A stretch of 64,000 nucleotides of DNA from Arthonia radiata (taxonomy: Eukaryota > Ascomycota > Arthoniomycetes > Arthoniales > Arthoniaceae): positions 620,001 through 684,000 of the forward strand of contig PSQN01000010.1 of the NCBI GenBank assembly GCA_002989075.1, read 5' to 3'. The notes under the pieces are model-generated. The model saw only the letters and a program-made list of their open reading frames with translations. It ran no database searches and had not been told where the DNA came from. A program made the position numbers and the translations under genes. Below, piece by piece: positions 1-64,000 of the stretch (the stretch's first letter is position 1; each line of letters begins with the position of its first letter).

Positions 1-2405
1 GGAAGGCTTGGCGGTATCCCGCCACCCGATTTATATGCGAATATATATGCGAGTAAGGTAGCCCGCTACCTTTCTCCTTCATCGATTCAACGTTTAATTT
101 TCAACAGATTGTTGATACTGTCCACGCGTTCCGCAAAACTTATGATCAGCCGAGCCAAGAATTTCAAAAGCTCACAGGCGAGGCGAAGTCGTGGCAAGAA
201 AAGACAGAGGGTCTGCAAACACAACTTGAGTCGTTGACAGCTCAGAGCAAGGATCAATAAGCTCAGTCTAAGCAGCAGATCGACGTCTTACCGCCGGGCT
301 AAAGAGAAAGCGGAGAACGAGAATGCTGGGACCAACTCACACACAACGGCGGTTCTCGAATCCGAGAAGTATTCTTTGGAGGTGCGTGGCCACGAACTTC
401 TCTTCGCCTTGTATGTCTGATGTTGCCACTGACAGCATAACTAGACTGAGCTCGGAAGGACGAAAAATGTTGCACAAACAAGCGACACGCGCACAGAAGG
501 CGTCGGATGAAAGTCGAAGTCTGGTGCGCGTTCAAGGTGAGCTGACCCACGCCCAGAAGAAGTTCAACAATGAGGCGACTCAACGCCGTCGAGCCGAAGA
601 CAAGGCTTCGCGGCTGGAGAATGACCTCCACCATTGCGAACGCAGAGTCACCGAAGCAGAAGCAACCCTCAAACAACCTCTCATGCAGATTGAGTAGCTC
701 CATGCAACCCTAGAGACGACAAATGAACAACGCGACGCTGATCAGATCGAGCTTACTCGCTCGGCAGCAGTCGAGCGTGCGCATGCGACATTCTGGGAAG
801 AGCATGGCCAAGCTGACTCGAGGATAAAGCATCTTGAGGCAGAACTCAAGGATTGTCAATTGTTACTAAAACAGAAGGATGCTGAAGCCTCCAAGTCCAT
901 CACTACTCCATTTTCAGAGGTAGACACCGCCAAAGACCGTCGAATCTACCAGCCTATCTATGCCTACGAAGCCGCACATGCACATAGGCAGCGCGTGCAT
1001 GTCTTAGAAGTGCAGGTTCTACATTTGTCCACGCAAGCCAGCGACGCCAGCTATCAGATCTTACAACTCAAACTACACTTGCAACAGTGGCGCTTAGCCG
1101 CGGCCGCAAGTACCCGCAATGCACTTTAGAGTCAGGCCGGGGCAACAAGTCCGATGGGAGCCACTTTTCCACCCAAGTTCAGTCAGGCAAGCAGCTCACG
1201 CCAACACCATTCCAAACTTCTGATGTACCAGATCGTTCAAGAAAACGACATGCTGCTGCTCAGACCTACAATCCCACAGAGCAAGGCCGCCCTTTCAAGG
1301 CGAGCCAACTCAGCCTTCATAACCAGACTTGTCTGCAAAGTGGTGTTGAGCAGGATCTAGTGCCCAACATCAGTGATGCCCTCCACAACATGTGTAACAA
1401 ACTCAGGACCATACTAAGATAGACACAGTAGTCATCTCCGATCGGTGGCGACATAAACAGCCACGAAAGCACGCAGATCATTAAGAAGGCAGTGCGAGCC
1501 CAACAGCGAGACTTTCGCACCGTGATTCACGGCGTTCTGGCTTCCTGTGAAGGTGAAGAGTTTTTCTCGACCCACAAGCTCGCCATGCTCTCATACATCG
1601 GCATACCGTACACATCCTCTACAAATCAGTCAGACGCCCATTCGAGTCCTGGCTGTCATTCGCCGATGACATCGAAGGCCACACCGTACCATACTTTGAA
1701 ACCAAGAACACCCCAGCTCCCTGGCTGTGTTCTCATGGCACTGGAGCTGTTGGTGAAGTGCTATCGGCGATGCGACAAGGCCGGTTCTTGATCAAGCACG
1801 CGGAAGACCCTAGCATACTTCAAAAACTTGTTCATCGCGTCTTGCAGCACGACAAAACATCGGTGGGCTACGCCATTGCTTATAAATTTGCAGCATACTT
1901 CGAGCTCAATTGGTCATGCACCGCAGCCAAGGAGAGCATACACATCGCTGCAGAGGATCTGTCACAGCGGACCGTGATTAAGCATGTCAGTTTCATGCGA
2001 CTGTTGAGTGCCGCAGCACCTCACCAACCTCTGTTCTAACAGGTGACGGCCAATCCAACGGAGCTGGTCGCGTCGCTGTTGACTCTACAAGACGTGAACA
2101 TAGGATACGACCTTGCCGACGTGGTCAGCCAGCTTCTCGAGAGACAGGTCCCAATTGTAGAAGAATTGAATAGCGTTTCGGTCACCTTACAGAGGGGCGG
2201 CTGAGTGTTGCCATCTCTCGGCGATTCAGTGCAGCTGATCTTCACATATACACGCGGGCAGCGGATTCCGTCAACGTGTGCAACGAGCGGCTTCCGGACG
2301 ACGCTAGAGACTGACGACATCATGAAGCTGTCAAGGTGGGCATCGTCTGAATCACATCCAGTGCGGTCTGCGAGCTACCTCTCTGCTAGTTACAAGCAAT
2401 CATAG
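1..2405 (+). pseudogene. Decayed coiled-coil protein gene, left part cut by window edge
   Basis: I do not recognise the family. Coding-like stretches on the plus strand change frame repeatedly. About 100-700 and 700-1130 give long charged, Gln/Glu/Arg-rich sequence typical of coiled coil (pieces such as RRRAEDKASRLENDL). About 1640-2200 gives a more globular stretch (ESWLSFADD, PAPWLCSHGTG, QGRFLIKHAEDP). A plausible intact intron lies near 1985-2041 (GTCAGT donor, TTCTAACAG end), which argues that this was once a spliced gene. Stops interrupt the best frame at 258-260, 695-697 and 2201-2203, and there are frame changes near 290-330 and 1130-1640. It may be the front part of the helicase gene that follows on the same strand, but I cannot prove they were one gene. 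Confidence 0.5.
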
Positions 2406-2621
2406 AGACGGGGCACGGACAGCACAGTCGACCGCGCATCAGTAGGTTATCTTACGACGCAATGCCATCAAATGAACCTGGAGGCGGTTACTCAAAGGGC
2501 TGGTCAGAAGATGGACCAGCGCAAGCAGCTCCAAGGCTTGGGGCAGTGAGCCACGGTATTCTCTGGCGAGGGTAGGCAATTCTATCAAAATGCAAGGCTG
2601 CTAGGTGAAAGGCTCAGCCAG

Positions 2622-5600
2622 GTGACAGGCTCGGCAGGAAGCTACGGCAGTGAGATCCGACGCCTTTCTTGTCTATATCGCCTAAGCAGACGGTCGTCAC
2701 CGCAGCAATGCCCGTACCTTCTCCCCGATGTCTCAGGTCTTACCGCGAGATCAATTGTCGCACTCCTTGCAACGCCAATCGCCAGCCAGTGCAATATCAG
2801 GTTTCAAGTAGAGAGACCATCATGGAGCGACATCGCAACCACAGCCAGCGAGGGAACACTTGCTGCCGAATGTCTAATCCACTGCGGTTCACAAGTGTCA
2901 TATGTCGAGCTGCGTCTGCGTTGCGACCCTCCAAGTCAGTATCAGCAGTCACCGGACTGGAAAGCTCGTCAAGAAGAGTATAAGGCAAACGACAAGGCAA
3001 TGACAACGTCTATTTTCTTCGCCGCGTGGAACGAGTCCGACCCAAGCAAAGACCCTGTGACAAAGCTGCCAGTTTACAAACGCAGTCCCAATGCTCCGAA
3101 CTCATCGCCGAAAATAGGCAGTCTGCACAACTTCTCCTCCGAGCTCTACAATGCGAAGCTAGTACCTTGGTCCGTCGCATGTCCTAATCTAGAACCGCTC
3201 TTTGAGCAGCGGAGCTCGTCTCCGATGAAGGAGGACGCAGAACAAACGCCGACAGATCCAGCCAAAGAACAGTTCTTCATGGCTTCCAGTTCGTCGAGAA
3301 GAACGGCGATCAATATCAGCATACACGCAGAGCATCGGCCAGCACAGGTCCAGCAGGCCCTGAAAATGTTCAGGGCTCTCGCCACAAGCCTCGAAGTGCA
3401 AGTGCGGTGTGCCTTACGCGGTAATCCCAGATTATAAAGGTCAGCCTGGCCGTTTTTCTGCAGTCGCCCGTGGCCAAGCCCACACTTTTGGCCCGCGTTC
3501 TCGCTGCCCAGCAAGAATTTGGCGCCCATCGTTTCCACGCGTGTGATCGAGAATCTCGACTTTGTCCATCAATACTACGCCGATCGCGGCGGCAAGTGGT
3601 TCCAGAATCGCACCCACCCACAAGGCGGCCCGAAAGAAGTGCCCTCTTACATCCGTCGCGTGGCTGCGGCACTCTCTGAGAGTGTTCGCGAATTCAACCG
3701 ACCAATGGACATGTCCGCACCAGAGCCGTTCCGCCTACATCCATTGCCAGAACAAGCGTGTTTCCTCAATTCCCGCCAATACCAATTGTACGTGTTTAGC
3801 AGTTTTCTGCTCAATGCAGAGACAGATCGAAAACAGGAGCACCTTTCATTCGAGCAAACAACCAGAGTGACCTATATCCCGCCCCTCGCCATCAATGCTC
3901 GCGGTCGGGACTCGCCACACGGACTGGTTATCTGCAAGGCCACCGCCGGCGATGAGTTGAACCCCGACACATTGATACCGCAAGTTGGAGACCCTGCAAC
4001 GTTCACTTTATATCTCGACAATTCTGACAGTAAAGCCGAAGTTGTCCATGGAACTGTGACAGATTTTCTAGCTCATTTGCAAACTTCGATAAAGGGTGAC
4101 GTGCTGGTAAAGATTAATCGCCCGATCAGTCCTCATGGCACTGTGGGAGAAATGATGGAGATGTACGCACAGGTAGAATCTGGTCACTGGGGTGCCCCGA
4201 CAAAGCGCCTCACAAAGCAAATTACAGCCAATATGCAGATGTCATCACCGTGGGCCTCGAAGTTTTCCCCATTTCGCCCCTTCCTTCTGGAGCTGGTTCT
4301 AGCACAGGACGTTAACGAAGCGTTGCTCCGTAACCAACGACGCCGCCGGGCACCATCAACTTGGACCTACGCCTCTCAACGCGCAGTAGCGCAGTCCACA
4401 CTTACTTCAGAGCAGGCGCGAGTTGTATCTGCAGTGGGATCACAACGTGTGACTATTGTGCGAGCACCACCAGGAACTGGTAAGATTACCCTGGCAAAAG
4501 CGGTAACAGAAGTTGCAACCATCATGTAGTGATCGGTGCTGGTCATCGCGCCGTCTAACCAAGCTGTCGTCGTTTTACAGAATAGAACGGCTTCGCACCT
4601 GCAGGCAGTCTGCCAACAGATTAGCCATTCACAACCTCCACTCGTGTTCCGCATGTACACTTCAGCGACCGAGGCACAGGCTAATCTGAATGACGGTTAC
4701 GTGCCTGCGGAGATCAACGACTACCTTGAGGGAGTGCAAGAGTACAGTGAGCTCGAAGCATCCTTATACGGTTCCGATCCCAAGTCCGACTCAGCGTTGA
4801 CGGTCGACGCCTATGCCAGAGCTCGGTTGACCGCATTCAAAGCTAACACTGGCTCGTTCTGGCAGGAGTTCACCGGCGAGGAAGAGCTGCTCATACTTGT
4901 GACGGAGCAGCTAGACCAAATCAGACCTGGCGCTCTTAACCTAACCCTTGCCAGAGCTGAACTCAAGCGGGCATGGATAAATTTGAAGCAATTCTACGTC
5001 GCTCGTGCAGATTTTGTCCTTGCAACCGCTACCTCAGCCTTGACATCTCAATTACTGAAGGACTTCAAACCGCAGCTAATCTCCGGCAACGAAAGCACAC
5101 AATGCTCTGAGCCAGAATTTGTTGGCTCGATCCTTCGCTTCGCGCGTTTTCTCTCACGGTTTGTTTGGTGGGCGATGACAACCAGCTCGGACCTGTTGTC
5201 AAGCATCATGTCATGTCGCCGCAAGCTGGCCTTTCGCTGTTCGAGCGTCTCGTACGCCTGGACTGGCCAACAGTCTCATTGGACGTCCAGTTCCGTTCTC
5301 ATCCTCACATCTCTTCTTGGGCACGATCGTTCGTGTACCACAATCAAGTTTTGAATGACCATCCTACCACCGCCGGCACTCCCGAGTGCGCTCAGTTCGC
5401 CATGTGGGAACAGGCATGGTCAACACAAGATCTCATCACAAGACCCACTGATCGTCATTCCATTTTCGTCTCGCTGGTCAAAGGAGCCAACGTAGCTCTT
5501 CCATACGGAGCAGCGAAAGAAATTGGGGCACATCCTGGTACAATTTACAATCGGCCTCGACATGCGCCTATCTTGCATCATCTTTGATGTCCCTCGGTGG

Positions 5601-5826
5601 CTTTTCGAGTAAACAAATCGCTATTCTCAACCCCTTCACGGCGCAACTCGCCCTCCTCAAAGACTTGCAAGCCTGCAGCGACGCTCTCCGAGACGTGAAA
5701 ATACTCACCTGGGATGCCAGCCAAGGAAGTGAGATCGCCGTGACGATTATTGAATCCGTCAAGCTAGGCGTTGCGAACAATGAAGCCATCGGCAAGCAGG
5801 ACTTGTACATGTTCGTAGAGCATTGA
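2622..5826 (+). pseudogene. Decayed superfamily 1 (UPF1/senataxin-like) helicase
   Basis: The order of SF1B helicase motifs is visible: Walker A APPGTGKI (about 4470-4495), motif Ia LVIAPSNQAVV (about 4537), a motif II position reading GNESTQCSEPEF (about 5085-5120), motif III VGDDNQLGP (about 5165), QFRSHPHIS (about 5290) and a motif V piece SQGSE near 5725. The family unwinds RNA or RNA/DNA duplexes using ATP. The reading frame has a TAA at 3435-3437, TAG and TGA back to back at 4527-4532, frame changes near 5160 and 5580, and ends before the expected VRLTRA-type motif VI. The Walker A Thr is Ile and the motif II Asp is Asn, so even the readable parts would not hydrolyse ATP. About 840 bases with no known domain (2622-3437) precede the helicase core. 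Motifs are UPF1-type, not Pif1-type, so a Helitron origin is unlikely. Confidence 0.75.
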
Positions 5827-5829
5827 AGT

Positions 5830-7039
5830 GTAAGTATGATCAGGTCCAGACGTTCGCCGCTGGTAATCCCTTTTTGATTCTCGTTTCCATCACCGGTATT
5901 CTCGCTAGCTGACTGGCCTGACGCCGCACCTCACTTTGACCGTTCCTCGCCTCACCTTTCCAGTCGACTTTGATCAAGAGCCGCGGGTTCCTGGGATCGG
6001 CTTCATTACTCAAGGCATGACCCTCGGCCTGCCGGCTTCGAGATCCCATCATTCTCGCTATCCCACTGCATGCCGGATACCGATCGGGGAAAATGCCCGT
6101 AATGCCCCTCATGGCCAAAACCGCACGAGGCGACGTCAACTGACCGATCCTTTCAACGTCGGTCGTAATCCTGGTGCCAACAATCGTGACGCCAACCGCG
6201 CCTTGGGCGCGCCAGCCTTCGCAACTGTCTGCTTCACGCAGACGTCGTCGTCGATTACGAGAACGGGAAATCGCACTCCAAGTCAGCCGTCTATTGTACC
6301 CAACTTCCTCCCTTTGGTCTTGCCCAAGGTCACACCATTACCCGTGTCTTGCTTGCTTATGTCACATGGAACATCCTCTTATTGCCTTCGATGTCCTCTT
6401 GCACCTCAAGCGCATGTCTCAGGTATCATGCGCCAGCCGCGTTAGTAGACCTATCAACAGCTTTCCCTTCCGCGACAACGCCAGTGCGAGTGGTCTGATA
6501 TGCACGGCTCCCGGTCTCTTTCAAGATGAATGGCAGTGGGTTTCTAGACGCCTGCTTACTCTTGCTCAGCCTCATGGCCGTCGGAGAATCTTGTGTTACA
6601 AAAGTGAAGTGCTGGCTCTTGTTCTGGGTGGGAAGCGGCACACCTTTTCTACCGCGCATTAATTGCTGTCCCAGGTGTGTTTCGGGATTCGTCGCCGTTG
6701 GCCATGATACAGTGTGGGAATTGTGGATGAGACGAAAGGTGGCGCCTGTGAGTTTTCAAATTGCGCAGGAGAGTGAGTTATCAGCTGTGATCAAAGATGT
6801 AGTGAGTCGCGCGCAGACGGTTCAACAGACACGAAGAAGTTAAACGAGCATCAGAAAGAAATTAGTGTAATGAAGATGGAACAGGATACATCTCCACTCT
6901 TGGTTTTGCTTATGCCACGATCATCCCTCATGATAGCCCTCACCGCAGGCTTTTGTCAATCATGTCCTACTTACACAGTGTCCAACCCATGCTTTCTTGA
7001 ACAGCACATCCCACCTTCTGCCAACCATTCTCGGGATGC
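5830..7039. other. Gene-free stretch
   Basis: Between the helicase remnant and the end of the dynamin gene several overlapping open frames exist (for example 5936-6445 and 6174-6662), but none has recognisable motifs or consistent splice structure. It probably contains the decayed tail of the helicase region and the 3' flank of the dynamin gene. Confidence 0.4.
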
Positions 7040-9201
7040 CTAGACGCCCATTCCTCTGGCCATGTTCAACGCCTGTTGCAGGCGCTCGATCCTGGCACTG
7101 CACTCCGCTCGAGCAGTTGACGTTACGGAAGTCTCCTCGGCAATATTCGCCAGCTCAACATCTGACAGACTGTTGACGAACCGTGGATTGAATATCTTCA
7201 CGGGTCCACTCTCGCCCAAGAGTTCGGTCTCGACGACCCCGTTGATGACGTTGTCGACGAAGCGTTTCAGGGACACTTTGTAGTACGCTTTGAGGGCGTC
7301 GTGGATATCGTTGACCGCCTGATCCTCGTTCTTAAGGTTAGCCGCGCTCAACATCTTGGTCATGTCGATATTGACGGTGGCGCCGGTGGTAACGCCAATG
7401 TTCTTAAAGCGTGCCATGGTCCTCTCCTCCCGGCACTTGTGGAGAGTCTCGCTATAGTAGTCGTTCGCGGTTTTGAGGACGTTCTCACGCTCGTCGCTGA
7501 GGTACTTGCGCAAACTCTGGCGAGCTTTGTTGAAAGGCTCCTCATACCGCAGCTGAAGGATAGCGAGGATGCTGCGGCGCACGTCTTTATCAGGGGCAAG
7601 CAGCGCGAGCAATTCTTCGTTGAAGCTCTCGATTGCGTGCACGGTCTTGTCGAAATAGTCAACAGCGATGCCCTCCCACTTCACCGTCTGCTCCTGGAAT
7701 GTCATGCGCAACATGAAGGGATTCACCAGTCCGGGTAGCTCGACACCGCGGTTGTCCATGTAGATAGTCTTGAGCCACTTGTAGATGTGTTGCTCTGTAG
7801 TCTTAACTGCGAATGGATTGTATGGCCGAGCATATTCTTCATCTTCCTGGTCCTGTACGGTGCGAAAGACATGAGTATGACCATTGACTCTCATGCGGCT
7901 TGCAAACTCATCATCAAGGTCGCGAAGCTTTTTGCGCAGCTTCAACAACGGCCTCCCACGTGCCACAGTATCGTAAGTGCCGCTCAAAGCATCCTCGACG
8001 CGCTTCTGACACAAGGTAGCGATATCGCCGAGGAATCTGCGCTGTTCATTCGCCGACTGACGGGAGTCACCCAGTTGCTCGAGCTCTCCGACACTCTCCT
8101 GCTTGCGAGTCTGAAGCTCGCGTACCATGCTTGGAAATTCTGCGCGTATGTGGTCCGAGAGCAACTTGCCCAGGTACTCCTTGAGAGGACCCACACCACG
8201 CCTATCACGGCCGAGACGGCTCCATGGCTTCTGGTTTTCAAAGAACGCCTTCTCATTCTCATGACGCTGTGGGATCGAGACGTTCTTGTTGATATCATCC
8301 GTTGAGCGATTCTTCACGGCAAACCAACCGTGTTTGAGAGGCTGGTACTTGTTCTCAGCAATTTTCATAACAGATTCTTCGTCGCCGCTAGCAACTGTGT
8401 CACACTTTGTCACGATTCCGACAGTGCGCTGACCATCGGGATCTGCTTCGCGAGCAATCTGAAACACTTCCTGTGCCGCGAGATTGGCCAAGGCATTGCA
8501 GACGGCAAGAACGATTGTGCGCTTGTCGTCGACGTAGCGCTTGATCAGATTACGAATGATGACCTTGTCCTCGGAGGTCTGGAATTGTGTAGGATTGTGG
8601 AAGAGACCAGGGACATCGACCACGCTCAGATGGTGCTGTTCTGGTCCACACAGTTCAATCCGCACAATGCTGTCCGTGAATCGCTTGCTCGGTATGTTCT
8701 TTTCATCCAGCTTCGCACCTATGGCTGGGAGGCCAAGATATTCGGAGGCTTCGCTGAGTATCGTGCTCAATGCATTGCCGTCGAACTTTTCTTTCTTAAT
8801 TGTTCGACGAAACTTCTCAATATTCGCCTTTGCTTTGGCGTCGCTAGCTGAGCTTGGACCGGGTATGATATCAATCACTGCCCCAGCCTGCTCTGCTGGG
8901 CGGCGACGAAGGATGATCTGAGTAGCAAAGCGGGTACAGACGTCGCTGGAGATGGGGAAGGAGAGCCCGGTGATGCCCTCCAGCAAGGAGCTCTTTCCAC
9001 TTGATTGGTCACCGACGACGACAAGCTGCGCGGCAATGTCAGTGCTGGGTGGAGATTGATGTCCAAGGAGCTTACCTGAGGAAGTGAGATGTCTCCTGTG
9101 ACGCCCGTCTCGCGGATCCTGTCAATGGCTTCCAAGTATTTCACGCGCTCCGGTCTGTCGAGCTCGTCCATTGTGTCTTTGTGTAGTCCTTGAGACTCCA
9201 T
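7040..9201 (-). CDS. Mx-like dynamin-family GTPase
   Basis: A 703-residue protein from two exons (9201-9076 and 9025-7040); the 50-base intron has a GTAAGC donor and a CGCAG acceptor and is in phase 0. Exon 2 opens directly with the GTPase domain: G1 GDQSSGKSS (residues 47-55), G3 DVPG (about 179), G4 TKCD (about 248). The middle/stalk region and a C-terminal GED-like helical region (about 600-695) follow. There is no PH domain and no proline-rich tail, and the length fits fungal Mx-like dynamins rather than Vps1 or Dnm1. Such proteins oligomerise on membranes or assemblies and hydrolyse GTP; the fungal paralogues are mostly uncharacterised and often vary between strains. The ATG at 9201 is the first in frame. 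The gene looks intact, unlike the helicase beside it. Confidence 0.9.
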
Positions 9202-10275
9202 TGGTGGTATTGATAGTTGTAAGACTGGTGTTGATTGTAAAGTTGGAGAGTCTTGGTTGAAGAAAGAAGAAGAAAATGAAAGAGCCTAGGAGGGATGGAT
9301 TTGTGGGCTTGGTTTGCGAGGTGGAGATGTCGATTTGTTGAAAATGAGAAGCGTGGAGGTGAGACGTTGGAAAAAGATGAGGTGAGAGCTTGACCGATCA
9401 GCGCTTGCACTTTGATCCTGCTCGGTGAAATTCCGTTTGGCGGAGAAGAGATGAGAGTATCTTGAAAGTGAGGAGACGAAAGAATATGATGGCATCGTTT
9501 GTCATGAAGCTGCTGTTTGCCTTCATGTTTGTTTCATACACGGCGCTTATGTGCTTACCCGCATCACGGCAAACACGCCTCGTTGATGCATCAAGGTTTC
9601 ATGACCCTGAGGTACTAGTTAGCTGCAGTACGTAGATGAGCATGCACTTTTAGGTGTATAGCGCGCTCCATCATAAGCATTTGTGGAGGTATATCGGAAG
9701 GGACTGATCGGATGTAGATCGTTAAGGATCATTGCCATCCGTTTCTTCAGAACGCAAGCAAGGCACAGCGAGCTAGCAAAGGCTTCGGAGATTGGACAAT
9801 GCCCGGCATGCTGCAGACATGCGGGCAGCATCGTTCATCGTCTTTCAAGAGCCCGGATGGCAGCATGCAGGACGCGTCTGAAGCGCGTCGTCGAAAAGGA
9901 GCGTCAAGCGCGCTAGCGCTCAATCGCGCACGGGCCCAAGTCCCAGCTTGGAAATTTCCAAGATACCCTTTCTTCGGAACACCAATTAGCCTGAGACCAT
10001 TTGAAGACTGGAAGTACAGATGCTATTGGTGCCTCGAGAGGAGAGTGCCAGAAGCTGAGCGCAGTGTAAAGATCTCACAAGCACTTGGGAAGGCACGTGA
10101 CAGGCCCGGCAAATTGCGGGGACATACGCTAAGCCAATTCAGTGATGAGGACTAGCGACTAGCGTGACGACAAAAGTGGTATGTCTTTGCGGCGGCCTAT
10201 GGCCATACATCACAGCGTCTCCATTGCTGGAATATGCTCGAAATTGCCTCAATCTGCACCACCGCTCCGGAACGT
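9202..10275. other. Gene-free stretch upstream of the dynamin gene
   Basis: The first ~300 bases upstream of 9201 are purine-rich on the plus strand (so CT-rich on the dynamin coding strand), as in many fungal promoters. The rest holds only short open frames on the plus strand (9683-9916, 9799-10155) with no motif I recognise. Confidence 0.4.
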
Positions 10276-11172
10276 TCACATTCTGCACCCCAAAAACCCT
10301 TCTGCAAACTCTGCTCTCCGCTCAGTGCGACGTCGCTTCAATGGGCGCCCCCCGTCCAGCAACTGAGCATCCACCGAAGCCTCCGCCCTCTTTCGTTTCC
10401 CATTTGCGGTTTGCGCTCCGCCGGCGTCGCCCAGACCAGGGAGCCTGCCCTGTTTAGGCTGGTGAGCTCCCTGCTCTTGCGTACGCTTCTTTGGCTGAGC
10501 CTGCGATGGGTGTAGCTTCTTGGGACAGACCCATTCTTTTGCACTAGCAGTCTTTCTTGTCTCCAGATGATGCTGCTTAGGCTCTTGTGTCAACCCGCGC
10601 AGATACTGTGAGTATGTCGCCTCGTCGCTTTTCGAGCACCACCAGGATGTAATTTCAGCCTTCAGCCGCATCTTCAAAGAACGGCGATTGTCGTTCAAAA
10701 AGCATCTGACTGATCTCCTGGTCCATTTGCGAGTTGGTCCAGTCCGTGTCGGCTTTTTCACTTTGTTGGCTGTGCGGTGCTCAATGAGACGCGGTGGTAA
10801 GGGGCTAGGTGGGTGTGCCGGTCGTGGGCTGTTTTGTGGTAGGTTATTCGGCTGCAGGAATGGGGGTAGTGGTTTTGGCTTGGTGATGAGGGCGTCTGGG
10901 ATTTGTGGGGGTTCTTGGTTCGTGGCAGTCTTCAACCCTCCTTCTGTGTGGACCAGGAGCGACGACAAGAGGTCGTTATAAGGTAGGGATGGGGGTGGAG
11001 GTTCGACAACTGTGGTGGCATGCGAGGGACCTGCGGCGGCGGGAGCATTGCCCTCGATGAAGCGGAGGAAGTCACTGATGGAAGCCAAATCTGGAAGGCT
11101 GGCAGGGCCTGTGTGCAAGCCCGAAGGCTGCGCAGAGGGGTGTGCAGAAGATGCTGTCGTGGAGGACATCAT
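10276..11172 (-). CDS. Hypothetical proline-rich, basic-tailed protein
   Basis: A single open frame of 298 residues starting at the ATG at 11172; the frame stays open upstream but that part reads like leader sequence. The N-terminal half is rich in Ser, Pro and Thr (runs such as EPPPPSLPY and HPPSPLPPRL) and looks disordered. The middle contains a short ordered-looking basic segment (RKWTRRSVRCFLNDNRRSL) followed by WWCSKSDEATYSQYLRGL. The tail is strongly basic with bipartite nuclear-localisation style clusters (GKRKRAE and PLKRRRTERR). No known domain is recognised. A nuclear protein is a reasonable inference from the basic clusters only. Codon third positions are GC-rich, in keeping with a real gene. 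Confidence 0.5.
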   Translation of the reverse strand: MMSSTTASSAHPSAQPSGLHTGPASLPDLASISDFLRFIEGNAPAAAGPSHATTVVEPPPPSLPYNDLLSSLLVHTEGGLKTATNQEPPQIPDALITKPKPLPPFLQPNNLPQNSPRPAHPPSPLPPRLIEHRTANKVKKPTRTGPTRKWTRRSVRCFLNDNRRSLKMRLKAEITSWWCSKSDEATYSQYLRGLTQEPKQHHLETRKTASAKEWVCPKKLHPSQAQPKKRTQEQGAHQPKQGRLPGLGDAGGAQTANGKRKRAEASVDAQLLDGGRPLKRRRTERRAEFAEGFLGCRM

Positions 11173-11609
11173 GATCGAAATGTAGGCTTGAAGGGACGGC
11201 AAGGAGTTCGTAATGGTGATGAAGAAGATCGGTCTGTTTGTGTATGCGAATGGATTCTCAAGAGAGACGTGAATGATTGTCCAGAAGATTGCAGACGAGA
11301 TACGATGATGGACGATCGTAGTGAAACGAAGAAGAAGGCGTGGACGTGGCTCAGAAAAGTCGAAGGCTGGGCGCACGGACCACGAACAGAAGTGGTGATC
11401 AATATGAAGCTATTGTTGGGGGAGGTGTCCACTTTACCTCACACTTCTCAATTATTGGCTGCAGGCTGATCCCGTCCTCAAAATTGCACACTGTGCGTGA
11501 GATGTATCATATAGATATGCTGTGCTGCAGTCTTCGAACCGCAATGGGGTCCGTGGCCAATTCTTGCGTTTGCACAGAGCCAACATCCTCTATCACCGGA
11601 TCCACATAC
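11173..11609. other. Intergenic, 437 bases
   Basis: Leader and promoter of the gene ending at 10276, and 3' flank of the next gene on the same strand. No motif seen. Confidence 0.4.
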
Positions 11610-12257
11610 TCAGTACCATGCGTCTACGGAGAGACCTACGATATTCCCTCTGTCGCACCTCTGAATACACCTTCTCGGTCTTGCGTTAATACCAGTAGCT
11701 GTAAATGCGCCCGCAGCATCCGCCTGTACATCACTACCGAAAGCATCGTTCCGTCGGACAGTCGCGCCTCCACCGACAGGCGGCGCTGCTGTAAAAAAAC
11801 TGTCATAGCACGTCCCATACTTTCTCAGCGCATCCCAATCCACGCATCCCGAGTTACCAGTAGTCCACGCGGCACTGGCCTCCAGTGCACACACACAATC
11901 CGCAACGCAGCCACTCAGCGACCGCAAAGCGCGCCGCCTCTGGTACGAGATCAGACGGTTGGGTCCCATGAGGGATTCACTTCCATATACTAGTAACGCG
12001 ATAAGGTGCTTCCTGACAACGCCAGCAACTGCGCATAATGCCGAGCGGTTGCACCTCGCAAGAGCGGCAGCGGCAGGCCTGTAATTACGGTAGATGGAGA
12101 GACTAGGAATGTGATACGATGGGTAACAAGTTCGCCATGACCCGTCGGCCATGAATGAATCTATCTCGTCATCCAGACGTGCTTTGATAATGAGATAGAT
12201 GATATCGTTTGGGATCTGACGCCTTGTGCGGCGCGTTGATTCTGGGGCTTCGCTCAT
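11610..12257 (-). CDS. Hypothetical protein with F-box-like N-terminus
   Basis: A 215-residue open frame from the ATG at 12257 (an upstream in-frame extension begins with TTG and was not used). Residues about 12-45 (RRQIPNDIIYLIIKARLDDE) have the look of a degenerate F-box start (IPxDIIYLII), followed by a region rich in Arg, Ala and Cys. This would fit the many small F-box-like orphan proteins of Dothideomycetes, but the match is short and I place little weight on it. The C-terminal half is Gly/Ala/Asp-rich and low in identifiable structure. It sits in a run of four genes of unknown function on the minus strand. Confidence 0.4.
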   Translation of the reverse strand: MSEAPESTRRTRRQIPNDIIYLIIKARLDDEIDSFMADGSWRTCYPSYHIPSLSIYRNYRPAAAALARCNRSALCAVAGVVRKHLIALLVYGSESLMGPNRLISYQRRRALRSLSGCVADCVCALEASAAWTTGNSGCVDWDALRKYGTCYDSFFTAAPPVGGGATVRRNDAFGSDVQADAAGAFTATGINARPRRCIQRCDRGNIVGLSVDAWY

Positions 12258-12578
12258 TCCGTAAGATTTCTGCAATGTTTAATTTTCCATTGCTTACTAT
12301 CCAGCTGCCACAAAGTTCTGTAGAATAAGTTCTCTCTAGATGTATAGCATTACAAGATGAATGAGGGCAATGCATGAAGTGAGGAGATAAGATGTGGCGC
12401 ATTTGCCACCTCCTGACCTGCGCCACGCTCCACTGCCGTTTGCCGACCAAAGCATGCCCAGCCGTCGTCTTGAAAGATGTCTCAATTCAAGCGTGCTGCA
12501 AGATGCAGGCTATGTAAGGTCTCCAGAACACCCAATATTACTCAATCCGTACAGGTAAGCACGAAAGTTTTAATCTAA
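12258..12578. other. Intergenic, 320 bases
   Basis: Short AT-richer spacer between two orphan genes; nothing recognised. Confidence 0.4.
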
Positions 12579-13028
12579 TCAACGGAACGGCATACTGTTG
12601 GATGAACTCAAGCGCAGAGGCGCTGTTGCGAGCTGGATGCTGCCTGCGGTACTCTCTTGTCTGTCAAGGAGGCAAATCTTGAGCTTTTCGGATCGACGGC
12701 GCTGCTGATACACCATGCGGGTGACGCGGACAAGGAAGCGCTTGGAGACTGAGGCAAGATTGAGCACGTGTTCAGTGTAGGTGAGAATGAGGGTCGCGTC
12801 GTTCTCGTGGATGAGTGAGAGATGACCAGCGACGTGGTGGTACACGATTGCTCGGAGGAGTTCCTCGGCGAACAGTTGCTCTATGGCCGCTGTGTACGTC
12901 ACGGTTGTTGAGTGAGGCTGTCGTCGGATCGGCCGCTCCGGGAATAGCGAGGGGATTGCTGTGGGGTGGTCGTCCCTTGCAGAGCAGGAATGTGTTTGAG
13001 GATGAGTGGATTTGTTCATTAATACCAT
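12579..13028 (-). CDS. Small hypothetical protein
   Basis: A 149-residue open frame from the ATG at 13028. The middle (residues about 45-115) is predicted helical by eye: AIEQLFAEELLRAIVYHHVAG, then HVLNLASVSKRFLVRVTRMVYQ, which resembles the end of an F-box plus linker (LASVSKRF). The N-terminal 40 residues are His/Ser/Pro-rich and probably disordered. No catalytic motif is visible. It may be related in style to the preceding orphan at 11610-12257, both carrying F-box-like fragments. Could be a chance open frame; support is only length and amino-acid texture. Confidence 0.35.
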   Translation of the reverse strand: MVLMNKSTHPQTHSCSARDDHPTAIPSLFPERPIRRQPHSTTVTYTAAIEQLFAEELLRAIVYHHVAGHLSLIHENDATLILTYTEHVLNLASVSKRFLVRVTRMVYQQRRRSEKLKICLLDRQESTAGSIQLATAPLRLSSSNSMPFR

Positions 13029-13193
13029 CTCCTGCTACCGATCATGGATCCACCATAAGGAAGCTTTCCAAGGATAAGGCTGAATATAACTGCATTGAAG
13101 CAAGTGGCACACAGCCTCTTATTGTGGGGACACCTAAGGCTAGCAATGCAACAAAGCGAGTGCTACAATATTACCCACTCCCGGAAACCGTTT

Positions 13194-14440
13194 TCACTCG
13201 TTCAAAACCAACCTAAGAGAGCGAATGTTTGGCTTTTTGACGACGACTCGCATAATTAGGGGGTGGTTCCGCCTCCTCCTGGCCTCAGCAGCCTCCCACT
13301 CACCGAATTCCTTCTTGGTCATGAACATCTTCTTGTATTCTCGCGAACCATCACGGGCTGGTTTCTTGTGTTGAGCTGCATACGGGCCATGAGGATCCCT
13401 CAACTCTTTTTCGATGTTTTGAGCAATTTGCAGGCGGAGCGAGCGCGTCCAAGCCTCGAGCTCAGCTCGATGTCGTCCTAGATTCCCAGTCAAGGCCGCA
13501 TGCTTGGAACGTCGGTATGTTATGAGGACGAATTCGCGTACAAGGTGTACCAAGTCCCAATATGTATTACCTATGGCCAGGAAAGCTGATGACGTCTTTG
13601 CGTAGGTGATGGTCATAAGTGTCTTCAGCGGTCTGACCCGAGAATCCTTAGCTCTTTCCAAAATTGATAATTGGTGGAATTGTGTTTGTGCATGCTTCAT
13701 AATGCGGCAACTGTCAGCGAGCATTGTCTGTAGCAAATAAGTACGTTTCAATACATCCTGGCTGATCAAATTGTTCTCATCAAGCATCAATTGCGTGATA
13801 CGTAATGTCCGCAAACGCGTGTTGTGTTATAGTCGCTTTCATAGATAAATTGATTCCGTTTTGCAACGAGCATGAGTTGCCGTCGCAACGGGTTTCTGTA
13901 AGAGATACTGTCCAGAATTGGATTCATCGTGATCAACCGCTGGGTCAATCGTAATTCATCTGGGACAGTGCGCTCATGGATCAGATCAGGAGCTTTGTTT
14001 CGAATGTCGTCTTTCTCCAATGCTTTCAAAGCAGCTTCGATGGCCTCCCGCAATTCTGCTGCGCCGTAGACCGCGCGAAAAGTCCTGAAAGCTAGGTTCG
14101 GAGGCAGTCTCGTCTGATCAATGTTCGACAAGCTCATTCGCATGTTTCCCGCCACCACTCTCCACTTCGACAAAGCTTGCCTGAGCTCTGCTGCGCGCTG
14201 CGTATAATAGGGACTGCGAGGGACTGGTCTATGTGGGTACATGAACATCTTGTGCTTCTTTGACCACTGCCTATGCAGCTTGGTCACTCCCATCTTTGTA
14301 GTCGAAGCTTCACGCGTGGGCATAAGTAGCGGCCATCGACTCGCTGCCATAGTCTTGGCAAATAGTAATCCGCGGCGTGCAGAGTACGCGCCGTTGGAGA
14401 TTCGACGCAATGAGTTGCTGTCGCACGTACGTGCCGCCAT
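13194..14440 (-). CDS. Orphan protein with mitochondrial-type N-terminus, two exons
   Basis: Two long open frames overlap in different phases. They join in phase 0 if a 74-base intron (13801-13728; donor GTATCA, acceptor TTGCTACAG) is removed: exon 1 14440-13802, exon 2 13727-13194, giving 390 residues. The start is the ATG at 14440; a TTG-led extension is ignored. Residues 1-55 are rich in Arg, Ser and Ala with almost no acidic residues (NSLRRISNGAYSARRGLLFAK), typical of a mitochondrial presequence. The rest is basic and helical with no domain I recognise. The donor is weak, so a frameshift is the alternative explanation. It is divergent from LSM5, sharing a 434-base promoter region. Confidence 0.5.
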
Positions 14441-14874
14441 TGTCAAAAGGGGCTCTAATCTACACTCTTGTGAGGCGCAGCCGTTGAAGAGCTCTTCATC
14501 CCACCATCTGCCGAACTCTGCGCAAGTCCGACAAGCTCAGTGCAAACACTGGCATCTGCCACTTACAATGTAGAGAAGATGTACAATAGACTGCAACTAC
14601 CACCCCTTTCCAGGAGTGTTCTATAGCGCGCGAGAAAGGCTCGCTTCCGTTGTACCTCGTAGTCGCATACATTACGAGTGATAGGAGACAGTTCTAGATG
14701 AGCAATTGCTTCGTGATACACAAACATTGGCATCCTGCCTCACTTCTCAGGCCAACGTCCATGATGTTGTACTCACCACTTTGATCTTCTCGGACCTAAA
14801 CTATGCCATCATCTATCGTACACGGCACTCTCTTACAGCTCAGCTCCTGACATCAATCCATCCACACATCCACG
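14441..14874. promoter_or_regulatory. Divergent promoter region, orphan gene / LSM5
   Basis: 434 bases separate two divergent start codons. The last ~80 bases before the LSM5 ATG are CT/CA-rich. No TATA box or factor site that I would defend. Confidence 0.4.
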
Positions 14875-15291
14875 ATGGCATCCACCCTCCTCCCCCTCGA
14901 GCTCATCGACAAATGCGTCGGCTCGCGCATCTGGGTGATTATGAAAGGCGACAAGGAGTTCACCGGCACGCTGCAGGGCTTCGACGACTTCGTGAACATG
15001 GTGCTGAGCGACGTGACGGAGTATGACTACAGTGGCGGCGGCCCGAAGAAGCTGAAGAAGATCCTGCTGAATGGCAATAATGTTTGTATGGTGAGTTGAG
15101 TGCGCTCTTTAAAGTTGGTGGAGGTGGTAATCGAGAGGAAGGGGGGAGAGAGGAAAGAAGCGGCAGTGAGGGTGTGGACTGAGTTGACGGGAGAGGCGTG
15201 ATAGAAATGGTGGGCTTGAATGAGAATATTGGCTGACATGTCGCAGTTGATACCGGGTGGTGAGGGCCCTATGGCGAATGGGGAGCGATGA
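14875..15291 (+). CDS. LSM5: U6 snRNA-associated Sm-like protein LSm5
   Basis: Exon 1 14875-15090 and exon 2 15247-15291 join in phase 0 into 86 residues. The 156-base intron has donor GTGAGT, a GGCTGAC branch site and acceptor TCGCAG. The Sm1 motif runs from about residue 15 ([15 protein letters not shown]... with the [10 protein letters not shown] core) and Sm2 is [13 protein letters not shown], split by the intron after Met72. The asparagine in FVNMVL is the RNA-contacting residue of the family. LSm5 is part of the LSm2-8 ring that binds the U6 3' end in the nucleus and of the cytoplasmic LSm1-7 ring in mRNA decay. Length matches the family. The second exon encodes only 14 residues, so a prediction based on one open frame would lose the end of Sm2. 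Confidence 0.95.
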
Positions 15292-15672
15292 GACGGCATG
15301 CTAGAGAAGCAACGAGAGATAATTGATCGTGCGATATACCAGACGGGAAGATAAGGCCGCACATGAGTACACACTCGTCGTGCGAATCGCCATTGCAACA
15401 GCCAGCAAATGTCCACACATTGAAGGCGAGACGGATCCGAATGGAGACAGGGCTAAGCACACACAGCGTGAGCCTTCATGACCCTCGCTTCTCTTCAATG
15501 TGCGCTATATGCTCTGCACGCGGCCCAGACTTTTACCGCGCAGGGAAGAAGAAGCTGCATACAGCTCAAAGCAGGCCCCCCAGACTCTGCTGGCCTACTA
15601 GAACATCGCTCTTGCAGCAATTTTCATAGCTATGCAGATGCAGCAATCTCAGCGGCCTTTACGAACGCCGCT
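15292..15672. other. Convergent intergenic, LSM5 / eIF3m
   Basis: 381 bases of 3' flanks of two converging genes. Nothing else recognised. Confidence 0.5.
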
Positions 15673-17135
15673 CTACGCACCAATCCCATCCTCCGTGCCC
15701 AGCTCCTGCCTCCGCAGTCTCCTGCCACCACTCACGCCGTCGATCTTCGCGTCCAGGCTCTTCAACTCCTCTTCCTTCTGCCGGATCGTATCCTCCTTCT
15801 GCTGACGCAGAACCTCAAGTACACCACGCAGACCTTCGCGCCACACGTCCAGCCGATTTGCAACGTCTCTCCACTGGCTATCCGTGAAGACTCTGTAAGT
15901 CGCTCGATGCACGAGAAACTCCTTGCGCTGCTGGCTCAGCTTGCCCTCGACCAGACCAGCTCTTATCACGTCAATCATCCACATCTCCACTTCCTCTTGC
16001 GGTACTTGTAGCGCCTCAGCGATCTGTGCGTATGGCAGTGCTCGTCCGCGATTGTTCGAGGAAGCAGCTAAGCTCGCAACAGTCAGTAAGCGGATCTTGC
16101 GGTTCAGCACGTCCTTGTTGAGGCTCTGCTGCTCGAGGAAGTTCGGATGCTCCTCGTTGAAGCTGAGGAAGTCGTCGTAGCTGTCCGACACGAAGTGCTC
16201 GAGTAGCTGATACCATACAGGCTCGCGCGTCCGCAGTGACTGCACCGGGTCCAGAGCTGTGAGGTCTTCAAAGTCGAAACGTGACGGACTAACAAGAGCG
16301 GTCTTGAGTGCTTCGAGCGCAAGCTTACGGGCTTCGTCACCGCTGGCGTCATCTGGAGAGATCGTACGCAGAGCCTTCAGAAGGAAGCCATATGATTCTT
16401 GTGATGCTTTTGAGGAGGCATCTTGCTGTTGTGCTGCGCTGGTCGATTGTGAAGCAACCTGTGAGAGCTTGATGTAGAGGCGGCGTTGCTGCTCGGTCGA
16501 AGCCTCCCATGCCTCCATCCATCCGTCTAGATGGCGTAGGTAGGGTCGTAGGTTATCGTAGGTACCGGATCTTGTGACGTTGTCGAGGATGGCGTTGAAC
16601 ACCGGGTATCGAATGCCATCGTCGTGGTCAATGATGTTGAATACAGTGGTGAGGACTGTCATGGAGATTGAAACTCGTGTTGCAGCGGATGAGACGGAAG
16701 TGAGGCTGTCCGGGCTCGATAGTGATTGGCACAGTGGTTTGAGGTAGGGATCGATCTCGGATCCTTGTGTGAGGAGGTGTATGAGGAGATTGTAGGACGG
16801 TATGATTTCTGTTGGACACATCAGCATGCTTACAAGTGCGCGCTGAACTGTAATGCCTGCTACGCACCTTTCTCTGGTGCTGTGTTGAGGACACTGCTGG
16901 TCTTTGTGACGGCCTTCAACACAGCATCCTTTGCTGCTTCGATGTCATCTTCCTTGTCTTCGCTCTCCTCTTCCTCTACTTGTGTGACTTTCTCAAGCAG
17001 TGGCGCGACTTCTTCTTTCAGTGAAGGTGATTCTGCATTTTGTGCTTTGCGCAGGCCGTCAATGTAGTCTGCGAGCTCGTCCACTAATTCGCGAAATGAG
17101 CCTTCGATGAGGAGAGTGTTGGCCGGGCCCGGCAT
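15673..17135 (-). CDS. EIF3M: Translation initiation factor eIF3 subunit m
   Basis: Exon 1 17135-16868 and exon 2 16808-15673, intron of 59 bases (GTGCGT ... TCCAACAG), phase 1, giving 467 residues. The first true ATG is at 17135; an in-frame TTG lies just upstream. The N-terminal ~100 residues include an acidic run (VEEEESEDKEDD). A helical-repeat region follows, with a C-terminal PCI winged-helix domain (about residues 300-420: IRLLTVASLA, AEALQVPQEEVEMWMIDVI, then EGKLSQQRKEFLVHR), and a charged helical tail. This arrangement and the sequence around VEMWMIDVIRAGLVEG are characteristic of eIF3m. The protein is a core-octamer subunit of eIF3, acting in 43S recruitment in the cytoplasm. It is divergent from the permease gene at 18005. 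Confidence 0.93.
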
Positions 17136-18004
17136 TTCCAAAATATGAACAATATCCTCAAGGCAAGTTTATCGGTGGCCCAGGCCGGTTCGTGCGGTAT
17201 GAATAACTTTGACGGGCTTCTGAAAAGTTTCGAATTGAAGAAGCTTGCCACTGAAAGAAGATGCTAGTGGGCACAGCTGCGCGTGGATGTGCGTTTTGCT
17301 CGTGGATGATTGATTTAGGCCTGCGTTTGCGATACCTCGTAGCAATGATAGCTTTTTGACGTATTTAACCTGCCTCGAACTTTCTCAGAATCTCTTTTGC
17401 TCGCTGTGTGGCCTCGTGGGAAGTGTCACCTAAGACCTATCTCCGCGAGCTAAGTCTCATCTGCTAGTGCGGTTTGGATCATATCACGTGCATTGATTAC
17501 ACTCACGTGATATGCTTCCTGCACAGTCTAAGCTCCAAACTCTATTGTCGAGGCTCATTACTCCCCGAGCCATCTGTTCCCCAGGTCTCATGTCCTGATC
17601 ATCGTAATTTTGGAAAGTCGAAGGCGCAATTCTTCACTCTGCGACTGACCGAGGGTCTGGGTTTCAAACAGAGTCGAGAGGGTGTCAACTGTGGGCGCTT
17701 CCTGAGACTCTCATTTTACGCTCTGCCACTTTCGCAAGTCGGCCATGGCATAGTCGTATCTTCCAGCCTTGCATTTCATTTCACTGCAATCGGGAGAGAT
17801 CAATCTGTTCTCTGTTCGGTAACACTGGGTGATTTGGCCGGAGGTCGATGGGTAGGACAGGATTTCTAACCCTGAAAATGACGCGATCATCTTCCTAGAT
17901 TGTGTGCATCATTATTCGCCGCATCAGGGCACATCTCAGTAGGCTTTCATTATGGTTTCATATCATTCGCGCTCCAGAAAAACGTTTAGTTGTTCCATAT
18001 CATC
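17136..18004. promoter_or_regulatory. Divergent promoter, eIF3m / methionine permease
   Basis: 869 bases between divergent start codons. Apart from the CACGTG inverted repeat it holds a short open frame (17474-17869, plus) without recognisable motifs, which I regard as chance. Confidence 0.5.
17481..17513. promoter_or_regulatory. Perfect inverted repeat of two CACGTG boxes
   Basis: ATATCACGTG at 17481-17490 and its exact reverse complement CACGTGATAT at 17504-17513 flank a 13-base spacer. CACGTG, usually as TCACGTG, is the binding site of Cbf1-type bHLH factors, which in yeast recruit Met4 to sulfur-assimilation promoters including methionine permease. It lies 492 bases before the permease ATG and 346 bases before the eIF3m ATG. 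The site identity is seen; its use by a Cbf1 homologue is inferred. Confidence 0.6.
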
Positions 18005-19681
18005 ATGCCAGATCCCGAGAATCAGCCATTGTTAGCTGAACCAAGCCCTGAGCGTCACGATGACAGACCACAGAGTTCAAGCAAACCCTCCAATCTCGAA
18101 TCCGATGTCATCCCGGAGACAGCCACTGTCGGAAGGCGTATCGGCTGGATCAGCGCCTACATATTGGTCGTCTCAAGGGTCATCGGCAGCGGCGTGTTCG
18201 CCATGCCCGGAACTGTCCTGCAAACTGTTGGTAGCCCTGCACTAGCACTCATACTGTGGACTGCCGGCGCCGTCGTCGCTTGTGCAGGGCTTGCTATCGA
18301 CATTGAATACGGTTGTATGCTCCCGCGTTCGGGTGGCATCAAGGTCTACCTGGAGTACACATATCGGTGGCCACCGTTTTTCGCTTCCGTTATGGTTGCT
18401 GTACAAGCGGTCCTCTTGGGCTTTACGGCTTCCAATTGCATCGTGTTTGCCAAGTACAGCATCTACGCTTTCCGGCTGAACCCCGGGGACGTGGAGGTCA
18501 AAGCCCTAGCAGCCGGCCTGCTCACTACAATTTCCGTCATTCATGGGTGCTTCTACCGCACGGGTATTTGGATTCAAAATGTCTTAGGCTGGCTAAAGAT
18601 AGCCTTGATCGCCTCTATGGTGCTAACAGGCTTGTTCGTGGTAGGTGTGCGTCCACCCGTTGGACATCCGGAGACGCGTCCTTCCTGGCTTCAAGACCCG
18701 TGGTTGGGCTCTGATACCGCGTGGAACAGTTTGGCAACGTCTTTCTTCAAGGTCTTCTACTCGTATGCTGGACTCAATAATATCAACAACGTCCTGAACG
18801 AGGTGAAGAACCCCGTTCGCACGTTGCGATCTGTTGGACCAGCAGCTCTGTTGACCGCCTGCGTCACATATTTTTTGATCAACGTAGCATACTTTCAAGT
18901 CGTTCCAATCGAGGAAGCAAAGGAGGGCAGAGAGCTGATCGCGGCGCTCTTTTTCGAACGGATCTTCGGGTCGTCAGTAGGCGGCGTGTTCTTTCCTCTT
19001 GCGATCGCAGTCAGCGCTGCAGGGAACGTAATGGTTGTCACGTTCAGCTTAGTAGGCCGCTATCTTACCTCTTTTGACGATGACTAACTATCCCAGGCTC
19101 GACTCAATCAAGAGGTCGCGCGGCAAGGCTTCCTGCCCTGGGCTGATCTGCTCGCGTCATCGAAACCTTACGGAGCTCCTCTTGGCGGGCTGCTCGTCCA
19201 CTACGTACCGTCACTGCTCGTTATCGTTTGCCCGCCTTCTTCAACAGTCTACTCTTTCATCGCGGATGTCGAAGGCTACGCAGCGCAATTCTATGTCCTC
19301 GCTGTAGCGATCGGTCTACTTCTGCTTCGACGAAGACGGCCGGAGCTACATCGACCTTTTAGAGCATGGCTTCCCGCCGTTTGGTTGAGGATACTGCTCT
19401 CGTTCGCGTTGCTGGCGGCCCCTTTCTTCCCACCGAAAGGGCATTCTGACGTCGATTTCTTCTATGCGTCATATGCGTTGGTGGCGCTGAGCATGTGAGT
19501 GTCTATTGGTCCATGGCGGAATTAACGGCTAATTGTTTGTTACAGTATTTTATCTGGCGTGGTCTATTGGTATGCATGGATCATACTATTGCCTCGGTGG
19601 AGGCAGTCTCAGTATGTCGAGGAAGCAGATGCCCTTGACGACGGAACTACTGTTACCAGACTTGTTCGGAAGAATCTTTAG
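18005..19681 (+). CDS. MUP1: Methionine permease, LAT/APC family (MUP1-like)
   Basis: Three exons (18005-19051, 19097-19494, 19546-19681) join cleanly to 526 residues. Intron 1 is 45 bases with a textbook GACTAAC branch and CCCAG end; intron 2 is 51 bases with donor GTGAGT. The protein has about twelve hydrophobic segments. The first contains the family glycine-rich signature (VIGSGVFAMPGTV, near residue 60), and later segments include VFYSYAGLNNINNVLNEVKNP and GNVMVVTFSLARLNQE. These are features of the fungal L-type methionine/amino-acid permeases (Mup1/Mup3 group) at the plasma membrane. The cytosolic N-terminus carries acidic and Ser/Pro residues where Mup1 is ubiquitinated in yeast. Low-affinity Mup3-like specificity is equally possible. 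The upstream CACGTG pair fits sulfur control. Confidence 0.85.
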
Positions 19682-20121
19682 CTTGAAAGCTCATACGGGC
19701 TCCATAGCTTGACATACGGTATTAAATACAATCACTAGACGCAGCGGACGGTCTGCAGAACATGCTTGTTTTACTGAACTTAGGATACAAAGTCTCCTGA
19801 TCATGCCGATATACTTTCGGACTTTGCAGTCATGTTGTACTTGCCACGTTCGAATGTGCGCAAATCTAGCGCAGTATCTCATTCATGGTTTGATCCACCT
19901 TATCGCTCGTTCCATGTCTATTGGTTTCCAATGTTGTAGTTTCCATACAGTCCATCAACACATGAAGAGACTCGGAAGAACTTGGAAATGTTCGGGTGTA
20001 TGTCCATCAGTCGCTACAGTGTCGATCCTCTTTAGGCGGGTATAACGTCCCTCCTCTTCTTTCAGGGCCCATCAACAGTCAAATGAGTCATCCTTGGTGT
20101 GGGGGAACAGGTCGCAATTTT
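19682..20121. other. Convergent intergenic, 440 bases
   Basis: 3' flanks of the permease gene and of the Clr5-domain gene; nothing recognised. Confidence 0.5.
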
Positions 20122-21641
20122 TCATTCCAAAAATCGCATGAAAATCTCGTAGAACTTCTTAAGCCAACACTGCATCGGAAGGAATTTCCGATTTCTGCAA
20201 GCTGAGTCGAGCTCGAAGCTCCAGCTCATCAAACCGTCGCGCCAGGTGAAGAAATCTCGTTCAATGTCCAGGCGCAGACTGTCACCAGGGCTCAGAGCCT
20301 CTCTGAGACACCCTTCCAGCAGGCAAAGAATTTTTTGAGACTCTTCCTGTTTAGAAGACTCGATGCTTTCAAGTGCAATAGTGAAAGCTACGGCATGACC
20401 CCATTCTTGCGCGGAGCGAATGATGTATGATTTGACGGCCTGGGCCCACCACGACCTCAACATGAAGACAGTACCACTCAGTCCCCAGGGAACTTGTTTG
20501 GAGTCTCGCTGCAATGCAAAGCGTAGCATGAGGAGGTTGAACAAGCATCGAGGTCGCTGTGCACGTACGTCCGCCTCAAGAATGTCTTGGATCTCTGGAG
20601 ATTGTTCCAGCCGGGCGAAGGGACTTGACTCTAAAGCAGAGATGGCTCGCTTAGTCATTTCGGCCCATGCTCTAAAAAGAGGCTGGACATTATGTTTGTT
20701 ATTTGATTCTGAGTGCGTCATGGAAGCATGAAGGTGTTGAATGCTCTCTGACTGTAGGGCTCCAATGAGGTAAGCCCGTGAACGTCCAATGACTATATTG
20801 GCTGGATCTCTATCGAAGTTTCCTCCGATCTTCATGTGTTGCCAACTTTGATCGGCAGCTTGCGCCTTTTGTCTTGGTGTTTGATCACTACGGGTTATCT
20901 ATAAGTCGTCAGGCATCGGCGGCTGCTCCGCAGTCGGCGGTCGCCTCATCATATCTTCAAACCTCTGCCCGACAGGCTTCTTGCGATAGAACTCTGCGAG
21001 ATCGTTGGCGGTGATGGGCTCCCCTCTCAGGAAAAGCAAAGGGGGCGGAATTCCATGCTCTTTGTGGCGTTGATATGCATGGACAGCTGCCCTCATCTCA
21101 TGCTCACGTCGAGACTTCTGGAAGCCCCATGCCTTTGTACGCTGACGCAACATGCGCTCTGTATGCTTTGTTAGATAATATTGAGCTATCGCTTTCGCAG
21201 CCTTCATATTGAAATAGTCTCAACGTTTCTCAGGCTGATGTCAAGACTTCAATGGTGAACTTACGTGATATAGCGTCCAGAGTCTTCTCGCAACACTTTG
21301 GCCACGTCAGGCAGCTTCATGCGACGAACCTTATAAAGGTCATGAATCCTTGCCCTCATCTGATCCCAATCACTTTTCGTGGGTACAGTATTGAACCTTA
21401 GGGGACTGACATCCTGTATGTCAGCTGACCCAGATTTCGCATCACATTCTGAGGGACGCATGGTCCTGGGCGCTGATCTATGTGCCGGACGCTCTTGCAT
21501 AGTCTGAAAGTTGTCTGTCGGTTCAACTGGGGTTGAACAAGGCCCGCATGCTGAAGGTCTGCTTGTTATGGCCTGGGGGTCACAGACATCGTGATGCCCA
21601 CACAGATATTTGGCCAGTCGCCGATTGAAACTCGAGTCCAT
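20122..21641 (-). pseudogene. Clr5-domain protein gene, probably broken
   Basis: The first exon starts at the ATG at 21641. It carries, near its end, the N-terminal part of a Clr5 domain (DWDQMRARIHDLYKVRRMKL), and the next frame continues it with TERMLRQRTKAWGFQKS, the KWGxxKN-type end. Clr5 is a short DNA-binding-like domain found on many filamentous-fungal proteins, named after a fission yeast silencing factor. A strong GTAAGT donor ends exon 1 at about 21267, but no AG acceptor restores the phase of exon 2. A single TAG at 20899-20901 then separates the Clr5 exon from a further 237-residue open stretch in the same frame (20835-20122), a helical region typical of the C-terminal part of these proteins. 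Two independent defects suggest a recent pseudogene; an unusual intron or a sequencing error remain possible. Confidence 0.65.
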
Positions 21642-22033
21642 GAGATCGGTCGCGAATTACAAAAGATGATGACAGCGTTCCGATGCGGTCTGCAGAGATC
21701 TCGGAGTGAGTAATTCTTGATAACGGCGAAAAAATCGATGAGCGTTAGAGGGCAAACCCTCAGTAGATCAATGCGAGAGCTTTCTAGCAACGAATCTGCG
21801 CATTTTTTACCACCAGGAACGAATTTTGTGTAAGTTCGAAGGGGGTTCGCAACCGGGTGCGCCTGTTCCGCTTTGAAGCCTGCGTCAGGCAAACGACAGC
21901 ATGCGCAACGATTGGCTGGGCGAGCGACCCTGCATGAGCGTACGCGGGCGCCACTACCAGGGCGAATAGCCTTTATGAAAAAGGATCAACGGAGGCGTTG
22001 TCGGATTGTGAAGGCCTCTACCGAACAAATTCT
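21642..22033. other. Intergenic left flank of the repeat array
   Basis: 392 bases upstream of the Clr5-domain gene. An overlapping minus-strand open frame (21892-21566) is not supported by motifs. Confidence 0.4.
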
Positions 22034-22718
22034 TGGAAAACGACTATGCTAGCAGACGGAGCATAAGGGCAGCAGCTCCATCCCACCAGGACGGCACTTG
22101 CACCTTTGATTAACGTCTGTGACCAGCGACTTAGAGAACGACCATGCAGCGCTGTCGGAACACACTTCATTTGCCGGAAATGCATTCATGTGGCGTTGGA
22201 GAACGACCGTGTTATGTATAGCGCTGATGCAAGTCCTTGTCGGCATCCATCATGGCTTGGAGAACGACCATGCAGCGCTGTCCGAGGCCTCGTCGCGGCA
22301 AACGAAGCACTCATCGTGGCTTGGAAAACGACCGTGCGGCGCTGTTGCCGCGGGGGCTCGTCATTGTCTGGAGAACGACCTTGCAGCGCCTGTTGGGTCC
22401 CCGTGGTCGATTGGCGCGGGCATCGCACCTGGAAAACGACCATGCAGCGCTTATGCAAGGTCTCGCCGCTCCGGCCCCTGGAAGCCATTACACAAGAAAA
22501 CCAACCATGCAGCGTGTCTCGCTATCGAGATCCCTGCTCTTTTACCGCAAAATTGTTCCGGCATGGAAAACGACCACGCAGCGCTTTTGCAAGGTCTCGG
22601 CGCTAATGCCCTGATTCTTGAAACCCATTTTCCAAGGGAAAGGGAAACGACCATGCAGCAGCCCCTCAAGCCGTGTCTGATCAGACGTCCATTGACGTCG
22701 GGGAAACGACTCCGCAGG
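22034..22718 (+). repeat. Array of about 11 direct copies of a ~20-bp core
   Basis: Copies close to GGARAACGACCRTGCAGCGC begin near 22034, 22131, 22196, 22257, 22321, 22368, 22428, 22493, 22563, 22640 and 22698. All are in the same orientation, spaced 97, 65, 61, 64, 47, 60, 65, 70, 77 and 58 bases. The core is strongly conserved, while the ~40 bases between copies are mostly unrelated. Two or three spacers share GCAAGGTCTCG-like sequence (22454-22465, 22587-22599 and weakly 22229-22240), so an old ~60-base unit is likely. Spacings are not multiples of three and the core falls in all three frames, so it is not coding repeat. One outlying direct copy lies at 23053-23074 and one inverted copy at 23221-23238. 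Confidence 0.85.
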
Positions 22719-22848
22719 TCGGCAGAGCTCCATCCCCAACGCCCTGTGAACTTCATCTGATGTTATTACGGAGGGAGGGAGGCATGAGATTCAAATGATG
22801 ACTCTTACGCTCATTGGTCGCTGTTCCTTGTCCAAGGAATAGGATCAT

Positions 22849-22899
22849 CAGCCTTCCAAAGAAGACAGCCTTCCAAAGAAGACAGCCTTCCAAAGAAGA
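22849..22899 (+). repeat. Three tandem copies of a 17-bp unit
   Basis: CAGCCTTCCAAAGAAGA occurs three times head to tail, essentially perfectly, ending in a variant (AAGAGG). It lies 130 bases beyond the core-repeat array. Perfect identity between units points to recent slippage. Confidence 0.85.
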
Positions 22900-23424
22900 G
22901 GGGATGCTGACGACGGCATGGATCGGTGTTCAGTACTGCGGGTATGCGCGCATATCTCTTGGAGATTCTTTCTCATTGTGGGACTGGGGCCTGCCCGTAC
23001 TAGCAACCTGCAGTCAAGATCGCACGCACGCAGGCGCGTGGGACACCGCACGTTTGGAAAGCGACCGTGCAGACTCTCATGGTAGTCCAGGTCCCTGCCG
23101 CAAATGACATTAAACTTCATCTTGAGAACGGAACGTTGCGTACCTTCTATGGTATGTGTGTGGAGTGTTGACAACGTACCGATCTAACATCAGCGGCAGC
23201 TTCGATGCCCGAGGTCGTCCTGCACGGTCGTTCTCCCTCTCGCTGACCTAGCGGAAGAAGATCTCCGCGTTGCCTCAGTCCGTATGAGACGCCGCTTCTT
23301 CACACCTGGTCTGTCAACTATGAGCGCATGAGCGTCGTGGACCATGACTGGGAGAAGTGAGCCAGCTGCCTCGAGCACAGCTCCCACTGGGTCCCTTTTT
23401 CTTCCCCCAATACCGTGATCAACA

Positions 23425-23432
23425 TATAAATA
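23425..23432 (+). promoter_or_regulatory. TATA box upstream of the 85-residue gene
   Basis: TATAAATA, 185 bases before the ATG at 23617, followed by a CT-rich tract, the standard fungal arrangement for a strongly expressed gene. Confidence 0.55.
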
Positions 23433-23616
23433 CTTATCCTCCTCTTTTCTGTCTCTTCTAGCGTTCATCAGCATTCATCTCTTGCTATTTATTGTTCCTC
23501 CAATCGGAAGTTTGTCCCACAAGCAACACTCAAGCTCTTCGTCTTTGCACTTCAGACCCGATACAAACAAGGCCTCTACCATCAATATTCTCCCGTTTAT
23601 AATTGCGATCAGAATC

Positions 23617-23936
23617 ATGACAGACCAACCAGAACGTCAGCAAGGCGGCACCTCCGACACGAGGCCCGTCTCAGAAAGGACATGGTCAACCACAGCCGAA
23701 GCTGGTTCCCAATGTAACGGTCAGGATGGTCGTGGTGACGCCAGCACCGCCAAGGTTGACAAGGGCTCTGGTTCCAACGTAGAGTCTGCAGTCGACAGGT
23801 TCTTGAAGGAGGGAGAGAAGGACGCTCCTTGGAACGGGCACGCGGCATCCGGTCGCTCCGATGTACGTGTCCATTGGTGTCACTTAACTAGACGTATAAT
23901 GTCGTATACTCACTACGTATGCAGCCCCCTAAATGA
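23617..23936 (+). CDS. Small disordered hydrophilic protein
   Basis: Exon 1 23617-23862 and a 12-base exon 2 (23925-23936) join in phase 0 to 85 residues. The intron of 62 bases has donor GTACGT, a CTTAAC branch sequence and acceptor TGCAG. The second exon encodes only Pro-Pro-Lys and the stop. The protein is rich in Gly, Ser, Thr, Asp, Gln and Lys with no hydrophobic core. Its only structured-looking stretch is ESAVDRFLKEGEKDAPWN, a possible short amphipathic helix. No known family is recognised; the composition recalls small stress- or conidiation-associated proteins, which is a guess. A TATA box and CT-rich leader (plus a long alternate 5' frame that is leader, not protein) support a real transcript. 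Confidence 0.6.
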
Positions 23937-24626
23937 TGCCTTGACACCTATGGTTCTTACCGTACTGACCGAAAACCGAATTTTGATCTATGATGCTGTC
24001 GGGGCTCTTGTACGGAACAGTTTCTGTTGACGTCCATCTCATGTGCAACATGGTTATGTGTTGAGCTGTATTTAGTGGTTCAGATGGAATCGAGTTGGTC
24101 ACCTCGGTTCGCCTTCCTGCCGCGCCATCCATACTCTGCACGGTCTGCTGCAGTCCAGACGTTGAAGCTCTCTACGGAGCCAGTAACGTTTCGACCGCCT
24201 TGGTCCTACGCTGCCATTTGTCTCGAACGTGATGTGACCTTCGTCGCGGTTGTTAAGATATCAAGGGCGCTCCTTAACGGGTGTTTCTTGTGCCATTGGG
24301 TGTTGACATCCTATTGCGGCAGTCGCTGGTAACGCCCGCTAGGTTGGCCACATACATTGTGCTTGACACACGCTAAACACCACGACGTGCTTATGGTGCT
24401 TATGATGCTCATAAAATTTTTGTACGTATTGTATCCGCTGCAGGTAGGCAAACATGTCAAACAGGCAGACATATCGCTCGCGGAAAGCGAGCGGCGCATA
24501 TTTTCGGCCTTCTCTGGTTGCCCTGCCAACGCCGCGACCGGTAGGAAAATATATGGCATAATGACCGTGCCGCGAGACGCATAGATCCAACAAACACCAT
24601 ACACTGCATGCGATGTTCGAATTTCC
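23937..24626. other. Convergent intergenic, 690 bases
   Basis: 3' flanks of the small protein gene and of argininosuccinate synthase. It holds a short perfect hairpin at 24475-24493 (7-base stem CGCTCGC, loop GGAAA). No gene is recognised. Confidence 0.45.
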
Positions 24627-25868
24627 CTATTCAATCAACTCCCTGTGTCCACCATACTTCTTCAGTCTGATCGCGCTCACGCTGATGAAGCCTGTCGTAG
24701 CTTCTACCGAGAAGTCTTCCACACTGTCCATCGAGCTCTCAGACTCCGAGTATAGAATGCTCTTGTCACTGCTGCGACCCAGCACGCTGCTCAAGCCCTT
24801 GTAGGCTCTCATCCTCACTTGGCCCTGTACGTTGTCCTGGCATTCATGTAGACACTTCTCGAGATACTTGCGCTCAGGCGAGAAGTAAGTGCCGTTGTAC
24901 AGCGCCTTCGAGTAGTTGACCGTTACAAATTGATCTCGAAGCGCGCGAACTTCACGGTCCAGCACCAATCCTTCAATGTCCATGTGAGCTTGTCGCAGCA
25001 TAGTCAGACCAGGAGTCTCGTAGCAGCCTCGACTCTTCAAGCCGATGAAGCGGTTCTCTACAATGTCGATGCGGCCAACGCCATGGCGACGGGCGATCTC
25101 GTTTGCTTTACGAAACAGCTCGACTGGTTCAGATACACTCTTCTTCTGGCCCTTCTCGGTGTACTCGAGTTTCGAAGGGTAGCCTTTGTCGAAGTGCACT
25201 GTGAAGTCCTCAGGTTGATCCGGCGCTTTCTGAGGGTCGACCGTCAACTTCCACATCTCCTCCAGCGGCGTCACATCTGGATCTTCGAGCATGCCGGCCT
25301 CATATGAGCAATGCGCAAAGTTCTCGTCCATCGACCAAGGCGCCTTCTTGGTGCTTGTCACCGGTATCCCCGCCTGCGCTGCGTAGTCGAGCAGGGCTTG
25401 TCGTCCGGCGAAGCGGCTGTAGAACGCAGCGTCTCGCCATGGAGCGATGACCTTGATGTCTGGTTGAAGAGCATAGAATGCAAGCTCGAAGCGAACCTGA
25501 TCGTTACCTTTGCCGGTGCATCCGTGACTGACCGCAAAGCAACCTTCCTTCTTCGCCACCTCGATCTGCGCTTTAGCGATCACTGGTCGCGCGAGACTTG
25601 TGCCAAGCAGGTACACGTTTTCGTAGGTAGCATTGCATGCGATTGCTGGATAGCACATCTTTGTGACAAACTCCTTCTTAAGGTCGACGACGTGGACTGA
25701 TGCTGCGCCGACGTTCATAGCTTTCTCCTTCACGGCTTCAAAATCCTCTTCCTGACCAACATCGGCGCAGTAGCAGACCACATCGTAGCCTTGTTCCTTC
25801 AGCCATGCGAGAATGCAGGACGTGTCCAGCCCACCACTGTAGGCCAAACAGACCTTTCCTTTCGCCAT
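24627..25868 (-). CDS. ARG1: Argininosuccinate synthase
   Basis: A single exon of 413 residues from the ATG at 25868, which directly precedes the conserved start MAKGKVCLAYSGGLDTS; the frame's upstream extension lacks an ATG. The enzyme joins citrulline and aspartate with ATP to give argininosuccinate in the cytosolic half of arginine synthesis. The N-terminal PP-loop AYSGGLDTS (residues 9-17) binds ATP. Also visible are the citrulline/aspartate-binding segments YENVYLLGTSLARPVIAK, HGCTGKGNDQVRFE and the C-terminal KSRGCYETPG. Length and all landmarks match the family. It is divergent from the DszC-like gene. A Gcn4-type TGAGTCA lies in the shared upstream region, though nearer to the other gene. 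Confidence 0.97.
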   Translation of the reverse strand: MAKGKVCLAYSGGLDTSCILAWLKEQGYDVVCYCADVGQEEDFEAVKEKAMNVGAASVHVVDLKKEFVTKMCYPAIACNATYENVYLLGTSLARPVIAKAQIEVAKKEGCFAVSHGCTGKGNDQVRFELAFYALQPDIKVIAPWRDAAFYSRFAGRQALLDYAAQAGIPVTSTKKAPWSMDENFAHCSYEAGMLEDPDVTPLEEMWKLTVDPQKAPDQPEDFTVHFDKGYPSKLEYTEKGQKKSVSEPVELFRKANEIARRHGVGRIDIVENRFIGLKSRGCYETPGLTMLRQAHMDIEGLVLDREVRALRDQFVTVNYSKALYNGTYFSPERKYLEKCLHECQDNVQGQVRMRAYKGLSSVLGRSSDKSILYSESESSMDSVEDFSVEATTGFISVSAIRLKKYGGHRELIE

Positions 25869-26874
25869 GCTAAATTGGAAGTTCGACAAGCTTACCTTTG
25901 CCTCAAATTACTAAAACTCGCGACGTAGATGTTGCAGTTTCAACTCATTGACAATTTTTTTAGCTCACACACAATTTCCTCACTTTGTCGATTGCTGAGA
26001 TTGGAGGTCTTGGCGAAGCTGCAGCTAGTCGAATGAAGACTAGCGCGCGATATGTTTTGTTAGGTAGGTTTCGTCCAACTTCTCCTGCCTCTCATCCTCT
26101 ACACGCGACCATCTCTCGAAAGTCACGGCTAGATACCTGGTTGGCTTTAGGAATCGCAAAATCTTGCGGCCGCCAATGACGAGCTCGATGAGCTTGGCCA
26201 AAGGCCTCCACATCGAATGCAGGTCGACCTACGCGGTGGGATCGCAATTACTTGTCTTTGATGGCTCAGTACTTGTACGCGCGCATGGTGGCTAACCTTG
26301 AAAATGCTTTTGATGATGATACGGACATGCGCCAGTGCCCGCTTTTGAACATCGGTCTTGCAAATATTCATTCAACATATAACCAATGAAGCCTACAGGT
26401 AGGTGTAACCCCTCTATGGCTGCTTGAAAGGCCACAAAGTATTGCTGGATACTCAGGCAAGAATGAGAGATCAATCAAAGCTGTCAGTATGGCGAGAAGA
26501 TTGAAAAGGGAGCGCCTGCGCAGCTTGTCAAGGGAATGCTTGGAGCTTGCCCTGTCCCCCACTCCCAATGTCAGCTTTCGCCCTCGCATGCTCTATCTAA
26601 CCACTGGTTGCCTCACACAAAAGTGTTGAGTGGGCATATGTCGAAGTGCCGATCTAGTTTGTATGTACATAGAGATCTCGTCCTCAATTGACCATGAGTC
26701 ACGTGAGATGTATGGCGTGATTACCCGTTAAGTCGTGTGCTTCCAATGGATAGTCTCGAACAATAGGAACGCGTCAAAGCGCTGTGTTTAAGCGAAGAGG
26801 AGTGGGAGCAGGCTGTGACCTTAAAGGCTGTCACTGAATCCTCCTGTGCCACCTTATCGACCTCCTTCGTCGAT
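25869..26874. promoter_or_regulatory. Divergent promoter, ARG1 / DszC-like gene
   Basis: 1006 bases between divergent starts. The only sites I would defend are the TGAGTCA and CACGTG cluster at 26695-26706. Short open frames on the minus strand (26147-26589) show no motif. Confidence 0.45.
26695..26706. promoter_or_regulatory. Overlapping TGAGTCA and TCACGTGA sites
   Basis: TGAGTCA (26695-26701) is a perfect Gcn4/CpcA-type site, and it overlaps the palindrome TCACGTGA (26699-26706), a Cbf1-type E-box. The pair lies 169 bases before the ATG at 26875 and 827 bases before ARG1. Sequence identity is seen; binding is inferred from yeast knowledge. Confidence 0.5.
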
Positions 26875-28400
26875 ATGGCTACGCTCGACGCTATTCCCCA
26901 GAAGGGTGCTCCTCCTTCAACAGACCCAGCAAGATACTCCAACCATCATCAAGCATTCAGACAGGAAGGGCTACCAGGACCTACCATAGACTGGCTTGCC
27001 CGAGCCAGAGCAGTCAGCAAGATTCTCGCTGCAGATGCAGCACTCTCCACGAGCGGAGATAGCTCTCCTGAAATCATCAGGCCTTGTACGCTTGCTTGCT
27101 GAGCGGCGTCATCGAGGTAGAGGCGAGAGCTGGGAGACCGCCTACAAAGTCATTAGAGAAGTCGCGAACGGAGATGGGAGCATTGCCATGCTTCTTGGCT
27201 ATCATTTACTCTGGAGCACGACTGCTGTGGTCGTGGGCGATGAGCGACAAGCCGACGGCGTAGGCAAGGCAATTGCTACCGGCGATGATGGCGAAGGATA
27301 CTTCGTAGGAGGTACGTCTACGCGTTGGTGCACGTTGACACAAGCTGTGGTTGACATGGTCACAACTAGGCGCTGTGAATCCACGAGACAGCGACTGGAC
27401 TATCTCACGAGAAGGGCAAGGACTCGTTTTCAATGGCTTTAAGAACTTCAACACGGGCGGCGTGATCAGTGATCTGACTGTCCTCGAAGGAGTTCTTGAC
27501 GGGACCGATCAGCACATTTTCACGCTTGTCAAGACTCGTCAGCCTGGTATTCAGTTCAAATACAACTAGGATACCATTGGTATGCGTCTGACAGAGTCGG
27601 GCTCTGTCCGTATCGACAACGTCAGAGTACCTTGGAGCGACGCACTTGGATGGGACCCGAACACGCAAAAGCAGAACACGAGTATTCTGGGGATCCCCTT
27701 TGCTACCATGCTACTGCCAACGATCCAGCTGGTCTTCTCCGATTTCTACCTGGGTATTGCGCAGGGTGCTCTTGAGGCCGCACAGGAGTACACAAGAACC
27801 AAGACCAGAGCTTGGCCGTATGGAGGTGATGATAAGCAAATTGCAAGCGAGGAGTGGTACATCCTCGAGAGATACGGCGGCTTTCGTGCGCATCTTGACG
27901 CAGCTGACGCTTTAGCAGATCGCGCTGGTAAAGCAATTGCTGATGTCTATCGCGATGCTCAAGTGGACGTGGGCGGGTCTGTGGCAGATCGCAACGGACA
28001 CACGAACGGCTATACTGATAGCTATAGTAACGGCTATGCCAACGGCCATACTAATGGCAGTACCGGGCAACGTGAATGTCGAGCTTCCATCACAGCAGAG
28101 AGACGCGGCAACGTTGCGGCTACTGTCGCGACAGTCAAAGTTGCGGCGACGGACACAGCACTCGATGTCACCTCCGGAGTGTTTGAGATGCTAGGGTCGA
28201 GAGCAGTTGGACGTCTAGTAGGATTTGATCGATACTGGCGAGACGTTCGCACGCACACTTTGCACGATCCTGTGGCATACAAGCGCCGCAAGGTGGGCCG
28301 ATGGACGCTCGTCGGAGAGGTATGTTGTTGGGCGGTCTTTTGGTACTCATCGGGCATACTAACCGCTCAATAGGTCCCGGAGCCGACTTGGTACACTTGA
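26875..28400 (+). pseudogene. DszC-like acyl-CoA dehydrogenase-fold monooxygenase, broken
   Basis: Reads as a member of the flavin-dependent acyl-CoA dehydrogenase superfamily close to fungal thermophilic desulfurising enzyme (DszC-type) proteins. Landmarks are IALLKSSGLVRLL, GESWETAYKVIREVANGDGS, LLGYHLLW, GAVNPRDSD, GMRLTESGSV and a C-terminal helical domain. Two normal introns are visible: 27312-27369 (GTACGT/CTAG, restoring GGAVNPRD) and 28320-28373 (GTATGT, ATACTAAC branch, ATAG), after which nine codons end the gene at 28400. The coding sequence changes frame near 27040-27060 with no intron to explain it, and a TAG stands at about 27568 where the family has Trp (N-W-D). A loop rich in Asn, Gly, Thr and Tyr (about 27975-28070) is low complexity. 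The rest is well preserved, so the loss looks recent. Sequencing error cannot be excluded for the frame change. Confidence 0.75.
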
Positions 28401-28770
28401 CGCGGACTGTGTGAGAATTTGGAGACATCGCGAAGCTTTACGAGCTTGTGGCTGCATTCAGGTCGTCTGGTCTTCAGAGTTGGGTCGATCTCGGGTTGGG
28501 TTCGAACGACGGAGCTGTCCACACTTTCATGTGACGCTCACCTCTGACATGTGAATCGTCTTATTTAGATCCCTCTTGCCGTTCTCCAACTACGTTTCTT
28601 AAGTCTTTGCAACTCCCTAGAACTTTTTAAACCCTTGCTTTGCGTGCTTAAAGCGCTTCTGTACAACGCTACACATAGATATTCTTAGCGCAGTCAGCGT
28701 CGATACAGCCTTCAAAGACCGCTTCTGATGATCTCGTGACACCTTTGCCAGATAGCTCGGGGCGGATCAG
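28401..28770. other. Intergenic, 370 bases
   Basis: Same-strand spacer holding the promoter of the INSIG-family gene; CT-rich with TTTAAA-type AT clusters near 28625. No specific factor site is claimed. Confidence 0.45.
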
Positions 28771-30180
28771 ATGTTGTCTGGCCACTTTGGACTTCGTAGG
28801 AATCACAGCAGCATGGATGGATCTCCAAGTTCGCAAATCTTGCGGCCTCAGCCAAGGCGGCCGGCAACACTGTCGCTCACGCCGATATCCAACACGTCAA
28901 ACGAGAACTCTCCCAACGACCAGAGCCCTGCCGATCTGTCATCTGAGCCCGAAACTCCCAGTCCGATGGGGTCACGAAAGAACAGACCTTCTGATACCAC
29001 CAGAAGAACTCACCCAGATTTACGAGACATTGACACCACTTCTGAGACTCTCCAGCCACCCCAAAAGTCGCGTTCGATCCTCAACCTCACGTCCTCTACA
29101 CTTTTCGGCATCTACGCGCCAAATAGCTATGAGAGTGCCCGTGATGAGCCTCTCACGCCATTCGGCACGGGCGCGCAGACGCCAGCGCGAAGCACCGGCA
29201 TCGATACACGGAGCAAGGGCACACCAGTGTTTACTCCTCAAGCATTCAGAGAGAAGGACAAAATCGGCAAGGAGCGACAAAGAGAACGCAGAAAAAGCAT
29301 GCAGCAGCAGAAACAACATTGGCGGAGAGCATCTGCTTCGTCACAAGCCTTGAACATGATCATGCGAGCGGCCCTACTATTCGCCTTTGGGGTGGCATAC
29401 GGACAGTCCATTACGATTCTACACAACTCAGGCCACGTAGCACCGGTACAGCTACATCGCATCAACAGGTCATCGTGGATATATCTTGCTTTCTGGGGTC
29501 TGACAGGCGTACTGCTCGGGTTCGCTGTACCATATTTGGATAGGATGCAAACGGGTAGGGCGTATAAACGGCTGGCAGGTCAGGATGAAGACGAAGACAT
29601 ACAGGCAGAACAAGACACAGCGATGATTGACGAGGGTGAAGATGAGGCATTCTCGATTGGTGGACCGACCCGTCTGGCTGCTGACTGGAGCGACATCGTA
29701 CGAAGCATTGGGGCTTTTGTTGGCATAGCCTTTGCAATTGTAAGTGTGATAAATGCGGATCTCCTGAACAATACTTGAACTAACACCTCTTTACAGCGTA
29801 AGCTTTCATGGCAGTCCACATTACAGGTGTCTCTAACACTGGCACTGGTCAACCCAATGATATGGTACCTCATTGATCGCACGCGGAATGGTCTAACACT
29901 GGCAAGCATGTTCGGATTGTTGGGAGCAAGCGCCCTTATCAGTATCAATCCGCAATGGATCCCTGCGCCCGCGACTGCCTCCGCCGGCTCGTCGCAATCC
30001 TCCTGGGCCGCCTCCAACATCGCGCAACCGGGTCCGAAGGGGCCAGGCGGGTCGCGGGATGAGTTGCTAGCTGGCATTGTCTCTTACGAAAGCATTGGGG
30101 TGGCGACTTGGATCTCGAGCGTGTTGTTTTGCTCATGCATATTTTTTGGAAATGTCGGGCGGCGGCTGCGGCATAGTTGA
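28771..30180 (+). CDS. INSIG-family ER membrane protein
   Basis: Exon 1 28771-29739 and exon 2 29797-30180, intron of 57 bases (GTAAGT, GAACTAACAC branch, TTTACAG), phase 0, 450 residues. About 190 N-terminal residues are Ser/Pro/Thr-rich and disordered, as in fungal INSIG homologues. The membrane domain starts near residue 195 (MIMRAALLFAFGVAYGQSI) and contains about six hydrophobic segments, including SSWIYLAFWGLTGVLLGFAVP, the segment across the splice site, and GVATWISSVLFCSCIFFGNVG at the end. INSIG proteins sit in the ER membrane, where they hold sterol-sensing proteins (SREBP-SCAP in animals) or regulate HMG-CoA reductase (Ins1 in fission yeast). A charged acidic loop (QDEDEDIQAEQDT) lies between segments. 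The family call rests on topology and remembered motifs. Confidence 0.8.
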
Positions 30181-31245
30181 TGGATGATGTAAGCCAAAAG
30201 CATCTGTAGAAAGATAAATTGGAATACATCAGGACTGATTGAGATCCAGCAATTAAAGCAGCCAATCGTTGAGTTTCCGTACCCAACAACATTCATGCTG
30301 CCTGCGCCGTGCGAACGGAAAGGAACGTCGGAAGAAGACCCGACGAGATGCGCCGCAGCTGAGAATGTTCGCTCGATGGAGCAAAGATCAAGCTGACTAT
30401 GGACACAGGCGATACATCTATGAAGTCTGCTTGCATCAGTACATTGCACGTTTTGAAACCTGTGTGCACTCCTACTCCTACAACATGTAGAGCGAATCTG
30501 GAAAACGGAAGACATGCAGGGGCCAGACTACTTCTGCGCTAGGGTCGATCACCCGCTCCCGTGAGGCGGCGCAGCCCTGTGAGCCAAGTAAAGTAGCTGC
30601 TACGTCACAACCTTGAATCCCAAAGGATACGTTTCAAGAATATTTTTTGGTTGTGGACTCGGTCGACTGGTTCACGCCTGCCGCCGCAAAATCCGACAAC
30701 TTTGACGCATATTGCGGCTGTCCGGGAAATCCTCCTCCTCCGTTCTCTACAAATACCCAGCACATTGAAGGCGCGACTACCACGTGCGCCGTCATTCTTT
30801 TCATCTGCAGTTCTGCATCACCCTTCTTTCCTTCGACACCTCCTGCAACAGCCGACTTAGCCGCGCCAAACCCTCAACTCGTCTTCTTCACGCGTTGCTG
30901 TCAGTCTGATTACACACATTTCGTACAACCTTTGCGCTCGGCAAAGCTCTGCACGTCCAGTCACTGTGCAACATCCCAGTCTGAGCGCATCATTCGGTAA
31001 GCACAAGCCATCCCATTCGCCCCTGCCCCAATGGCGCAGGACTAGGTGGCCTCATGCTACTGTGGCATTAATATCGCCTTTACGCTCTGACATCAGTTCA
31101 AAAAGACTTCGGCCGCCTTCAACCCGCCTTTACTTCCACCTGTTAGGTGCACAACATCTACAAGCATTCACTCTCTACATTCAGCTTCCCGCCTGCTGGT
31201 CAGCAACCTTCAATAATCTCATGAGCTTGCTAGAAACGAGATACC
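30181..31245. promoter_or_regulatory. Promoter and leader of the trehalose subunit gene
   Basis: 1065 bases. A TTCAAGAATATTT heat-shock-like element lies at 30633-30645 and TACGTCA (CRE half, reverse TGACGTA) at 30601-30607. Downstream is a long CT-rich leader (30720-31200). Several open frames overlap here but none is supported. Confidence 0.4.
30633..30645. promoter_or_regulatory. Heat-shock-element-like site
   Basis: TTC-AA-GAA-TA-TTT nearly matches three alternating nGAAn units of an HSF site, about 600 bases before the ATG of the trehalose subunit gene. Trehalose synthesis genes in fungi are heat and stress induced, so the position makes sense, but a single site of this length can arise by chance. 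Confidence 0.3.
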
Positions 31246-34200
31246 ATGGTTCACATTACTGCGAGTCTGTAAGTATGGCCCCGCAATGAGATCTCACAGG
31301 CAGATTCGCTTTGTCCGCCCCTCCGACATTTTACCATTGAAGCTCCTCCCTTTACAATGGCTGGCCAAACGATATTCTGAGAGCGCGTGCTGTCCGAGCC
31401 AGTCCGACTAATTTTGATTATGCAGGTTTCTTCCCTATACCATCAACTTCGACTCAAAGGCCAGCAACCTAGATAATTGCACACCGCCTCGGCAAGGCAA
31501 GGATGATCCAAACCCGCGCACTCCCGTCAAGCCCCAGACTCTTCTGGTGGGAGACACTCCACCTCTCAGTCCGGAGGCTGTCTCGACTCCATTCGGACCA
31601 AGCCTTCCTCTGAACTCTCCCGCTATCAACTTCGTGCAACCCAACAACCCCAGAACCCTCGCACGGGCGGACGCTCAAGCCCCAGAGTGGGGTGCCGGTC
31701 AGATCTTCAATCAGCCTCTCTCCAAGGCCGTGGGACCTCCTCCTTCTACTATTCTCGAATATCAAAAGTTCCAAGAGGAGCTCGCGGCAAAGGAGATCCA
31801 GCGACTGCAAACTCGCGACTCACGGAATCCTTCCCAGGTCAGCGGAGACATCACGCCAGCTCGTACGTCAAGTCATGAGAAAAGCTTCACCCAGAGCGAC
31901 TGGAATGTCGCTCCAGCCATACACGGCAATGGAGCGCTTACGAACGCCCTCCAAGCTGCGTCAGATGAGGGCATTGCTGGTGAAGGCATTCAGCACTTCG
32001 GCACTCTAGGTTTTCCGACGGACGCTCTGACCAAGAGTAAGCGCGACGAGATCTCTGACTTTCTGGACAGCGGATATGATGCACACACGGTCTTCGTCAA
32101 AGATTCGGACTTCGACGGTCACTACACACACTACTGCAAGACAATCCTCTGGCCGAGCTTCAATTATCAGATCCCAGACCACCCCAAGAGTAAGGCATAT
32201 GCCGATCATTCCTGGCAATACTATGTCAAAGTCAACCAAGCATTCGCGGACGCCATCTTGCGTTCATACAAGCACGGCGACACTATCTGGGTTCACGACT
32301 ATCACCTTTTGCTAGTGCCCAGCATGCTCCGAAAGCACCTTCCCGAGGCACGCATTGGCTTCTTCCTCCACAACGCCTTCCCGTCCTCTGAGATTTTTAG
32401 GTGCTTTGCAATGCGGAACGAGCTGCTTGAAGGCATGCTAGGCGCCAATATGGTCATGTTCCAGGTTTCTGAGTACGCGTATCATTTCAAGCAGACCTGT
32501 AGTCGTCTCCTCAATGTTGAGTCAACCGAAGAGGGCGTGCAGATTGGAGACCGATTCATCAAAGTATCTGCAATTCCCATCGGAACTGTCCGCGAGAAGC
32601 TCTACAACGCTCGTGTGGAGCCAGAAGTCTCTCAGTGGGTCAAGACGCTTCTCGATAAGTACGAAGGCAAGAGGATCATCGCATCGCGCGACAAGCTCGA
32701 CAGTATCCGTGGTGTCAAGCAAAAGCTCCTCGCATATGAGATCTTCCTCGACAAGAACCCGGTTTGGCGCCAAAAGGTCGTGCTTCTGCAAGTCATTACA
32801 TCTACCGCGAACGTCGACAAGGACCTCGACGCGGCAGTGTCCGATATTGTCACCCGCATCAACCAGAAGTATTCCACCCTAGCTCACTCACCAATCGTCT
32901 TCCTTCGACAAGACATCGCCTTCGCACAATACCTTGCATTACTGACAGCCGCAGACGCCTTGATGGTCACACCCCTTCGCGATGGCATGAATTTGACATG
33001 TCACGACTTCATCGAATGTCAAGACGGCCGTGGACTGGGCGAAAAGAAGCATGGCTCACTTATCCTCAGCGAGTTCACTGGCAGCGCAGAGATATTCAAG
33101 GGGAACGAGTTGGCTGTGAATCCCTGGGACTTCGAGCAGATGGCTCGAGCCATCCGGCACTCGCTCAAAATCCAACCTGAAGAGCGCGAGCGCCGCTACA
33201 ACGCATTGGCAGAGATCGTTGAGCGCCACGATGGCTCGCGATGGCCAGCAGAGATGCTTCGCCAGCTTGACTTGGCCTACGAAGCGCATCAAGGCCGTGA
33301 CACTCATTCGGTGCCTCGACTACCGGTTAGCATGGTAGCAAGCAAGTACCGAGGATCCGCTAAGCGCCTGTTCATCTTCGATTTTGAGGGCACGCTCGAG
33401 CATGGAGCCTCCCCACGCAATCGCATAGTTTCAGCATCGCCACGCACCATTGAGACCCTTCAAGCACTTTTGGCGGCTTCAGATGACAATGTGGTCTATG
33501 TAGGCTCTCAGAGGACCATGCAAGAGCTCGGTGACGTCTTTAAGCAAGTGCCTGATCTCGGTCTCATTGCTGAGAATGGTTGCTTCGTCCGACCGTTTGG
33601 CCGAGACGACTGGGTCTCCCTTGCTGGAGACTTGGACGTGAAGAAGGAAGAGTGGAAAGAAGGCATCATGAAGCAGCTCAAGTACTACCACGAGCGTATC
33701 GAAGGCAGCCGCATCGAACAGCGCGAATGCAGCATTTTGTTCCACTACGATGAAGTCAAGCCGGATGACGCGGCGGCGGCAGAGCGACAAGTTGGAGACA
33801 TGGCCACTCACATCAATGAAGGCTGCCAGATCCAACGTGTCAAAGCCGTGCCCATTGATAAAGCCATCAGCGTCCAGCCTCGCGACATCAGCAAAGTGAC
33901 CGCTTGCGAGTGGATCCTCAAGGACGTGCAGAACCCTTCCTCGAAGCGTGTCCGAAGAGGCACGGCCGCCAGCAGCTGCACTGACGACTACTTCACCGGC
34001 AGTCCGCCACAAGCTCACGCAGCCATGGATGAGTCGAACAGTCTCTCCCCAATCAACTCGAACGGCGGCCTCGACGCACCGTCTACCACTGGTCACCCAG
34101 ACAATGTTCCCTCGGAGAATGCTACGCCTCGGGCCACTCAGCTCCCAACAGACGCAGATTTCAACCGCTCGAATGAGAAAAATCCATCAAAATTTGAAGC

Positions 34201-34487
34201 TGCAGGCTTTAACTTGCCCGAATTCCTCATGGTTGCTGGCGATGATCGCGAAGACGAGCCTGTGTACATGTGGGCTGATCGACTTCGATCGCAAAACAAC
34301 AAGACCATCGCGAACGGAAACATCCAGAACGTATTCACCGTCTGTGTGGGCAAGCGCAATACCGAGGCCTCGTATACGCTGACTCAAGGAGTGACTGGTA
34401 AGTTCATTGACGTGCTCTGCACAAGTGCTTGTTTCTGACGACGATACAGGTCTGCTCACCGTCTTACGCCGCGTCGCCGACTACTGA
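31246..34487 (+). CDS. TPS3: Trehalose synthase complex regulatory subunit (TPS3/TSL1 type)
   Basis: Three exons give 1010 residues: a 23-base first exon (31246-31268), 31426-34397 and 34450-34487. The small exon is secure because splicing creates the family start MVHITASLFLPYTINFDSK. A Ser/Pro-rich linker (residues 20-130) precedes the GT20 synthase-like domain (HYTHYCKTILWPSFNYQ, WVHDYHLLLVP, LRDGMNLTCHDFIECQ, SLILSEFTGSAEIF), then a HAD phosphatase-like domain. In the latter the nucleophile motif expected as DYDGTL reads DFEGTL: the first Asp is kept, the second, acid/base Asp is Glu. Length and this change fit the regulatory Tps3/Tsl1 branch of the cytosolic trehalose-6-phosphate synthase/phosphatase complex rather than Tps2. 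A Ser/Thr-rich insert (about 800-880) interrupts the phosphatase fold, as in other regulatory subunits. Confidence 0.9.
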
Positions 34488-35057
34488 ACACCTGCATTCT
34501 CACAGATGCTACTCCCTACTCTCCACTCAGGCTGTTGTTGAGTAACGAACAGCATGTATGACACGCCACATGTGCATTTCCTTTTGCTCATCCCTACCTA
34601 CATGATACCTTAGCATAGCATCGGCGTTACAAGGGGCATACCCAGATAGAGCTAGATGAGCAATCAGATTGAACAGCCAGCTGTGCTGTACGTCCACGAA
34701 CCAGCCGAAATCGCGTCCGTGCCGCTCGTTTGACCAGCTCTCTTCGTCATTTCCAGCAACGTGATTGACGGTCTGCGTTGTTGCTCGAGGTGTCACTTCC
34801 GGGATATTTTTTCGGATGCTCACATGCAGCTGTGAGTACTTTCTTTCGCAGGCTGCGTCCGTGGTCGCAGTTGCGTTGCGGTCTGCCGGCTTCTGCACAA
34901 TCAGTTCGAGCTCCATTCCATTCTGCTCACCGGCGATAAAGCTGGCATGTAGTCGCTCGCATGCTCACGTGATCGTCTCCTCACACGTCTTTCGACTACC
35001 AAAAAACCAACGTCACGGAATGTAGAAGTTTGACTGCTTTCATTTTTCTTGTGGCTT
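34488..35057. other. Convergent intergenic, 570 bases
   Basis: 3' flanks of the trehalose subunit gene and the EXS-domain gene. Overlapping short open frames on both strands have no motifs. Confidence 0.5.
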
Positions 35058-36423
35058 TCAATCGTCATCATACTTCCTCCCATCCCACTCCCCCAGCAAC
35101 ACATCATCCGCCGCCGGCCCCCTCTGCCCCCTCACCCACTCCGTCTCAATGCGAAAAAACATCCACACCCATCGCCTGAACACCTCCAACAACTGCATCA
35201 CAAAGATCCCACCCTCCAAATCGTTGAAGTGATCCAAATGCGGGCTCAGCTTCAAACTCCACGTACACCGCAGCATCAGATCCAACCCGATCACCACGTA
35301 ATATACAGACGGCGCGTGCATATACCGGTTCCGTCGCAGCCCGTAGGGATAGTCCGCGTTGATTAGCTGGTGTCTCGTTGGAGAAGCAGACCCGTTCATG
35401 TACCCGTTTTTCCGCGCCCTGCTGTGATAGTACTGTTTCGAAGAGTCCCAAAGCGCGTCGAAGAGCGACAAATCCCAATCTTTCGCCACATCCCAGTAGA
35501 AGGAGTACAGGCTGTTCACGGCCACCGCGAGCATCCACGCGCGGAACAGGCCCGTGTCACTCATCCCCAGCTTCGAGGGGCCGCCGCGTTGCAGTGCACT
35601 CAGTATCGTCACCGGAAAGGCTGTGGAGTACTTCAAAGCGTTGGCAAGGTGCTGCCCTCCCCATCCCGCTGTTCTTTCATCCAGCTCGCCGCTCCCCAGA
35701 CCCCGCCGCACGCGCACATACTCAATCAAACACTGCCGCAACCGTATCAGAAAAGGCAGCGAAATAAGAAACGGCACAATGTACACGCCGCCGCACCCGC
35801 GATTCGGCCTACTTGTCGAATGCTCCCTGTTGAACGTCATACACAGCCCCACGAACAGATCCCCCAGCACCTTGGAATAACTCGTGAGCACATCCGCGAG
35901 GAGGATATCGCCGAATTTCCCATCCGCGGGTTGGGCCAGGCCGCCGACGGAGATGCGCTTCATGATCGCGAGAAAGCGGTAGCGGCCGTTTTGTGAGAGC
36001 GCACGGAGGGGCAGGATGAAGGAGGCGATGAGGACGAGGAGGTAGATGTTGGGGAGGATTTCCCATTGCGGGACGAGCTTGGGGGAGGCGCGGGTGATGG
36101 CCCAGAAGAGGAGGAGGAAGATGACGAGGGGCGTTGTGAGGAGGGTGGCGAGGCGGTAGGTGGAGAGGTGGTGGGTTGGCTCGGTGGGGGAGGAGCGTTG
36201 CGGGTAGCGGATTAGGGAGGGGACGTCCTGGAGGTGTTAGTGTTGGTGTGTGGAAGGGGGATTTTGGGGGACGGACAATGCCTAGGAAGCGCAGGTATTG
36301 GAGGTTCAGGCCCCATGCCCAGACTCCGAGGACGATGATGGTTGCGACGCGGAAGGGGAGAGGGAGGATGCGGCTGAAGGTGTCGAATTCGGACTCGATT
36401 GCTGGGTCGCCCTGGCTGGCCAT
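35058..36423 (-). CDS. ERD1: EXS-domain Golgi membrane protein, ERD1-like
   Basis: Exon 1 36423-36277 and exon 2 36227-35058; the 49-base intron (donor GTCCGT, acceptor CTCCAG) is phase 0 and gives 438 residues. The donor is unusual, but the joined sequence (RFLGI then DVPSLIRYP) reads naturally. There are several hydrophobic segments (PLPFRVATIIVLGVWAWGL; TPLVIFLLLFWAIT; IYLLVLIASFILPL), then the EXS domain with GDILLADVLTSYSKVLGDL, YWDVAKDWDLSLFD and NRYMHAPSVYYVVIGLDLMLR. Length without an N-terminal SPX domain separates it from Xpr1/Syg1 and points to Erd1, a Golgi protein that recycles phosphate and supports glycosyltransferase retention. It is divergent from PEX10, the two starts being 258 bases apart. 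Confidence 0.88.
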
Positions 36424-36681
36424 GCCGGGCGACGCTGGAATGGTGATCCAGTATTGAGAGTTGGGTACAAGAAGGAATGAAGGAGTGACTGCAGATATTG
36501 AGGATGGGAGCCTCGCATCGAAGTCACTGCCGGATTGTTAGAAGCGCCTTTCAAGGCTGAGCACGCGACTGTCTCGGGAGTCCGTGCGTGCTACCGATGC
36601 CGAGGCTAGATCTCCGACCTTAAATGACTTCTCGTCTGGTGCAGGTGTCTGTTCATCGTAATGATACTCAGATAGCCCGAG

Positions 36682-37896
36682 ATGGGCGATGACAATGTCA
36701 TACGCAAAGGTCATGAACCGATGAATTCATACTCATACCCATACGCCGCCTCTCCAGACATCATCCGATCCCACCAGAAAGATGCATACTTCCAAGGCGT
36801 CCTGCTCGAGCAGCTCTCGAACCTCCTACGCAAGCTCTACGGCGCTCGCGCCCTGCACAACTACGCAACTGAGACGCGCACAGCCGCCGACTTCCTTTAC
36901 CTCGCGTTGACCACCCTCATCGGCAACCGCACGCTCGGCGAGGAATACTGCGATATCGTACAAGTCGAGGGCGCCGGCGCATCGAAACTGCCACAACCAA
37001 AGCTACGCGCAGCATTCTTAGCTCTCCACATCCTCCTCCCATACGGCCTCGGCCGTCTCCTCCCCATCCTGCGTCGGCGTCTCCGCGCCCTCCTCGATCG
37101 CAACATCGCGACTCTCCAATCCTCTTCCCCCAAGAACAGCCAAACCCGAAAACGCCCCCACCGCCAACGCCTCTGCACCCTCCTTCTCACGACCCAGAAA
37201 TACACGCTGACCCATCTCGACACCCTCACTTCCCCGGCACCCCTCTACGCCCTCTCCCTCGCAACCTTTTACTTCACAAGCGCATACTACCACCTCTCCA
37301 AGCGCCTCCTCAACCTCCGCTACATCTTTACACGCCAACTCGGGCCGAACGATCAACGCGCAGGCTACGAGGTCCTCGGCGTACTGCTCATTCTCCAACT
37401 AGCCGTGCAATCCTACTTGCACGTGCACGAGACCGTCCGCTCTTCAACCCAGGACGCCACACCAGACGCGCTCACCACACCGACACACACCTCCGCCGTC
37501 CTCCCCGGCGCAGTCGAAGTCTCGCTCGATCCCCACGCCTACAGCAGCAACAACGCCGTCCTCCTCCCGGAACCCAGCCATCAGCCCTCATCCACAACAA
37601 AGCTGGCGGCGATGACGCACACGCCGATTCCCTCCCAGCCGCTCACAGACCTCTCCAACCCACATACCATGAAATGGCTCGGCGCATCCGCAGCACAAGG
37701 CCGAGGAGGAGACCGCGCGTTCCAGCAGGCAAGGAAATGCACGCTTTGTCTGGAGCCAATGAAAGACCCGGCGGCGACGACGTGCGGCCATGTGTTTTGC
37801 TGGAATTGCATCTGTGATTGGTGCAGGGAGAAGCCGGAGTGTCCGCTTTGTCGGCAGGGGTGTGGGGTGCAGCATGTGCTGTTGTTGAGGGGGTGA
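36682..37896 (+). CDS. PEX10: Peroxisome biogenesis factor 10, RING E3 ligase
   Basis: A single exon of 404 residues. The N-terminal domain (from SPDIIRSHQKDAYFQGVLLEQ to about residue 260) has the hydrophobic segments of the Pex2/10/12 family. A Ser/Thr/Pro-rich linker follows, then a C3HC4 RING at residues 353-390 (CTLCLEPMKDPAATTCGHVF, CWNCICDWC, CPLC). Pex10 sits in the peroxisomal membrane with Pex2 and Pex12 as the retrotranslocation channel and ubiquitinates the recycling receptor Pex5. The first ATG is at 36682. The ATG at 36721 (MNSYSYPYAASPD) is an alternative closer to where homologues usually begin. The protein ends only 14 residues after the RING, as in other fungal Pex10. Confidence 0.95.
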   Translation: MGDDNVIRKGHEPMNSYSYPYAASPDIIRSHQKDAYFQGVLLEQLSNLLRKLYGARALHNYATETRTAADFLYLALTTLIGNRTLGEEYCDIVQVEGAGASKLPQPKLRAAFLALHILLPYGLGRLLPILRRRLRALLDRNIATLQSSSPKNSQTRKRPHRQRLCTLLLTTQKYTLTHLDTLTSPAPLYALSLATFYFTSAYYHLSKRLLNLRYIFTRQLGPNDQRAGYEVLGVLLILQLAVQSYLHVHETVRSSTQDATPDALTTPTHTSAVLPGAVEVSLDPHAYSSNNAVLLPEPSHQPSSTTKLAAMTHTPIPSQPLTDLSNPHTMKWLGASAAQGRGGDRAFQQARKCTLCLEPMKDPAATTCGHVFCWNCICDWCREKPECPLCRQGCGVQHVLLLRG

Positions 37897-38522
37897 GTCG
37901 TGGAACAATGGGGAGTTTGACGATCACAAGAAACGATTGGATTTCCGAAGTGGCGAGCCGAAAATCGAGCATGCCACAAGCGCGGAGGCTTGAGAAGCTA
38001 TATGCCGCGATGGACCGCAGCAGAGCTCTTCGAGGGAATCTGGGCGTGGCTGGAGACTATGTTACGCTGAGGTAGTGTGAAGACAGGCGGAGTGAGAAGA
38101 CGCGGCGAGGAATGAACTAGCATTGAGCATCGTTCGGCTGAGTGAGATGCTCAGAGTCCGGCCGTCTTAGAGGAAAAGAAATGGGAGCGCTATGAAGTTG
38201 CTGGTGGTAAGCAGGCTTGCAAATCATGAATGGCAACGCCAAAGGTGAAGGAGATCACGCTCAGTGAGGCTCACAGGCCTAACGGCCAATCTGGGGATTT
38301 TAGATACACTGACTGATTGAAGCGGAGATGACAAAAATCGATAAGACACGCTGCGTGCTTTCTTGTCTTGATTCATGGGATGGATGAAATCGCGGTTGAT
38401 GGCCGACGCCCTGAAACCTCACAGAGTCGTGTTATACACCGCTTTCCATTTCACGTACTCATATGCTCATGGACTCATCTATGTTTCAAACCTCACCCTC
38501 CAAGCCATGCTCAAGCTGCACT
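37897..38522. other. Convergent intergenic, 626 bases
   Basis: 3' flanks of PEX10 and the synaptojanin gene. The plus-strand open frames here and beyond 38500 are shadows of the minus-strand gene. Confidence 0.5.
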
Positions 38523-41500
38523 CTAATCCAGCAGGCTCGGCTCATCATACCCCCTCCCCCTCCCACCGCCACGAGGCCCACCAGCACTCCCATCCCCAGT
38601 CCCCACACCCTTCCGCTCCGGCACAGCTCTCACCCACTCCGGCACCCTACTCTGCGCAAACGGATTCCCCTCCCTCGCCGGATTCGGCACCATCCCCTGC
38701 TCCGGCGGCCCAACCTGACTCCGCACCGGCAGCCCACCCTCAAGCCACCACTTCTTCTTCTCGCTGCTCGCAGGCGGCAATCCAGGCTCAGCTTCAAACC
38801 CAATAAGGTCGTCTTCACCATCCGTCATCTGACCCACGTCGCCTGCGTTATTTCCCACCGCCTCCCGACGGCTGTGATACAGCGTCTCCGCCAACTTATC
38901 CTTCTTCCTGCTATCGACAACCGCGACGCGCACTTCAAATGTCGCGTACACAGGCCGATGGTCTGAGAACCGCAGCTCACTGACGCTGTCATAACTCAAT
39001 TGCCGTATCCCCCTCCCCTTCCGTAATATCCGATCACACCACGCCGGGATCCGCGCCTTCTCGCTCCGATCATACGTATCGGATCCCACATCGAATTTAT
39101 ACGTCGGCGGGAACGCCACCCGCGCCTCACTGTAATGCGGAAACGTAAGGCCATGCGTCATCTGCAGATGCAGCTGATCGTTCTCGTACAACCCCGCCCA
39201 ATCCTCCTCTTTCACCATCTGCAATACTTCAGCATGCCCCAGACCAATCCTGTAATTAAAATCACCAAGCCACACAATCGCGTCGTGGTCCTCTATACTC
39301 CTGTTACGCTGAAACCGCAGCCCCTGCGCGATAGTCCGATAATCCCTATTCCTCTCCTCGTAATTCGCAAAACCCGCGGCCAGATGCGCCGTCACGAAAC
39401 ACAGACTCGTCTGCTCCAGATCCAACCGGATGGCCACGGCGCCCTTGTTACCGGCCATCCCGGACATGCCCGTTTTCTTCAGCGCGCCCTCCACGTTCTT
39501 GACGGCGGGGAGGAGCGAGCGCTGCACGAAGATCGACAGGGAGGCGCCGACGAGCTGCCCCCCGCGCAGGAGGACGTAGTCCTCACTCCCGTTCTGCGCG
39601 GCCGAGGCGTTGAGGTGCCGTTTCACTGTTTTCTCCCAGGCTTGGCGGCGGGAGGGCTCGGTGGACATGATTTGCTGCGGGGACAGCTCGACGATTTCTT
39701 GGAAGCCTGCTGCGACTATACTTGGGCTTTTCTGGGATGGTGGTAGTGAGGGTGGGGACAGCCAGGGCGAGAGGTCCGCGTTGAGGCCGTCGGTGCGGCC
39801 GTTGAGGTTGAGGGTGCCGGTCCAGACGGTGATGGTGCGGGCGGAGGAGAATTCAGACGCGCGCGAGGAGAGCTGCGCGGTCACCCAGTCGTTTATGGGG
39901 TCGTAGAGCTGGACGGGTGCTTGGCCGACTAGCCGGCCCAGGAGGAGGTCCATGGTCATCTGCCGGGACTTGTCGGCGAAGTTGTTGATGTACATGCGTG
40001 TTGCGGTTTTGCGGACGTCGGCGAAGACGCCGGCGAGTGTGGATTTGCCGGTGCGGGTGAAGGAGGATTTGAGGGCGCCGGTGCCGGCGTAGATGCGGGA
40101 GAGGGCGTCGCCGTTGTCGGCCCAGAGCGTGCCGTGGCGGGCGTTGACTTCGGCGGAGGCGCGTTCGGCGCGTTGAGCGAGGAAGCCGTCAAAGGCGAGG
40201 CGGGAGATGATGGTTTGGATGAGGTTGGTGCGGTCGAGGCAGTCGAGACAGTTGGTGCGGAAGACGCCTTGTTGTTGGAGGACCATGATGGCTCGATTGG
40301 TTTGTTGTTGGGTTGAGGTGGAGAGGAGGTCACGGTTAGCTTCATCGGTGTTATCGATGAGACAGTAACCGAAGGCGTCTGCGGAGTCTTGGATGAACAT
40401 GGCGATGGAGCTGGCGGCTTCATAGCGGCCGTTTTGTGTTTCAGCGTGGAAATCATAATCGGTTTCGCGCAGGAACTGGTGCTCGTTCTTCTCACCGTCA
40501 TGGCGGCTGTTGAGGGGTGAGCGGGCGACATGATTGCGGTAGCGTGTTGAGAGCTCGACTTCTTGCGGCTTGTCCTCGCTAAGTAAGTTGACTATATGGA
40601 TCGCGCTGTATCTCGCCTCGAGATCTTCAAAGTGCTTATCGAACGCCGGTTGCGTTGCTTGCGGAGAGCGCGTGATCTGAACCTTCTGCTGTCCGGGGAC
40701 AAGACCAGGCTGCTGCTCCCAGAAGAGCGGCAAGCTGCCACGTATCTGTACGTAAGAGAATGTGGTGCCAGTGGGTGACCAGAAGACGGTCTCAGATTCA
40801 ACAAAGTTAGCAACATGACCATCGTCATCTATACCTCGTGCATTGAAGCGAGTACCAGCCCGCATGCATGACAATCGAGAGATCAAGGTCAATGTCGAAG
40901 GCAGTCCATGCCGCGCATTACGCGCTGGAGAAGCTGAAGCTGGTATACTAAACGTGTGCGCAAATCCACGAATAGCAGACGTTACCAACCGCGTAGAGTC
41001 CAGTTCCGCCCGTTCTGCGCTCGACAGCCGACTTCGAAAATCTATCAGCGGCTTGACCATATACGAGTTCCACAAGTAAGCTTTGTTGAAGTCATCAAAC
41101 TCAAACGTCCCTGCACTCTCCGACCGATCCTGCAGCCTGTTCGTGAGGTCGAAATCACTGCTGTAGTAGAAGCTTCCATCGCTCAGCAGTTTCTTGAGGG
41201 CCACGCAAGGATGAGCCTGTTGTCCCTGGCCACCATGCTGCGGCGAAGCGGTACCATCCTCATCTCCATAGTCATTTTGGTGCATCAGACCAATGTCCTG
41301 GTCCAGTATGTAGTCATGATCCGCCCTATTCAGGCAATGAAAATCGACGGATGAGATCTTCTGGACTGTCTCGCCTGGTCGCACCTGCGCGACCTTATCG
41401 GCGCCGGTGACCACGCAGATGAAGACATCGTTCTCGATGGTAATAAGCCCGAGCGTGCCATGGACGCTGTAGCTGACGGTCTTGTATTCGGAGAGATCTG

Positions 41501-41615
41501 CCTTGGAAATCGGATGAAGCTCTACGCGGTTGTTGACGAAAATGAGCACGTGCGACTCAGTGGCGAGAGCAATTGAGCGTACTGGATGGCTGCGGCGGAG
41601 TAGTCGTGCTGACAT
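38523..41615 (-). CDS. Synaptojanin-like phosphoinositide phosphatase (SAC1 + 5-phosphatase)
   Basis: A single exon of 1030 residues from the ATG at 41615. Residues about 60-480 are a SAC domain ending in the catalytic CX5R motif CLDCLDRT (Cys456, Arg462) preceded by GVFRTN. Residues about 590-895 are an inositol polyphosphate 5-phosphatase domain with WLGDFNYRI (about 782-790), PAWCDRIL (about 857-864) and SDHRPVYATF (about 884-893). The tail is Pro/Gly-rich and disordered. This is the Inp51/52/53 layout: the SAC part can remove 3-, 4- or 5-phosphates from monophosphorylated lipids and the second domain cleaves PI(4,5)P2, acting in endocytosis and trans-Golgi/endosome traffic. CX5R is intact, as in Inp52/53 and unlike Inp51, whose SAC domain is inactive. 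Confidence 0.93.
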   Translation of the reverse strand: MSARLLRRSHPVRSIALATESHVLIFVNNRVELHPISKADLSEYKTVSYSVHGTLGLITIENDVFICVVTGADKVAQVRPGETVQKISSVDFHCLNRADHDYILDQDIGLMHQNDYGDEDGTASPQHGGQGQQAHPCVALKKLLSDGSFYYSSDFDLTNRLQDRSESAGTFEFDDFNKAYLWNSYMVKPLIDFRSRLSSAERAELDSTRLVTSAIRGFAHTFSIPASASPARNARHGLPSTLTLISRLSCMRAGTRFNARGIDDDGHVANFVESETVFWSPTGTTFSYVQIRGSLPLFWEQQPGLVPGQQKVQITRSPQATQPAFDKHFEDLEARYSAIHIVNLLSEDKPQEVELSTRYRNHVARSPLNSRHDGEKNEHQFLRETDYDFHAETQNGRYEAASSIAMFIQDSADAFGYCLIDNTDEANRDLLSTSTQQQTNRAIMVLQQQGVFRTNCLDCLDRTNLIQTIISRLAFDGFLAQRAERASAEVNARHGTLWADNGDALSRIYAGTGALKSSFTRTGKSTLAGVFADVRKTATRMYINNFADKSRQMTMDLLLGRLVGQAPVQLYDPINDWVTAQLSSRASEFSSARTITVWTGTLNLNGRTDGLNADLSPWLSPPSLPPSQKSPSIVAAGFQEIVELSPQQIMSTEPSRRQAWEKTVKRHLNASAAQNGSEDYVLLRGGQLVGASLSIFVQRSLLPAVKNVEGALKKTGMSGMAGNKGAVAIRLDLEQTSLCFVTAHLAAGFANYEERNRDYRTIAQGLRFQRNRSIEDHDAIVWLGDFNYRIGLGHAEVLQMVKEEDWAGLYENDQLHLQMTHGLTFPHYSEARVAFPPTYKFDVGSDTYDRSEKARIPAWCDRILRKGRGIRQLSYDSVSELRFSDHRPVYATFEVRVAVVDSRKKDKLAETLYHSRREAVGNNAGDVGQMTDGEDDLIGFEAEPGLPPASSEKKKWWLEGGLPVRSQVGPPEQGMVPNPAREGNPFAQSRVPEWVRAVPERKGVGTGDGSAGGPRGGGRGRGYDEPSLLD

Positions 41616-42136
41616 CGGAAGACTTGCGCGGTTTCATGAAGAAAGAAGTTTGGTGGACGCTTGCCAACCAGACGCCCGCGGACTTTTCGGCCCGAGCTTC
41701 TTTCCCTATTGAGCGACATGCGTCCGAGTTGGAGCAAAAGCATTGCAAAGGAGAAGGGGAGAACGAGGTCAAGATCTCCAACGCAAAAAACATATACGCA
41801 AACATTAGATTTCATGATATGGATGCTAGTCTACAGTATGCTGTGGATGAGGAAATAGGAAAATCGCAGGAAATCCCGTGAACGTCAGATGGCCTCCGTC
41901 GTATCTCGTGAATCGCATCTATTCCCTGGTCGTGATTCGTGCTCGGAACCATGGTTCTCGTCAAGTCGTGCGCGTGATTCATCATCAATCTTTTGTGTCG
42001 TAAAGTCGTAAACATGGGGTATCCAGTAGTCCGTCATCGTGATGTCGTCAAATCGTGTGTCGATCCATTCCCAGTGCAGTATGGCTCCACATTCCCAAGC
42101 GCCAGGAAATGCAAAGACCGCGTCCACCCGTCCACT
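41616..42136. other. Intergenic, 521 bases
   Basis: Promoter of the synaptojanin gene and 3' flank of the Zn2Cys6 gene, both on the minus strand. Nothing specific recognised. Confidence 0.45.
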
Positions 42137-44431
42137 TCAACCCATGAAGTTGGACCTCCCTTCTCTCGCAACCTCCCACCACGTCTGACCTGTCCTCCAC
42201 ACCTTCTCCATGACCTCTCTCGAACAGCGGGCTTGCGCCATCCCCATCTTCTCGACCTGCTTCAGGAGATTCAAGAACCTCATGCGCTCGCTCTCGTTGA
42301 TGGCCTCGCATCCCGCAGTGAAGACTGGGAAGATCATACAGCTGACGCTGCGATCCTCGACCGAGTCCAAGCAGTCACGGACCTCTTTAACCTCTGACTG
42401 GACAACCGCCGAGCTGATTGGATGAGCAAGGACGCGGCGATACAAGTGGATAAGACCAGCATGATGAAATGCCGCGTTGACCGCATTATCCGCATGGTGG
42501 CACTCGACCTTTCTATGGGAGCAGCCGCGGAACTGCGTGGACCGCTCTGAGCTCAAGTAGCGAATCAGCGGCTCAGCTCTCGCCTTCTCATCCTCGCCTG
42601 GTGTCCATCCGTCAGAGGAGCCTGTGGTGATCTCCATGTGCCTGCGCTTCTGATCGCAGTCCTTGGCGAGATTGGCGACCTCAGCTAGGACAGCAATGCA
42701 GCGACCAGTAAAGCCAAGAAAGCAGTCAATTTCGTCGTCCTCGTCGATGTCGTCGTCGTCATAGGAGTCAATGCTTCCGGAGCCAGAGCTGGGAGAACTC
42801 TTGGGCGTGCGGCGGCTGTCAGTAAGAGGGCGCTCATAGGACCCACCACTGAGTGAGCCGAGGACATCCAAGTAGGCAAACCAACGAGACAGGAAGTAAG
42901 ACGCCTTGTCGCCGTGACGAAGAGCCTGGTACCCGCCACGCTTGAGGATCATCTCACGAGCAATGCTGAGATGCTTGGTCCAGGACACGGGAATCTCGAA
43001 CGCATGAGGGCTGACAATCTCAACAGAGGCCATCATGATAGAAGAGGCGAGCGTCTCATCACTGACACGCTGGTTGCTGGACAGAGAATCCGAAAGAGAT
43101 CGAAAGACACCATGGACATACTGGGCGATGCGATTGCGAGGTAAGTCCTGCTTCAGAAGGCGAGCGCGGTGAGAAGCGCTATAAGCCAAGAGGAGATTCA
43201 GAAGATTGGCGTCCTTCAGAGCCATCTCCGGTAAGATGGTGCGGAAGGCATTCTCAGGGCAATCATGAGGGACCAAGCAGCGAGCGGTATGGTTGAGGAA
43301 GTGGTGAAAGTAGAGGATGTTCATTGGGTTGTTGCTCAGCCTAACTGGCAACGGCTCGAATTTGGCAGGAATGTAGACGACGACAGGACCAACATAGTAG
43401 TTGGACCGCTGCAACGTGTCCTGTTTGGCAATGTTGGTAGGTGTCAATGGTTGCATGCCGAAGCCGAATACAAGTGGCTCGGAGTCAGAGTCAGACGAGG
43501 AGCTCGTGCGGCGGAGGGTAGAGCCGTCGAGATGACTCCCAAAGATCACAAGCGCTTGACGGTCGTCGTTCCTTGGAATGTCGAGATCTTCTCTGCCCTG
43601 ATCAAAGCCGTACTTCCTCGCCGGCGACACCTGGATACGATGTTCGAAAGTCTGCTGAAACCCTCCGGGTGGCAAGGCGGGCGTGCTCGGAATGCTTGCA
43701 GGGCAACCGGCGTAGACTGGAGTCAGCATCGCCAGACTATCGACGTCGTTCAGTGTGCTGGAACGACCTAAGAATGGCGGATACTGCCCAGGCGACTGAG
43801 AAGGGTACGCCGGGTAAGACGAGATATGGACCGCGTCGTGCTGGGCAACACGGCGTGAACCGAGGGGTTGGTACTGCACAGGCGGCTGAGGAGAGTAGAG
43901 CTGCAGGTATGGCTTCTGCATCGATGGACTGGGAGTGAATATGGGTGCCGGCGTCGAGTAAGACCGCTCGACCTTTCGACGCTTCGGCTGCTGGTGCTCG
44001 GTATCAGAGGCCGCGCCGTCACCAGACGCCTGGAAAGCGTTGAAAGACCCGAAGAGGCTGTTCACCGTTGATGGAGGACCAAGGTCGATGGACCGCTTCC
44101 CCGAGAAGGTGCTCGGGGCCGTGGCGCTGGAACTGGAGGTAGGTCGAGATTGGTACGCTACGGTTTCACCAGACGAAGAGCCGATGCTGGGTGTGGCTTG
44201 AAAGGAAGAGACGGTGCCAGTGCCAGGGATGCTAGACTCGGAGGACTTCTTGCTATGCCGACCCTCCCACTGCAAGACGATAGAGTAGTCACAATGCTCA
44301 CCCTTGTCGATGCAGGCGTTGCAGCTAGGCTTCTGCTCGTCACACTTGACCTTGCGGCGTTTGCAGGCGTGACAACCGAATCGACTACGACGCTTGGGTT
44401 CGGGGGCACCTGGAGGCTTCTGACGAGGCAT
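42137..44431 (-). CDS. Zn2Cys6 binuclear-cluster transcription factor
   Basis: A single exon of 764 residues from the ATG at 44431. The cluster is Cys20-X2-Cys23-X6-Cys30-X6-Cys37-X2-Cys40-X6-Cys47 with the usual basic stretch (KRRKVKC) and the following YSIVLQWEGR, common in regulators that carry a Fungal_trans_2 domain. A Ser/Thr/Pro- and Tyr-rich region (50-330) precedes the helical regulatory domain (about 370-740: HHFLNHTARCLVPHD, LLNLLLAYSASHRARLL, FAYLDVLGSLSGG). An acidic run (DDDDIDEDDEIDCF) interrupts it. The target genes cannot be told from sequence; sterol regulator Upc2 is one member of the wider class. It is divergent from the FAR-17a gene, not part of a metabolic cluster. Confidence 0.93.
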   Translation of the reverse strand: MPRQKPPGAPEPKRRSRFGCHACKRRKVKCDEQKPSCNACIDKGEHCDYSIVLQWEGRHSKKSSESSIPGTGTVSSFQATPSIGSSSGETVAYQSRPTSSSSATAPSTFSGKRSIDLGPPSTVNSLFGSFNAFQASGDGAASDTEHQQPKRRKVERSYSTPAPIFTPSPSMQKPYLQLYSPQPPVQYQPLGSRRVAQHDAVHISSYPAYPSQSPGQYPPFLGRSSTLNDVDSLAMLTPVYAGCPASIPSTPALPPGGFQQTFEHRIQVSPARKYGFDQGREDLDIPRNDDRQALVIFGSHLDGSTLRRTSSSSDSDSEPLVFGFGMQPLTPTNIAKQDTLQRSNYYVGPVVVYIPAKFEPLPVRLSNNPMNILYFHHFLNHTARCLVPHDCPENAFRTILPEMALKDANLLNLLLAYSASHRARLLKQDLPRNRIAQYVHGVFRSLSDSLSSNQRVSDETLASSIMMASVEIVSPHAFEIPVSWTKHLSIAREMILKRGGYQALRHGDKASYFLSRWFAYLDVLGSLSGGSYERPLTDSRRTPKSSPSSGSGSIDSYDDDDIDEDDEIDCFLGFTGRCIAVLAEVANLAKDCDQKRRHMEITTGSSDGWTPGEDEKARAEPLIRYLSSERSTQFRGCSHRKVECHHADNAVNAAFHHAGLIHLYRRVLAHPISSAVVQSEVKEVRDCLDSVEDRSVSCMIFPVFTAGCEAINESERMRFLNLLKQVEKMGMAQARCSREVMEKVWRTGQTWWEVAREGRSNFMG

Positions 44432-44946
44432 TGAAGGGTGGAATGAAGTATGAGGCCGTTAAGTATCGATGCTAACCTACCCAAGGGAGTAGATGGAGCA
44501 GTCGCATGCTGGAGGAAACCCCTTTCGAGGGCAGCATGGGAGGCGAGAAGGTCTTATATAGGCGAGAATCACACGGGAGGGGTGGAGACAGAGTGAGTTG
44601 CGGTAGTGCAGTACAACAATACGGGTTCCTGAATGCGAGAGGGCTGCTATTGTGTCTATTGTAGGTCAATACTGGCGGAGAGAGTGAATTGGAGACTCGA
44701 GACGAATTAAGGAGACAAGTGTGGCGCTACTCCCGACGGCGTTAGGCGGCGCCAGTTCCTGCCCGAGCGCTTGGACCTTCTCTCGCACGTGGGGCCCCTG
44801 TCTTGTGGCTAGTGGGGGCCACAAATGTTCGAAGGCCACCTTGGACGCCACCTTGGACGCATCATCGCTAACTATTTTATTATCTGTGTTCACGTACTGT
44901 CAACGCTTCTTCACTAGATCAAAGCTGACACATATTGAGCGAAAGC
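44432..44946. promoter_or_regulatory. Divergent promoter, Zn2Cys6 factor / FAR-17a gene
   Basis: 515 bases between divergent starts. It contains a perfect 12-base tandem duplication, GCCACCTTGGAC twice, at 44835-44858, about 90 bases before the FAR-17a ATG. Confidence 0.5.
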
Positions 44947-46235
44947 ATGGCTCGTCGGCGCCGCGACAAAGCAGCAGACTCCCTCCTTGCACGCCATCCA
45001 GCACAGCGCTTCAAAGCACCCTCACGAGGCGCATCAGCGGTCTTGCACGCTGGCGGTCTCATCAGCTTTGCGCTCTCCTTCAACTTCTTAGTAAAGAATC
45101 CGAACGCGATGTAAGCTTGTTTCAAGGTGCGATCCGCATCACCTCCAAGTAGCTACAAGAAGCTTGCGTTGACGACAAGTAGATCCGAAGCGCACGGATG
45201 GCACTTCCAGTTCCTGTAGGTGCTACGCGAAGACAGTAGTCTTCAAACAAGGGTGCGGTTATTGATGGGATTAGGACGATCATTGGATTGTTGCTCGCGA
45301 CTGTGACCTTCACGGTAGCTTTGACAGCAGACCTTACGCTTTCCTTCCGGTTGTTCGTGATCAAGAATGCGCTATCCGTTGCTTCAGCACCAATGGAGGT
45401 GCTGATCAGTATCCTGTATTGGGGTCTGCGCTTTGTAAGTCTCCATTCTGCAGCTTCCCTTGTAGCTCACTTCTTCTCGGCCCGATTCAAGCCACAGAGA
45501 CTGCCCCTGAACCCCTTGCAAGCTTGAGCACACCACATCTGTGAAGTACATCAGCAGGGAACATTCATTCTAGGTCACCGCGCACCTCGCGTCCATGGTC
45601 AAGAATATACTGCTCTCGAGACGCCAGGCTCACAGTTCTCCTAGATAAATCCCTCCCTCGTCCGCGCCCCCTTCCTCCCCGACCTCCCCCTCCTCCCCGA
45701 CATCGGCTTCCACGCAATCCCCGCCCTTGTCATGACCCTCGACATCCTCTTCTTCGCGCCACCCTGGAGCATCTCCGCGTTCCCCGCAATGGGTCTCAGC
45801 GGCCTCATCGCGGTGGGCTATTGGTTCTGGGTCGAGCACTGTTATAGTGTTAACGGATTGTAAGTAGCCATCTTATTCTCACGTTACGACCGATGGCTTC
45901 GTGTTTCTCTTCAAAACGTCCTGCAGGATGTTAGTGCTGTAACGGCGGAGGGTGGAGACGAACAAACCAGGACAGAGATCGAAGGAGCGTCACGCAGATG
46001 AAAAGAGCCAACCGCTCGAGAGTACCAAACCGATCAACTGACCTACAACAGCTACCCCTACCCCATCTTCGACGTCGACACGCCCGTCCGCGCCGGGATC
46101 TTCACGGCCTCCGCGCTCGTCATGACGGTGAGCACGCTGTTGATGAAGGCGCTGTACACACGGGTGAACGGGCAAAGGATCCGCGAGGGCATGGGTATGA
46201 GAGCGAGCAATGGGAGCGCGAAAAAGCGGCGGTAG
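44947..46235 (+). CDS. FAR-17a/AIG1-like membrane protein, five exons
   Basis: Exons 44947-45110, 45183-45215, 45275-45434, 45645-45859 and 46052-46235 join in consistent phase to 251 residues; none of the exons alone reveals the gene. It matches the fungal FAR-17a/AIG1 family: MARRRRDKAADSLLARHPAQ, HGWHFQFLTIIGLLLA, FVIKNALSVASAPMEVLIS, ILYWGLRF, GFHAIPALVMTLDILFFAPPW, YWFWVEHCYSVNGFYPYPIF. About six hydrophobic segments and a basic C-terminus (SAKKRR) fit an ER-type membrane protein. Animal AIG1/ADTRP are threonine hydrolases that cleave fatty-acid esters of hydroxy fatty acids; activity of the fungal members is inferred only. Introns are 72, 59, 210 and 192 bases. Confidence 0.85.
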
Positions 46236-46571
46236 ATTTCTCCGATTTCTTTTGATTTATACAGGTCTAGCGCTGTTGGAAGTCTTGGATAGATTTATAG
46301 AGGGTCTGCTAACGGCATGGCACGGCGTTGTGTATCGATGATGTAAGAAAGAGGACTAGGTTGGGGTAGATGTGCTATTTAGCTTGAATGGGCGTCTGTA
46401 TGTAGGTATTGATTAGTGTTTACTGTCATCGCCTTACAATGATCGACTTCTGGAAGTGCGTGCATACACCCAGATCAATGTCATCAAGCTCCTTCGAAGC
46501 CTCAAAACTTCAACCCTCCAAACGCCCTGATTCTTTTATGATGTCAATCGTTCGCTCATAGCCACTGCCAC
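46236..46571. other. Convergent intergenic, 336 bases
   Basis: 3' flanks of the FAR-17a gene and HEL2; nothing recognised. Confidence 0.5.
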
Positions 46572-49004
46572 TCAACCCCAATGGATCAAAGTCTGCTTCT
46601 TCTTCCCCTTTCTATTCGCCTGCGCAGCCTCCCCGCCATCGCCATCAACCCCATTAGCAGCAGGCGGCGCCCCAAGAGCTCCGCCAGCCCACGGATTCGC
46701 CGGCGCCGGGCTTGTCATCCCATCCTTTCTAACCGGATTGCCCATATACCCCGGCCTCGAGATATTCATCCCCGGTTTCTGCGCCGCCGGCAGCGCAGGG
46801 AACATATCAGCTCGTGGCGCAGGGCCGGCTGTAGCTGTTCGCCTCGCTGGTTGCGGCTGGGCTCTCTGTGGGCTAGCGACGGCGCTCGGCGCACCAGTTG
46901 GCGTGAGTGGCTGCCATACAGGTTTACTTCGCGTCGTGCTCGCGCCAGAGGACAACGGTGGGAACGCAGGTCCACTTCTGCCACTTGCACCTGACGCGCC
47001 GGCGCTGCCCCAGCTACCAGATCGGCTGACTGCACTGCGACTTGACTGCGCGGTACTGCTCTTGAGCTTCAAAATGCGCTTGCCGCCTGCACTGCTCATA
47101 TAGCCGTTCGCGTCTGGTGCGCCACTGCCAGGCAGACTTGGGTAATCTTCGTTGATAGCGCGCCAATCATTCCAGGCTTTGCGCAGCTCATCGGCCTTGC
47201 CTGGAACTTCGAAGGCGTCGGCGAGCTCTTTAACGAGTGTGCCGAGATCGGAGTTGGAGCATTCGAAGAGTGCGAAGAAGGTGTCGATGAGCTGTTCGGC
47301 TGTGATTGTGCCGTTTTTGTAGGAGGTAATCTTTGAGCGGAATGTTGCGAGTTTGGGTTCGGAACCACCAAGGAGATTTGCGGCGCGCTCTGTGATGGAG
47401 GCGTGGCGCATGTATCTTGCTCGCTCAGCAGGTGTGAGGTTAGCGGAAGGGGCAGGCAAGGAGGAGTCGCCGGATGAGAGGTCAAGCGAGGAAATGTTGG
47501 GTAGCGAGGATGATGATGTCGTGACTGGATGAGCATGCGTAGGTAAAGGAGAAGTATGGCTGCCCTCTCGAGGCGCCATGATCGTCGCTGGCGCTGACAA
47601 GCTCGGATCAGGTCGTGCAGCAACAGCGTCATTACGCGTCAGCTGGCCGCCGAAAGTGCGGTTGCTGATGGACTGCGCTGAGTGAACAGCGAGCTGTTGT
47701 TGGCGCTGATATGCGAGCTCATCACGCCGCATAGGCTGGGCAGAGCTTGCAGGTAGTGGGGCGTTCTCATTTGCGTTCGGGTCACGACCGCGACCTCGTC
47801 CACGCCCCTCACGCCGATTGTTGCGCTGATCTTGCTGATGGCTGTTGCGATAGTCGAAAGCAGTCATATCGACACGGCGAGCATCACGGCGAGCGTCCTT
47901 GCTCAAGCCATTGGGGTGCGTTTCCAGTTGATGAGCTTTCAAATCCATTTCACTCGCGAAAACGGTGAACTTCTTCTCCAGGCACTCTCTGTCAGGGCAA
48001 AGGAAATGGTCTTTGCTGAAGTGAATCTCGAGCGCGTTGTAGTCTTGGTAATATTGGTGTTGAGGTTGGCCGAAACTCTGACGGTCGCAAATATGGCAGC
48101 GCTCATGACGATCCCGACAGTGGGTATATAGCTCGTCGTCGCCGTAGAAGCGCTGCTTGCAAAAGCCGCACTCTGGATGCCCCTTGAAGCCCGATTGATC
48201 GATCGCTCCAGGGTTGTCGTCGCCGTACCGCTCATGTTTCCGCAATGAGTTTGCTGTGAACAGTTCATGCTCATGTGTAAATACCTTCTTGTTCCTAGTA
48301 CAAAGGTCGCACATCATCTTTTGATGTTGTACCTTGACATGGCGATGCAGGTCTGGCCAGCCAAAGCAGGCAACGTCGCACGACGCTTCTGGGCAATTGT
48401 ACCGCAGCAAAAGCTCGGTGTCTAGGGATATCTCGTTCTTCTCATACTTGATGCCCAGGCTGTCATCGCTTTTCTGAAAATCTGTCGGCGTGTAGTCTTC
48501 GTATCGCTTCTCGGGATCGTCTGTGAAAATTACAAATTGTGATTCTGTTCGACAATGTGCGCAAGCCTTCGTCTTGTACAGCACCCGCAGTCTCAGCGCA
48601 CAAATGTGGCATGTTCTGTGATTGCACGGTGCCACAGATTGGTGCACAACCGGCGATGCGCATATAAAGCACACTTCAGCTTCTGCCTCGTCCACGGCTT
48701 GCTCCTCGACTTGCTCTGAAGTAGGCTGGGCTTGAGGCTGGGCTTGCGGCGGGACTTGAGGCTGAAATTGTGGAGATGTAATTCCCTGCCCATTGACGGC
48801 AGGCTGCCCATTTTGCATATCTCCTCGATAGCTGTTGCCTCGCTGGCGCTGTCTTGGACCTCCTCTTGCACTTCTTCCTCGTCCACGCTGCCCATCTCCA
48901 CGTGCTCGAGGTGCCCCACCCCCACCACGGCCGCGTTGAAATTGTGGGCGCGGAGGGCGCTGGCCACTGGTAGAGTCTGTCAAGGTTGCTGTCGAAGCCT
49001 CCAT
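46572..49004 (-). CDS. HEL2: E3 ubiquitin ligase HEL2/ZNF598, ribosome-collision sensor
   Basis: A single exon of 810 residues from the ATG at 49004 (MEASTATLTDS); the frame is open for 51 codons upstream but without a supported ATG. An RG/RGG-rich N-terminus (residues 20-60) is followed by a RING (about 112-151: CFICASPVVHQSVAPCNHRT, CHICALRLR, CAHC). Next comes a series of C2H2-like zinc fingers (YNCPEASCDVACFGWPDLHR, MMCDLCTRN, PECGFCKQRFYGDDELYTHC, RCHICDRQ), then a low-complexity Ser/Pro/Ala tail with a helical block (about 525-600). This is the Hel2/ZNF598 layout. The ligase recognises collided ribosomes and ubiquitinates small-subunit proteins, starting ribosome-associated quality control in the cytoplasm. 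Confidence 0.94.
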   Translation of the reverse strand: MEASTATLTDSTSGQRPPRPQFQRGRGGGGAPRARGDGQRGRGRSARGGPRQRQRGNSYRGDMQNGQPAVNGQGITSPQFQPQVPPQAQPQAQPTSEQVEEQAVDEAEAEVCFICASPVVHQSVAPCNHRTCHICALRLRVLYKTKACAHCRTESQFVIFTDDPEKRYEDYTPTDFQKSDDSLGIKYEKNEISLDTELLLRYNCPEASCDVACFGWPDLHRHVKVQHQKMMCDLCTRNKKVFTHEHELFTANSLRKHERYGDDNPGAIDQSGFKGHPECGFCKQRFYGDDELYTHCRDRHERCHICDRQSFGQPQHQYYQDYNALEIHFSKDHFLCPDRECLEKKFTVFASEMDLKAHQLETHPNGLSKDARRDARRVDMTAFDYRNSHQQDQRNNRREGRGRGRGRDPNANENAPLPASSAQPMRRDELAYQRQQQLAVHSAQSISNRTFGGQLTRNDAVAARPDPSLSAPATIMAPREGSHTSPLPTHAHPVTTSSSSLPNISSLDLSSGDSSLPAPSANLTPAERARYMRHASITERAANLLGGSEPKLATFRSKITSYKNGTITAEQLIDTFFALFECSNSDLGTLVKELADAFEVPGKADELRKAWNDWRAINEDYPSLPGSGAPDANGYMSSAGGKRILKLKSSTAQSSRSAVSRSGSWGSAGASGASGRSGPAFPPLSSGASTTRSKPVWQPLTPTGAPSAVASPQRAQPQPARRTATAGPAPRADMFPALPAAQKPGMNISRPGYMGNPVRKDGMTSPAPANPWAGGALGAPPAANGVDGDGGEAAQANRKGKKKQTLIHWG

Positions 49005-49751
49005 GTTCGCTGTTGTCTCTAAAAGTGATCTCTGAGCAACGTTGCTATCTCTATTTCTTGGACGGGGGAGTAAGTGACTAATCACTGATCGGTTGGGATG
49101 ATTTCGAAGCAGTTGCAGGAAGCTTCTGCAATGTTCAAGCGGTGGACGCAAAGGCAAGAAATGCTCCTCGGCGACGGCTTAATCAAACTGCGTTTGAAGC
49201 CTTTCAAGCGCTTGAGTTAGCAGAGTGTCGTTTGTGTGAAGACTCAATTGAGAGACCAAGATGACGCAGAAGTGAGATCGAGTGCTCCTGCCGCCTCACC
49301 CCTTCTTCCAGCCCCTTTTCCTTCCAGTCTTGATAAGTCTTCGTGCATTTTGGATCCCAAGGTCATAGCATGAAATAGGTGCAGGTGGGAAGAGTAAGAT
49401 GTGAGATTATGTCAAAGAGTCACCATCTTGGCTTCGTTGATATTCTCTATTGAGTAGTGACCGCCCTTACAAGGCGCTTCGCAAGCCACCTTGGAGTGAC
49501 CAACCAATCTTCGGCTCTGATAGAAACCACGCCTGGTTTCAGAGCGAGTTTGGGACATGCGCATGTCCTCTCACGAGTACTCTCGGCGGTGAATGACCGG
49601 CATCGTGGCTTTCGCTGTGGCTGGTGTGGGGCCAGTCGTGCAGGTGCCGCTGTTTGCTGTCCCACTAATAGACAAGGTGTGAGATGGCCACGTCTTGCTC
49701 GTCCAGCTTGATATTCCTTTTCTCTTTGCAAGCGTCTTTACCCATGATCGC
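49005..49751. other. Intergenic, 747 bases
   Basis: Promoter and leader of HEL2 (minus) and 3' flank of RAM2 (minus). Open frames on either strand here have no recognisable motifs. Confidence 0.45.
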
Positions 49752-50846
49752 CTACCCAGCAGCTGCGCTCGCCCTAGCTCCTCTCGCCCTCTCACTCGGC
49801 AAACCCAGAATTGTCCTCTTATACTCCCAAAAGTTCTTCCTGATCGGATCATACCGCTCCGCCAGCAACCTCAACGCAAATTCCGCCTCCTTCTTCGTCT
49901 CCTCCTCCTCCGCATACGCCTCAGCCAGCACATCCAACGCAAACGTACTCCTCACCTGCGCGCTCGGCAGCTCCCCCTCCCTCCCAAAACCCTGCGGCGC
50001 ACACCCCGGCGTCACATCCGCGAACTCCCTCGCAAACTCCGCCAGACTCACCACCTTCATGCCGTTCTTCCTTACCAGCCCCCTCAAGTAAGACCAGGGA
50101 CTCTCATTCTGCGGCGCCAGCCGAACCGCCTCTTTCGCGTACTCCACCTCTCGCTCCCACGTCCCCTCCGGTACCTCAAACCCCGTCTTCTTCCCCTGCT
50201 CATCCACCTCCCGCCCAAACACAATGAACCACCGATGATTCCACGCGCTATTATTCCGTATATCCAGCCGCGCGAACCGCTCCATTTCCTCCATCTCGCC
50301 GTAGCCCTCGAACAGGTCAAACCTGCGCACAAGCCACTGGCGATAACACCAGACGTGGTAGTTCTTCGCGTCTTTTTCAAACATCTCCGTCAGGAACTCT
50401 AGCTCCAGCTTCATCACCTCCTCCATCTTCGTGATTCCGCCTTCGACCTTGCCAGCTGCGATCTGCTCAGATAACCGCGTCACGAGTACCTGCCGATGAT
50501 GCCAGATCTGGTAGTTCTTGATATGCCGCAGTGACACCTCGTTCAGCCACTCCAACTCGTCTCCGATGCTCCTGTCGAGGTCTTCGAGCATGCGGGCGCG
50601 GTAGAGCCAGACGGTGTAGTGCGCGGGATTCAGAGAGATCATGTGCGCGGTGAGGAGGAGGGCGCGGTCGGAGGATTCGTTGGCGGCCATGACGGCGCGC
50701 AGGTAGGAGGATGCGGTGCGGTATTCGGTGGTGTAGGCGATTGTGGCCAGGGCATTGGGGCCGCCGTCGTCTTGGGGAAGGGGGTCGAGGTCGGCGTAGG
50801 AGGGGTGGTGGGGGTAGTCTGGCCATGGGGGGTCCGTTTGGGACAT
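49752..50846 (-). CDS. RAM2: Farnesyl/geranylgeranyltransferase-I alpha subunit
   Basis: A single exon of 364 residues from the ATG at 50846. It carries the tandem PFTA (prenyltransferase alpha) helical repeats with their Trp/Tyr-rich cores: NPAHYTVWLYRARML, IKNYQIWHHRQVLV, DAKNYHVWCYRQWLV, NNSAWNHRWFIVFG and NESPWSYLRGLV. The alpha subunit is shared by protein farnesyltransferase and geranylgeranyltransferase I, pairing with Ram1 or Cdc43 to modify CaaX proteins such as Ras and Rho in the cytosol. Repeat number and spacing, as well as length, match fungal Ram2. The C-terminal ~15 residues (after KRTILGLPSE) are Ala/Arg/Gly-rich and not conserved in the family. Confidence 0.95.
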   Translation of the reverse strand: MSQTDPPWPDYPHHPSYADLDPLPQDDGGPNALATIAYTTEYRTASSYLRAVMAANESSDRALLLTAHMISLNPAHYTVWLYRARMLEDLDRSIGDELEWLNEVSLRHIKNYQIWHHRQVLVTRLSEQIAAGKVEGGITKMEEVMKLELEFLTEMFEKDAKNYHVWCYRQWLVRRFDLFEGYGEMEEMERFARLDIRNNSAWNHRWFIVFGREVDEQGKKTGFEVPEGTWEREVEYAKEAVRLAPQNESPWSYLRGLVRKNGMKVVSLAEFAREFADVTPGCAPQGFGREGELPSAQVRSTFALDVLAEAYAEEEETKKEAEFALRLLAERYDPIRKNFWEYKRTILGLPSERARGARASAAAG

Positions 50847-51375
50847 GCTGGCGACGTCGGCGGACGCTTTGCGAAAGACTGTAGGATTGGACGCAAGATT
50901 TTGCAGCGCTAGAAGTCAGGAAAAGCAAGCGAATTGCGGTCGGCGTCGTGTATGTGCGTTGTGATGATTGCGGTTTAGATTATCAGATGACGGTGTAGGA
51001 TGATGCTGGAGGCGTTGGCGGGGCAATGAGGGGTAGAGTCGATACCAACACAATGGTTGGATATCTGATCGTTACAAGATCAGAGGTAAGGTGAGTGTTT
51101 CTAGAAGCAGAGCAGCGCAAACATCCATGAATGGATGTGTAGTTAAAGAAGCAGAGGAAGTAAGCTCCAAACAGCTCCATGTAGCTTGGCATTCATTCCT
51201 GACTCCCATGGGTCGTGCTCCCAACCTCTAACGTACGGCGTCATCATATGTACATCGCAGATCCTACACGTAGCTTTCAAAAACAGGCCTGTACACGTCT
51301 AGCCTTCGCCGCTCAAGCACCAAACACCAAGTCCAGCATAAGCAAGACATATCCAGAAGTACCACCGTAAATGGT
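50847..51375. other. Intergenic, 529 bases
   Basis: Promoter of RAM2 and 3' flank of the GTS1-like gene, same strand; nothing recognised. Confidence 0.45.
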
Positions 51376-52048
51376 CTACGTCCATCTTGCACTTAGTCCA
51401 CTAAAAGCGTCTGGACTGGCAGGTCTTCCACCCATGAACTGCACGCTTTCTCGACTTGCATGGCCGGGCGTTGGTGCGGGCTGTTGAGCGGAAGATGATA
51501 TCGCACCGAAGGGATTGTTCGAGTTGTTCATGATTGGCATCGTCACGCTCCTTTGTTGGGCGTGCGGTGGTGATTGAGGCAATTGTTGTTGTTGAGGCTG
51601 GCTTTGTTGTGTATTCTGAGCATAAGGACCAGGGGTATTGTAGAGAGCCAAGATTGAGTTCTTGTCATGATACTGCCGTTGCTGTGCATATTGTTGTTGT
51701 GGTTGCTGAAAGGACTGATACTGCTGCTGTTGCGATTGTTGCTGAAAGGCTTGCGGCTGCGGATTTTGGAAGAACTGCTGATCTGGGAGTTGATACATTT
51801 GCTGCTGCTGCTGTTGGCCATTGACATCAAAATAGGTCTGAGACTGCTGTTGCGTTTGCTGTGCGTATGGGTTCGAGCTCTGCTGAGGGAAGGCAGACGG
51901 ACTGTGGACAGGTTGCTGCTGGTGCTGTTGGAAGTAGTTCTGCTGAGGGGGCAACTGTTGAGTAGCGTAAGGTGATTCAGGAATTCCTGCAGGTTGCATT
52001 GGTAATGGATTCTGGAGCTGCCCGTTACTGCTCTGTTGTGGTTGTTGC

Positions 52049-52079
<31 letters not shown>

Positions 52080-53473
52080 GAGACCAGTCATACATTTGAT
52101 GTGGCTGCTGCTGCTGCTGCTGTTGCTGGGAATACGGTGTGCCAAAAGGATTTGAGGCAGCAAAATTTTGTGACTGCGTACTTCGCAGGAAAGGATTTGA
52201 TGTAGGTTGCGGTTGTATCTGATTGGTATATTGGTACGGTGAGGGTGACATGGGCGGAGTGAAAGTCTTCATGTAAGGATTGTTTTGCATACTCGGTCCT
52301 TGTAGGCGTTGTTGAACCCAGCTACCGGTATTGTTGGGGAAAAGAGGTTGTGCCTGTGCCTGTGCCTGTGACTGCTGTGAGAGCGACATATTGGAGAAGG
52401 ACTGCTCGAATGCGGACATTGGCTGAGCAGGTTGTGGTGATGGCTGATAGAAAGGATTGGAGCCGTTTGAGGAGCTTTGAGTATGTTGTAGTGGAGCGCT
52501 TGCAGGCGCAGTATGACTTGAGGATTGAGATGCCCCTGTAGGCTGAATAGAAATGCCATTGGTTTGCGCCGGCTTCTGCGAATTCATGGCGACTGAGCCT
52601 CCCCCTTCGCCAAGGCGCATCAGCGTCTCCACGGCTCGATCGATGTTGCCAGCGCTGCCTTTAAGCACAGTCGAGTTGCGGGTCTCATTTGGAAATCCCA
52701 TCTCCCTCAAAGAGTCGAGCTTGTTGTCAAAGCTATGATCTCTGCTCGGCAGTCCGTCTTCCGGTATCCCTGCCATTCGTCTTGAACCGTTCGAGCTGAA
52801 GTCTGAAGCTGGAGGCGAGGGCAGCGCATTCTGACTTTGAGGGAACATTGAGGAGGAGGATCGTAAGCTGGATGTGAGCCGTGGGGCATTCTTCGCAGGC
52901 ACGGGAGGAGGCATATCATTGCTTGAGCCACTGCTGCTGCCTGTATGCTGCTTGACACTCGGTAACGGCCTACCTTCACCGCAGAGTGTTTTGTGCTGAT
53001 ACTTCTCCCGTATGAATCTCTCCATGGCGCCGTCCACCTCGTCTGCGTCGATTGGGATGTTGGGCTTGGTGTTCTTGGGATTGTAGCGCCGATTGGATAC
53101 AGCGTTGCCGGTCTTCTTCATAGTCTGTCAGGATAGTCAGCCTTTGGATAAACATATTCCTGTCCAGTATGCGGCCGTACATCAACCTGTTCCAAAGACC
53201 AGGAGTCCATGCTCAAGGACTTGACTTTGGAGATGTGTGTGCCCAGCTTTCGGTGTAAAGAAGCGCATCGTACGCAGAGAAAGATCCCGAGACTCCAGCT
53301 TGCCCAACCTGGACTTCGATTAGCTCCTCGTCGGCGCTTTACACAAGGGCCGAGGACGCACCTGGATTGCGGACGAAGCAGTCTGCGCAACGATCGTTGC
53401 CCGGCTGCTTGAGAAGCTCCTGCAAAGTCTTCTCATTACGGGCTTGCTGCCGCTTGTTGATTATCGTCGCCAT
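51376..53473 (-). CDS. GTS1: ArfGAP with UBA and glutamine-rich tail, GTS1-like
   Basis: Three exons (53473-53362, 53308-53181, 53124-51376) give 662 residues; introns of 53 and 56 bases join in phase. Splicing completes the ArfGAP zinc finger Cys29-X2-Cys32-X16-Cys49-X2-Cys52 and places the arginine finger in LHRKLG (Arg57), followed by THISKVKSLSMDSW and TMKKTGN. A UBA domain follows at about residues 205-255 (LDSLREMGFPNETRN ... IDRAVETLM), and the remaining half is Gln/Asn/Pro/Ser-rich with several poly-Q runs. ArfGAP plus UBA plus Q-rich tail is the layout of yeast Gts1, which acts on Arf GTPases and affects metabolic oscillation and endocytosis. The Q-rich part may be length-variable between strains. 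Confidence 0.9.
52051..52080 (-). repeat. Pure (CAA)10 microsatellite coding poly-Gln
   Basis: Ten uninterrupted TTG triplets on the plus strand (CAA on the coding strand), inside a longer Gln run of the GTS1-like gene; a second mixed CAG/CAA run lies at about 52104-52126. Pure triplets are prone to slippage, so the protein length is likely to vary. Confidence 0.9.
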
Positions 53474-55578
53474 GACCGCGACTCCGAGAGTTGCGCTCGA
53501 GTCTGAGGAGGGCAGCCGCTGAAGGGGTTGGAGTCTGGAAAGGCTGCGCTAGCGGCAACAATGGCGGGACGAGGGGATTGATAGGGATGAGGGACCTGTA
53601 TAACCCGCCGATGTCATCGGTCATAAAGCCATGTACACACCAGGGAAATACAAGGCTTAACGGTGCGTAAAGGAGCAGTGGGAAGGTTGGAAGTAAGCGT
53701 TGGAAGAGCGATTGCGAGCGAGGCACGGAGAGTGCTCACACGAGGAGACGAGTGCCGCAACAAAGTTCAAAGTACGAGTCATTCAATGTCACTTCCATTC
53801 CACTCTCACATATCTCTATCCTCCGTTGCGAGGGCGCTCTATCTGACCATCATCGCTCCTCTTGTCGTCTCAAGTGCTCGCGTCGGTACTTCATCGGCTC
53901 TGCAGCGCCCCTCGCGACAACGGGGCGAGTTGTGCGAGGGCCAAAGACCGAGGGTGAGATCAGCCTGACACGCAGGTATTAATAATGCATGTCCTTGCAA
54001 AAGCCCAGTAAGGAGAGCATGCCAAATACTATTCTTGGCCGGTATGGGACTCAATCGTAGCAATGCGAGCCAGAAACAGCAGCGTATGCCATATGCAGTC
54101 TCGGACGCGGAGGCCCGCGGACAACATTCAACATCGCTCAACGCGATTGCTGTCGACCGGAGGAATCAGTCAAGCGCCAGCTGCACGGTCGAGCTTTGCA
54201 GTCAATCACGTAGCTGCGATGCTTGCTTGATGTGTGCGTGCATAGATATCCTTATCCGACGTCGACGAGATTGTGTGGCCTGCAGGTGACGGTTCATCGC
54301 TATGGGGAAACAGCGAGAAGCCTTGATAGGCCATCTAGATTCGCTCAACAGCGCCAATATGACTTGTACAATTCATGAGCGCATGAAGCGGAATTGTAAG
54401 TTGATTATGCGCCTTGACTAGTGTGATGGAGGGAAAGAGAAGAAGGAGAGTGTGCGAAATGTTGGAGAAGCAGAATGTGACCGGTTCTCGGACTACCAGC
54501 CCTACCACCGGGACACCCTACGTGGCTGTCACTTCCAATTCAACATCCCTTCCTTCGGCTTCATCTCGACTGCCGTCTGGCATTCGAAAACAATCATTGG
54601 GGAGCTGGTCTGGTGTCCGTTCTATCCAGACCTCGGTTGTCACTATACATGCTCATTGACAAGCCATGGGTAAGTCTATCTTTCTGGAGAAGCATCCCAC
54701 GTAAGGCAGTGTTGCGAGGCCGTGACTGCCGTCGTCTTAGTCTGTTGTACGGAAGTTGTCCAACATTCTATCAAGAGTCTGTTACTTCTTACTGCTAAGA
54801 GACAAAAGGAGGATTTAGGTTTTGTATGTGTTTCCGCAAAGCTGCAATTAGAATCGCCACGCGTGCGCAAGGTAATTTTCACGTGGACCTCGCCGCTCGG
54901 CCCGCTACCAATTGGTCCTCCCGTCAATGTGGATTTGCCATTCCTTCTCGCCGCAATAGTGGCTGCAAGCCTCATACAGCTCCCTTCTTATACGTGGCAT
55001 AGAGATGGCAATGTATCGGGGCTGTCCTGAGGGACTACCGATACAGCGTCTCAGAGACGCAATCCGCATCTTTCTAGTGCCCAATTATATCTGTCAATCT
55101 GAGTCGGGATGTTGCGATGTTGTGCAAGGCAGATCAATACGTATCGCCTACACATCTGACACCTTCTCTCAATGCCAGTGAAGCCACTGCTACAGGGCAT
55201 AGATGGCGCCAACAGTTGGTATCTGCGTTCGCTACAGGGGAAAAAGCCACCCACCGTCTATTCGCTATCGCTCAAGAAATGAACAGATGGCAGGCCGAAA
55301 TGAAAGGCAACCAGGTTACCTTTTGCCCTGGTAACATATAGAAGCGTAACGTGCATCTTACAATGATGCATTTCCCACTCAGACTCTCACACACCCAATC
55401 CCCGAGATCATATCAGACTGTTGAACCCTCTCAAGGTACAAACAAATTCTCTATCACCTGACTTCAAAGCACAACCTCTATCCGATCCTCCCCCTCTCTC
55501 ATAACCCGCAGTACGCACCCCAGTACCACAAGCCACCTTCCCGTACGTGACCCTCATCACTAGATCCTCAACCACGGC
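53474..55578. other. Gene-free stretch, 2.1 kb
   Basis: Between the divergent GTS1-like gene and the small membrane protein gene. Open frames of up to about 100 residues occur on both strands with no motif, no splice structure and no codon pattern I would trust. It is presumed promoter space plus unknown sequence. Confidence 0.4.
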
Positions 55579-56061
55579 ATGGCCAATCCCGACCTCAGCA
55601 CCACAGGCTCCATCGTCGGCCTCATCAGCTCCGCCCTCGTGCTTGGCGGCGTTGTCTGGGCATTCACAAAGCGTCAGCATGCACTCAGGGCCATAGCCGA
55701 CAATCAAGGCACAGCGGAGGACGAGGAAGTCGCAATGGAGTTGGTTCATCACCATCCGCACACGTACAACAGGATTGAACAACAACTGCGTCCTCATCGT
55801 CCCCAGGCTGCTGACAGACTGCAGCGCGTGCGCGAAGTGGCCAGGGCGAGCAGTAGGCGCGGTGGCGGCGATGGGCACGGTGGCGGTGGGCGCGGTGGCG
55901 GCGGTCAGGCGCAAGTCCTTGGTGATGGTGATGGTAAGGGCAACTCGACGGGGCACGACACTGGCCCGAATACGCAGGTTGGGACGCACGGGTTGGGGAA
56001 GGATCGTATGCGCAAGGGCCAGCATCCGGGGTGGGGTGGTCATCATGACGGTGGCAGCTAG
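55579..56061 (+). CDS. Small single-pass membrane protein with Gly/His-rich tail
   Basis: A 160-residue open frame from the ATG at 55579, which follows a CA-rich leader. Residues about 9-29 (TGSIVGLISSALVLGGVVWAF) form one clear membrane segment with a small-residue, glycine-rich face, followed by a positively charged TKRQHALR stop-transfer stretch, so the C-terminus is probably cytosolic. Residues 30-95 are charged and helical with His and Arg. The rest is a Gly/Asp/His-rich low-complexity tail (GGGDGHGGGGRGGGGQ). No family is recognised. The tail composition could bind metal or RNA, but that is only a thought from composition. It may be larger if unseen introns exist. Confidence 0.45.
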   Translation: MANPDLSTTGSIVGLISSALVLGGVVWAFTKRQHALRAIADNQGTAEDEEVAMELVHHHPHTYNRIEQQLRPHRPQAADRLQRVREVARASSRRGGGDGHGGGGRGGGGQAQVLGDGDGKGNSTGHDTGPNTQVGTHGLGKDRMRKGQHPGWGGHHDGGS

Positions 56062-57885
56062 AATGAAGTTTAACGAGATTACTGAGACGGGGCGTGGTAA
56101 GAGGCAACAGTGGTATCTATTGCTGCGCCATTTGCCATCGAGCCGTGATAGCCTCGTAGGTATAGCCGTTACTGTAGCCGTCCGAATTGACCTGCATACG
56201 TTTGTTCACAACCCAGACACACGTCGCACTCCGACTATCTTTTCAATAACACATTTCAGCCGTCGAAAGCATCGAAACCCAGACCGTGAGAACACCTGAG
56301 AACGCCTCACCTCTGCTCCAGTGGTCCATTATATTCAAAACCAGCAAACACATCCCCCAAGTGACCACCAGCCCAGCTAGTGTGATCGAAGTCTGCCCCG
56401 CAGACCAGTCATCCAGTACCTCCATCGTGGTGTAGCAGGAAAAGATGGCGGCTCGCTCCGGCGAGTAGATTAAACCCGCGAGGGTTCCTTGTACCTCATG
56501 CGTTCGGACCAATTAACCTTACATAGGGCGCGGTTCGAATCTTGAGGGAGTCTTTTTTGCTTTTGTTTTGTTTGAGGTGTGGAACAAGTTTTTTTAATAG
56601 TCGGACTAGAAGGGAAGCAAGAGGCTACGTTGAGCGGTTTTGGGTGCTTTTTGGTTGGCTTTACGGGTGGGATTGAGGTAATGAGGATGTCGAAGGTGGA
56701 AGATTGATCTCGCCTTGGCATTCTTATTTGACGAGGAAAGTGCTTATGTCTGCGCTCACTTTGATCGCGATACATTTTCACGTTTTCGTCCCCTTCGACT
56801 GTCTACTATTTGCCCATGAAAGACAATACGAAAGGAACCGCTCACGAAAACCAGCCAGCATCAGCCTCGATATTCACCCGCCGTTACGCTACACTCGCCA
56901 GACAATCAACATCATGCCAGCTGCTGTACAATCGCAGACTATGAATTGACATAGAACGTCTCAGGCAGTTCTCTAGCAGAACAGAGCTCTCACCAGCATC
57001 CTAGTACACTCAGGAGCGACGTACAAACACATCCAGGTTGGCGGGAGCTGCTTGATACCATGCATTCTGCCTTCGTCACTGCAGAGAACTCGCCAGTCTT
57101 TACTTCTACTTCGAACAGAAAGCCTCCGCGATCGGTACTGACTGTGCCGGCAACAGGAATGCGTAGAAGGGTCAGAGGTGATGTGGTGTCGTCGCTCGCA
57201 AGGGCTTGGCATCGGACAATCCTTCTTCCGCTCATCCATCTTTTTAGTCTCCCAGTCCATCACTAATATCTCCTCCTTCATCAGCAAATCCACCTCCCCA
57301 TCCTCAACTCTCCCAGCCCACGCATCGGCGCTGATATGCCTTCGTAACAGACGCCAAGCGCAACACGCACAGACTTCATACGTCCGACGACGATTGTGCG
57401 CTGAACACTCTGTAAAGGAAAGAAGAAACCACAAATGCCTGCCCCCTGCCGCCTTCCATCGGCTCTGGGCAACTTCAAGTAAAGTGGAAGAGCGAGATTG
57501 GCTTCTAGCAGGGCCGCGTTTCCTCCACCCTACGCGTTTTCGTTGTGGACGTGTGGGACTATTTTTGGGACGTACAGACTATTTCTGCTCCTTAGCTACG
57601 CTCCTTACATCTACTGTGGACAATGCAGGGGTTTAAGCATGGAAAACCTAGGGATTCAAGCATGGACAATTTAGGGAATGGATCATGGATAGCCCAAGGA
57701 AGTTAACATAGGCGGGCTCTGATGAGAATGGTATCTTATTAGAGTGTCCAGCGGACTTGGGTCGGCGTCTTCGTCGTGAGAATGGAGGTGTTGCAGTCGT
57801 TGCGGAGACGATTTTTGAGCTTTGCGTGAGGCTGTCAGCGTGGTCTTCGGTATCCACGCGTTGCGTGCGAGCGTCGAAGTCACGC
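56062..57885. other. Gene-free or poorly resolved stretch, 1.8 kb
   Basis: Holds 3' flanks of two converging genes and several open frames. The stretch on the minus strand at about 57370-56990 has coding-like texture: GEVDLLMKEEILVMDWETKK in one frame, then TVSTDRGGFLFEVEVKTGEF in the next. These could be two exons of a small unrecognised gene, but I could not define start, splice sites or family. Confidence 0.3.
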
Positions 57886-60159
57886 TCACGGAGGTTGCAA
57901 CCACGGCTCTGCCCATCGACAGCGGAGCAGCAGCACGATCGGGCCTTTCTCGCTCCATAGCTGTTTGCAGGGCGTGACCTGCGCTCTTTGCTCCTTGAGC
58001 CGCTCGTCCAGCCCTTCCAACACAGGTATCCTCACGTATGCCTCCAGCAAATCCACATCATGTCCCTTGTCCTTCTCCTGCGCGATGAACGCAAATGCCT
58101 CGTCCACCTGCCACTTATCATGCGCCGCCAGCATTGTCCAACACGTCCTGCTCGCACCATCCACAGTCTGATACCGTGGATACCCACTTGCAGTGCTCGT
58201 CGCCTTGTTTCCTGCATCTCCCAGCGCAAGTCCCAGTGCTGTCCATTCGATCCATGCATTCCTCGGCAGCTCAGCGACCTCCGCAACGAAGCACGGCGGA
58301 GCGCTCGTCTCTCCAAACATTGCCACATCCACGCGTGACCAGTCTGGTATTGGCGTGATGATAGGACGTTGCTTTCGCTGAGCGGTAGGAAGCCAAGGGC
58401 GGCGAAGGTGAATGTCGCCAACATCGAACGCGTCGTCCTCTTCCTGCTCAGCGTCGTCGCCGGACAATGGTCGCGCGACGGCACTCTGCCAGATCTTGAA
58501 CGCCATGCCTGCTCTTTCGTGCGCTTCCTCAGACGAGGAGGCGGTGATGAACGCAAGACCGTTGACCCACCAGTGCACGTTCATAGCGCGGGCGATGCGC
58601 CAGAGATGTTGTAGAGCTAGTACTGCATGCAATTCGAAGGGACCGTCAACCATATCCATTGACGCGGGGACAAGAGGAATTTGGCCTGCCATGGAGACGA
58701 GAAGGGATGGCTCCTGATTCTCGGCGAAGGTGGGTAGGGGTGTTGAGATGGCCTGCGAGTAAGGCCCAATATTTGCGGGCGCCCAGTAAGACTGGGATTG
58801 GACGTGCAGCCCATGGCGATCTTCGGGGTTGCATTTGTGTGCGGTGACGGAGATCATGACTGAGACGCCTGGCGAAAGAAGGTCGCCGCACGAGATAGTG
58901 ATGCGGGCGGGTGGGTTGGGGCGTGTGAAGACTTGTTTGTAGGCCTTATTTACAGAGGCGAAGTCGTGCATGGAGCGGAGGAGGATTGTTACGGAGCTTA
59001 AATCGCTAGGCGTTAGTGAGAAGTCCTTGAGAGTGGATGCAATGCGGTTGCAGACGCCTTGGGCTTGGTCGCTTATAGTCTGGCCATGGTTGGCAGTCAT
59101 GTTCAGCAGGTAGACGTAGCGTACTGCTGCGTATGTATGCTCTTGTACAGATAACGGAGATCCCTCAACATCATTGAGATGAACTTTTGGCGTCAATTGG
59201 AATTCGTAGGCACTTGTCTTCTGACAATGTTCCAGTAATTGACTCCATTCATTATCGAGAAGGTCCGGTATCCGAGTAGTTACAGCCTGTGATGGCTCCT
59301 TTGGCTGCAAACTTGCTTTTGGGAACCTGATATGTCCCACACCGCCTCCATCGCTGACAAAGCAGTCCTGGTCAACATCGATCTGAATACTCGTCTTCCA
59401 CAGGGGCGCAGGACCATCGAGAGCAAGAGTCTCGTACTCACCGCCTTCACCGAGCAACGCGCCGATCTCCAGCTCACCGTACCTACCCATGTCGTGCTCG
59501 AGTTTTGCGACCGTCTTCGCCTCGGCAACGTTCAGCCACAGATGGCTTTCGTCGAGACCGCCGGATGCCACTTTAATAATGCGAGCATCAGCTCCCATAT
59601 CGGCCATGTCACGAAGAAGCGTGGAGTGTCCAGCAGGCGAGAGGTATGGATACTGCCACAGGAAGCTGAGCGGCACCAATCCCAGCCGTATAGCAACAGA
59701 CTCTACCCGTGTGCGCTGGTACGTGGACAGAATTGCACCTGTGCTCACTGCCTCCACGTCCGGATGTGCTGCCTTGACTTGCGTCAGTAACTGTGTTAGT
59801 GATTCTGTCTCGTCAGGCTCAGCAGCGGTCCCGCCGTCTGTAGCGTCATGTGTATTGTACTCGTAGCTTTGCCCTTTGTGCACTGCACCGCCTACGATGT
59901 GCTGTCGGTACAGCGGCAGATCCAGAGCTTCTTCGTAAAGCGGGATCACCTGATGGCCTACTATTTGATACATGTGGCTGTCGATGTCTTGCGTCTCGCT
60001 TGATTCTTCATCACGCATACGAGCGCATCCGTCTGTGCCATACTGTACAGGATTGGGATACAAGTTAGCCAGAGCTACGACATCGTGACCGTTGGCAATG
60101 CAGTGCAAGATGGAGAACAACGAGTCCTTGCCGCCGGATATGAGAGCTACGACCTTCAT
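57886..60159 (-). CDS. DPH6: Diphthine-ammonia ligase
   Basis: A single exon of 757 residues from the ATG at 60159. The N-terminus is an adenine-nucleotide alpha-hydrolase/PP-loop domain: MKVVALISGGKDSLFSILH with SGGKDS at residues 8-13, YEYNTHDATDGG, and the family motif GEGGEYETLALDGP near residue 240. Two RidA/YjgF-type domains follow (about 330-470 and 480-640), then a conserved fungal C-terminal region. This PP-loop plus two RidA layout is that of fungal Dph6 (yeast YLR143W), which amidates diphthine with ATP and ammonium in the last step of diphthamide synthesis on elongation factor 2. Length is close to fungal homologues (about 680-760). The last ~50 codons run close to GC-rich flanking sequence, so the exact C-terminus is slightly less sure. 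Confidence 0.95.
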   Translation of the reverse strand: MKVVALISGGKDSLFSILHCIANGHDVVALANLYPNPVQYGTDGCARMRDEESSETQDIDSHMYQIVGHQVIPLYEEALDLPLYRQHIVGGAVHKGQSYEYNTHDATDGGTAAEPDETESLTQLLTQVKAAHPDVEAVSTGAILSTYQRTRVESVAIRLGLVPLSFLWQYPYLSPAGHSTLLRDMADMGADARIIKVASGGLDESHLWLNVAEAKTVAKLEHDMGRYGELEIGALLGEGGEYETLALDGPAPLWKTSIQIDVDQDCFVSDGGGVGHIRFPKASLQPKEPSQAVTTRIPDLLDNEWSQLLEHCQKTSAYEFQLTPKVHLNDVEGSPLSVQEHTYAAVRYVYLLNMTANHGQTISDQAQGVCNRIASTLKDFSLTPSDLSSVTILLRSMHDFASVNKAYKQVFTRPNPPARITISCGDLLSPGVSVMISVTAHKCNPEDRHGLHVQSQSYWAPANIGPYSQAISTPLPTFAENQEPSLLVSMAGQIPLVPASMDMVDGPFELHAVLALQHLWRIARAMNVHWWVNGLAFITASSSEEAHERAGMAFKIWQSAVARPLSGDDAEQEEDDAFDVGDIHLRRPWLPTAQRKQRPIITPIPDWSRVDVAMFGETSAPPCFVAEVAELPRNAWIEWTALGLALGDAGNKATSTASGYPRYQTVDGASRTCWTMLAAHDKWQVDEAFAFIAQEKDKGHDVDLLEAYVRIPVLEGLDERLKEQRAQVTPCKQLWSEKGPIVLLLRCRWAEPWLQPP

Positions 60160-63100
60160 GATAGTTCTCGCCGTGAATGATTTTGCTTAAACAGTCGAGG
60201 GCGAAGGATGGTTATGCATGAAGTGAAATGATCTCCCAGGTGCTTTCGTGCATGACCTCTGCCGTATTCACCCGCACGTTTTGAACAGAATCGTAGAGCG
60301 ATATACAAGGACTTCTTGCATGTCACTAAGCTCTTTACGTGTGGTATGGTGGATCACTGCGTGCAAAACCCCACCAAGAGTGAATTAACCACTCTGCGGC
60401 AAATTTTCGAAGTCTCATTTACACCCTGCCAGCTCCTGTCCTATTGTTGAAATTGTCACGGGGGCGAAATGACGTTAAATTCAGTTGCTGTAGCATCCAG
60501 ATTTGCATCTACACCCGAGCGCATGATGAGTGACGAACAGCCATCATTGCCAGCAGGAGCACCTTCACATTCTATCGCGAGGGACAGAATGTGCATGGCG
60601 CCTCATGGAGACCCCTGCGCAAGTCGCACAAGGCATGCGGATACGTGCATGAGGCACATGGCTAGCATGAGCTTCCTAGGCTCGGAGCTTTTCGAGCTCG
60701 ACGCGTCTACCGGCGCTGCATGGCTGTCGGCGAGAGTAGGAGCACGATTTGGTGAAACGTCAAGTTCTAGACTATGCGTCGCAGGATGTTGATGCCAGAG
60801 ACCATACTGTTGTACACAGAGCAACGTCCAGCCTGCTGCCTGATGCGCAGTGGCGCAAAAAAGCCCGCGTGCTCGTGAATTTGCACCAACGTTGGAGTGT
60901 TTAGGCCATCTGGCACAGTTGAAAGGCCGAGATGCTACGCCAACTCTGCTCCAGAACACCACGCCACGCTCAACGACACGTTACTTTGCCACGATCCCCG
61001 GCACTTATCCTTGGTAATAAGACATGGGTGAAACTGATAGCAAGCCCGGCGTTTGACTGCGATTAGACGAGATATAGCGTCGGATAGCGTGAAAGCTGTC
61101 CTCGGATGCTGAGCTTTAGCCTCCGGTTTGTCTCAGACTTTCGGGGCCTTGGCTTGACGAACCCGCCGAAAATGCCATTGGACACCGAAGGCGTGGTTGA
61201 GAGAGATCTGCTGCTGTCGATACAGAATGATTGCGACGGTGACGTGGCAGACCTTGTAAATTGAGAACGCAGTTCGTGCTGTTGTATGCGGAAGCTCGAA
61301 ATGTCACACCACAACTGCCGAGCAGGAGCTCTAGTGAAACAAGGCGACCTTGCAGGTGATGGAGCACGCTGTTGTTGCCTCGAGCGAGGTTCCTGCGTCG
61401 TACCTGCAGCAAAGTGCAAAGCGTGGTAACGTCCGCAGTGGCATTTCTGGGCAGACTTTGGGTGGGCCGATCGAGCACGAGTCGGGCGTTCAGTATGTGT
61501 CACTTTTGGCAATTTTGGTCGGATCAGGATCAGACCTTGCCCGAAAGGACACGTTTAATTTCCCACTGCGTTGCAATTGGCTCATCGTCGCCGACCAATC
61601 CATTGGAGGAGGCCGATGACGAGCAGCCAGATCTCGGCCGCGTAACTTTGGTGAAGAGCTCAGCAAACGTTCAAAACGAGCGGTTAGTTACCTGGTTCGG
61701 ATAGGATGGAATGCGACAAACCGACAGGGCGTTTGTAGTCGTTGTGGTGTTGAAGACGAAGCGAAACTTTGTAAGCTCATCGAGCTGATTGCGACAAGAC
61801 AGCGGCACGGGCACCACCACAAGGCGTCGATTCAGCACGGCACGTCAGCGGAAAGGTCCGGGTTTGCTAAGGACGTCAAGGTCTTCCGAGCCACCGAGCT
61901 TAGTAGGACTCTGGGGTTTGTGGGCTTCAACACCAGCAACGAGACGTCTGTGAGGTTGTCTAGCCGAGCGCGTCTCATTCTTGTGTCTAATTGATCCCAG
62001 ACAGAGCCGCCGGAACATACACGCTTGTCACTCTGTACAGGTGCGCAGATGTAGAAGCACGAGTATGCGGCAGTGAGACACGATGATTGGGCAAACCCTG
62101 TCTTCATGTGATCCCAGCTCCAGAAAGACCGGGCGATTCGCTTCACAGCTCAAGCTATGCGTAGAGCTGTTACGAAGAGCGCTTGGAAAGCTCTTACGAT
62201 GCGAATCATGGTTGAGAGCTCCAGAGAGCAGCTTTGAGTCCCCTCGAGACGCTGAACGAAATGTTTGGGATGCTGTGTCTGACCGCAGACAATCGATAAA
62301 GAGTTCCGCGTTATCGGGACCCGTGTGGGACTGACCCAGTAATCTTGAGGCGCGCCTGTCCGCGCTTGGGGGCTCTCGCGGGGAGTGCACGAATGAAAGT
62401 TGCCTTCTGGTCCGGATGGGACCTTGATGACGACGAAGATGGATCTGCAGAATAATAGCATGCTCCTCATCAGTAGGGATAGCCTGACCCCGGACGACGA
62501 AGTGGACAAGTTGCCATCAGTCTGCTATCCTACGTCGCATTCGTCTCACCTCTTCTGTTGGTCTTTTTGCACTCCCAACGTCGTAATAATAATGTCTATT
62601 CTCGGTAACTGCTGCCTTGATCTCAACCGGGTCGCGTGGGTGTATGTCACTTGGTAGCTTTAACGGAAGAGTGTGGAGGCTTGACACTTGAGTTTTGACG
62701 AGTTGCATAGCGGTGCTTGGTGGTGGGATCGGGGATTGGTGGAAGCATCCCACCCAAGACTCGTGTGCGTGGGTCGAGTCAGTGGCGGCGGCGCTGATCC
62801 TGATGGGTTGTTGTGGCCAGGGCCGAGGAGGGTCGTAGCCAATGAGAGCTTCGAAGAGAGAGACTGCACGCTACTGCAGCGCCGGGTCTCTCAGCACGGA
62901 GCACTAAGCTCACTAACGCAGCGAGTAGCGGCACATCTCGTCTGGTCGCAGCCCGTGCGTCTTCTTTATCCATCGCCCGCGCTGCGCAGTTCTCTCACAC
63001 ACCTGGTCTGTTCTCTCGCTCTCTTCATCCAGTCTGGCGACCATCGTTTTCTTTGCCCGTCCTCTTTCTTATACACCACCCCTCTCCTCCACTTTCGTTT

Positions 63101-63393
63101 ACTGGTCTTTGGAAGAGACCTCGACAATCACTTTTTCTTTTTCGTTTGACAGACGCTGACATAGTCAACATCACTTTCCTTTCAATACTGAAACAACCCA
63201 CCTGAGGATTGACCATCACGTCAACCACTCATTCATTCCTTCCACACCACCCAATACTATACACTTACTATTACCTGCTACATAATCCTGACATCAACGT
63301 CAAATGTGCTATTAGCAAACGCGACACCTGTCAATTGCAAACTAAATAATCCTGAACAAACAAACCCGATCGGAAACGCGAAGTCTATCTTTG
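60160..63393. promoter_or_regulatory. Long divergent upstream region of DPH6 and the C2H2 factor
   Basis: 3.2 kb without a supportable gene. Open frames (60469-60792, 61063-61512, 61350-61704, 62688-63149) show no motif. From about 62940 the plus strand becomes CT-rich (runs such as CTCTCGCTCTCTTC and TTTTTCTTTTTCG), then CA-rich. This marks a long transcript leader typical of tightly controlled fungal transcription-factor genes. Confidence 0.45.
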
Positions 63394-63449
63394 GTATGCT
63401 CGGCAACGTGCATTCCATACAACAAACACACGCTGACCTCATGGGGCAG
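63394..63449 (+). promoter_or_regulatory. Probable 5'UTR intron of the C2H2 factor gene
   Basis: Donor GTATGC at 63394, branch-like ACGCTGAC and acceptor GGGGCAG ending at 63449, 56 bases. Removing it deletes an upstream ATG (63396) whose frame would otherwise run across the true start at 63469. Confidence 0.5.
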
Positions 63450-63468
63450 ATCTATAATTCGTTGCACA

Positions 63469-64000
63469 ATGGAAGCTACATACCAAGCTCCCTTTTACTA
63501 CTACCAGCCCGAGGCTGAACAGCAACGACAGCAATACCCACCGCAAATTGCCGTCGCTCCTCAGGCCATGCCATCTAATGTACAATATACCCAACAACAA
63601 CACGCTGCCTTCTTCCAGACTCAGCCAGTCTATCAGCATCTCATGCCGACACCGCTTGCGTCTCCACAGCCGATCCACCACCGACCAACCATCTTCATCG
63701 AGAAGCAAGGTCCGCGCCTTCACGCGCTGGACACTGAATGCAGCCCCGCGACGCCAGCACTGTCTGCGTCAGGCAGCTCAGCCAGCAGCCCGCCATCATC
63801 CGTCGGCTTTTTGCCCACGCCAGTCAATGGCTGCTGCACACCAGCTCCCGATAGCCTGCCGGGTGTCAAGCAGGGATGTGAGGTTGAGGTCTTTTCTGAG
63901 ATCCTTGCGGGTAGCGACTTCCCCCGGTCGTGTTCACCACCCTTGACGCCAAGTAAGTTCCCCTTCGTCCCTTCGAACGCAAACATTTGTGCGATGAAAT
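63469..64000 (+). CDS. C2H2 zinc-finger regulator, RfeD-like, N-terminal exon
   Basis: Only the first exon lies in the window. From the ATG at 63469 it reads MEATYQAPFYYYQPEAEQQ, then a Gln/Pro/Tyr-rich disordered region, a conserved-looking TPALSASGSSASSPPSS block, an acidic CEVEVFSEILAG and CSPPLTP. A GTAAGT donor at 63953 probably ends the exon just after that motif, so residues beyond it in the open frame are intron. The order Q-rich start, LSASGSS block, SPPLTP is as I remember it for the Aspergillus C2H2 factor RfeD and its relatives; the zinc fingers would be beyond the right edge and are not seen. Partial gene. Confidence 0.6.
   Translation, partial: MEATYQAPFYYYQPEAEQQRQQYPPQIAVAPQAMPSNVQYTQQQHAAFFQTQPVYQHLMPTPLASPQPIHHRPTIFIEKQGPRLHALDTECSPATPALSASGSSASSPPSSVGFLPTPVNGCCTPAPDSLPGVKQGCEVEVFSEILAGSDFPRSCSPPLTPSKFPFVPSNANICAMK

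Follow-up and report, generated by a model that had tools for sequence, protein, structure and literature searches.

Thirteen copies of a 17-bp motif between two divergent genes of the fungus Arthonia radiata, a candidate homotypic cluster of protein-binding sites

In the window, the 64-kb stretch of Arthonia radiata DNA that was analysed as a whole, a divergent intergenic region of ~2.1 kb (21501-23616, delimited by the flanking reading frames) contains all 13 copies of the motif described here. To its left, on the minus strand, lie the reading frames of a Clr5-domain gene (20899-21500; ATG at 21500 or 21461, stop at 20899-20901), with further exons possible; the Pfam Clr5 domain was recognized (E=7e-9) in two pieces joined by eye. 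To its right, on the plus strand, is a small gene (23617-23935; exons at 23617-23862 and from 23925 on, with splice sites placed by eye) predicted to encode a hydrophilic protein of 85 aa, which has no Pfam match. The sequence TATAAATA lies ahead of this gene, at 23425, 189 bp past the last motif copy. Gene starts and splice sites were read from the sequence, not from annotation. Clr5 of fission yeast is linked to chromatin-mediated silencing in PMC7608984, and by analogy a regulatory role is possible for the product of the left gene. A peptide pattern for the 85-aa protein matched 11 stretches in viral contigs, none of which was confirmed. Beyond both flanking genes, an amino-acid permease and an argininosuccinate synthase are encoded. 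Elsewhere in the window, a dynamin-family GTPase with Dynamin_N and Dynamin_M domains occupies a single long open frame (7040-9121, minus strand), and a protein with ZNF598-type RING, C2H2 and PAH domains (Pfam) is encoded at 46572-49178 (minus strand); the window also shows short introns and a Zn2Cys6/Fungal_trans_2 protein, features in keeping with a filamentous fungus.

An earlier note on this DNA described eleven direct copies of a 20-bp core. Searched with up to three mismatches, the 20-mer is found eight times in the window, where chance predicts 0.01 matches and none of 100 shuffles gave as many as eight; seven of the matches are within the array and one, inverted, is at 23217-23236. 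The part shared by the aligned copies is 17 bp long, GGRRAACGACCNTGCAG. With this shorter core, all eleven direct copies were recovered, on the plus strand at 22035-22717, and the copy count of the note proved incomplete: a twelfth site is located at 23056 on the same strand and an inverted one at 23220-23236, for a total of 13. Five of these 13 sites depart from the 20-mer at 4 to 6 positions and were recognized through the 17-mer, matching 12 to 15 of its 17 consensus positions.

The array copies, given here with their matrix (PWM) scores and all on the plus strand, are U1 (22035-22051, GGAAAACGACTATGCTA, 22.8), U2 (22133-22149, 25.3), U3 (22198-22214, 19.9), U4 (22259-22275, 28.4), U5 (22323-22339, 25.0), U6 (22370-22386, 25.8), U7 (22431-22447, identical to the 17-bp consensus, 29.3), U8 (22496-22512, 19.7), U9 (22565-22581, 26.8), U10 (22642-22658, 26.7) and U11 (22701-22717, 19.3). 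In U3, extra bases break up the 3' end ahead of CGCTGATGCAAG, a sequence similar to the CGCTTATGCAAG of U7, and U9 is 88% identical to U7 across 48 bases that include the core. Outside the array, U12 (23056-23072, plus strand, 24.9) is isolated, the array ending 339 bp upstream of it, and the inverted U13 (23220-23236, minus strand, 27.4), also a 20-mer match, ranks third of the 13 by score. A possible degenerate copy at 21919-21935 on the plus strand (GGCGAGCGACCCTGCAT) scores 11.2, under the chance maximum of the window, and was left out of the count. The start-to-start spacings of the 11 array copies are 98, 65, 61, 64, 47, 61, 65, 69, 77 and 59 bases, so that eight of the ten fall within the range of 58-77 reported previously. 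Over the 11 sites, helical phasing gave mean vector lengths of 0.14-0.34 for periods of 10.0-11.0, with no clear phase. Two other repeats were seen in the intergenic region. A separate minisatellite of three perfect head-to-tail 17-base units, CAGCCTTCCAAAGAAGA, lies at 22849-22899, between the array and U12, and the 23 bases just ahead of U1 (22011-22033) recur, perhaps by chance, with 78% identity at 23569-23591, shortly upstream of the ATG of the small gene.

The 13 sites span 1.2 kb, and elsewhere in the window none rises above the chance maximum. Because the matrix was built from these 13 sites, their own scores (19.3-29.3) are high by construction, and the informative features are the gap beneath them and the absence of others: the next best score in the whole 64 kb is 15.1, against a maximum of 18.4 in 40 simulated windows. 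Within the intergenic sequence (21505-23616), the scan yielded 13 sites scoring at least 19.3, the one at 11.2, and otherwise only scores of 4 or less. In a local-density scan of all 17-mers of the window, the array region leads with 10 neighbours (up to four mismatches), followed by a TGT-type microsatellite at 52035 with nine; TRF at score 50 did not report the array. Agreement of the individual cores with the consensus ranges from 12 to 17 of the 17 positions. All 13 sites agree at columns 5, 7, 9, 10 and 14, and column 12 varies freely, a combination of the kind seen in binding-site matrices; the mismatches to the consensus comprise 23 transitions and 5 transversions. The information content of the matrix, 22.8 bits, is inflated by the common descent of the units and is thus no measured specificity; taken at face value, it would be long for one fungal factor. 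The hexamer AGCGCT, which the earlier note singled out as self-complementary, is found in five of the 12 units on the plus strand (displaced in one of them) but is not a conserved palindrome.

Conservation has sharp edges. Pairwise identity among the 11 array units, aligned in register, runs at 0.76 (columns 1-5), 0.93 (6-10), 0.71 (11-15) and 0.53 (16-20) and falls to 0.28 for columns 21-25, which limits the conserved part to 17 bp instead of the 20 bp originally proposed; the bins covering the flanks, -44 to +62, range from 0.22 to 0.38. The mean identity of the core is 0.776 (11 units) versus ~0.25, the chance level, for the in-register flanks. When units of ~60 bases are compared, alignment is poorer for the spacers than for the core, whereas it should be equally good in the ordinary local minisatellite against which the earlier note had set its reading. 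Uniform decay was simulated on a star-like tree with 62-bp units and no indels, in 2000 runs per identity level. The best 17-column windows at overall identities of 0.40, 0.45, 0.50, 0.55 and 0.60 reached at most 0.576, 0.630, 0.687, 0.724 and 0.779, respectively, so that the observed 0.776 was never attained at 40-55% and was just attained at 60%. By arithmetic, the observed mix of 17 columns at 0.78 with the remainder at ~0.26 corresponds to an overall identity of ~0.40.

The description of the array as a conserved core with freer spacers is supported, with a reservation for close pairs given below. Still, some of the spacers are homologous once gaps are allowed. Gapped spacer identity is uninformative (0.739 for the real spacers versus 0.730 for shuffled ones), and alignment scores were used in its place. 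Of 45 spacer pairs, 12 aligned at p<=0.05 (100 shuffles each), where ~2 would be expected, the pairs not being independent. In local alignments with 300 shuffles, six of the 45 pairs, U2/U4, U2/U8, U2/U10, U3/U4, U3/U7 and U7/U9, had p<0.02. This residual homology implies that the array began as an old tandem repeat with a unit of roughly 60-65 bp, and the core seems to have decayed more slowly than the spacers after the duplications. In two closely similar pairs, such slower decay is not clearly visible: U7 and U9 differ at 1 of 17 core positions and at 6 of the following 31 bases, and U4 and U5 differ at 3 of 17 core positions, 3 of the 16 bases upstream and 2 of the 8 bases downstream. It is the more diverged comparisons and the isolated sites that carry the core-spacer contrast.

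Both isolated sites, U12 at 23056 and U13 at 23220-23236, keep 15 of the 17 consensus positions of the core. The flanks of these two sites were compared with the core-masked array and gave no match beyond shuffles (P 0.09, 0.68, 0.39 and 0.75), and neither did the segments 22760-23050 (P 0.78) and 23240-23420 (P 0.12); a seventh segment, 21780-22030, was left out because it overlapped the target. Retention of the core between unmatched flanks suggests that it can stand alone, in either orientation. U13, however, also forms an inverted match of 26 bases (81%) with U2, between 22124-22149 and 23220-23245, that takes in the core and has six bases, CAGCGA, in common at its far end. Since this match extends past the core, U13 is possibly a displaced unit rather than an independent site, and a common origin of U2 and U13 is possible; in both cases its core is retained outside the tandem block.

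The array could be an old, decayed minisatellite without any function, in which the core looks kept through ascertainment, recent duplicates and spacer indels that break the register. The gapped spacer homology, including that of U7/U9, U3/U4 and U2/U4 in the local alignments, agrees with such a history, as do the near-identity of U7 and U9 over 48 bases and the small difference between core and flank rates in U7/U9 and U4/U5. A core identity outside the uniform-decay simulations at 40-55% argues against it, as do U12 and U13, which keep the core while their flanks have no significant match, and the inverted copy, which simple tandem duplication does not make. We consider this explanation unlikely, although far from negligible. 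The opposition that the earlier note drew between the array and a minisatellite was too sharp: judged by the residual spacer homology, the array originated as a tandem repeat, which by now is largely decayed.

We favour, with moderate confidence, a different interpretation, namely, that the 13 copies form a homotypic cluster of candidate sites that a single DNA-binding protein would occupy, in the region upstream of both divergent genes. Of the options raised previously (a bound site, a structured RNA, or a recombination or conversion motif), the bound site fits best. Several copies of one motif occur in one regulatory region beyond chance, and the motif is more conserved than its surroundings (0.78 versus ~0.25 in register, within one genome), with little contrast in U7/U9 and U4/U5. 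In the proposed scenario, a segment of roughly 60-65 bp containing one site would have been multiplied by tandem duplication; the spacers would then have drifted and gained indels, the 17-bp core being kept through contact with the protein. Through occupancy of many sites, the protein might control how strongly the Clr5-domain gene, the 85-aa gene, or both are expressed, or their chromatin state. We infer protein binding, selection on the core and the identity of the responding gene from the DNA sequence. The length of the motif for one fungal factor and the lack of a clear helical phase speak against this interpretation. The predominance of one orientation, in 12 of the 13 sites (binomial P 0.003, the sites not being independent owing to duplication), is unneeded for a freely oriented site and is explained by tandem duplication.

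If the core is bound, the locus would be a readable natural record of a site cluster that grew by tandem duplication and was then held while the spacers drifted. The 17-bp motif, available in 13 natural variants, could serve as bait for a new fungal DNA-binding protein, and the Clr5-domain gene would be indicated as a possible target or regulator. The cluster as a whole is best explained as an element of a known kind whose motif has no assigned factor. One search of open-access literature with 13-14-base forms of the core found no description of the motif, the papers matched being all bacterial by title and abstract, and the matches obtained with peptide forms of the core were unrelated by title.

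Comparable clusters have been described in fungi. CreA sites of Aspergillus nidulans form homotypic clusters at the promoters of regulators, whereas homotypic clustering is uncommon in S. cerevisiae, according to PMC8844935. The array resembles the CreA clusters (as presented in PMC8844935) in having many copies of one motif upstream of a possible regulatory gene. It differs in that its motif is longer, has no assigned factor and points mostly one way with ~60-bp spacing. Multiplication of factor sites by promoter tandem repeats has been reviewed in general terms (PMC3899988) and is exemplified by TR34 and TR46 of cyp51A in Aspergillus fumigatus, where a promoter region of 34 or 46 bp is duplicated (PMC9239056). 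As in these alleles, a promoter segment that bears factor sites, putative ones in the present case, has been duplicated, so that copy number could tune expression; unlike them, the array has 11 units, and its spacers are mostly decayed.

Sites facing the same way might instead constitute a polar, protein-bound barrier of the RTS1 or Sal-box type, at which short sites stop replication forks or transcription. The orientation of 12 of the 13 sites would agree with this, and a precedent is available in region B of fission yeast RTS1, ~450 bp with four repeated motifs that are bound by the Myb-domain protein Rtf1 and act as a polar barrier (PMC10473836; PMC5368702). Like that region, as these sources describe it, the array places several motif copies within some hundred bp of non-rDNA; the likeness is one of architecture, and the array has one inverted copy, which counts against a barrier. 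The terminators of mammalian rDNA known as Sal boxes, which TTF1 binds (PMC11358750), likewise consist of a short, oriented, repeated site. The similarity of the core to the mouse Sal box is nonetheless at the level of shuffled cores (9 matches, P 0.67), and no rRNA family was found at the gathering score in the window. The sources disagree on the polarity of Sal boxes themselves, with arrest from both sides in PMC5368702 and polar arrest in PMC11358750. We regard a barrier as improbable. Of low probability, too, is a more specific version: a novel fungal DNA-binding protein with a long footprint, possibly the adjacent, self-regulating Clr5-domain protein, might use the oriented array as a chromatin boundary or as a polar replication or transcription barrier at a locus of ordinary protein genes, away from the rDNA and the mating-type locus. 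The architecture weakly supports the barrier, and the Sal-box comparison does not.

A recombination or gene-conversion motif, in which the core is kept as an initiator of exchange between the copies, appears very unlikely. Turnover of units did take place, and neighbouring cores have variants in common, U2, U3, U4 and U6 (but not U5) having G at column 4, and U10 and U11 having it at column 3; conversion tracts would be expected, however, to drag neighbouring sequence with them, whereas similarity stops sharply at the limits of the 17-bp core. Decayed subterminal transposase-binding repeats would be a somewhat poorer explanation still. Short repeats that face both ways, with free spacers, are found in DNA transposons, a description that suits the motif copies. 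Seven inverted pairs were found in 21400-23700, but six of these pair an array core with U13, the seventh, of 15 bases, lies within the region, and none flanks the array; no transposase domain was detected in the frames given to Pfam (sets of 10, 9 and 8). A structured or guide-type RNA array is hardly credible: a hairpin over GACC and the following bases appears in the lowest-energy folds of four of the ten folded units (U5, U6, U7 and U9), but folding z-scores of these 10 of the 13 units range from -1.42 to 1.43, those of the whole array are 0.15 (plus strand) and -0.78 (minus strand; 20 shuffles each), the 13-unit alignment has no consensus pair, and the Rfam scan gave no match at the gathering score. 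The units thus neither fold better than shuffles nor share a structure or a known family, and the structured RNA among the options of the earlier note gains no support.

A protein-coding repeat was also rejected. Three overlapping plus-strand open frames of 179, 216 and 128 aa run over the array, their summed length being unusual under a first-order model (P 0.001). When the cores were kept and the spacers shuffled or modelled, the number of plus-strand stops was ordinary (P 0.15 and 0.68; P 0.09 for the minus strand), and Pfam returned a best E of 0.28 for the three frames. The cores begin in all three frames, as had been pointed out, with starts modulo 3 of 0, 2, 1, 2, 0, 2, 0, 2, 2, 1 and 0 for the array copies in order. 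The mixed frames, the ordinary stop count and the lack of a domain bear out the exclusion of peptide-level selection. There is likewise no sign of RIP by the customary thresholds, the product and substrate indices being 0.38 and 1.39 in the array versus 0.61 and 1.29 in the window.

A pattern of two core copies matched no stretch in viral contigs and one in prokaryote contigs (L001:200-500, Bacillus sp. FJAT-27225). This Bacillus repeat has 13 bases in common with the core pattern, its spacers are unrelated to those of the array, and no open frame of at least 60 aa overlaps it; the match is taken as a coincidence. The starts of its units are 52, 49 and 43 bases apart, the first two units are nearly identical, and two units contain AACGACCCTGCAG.
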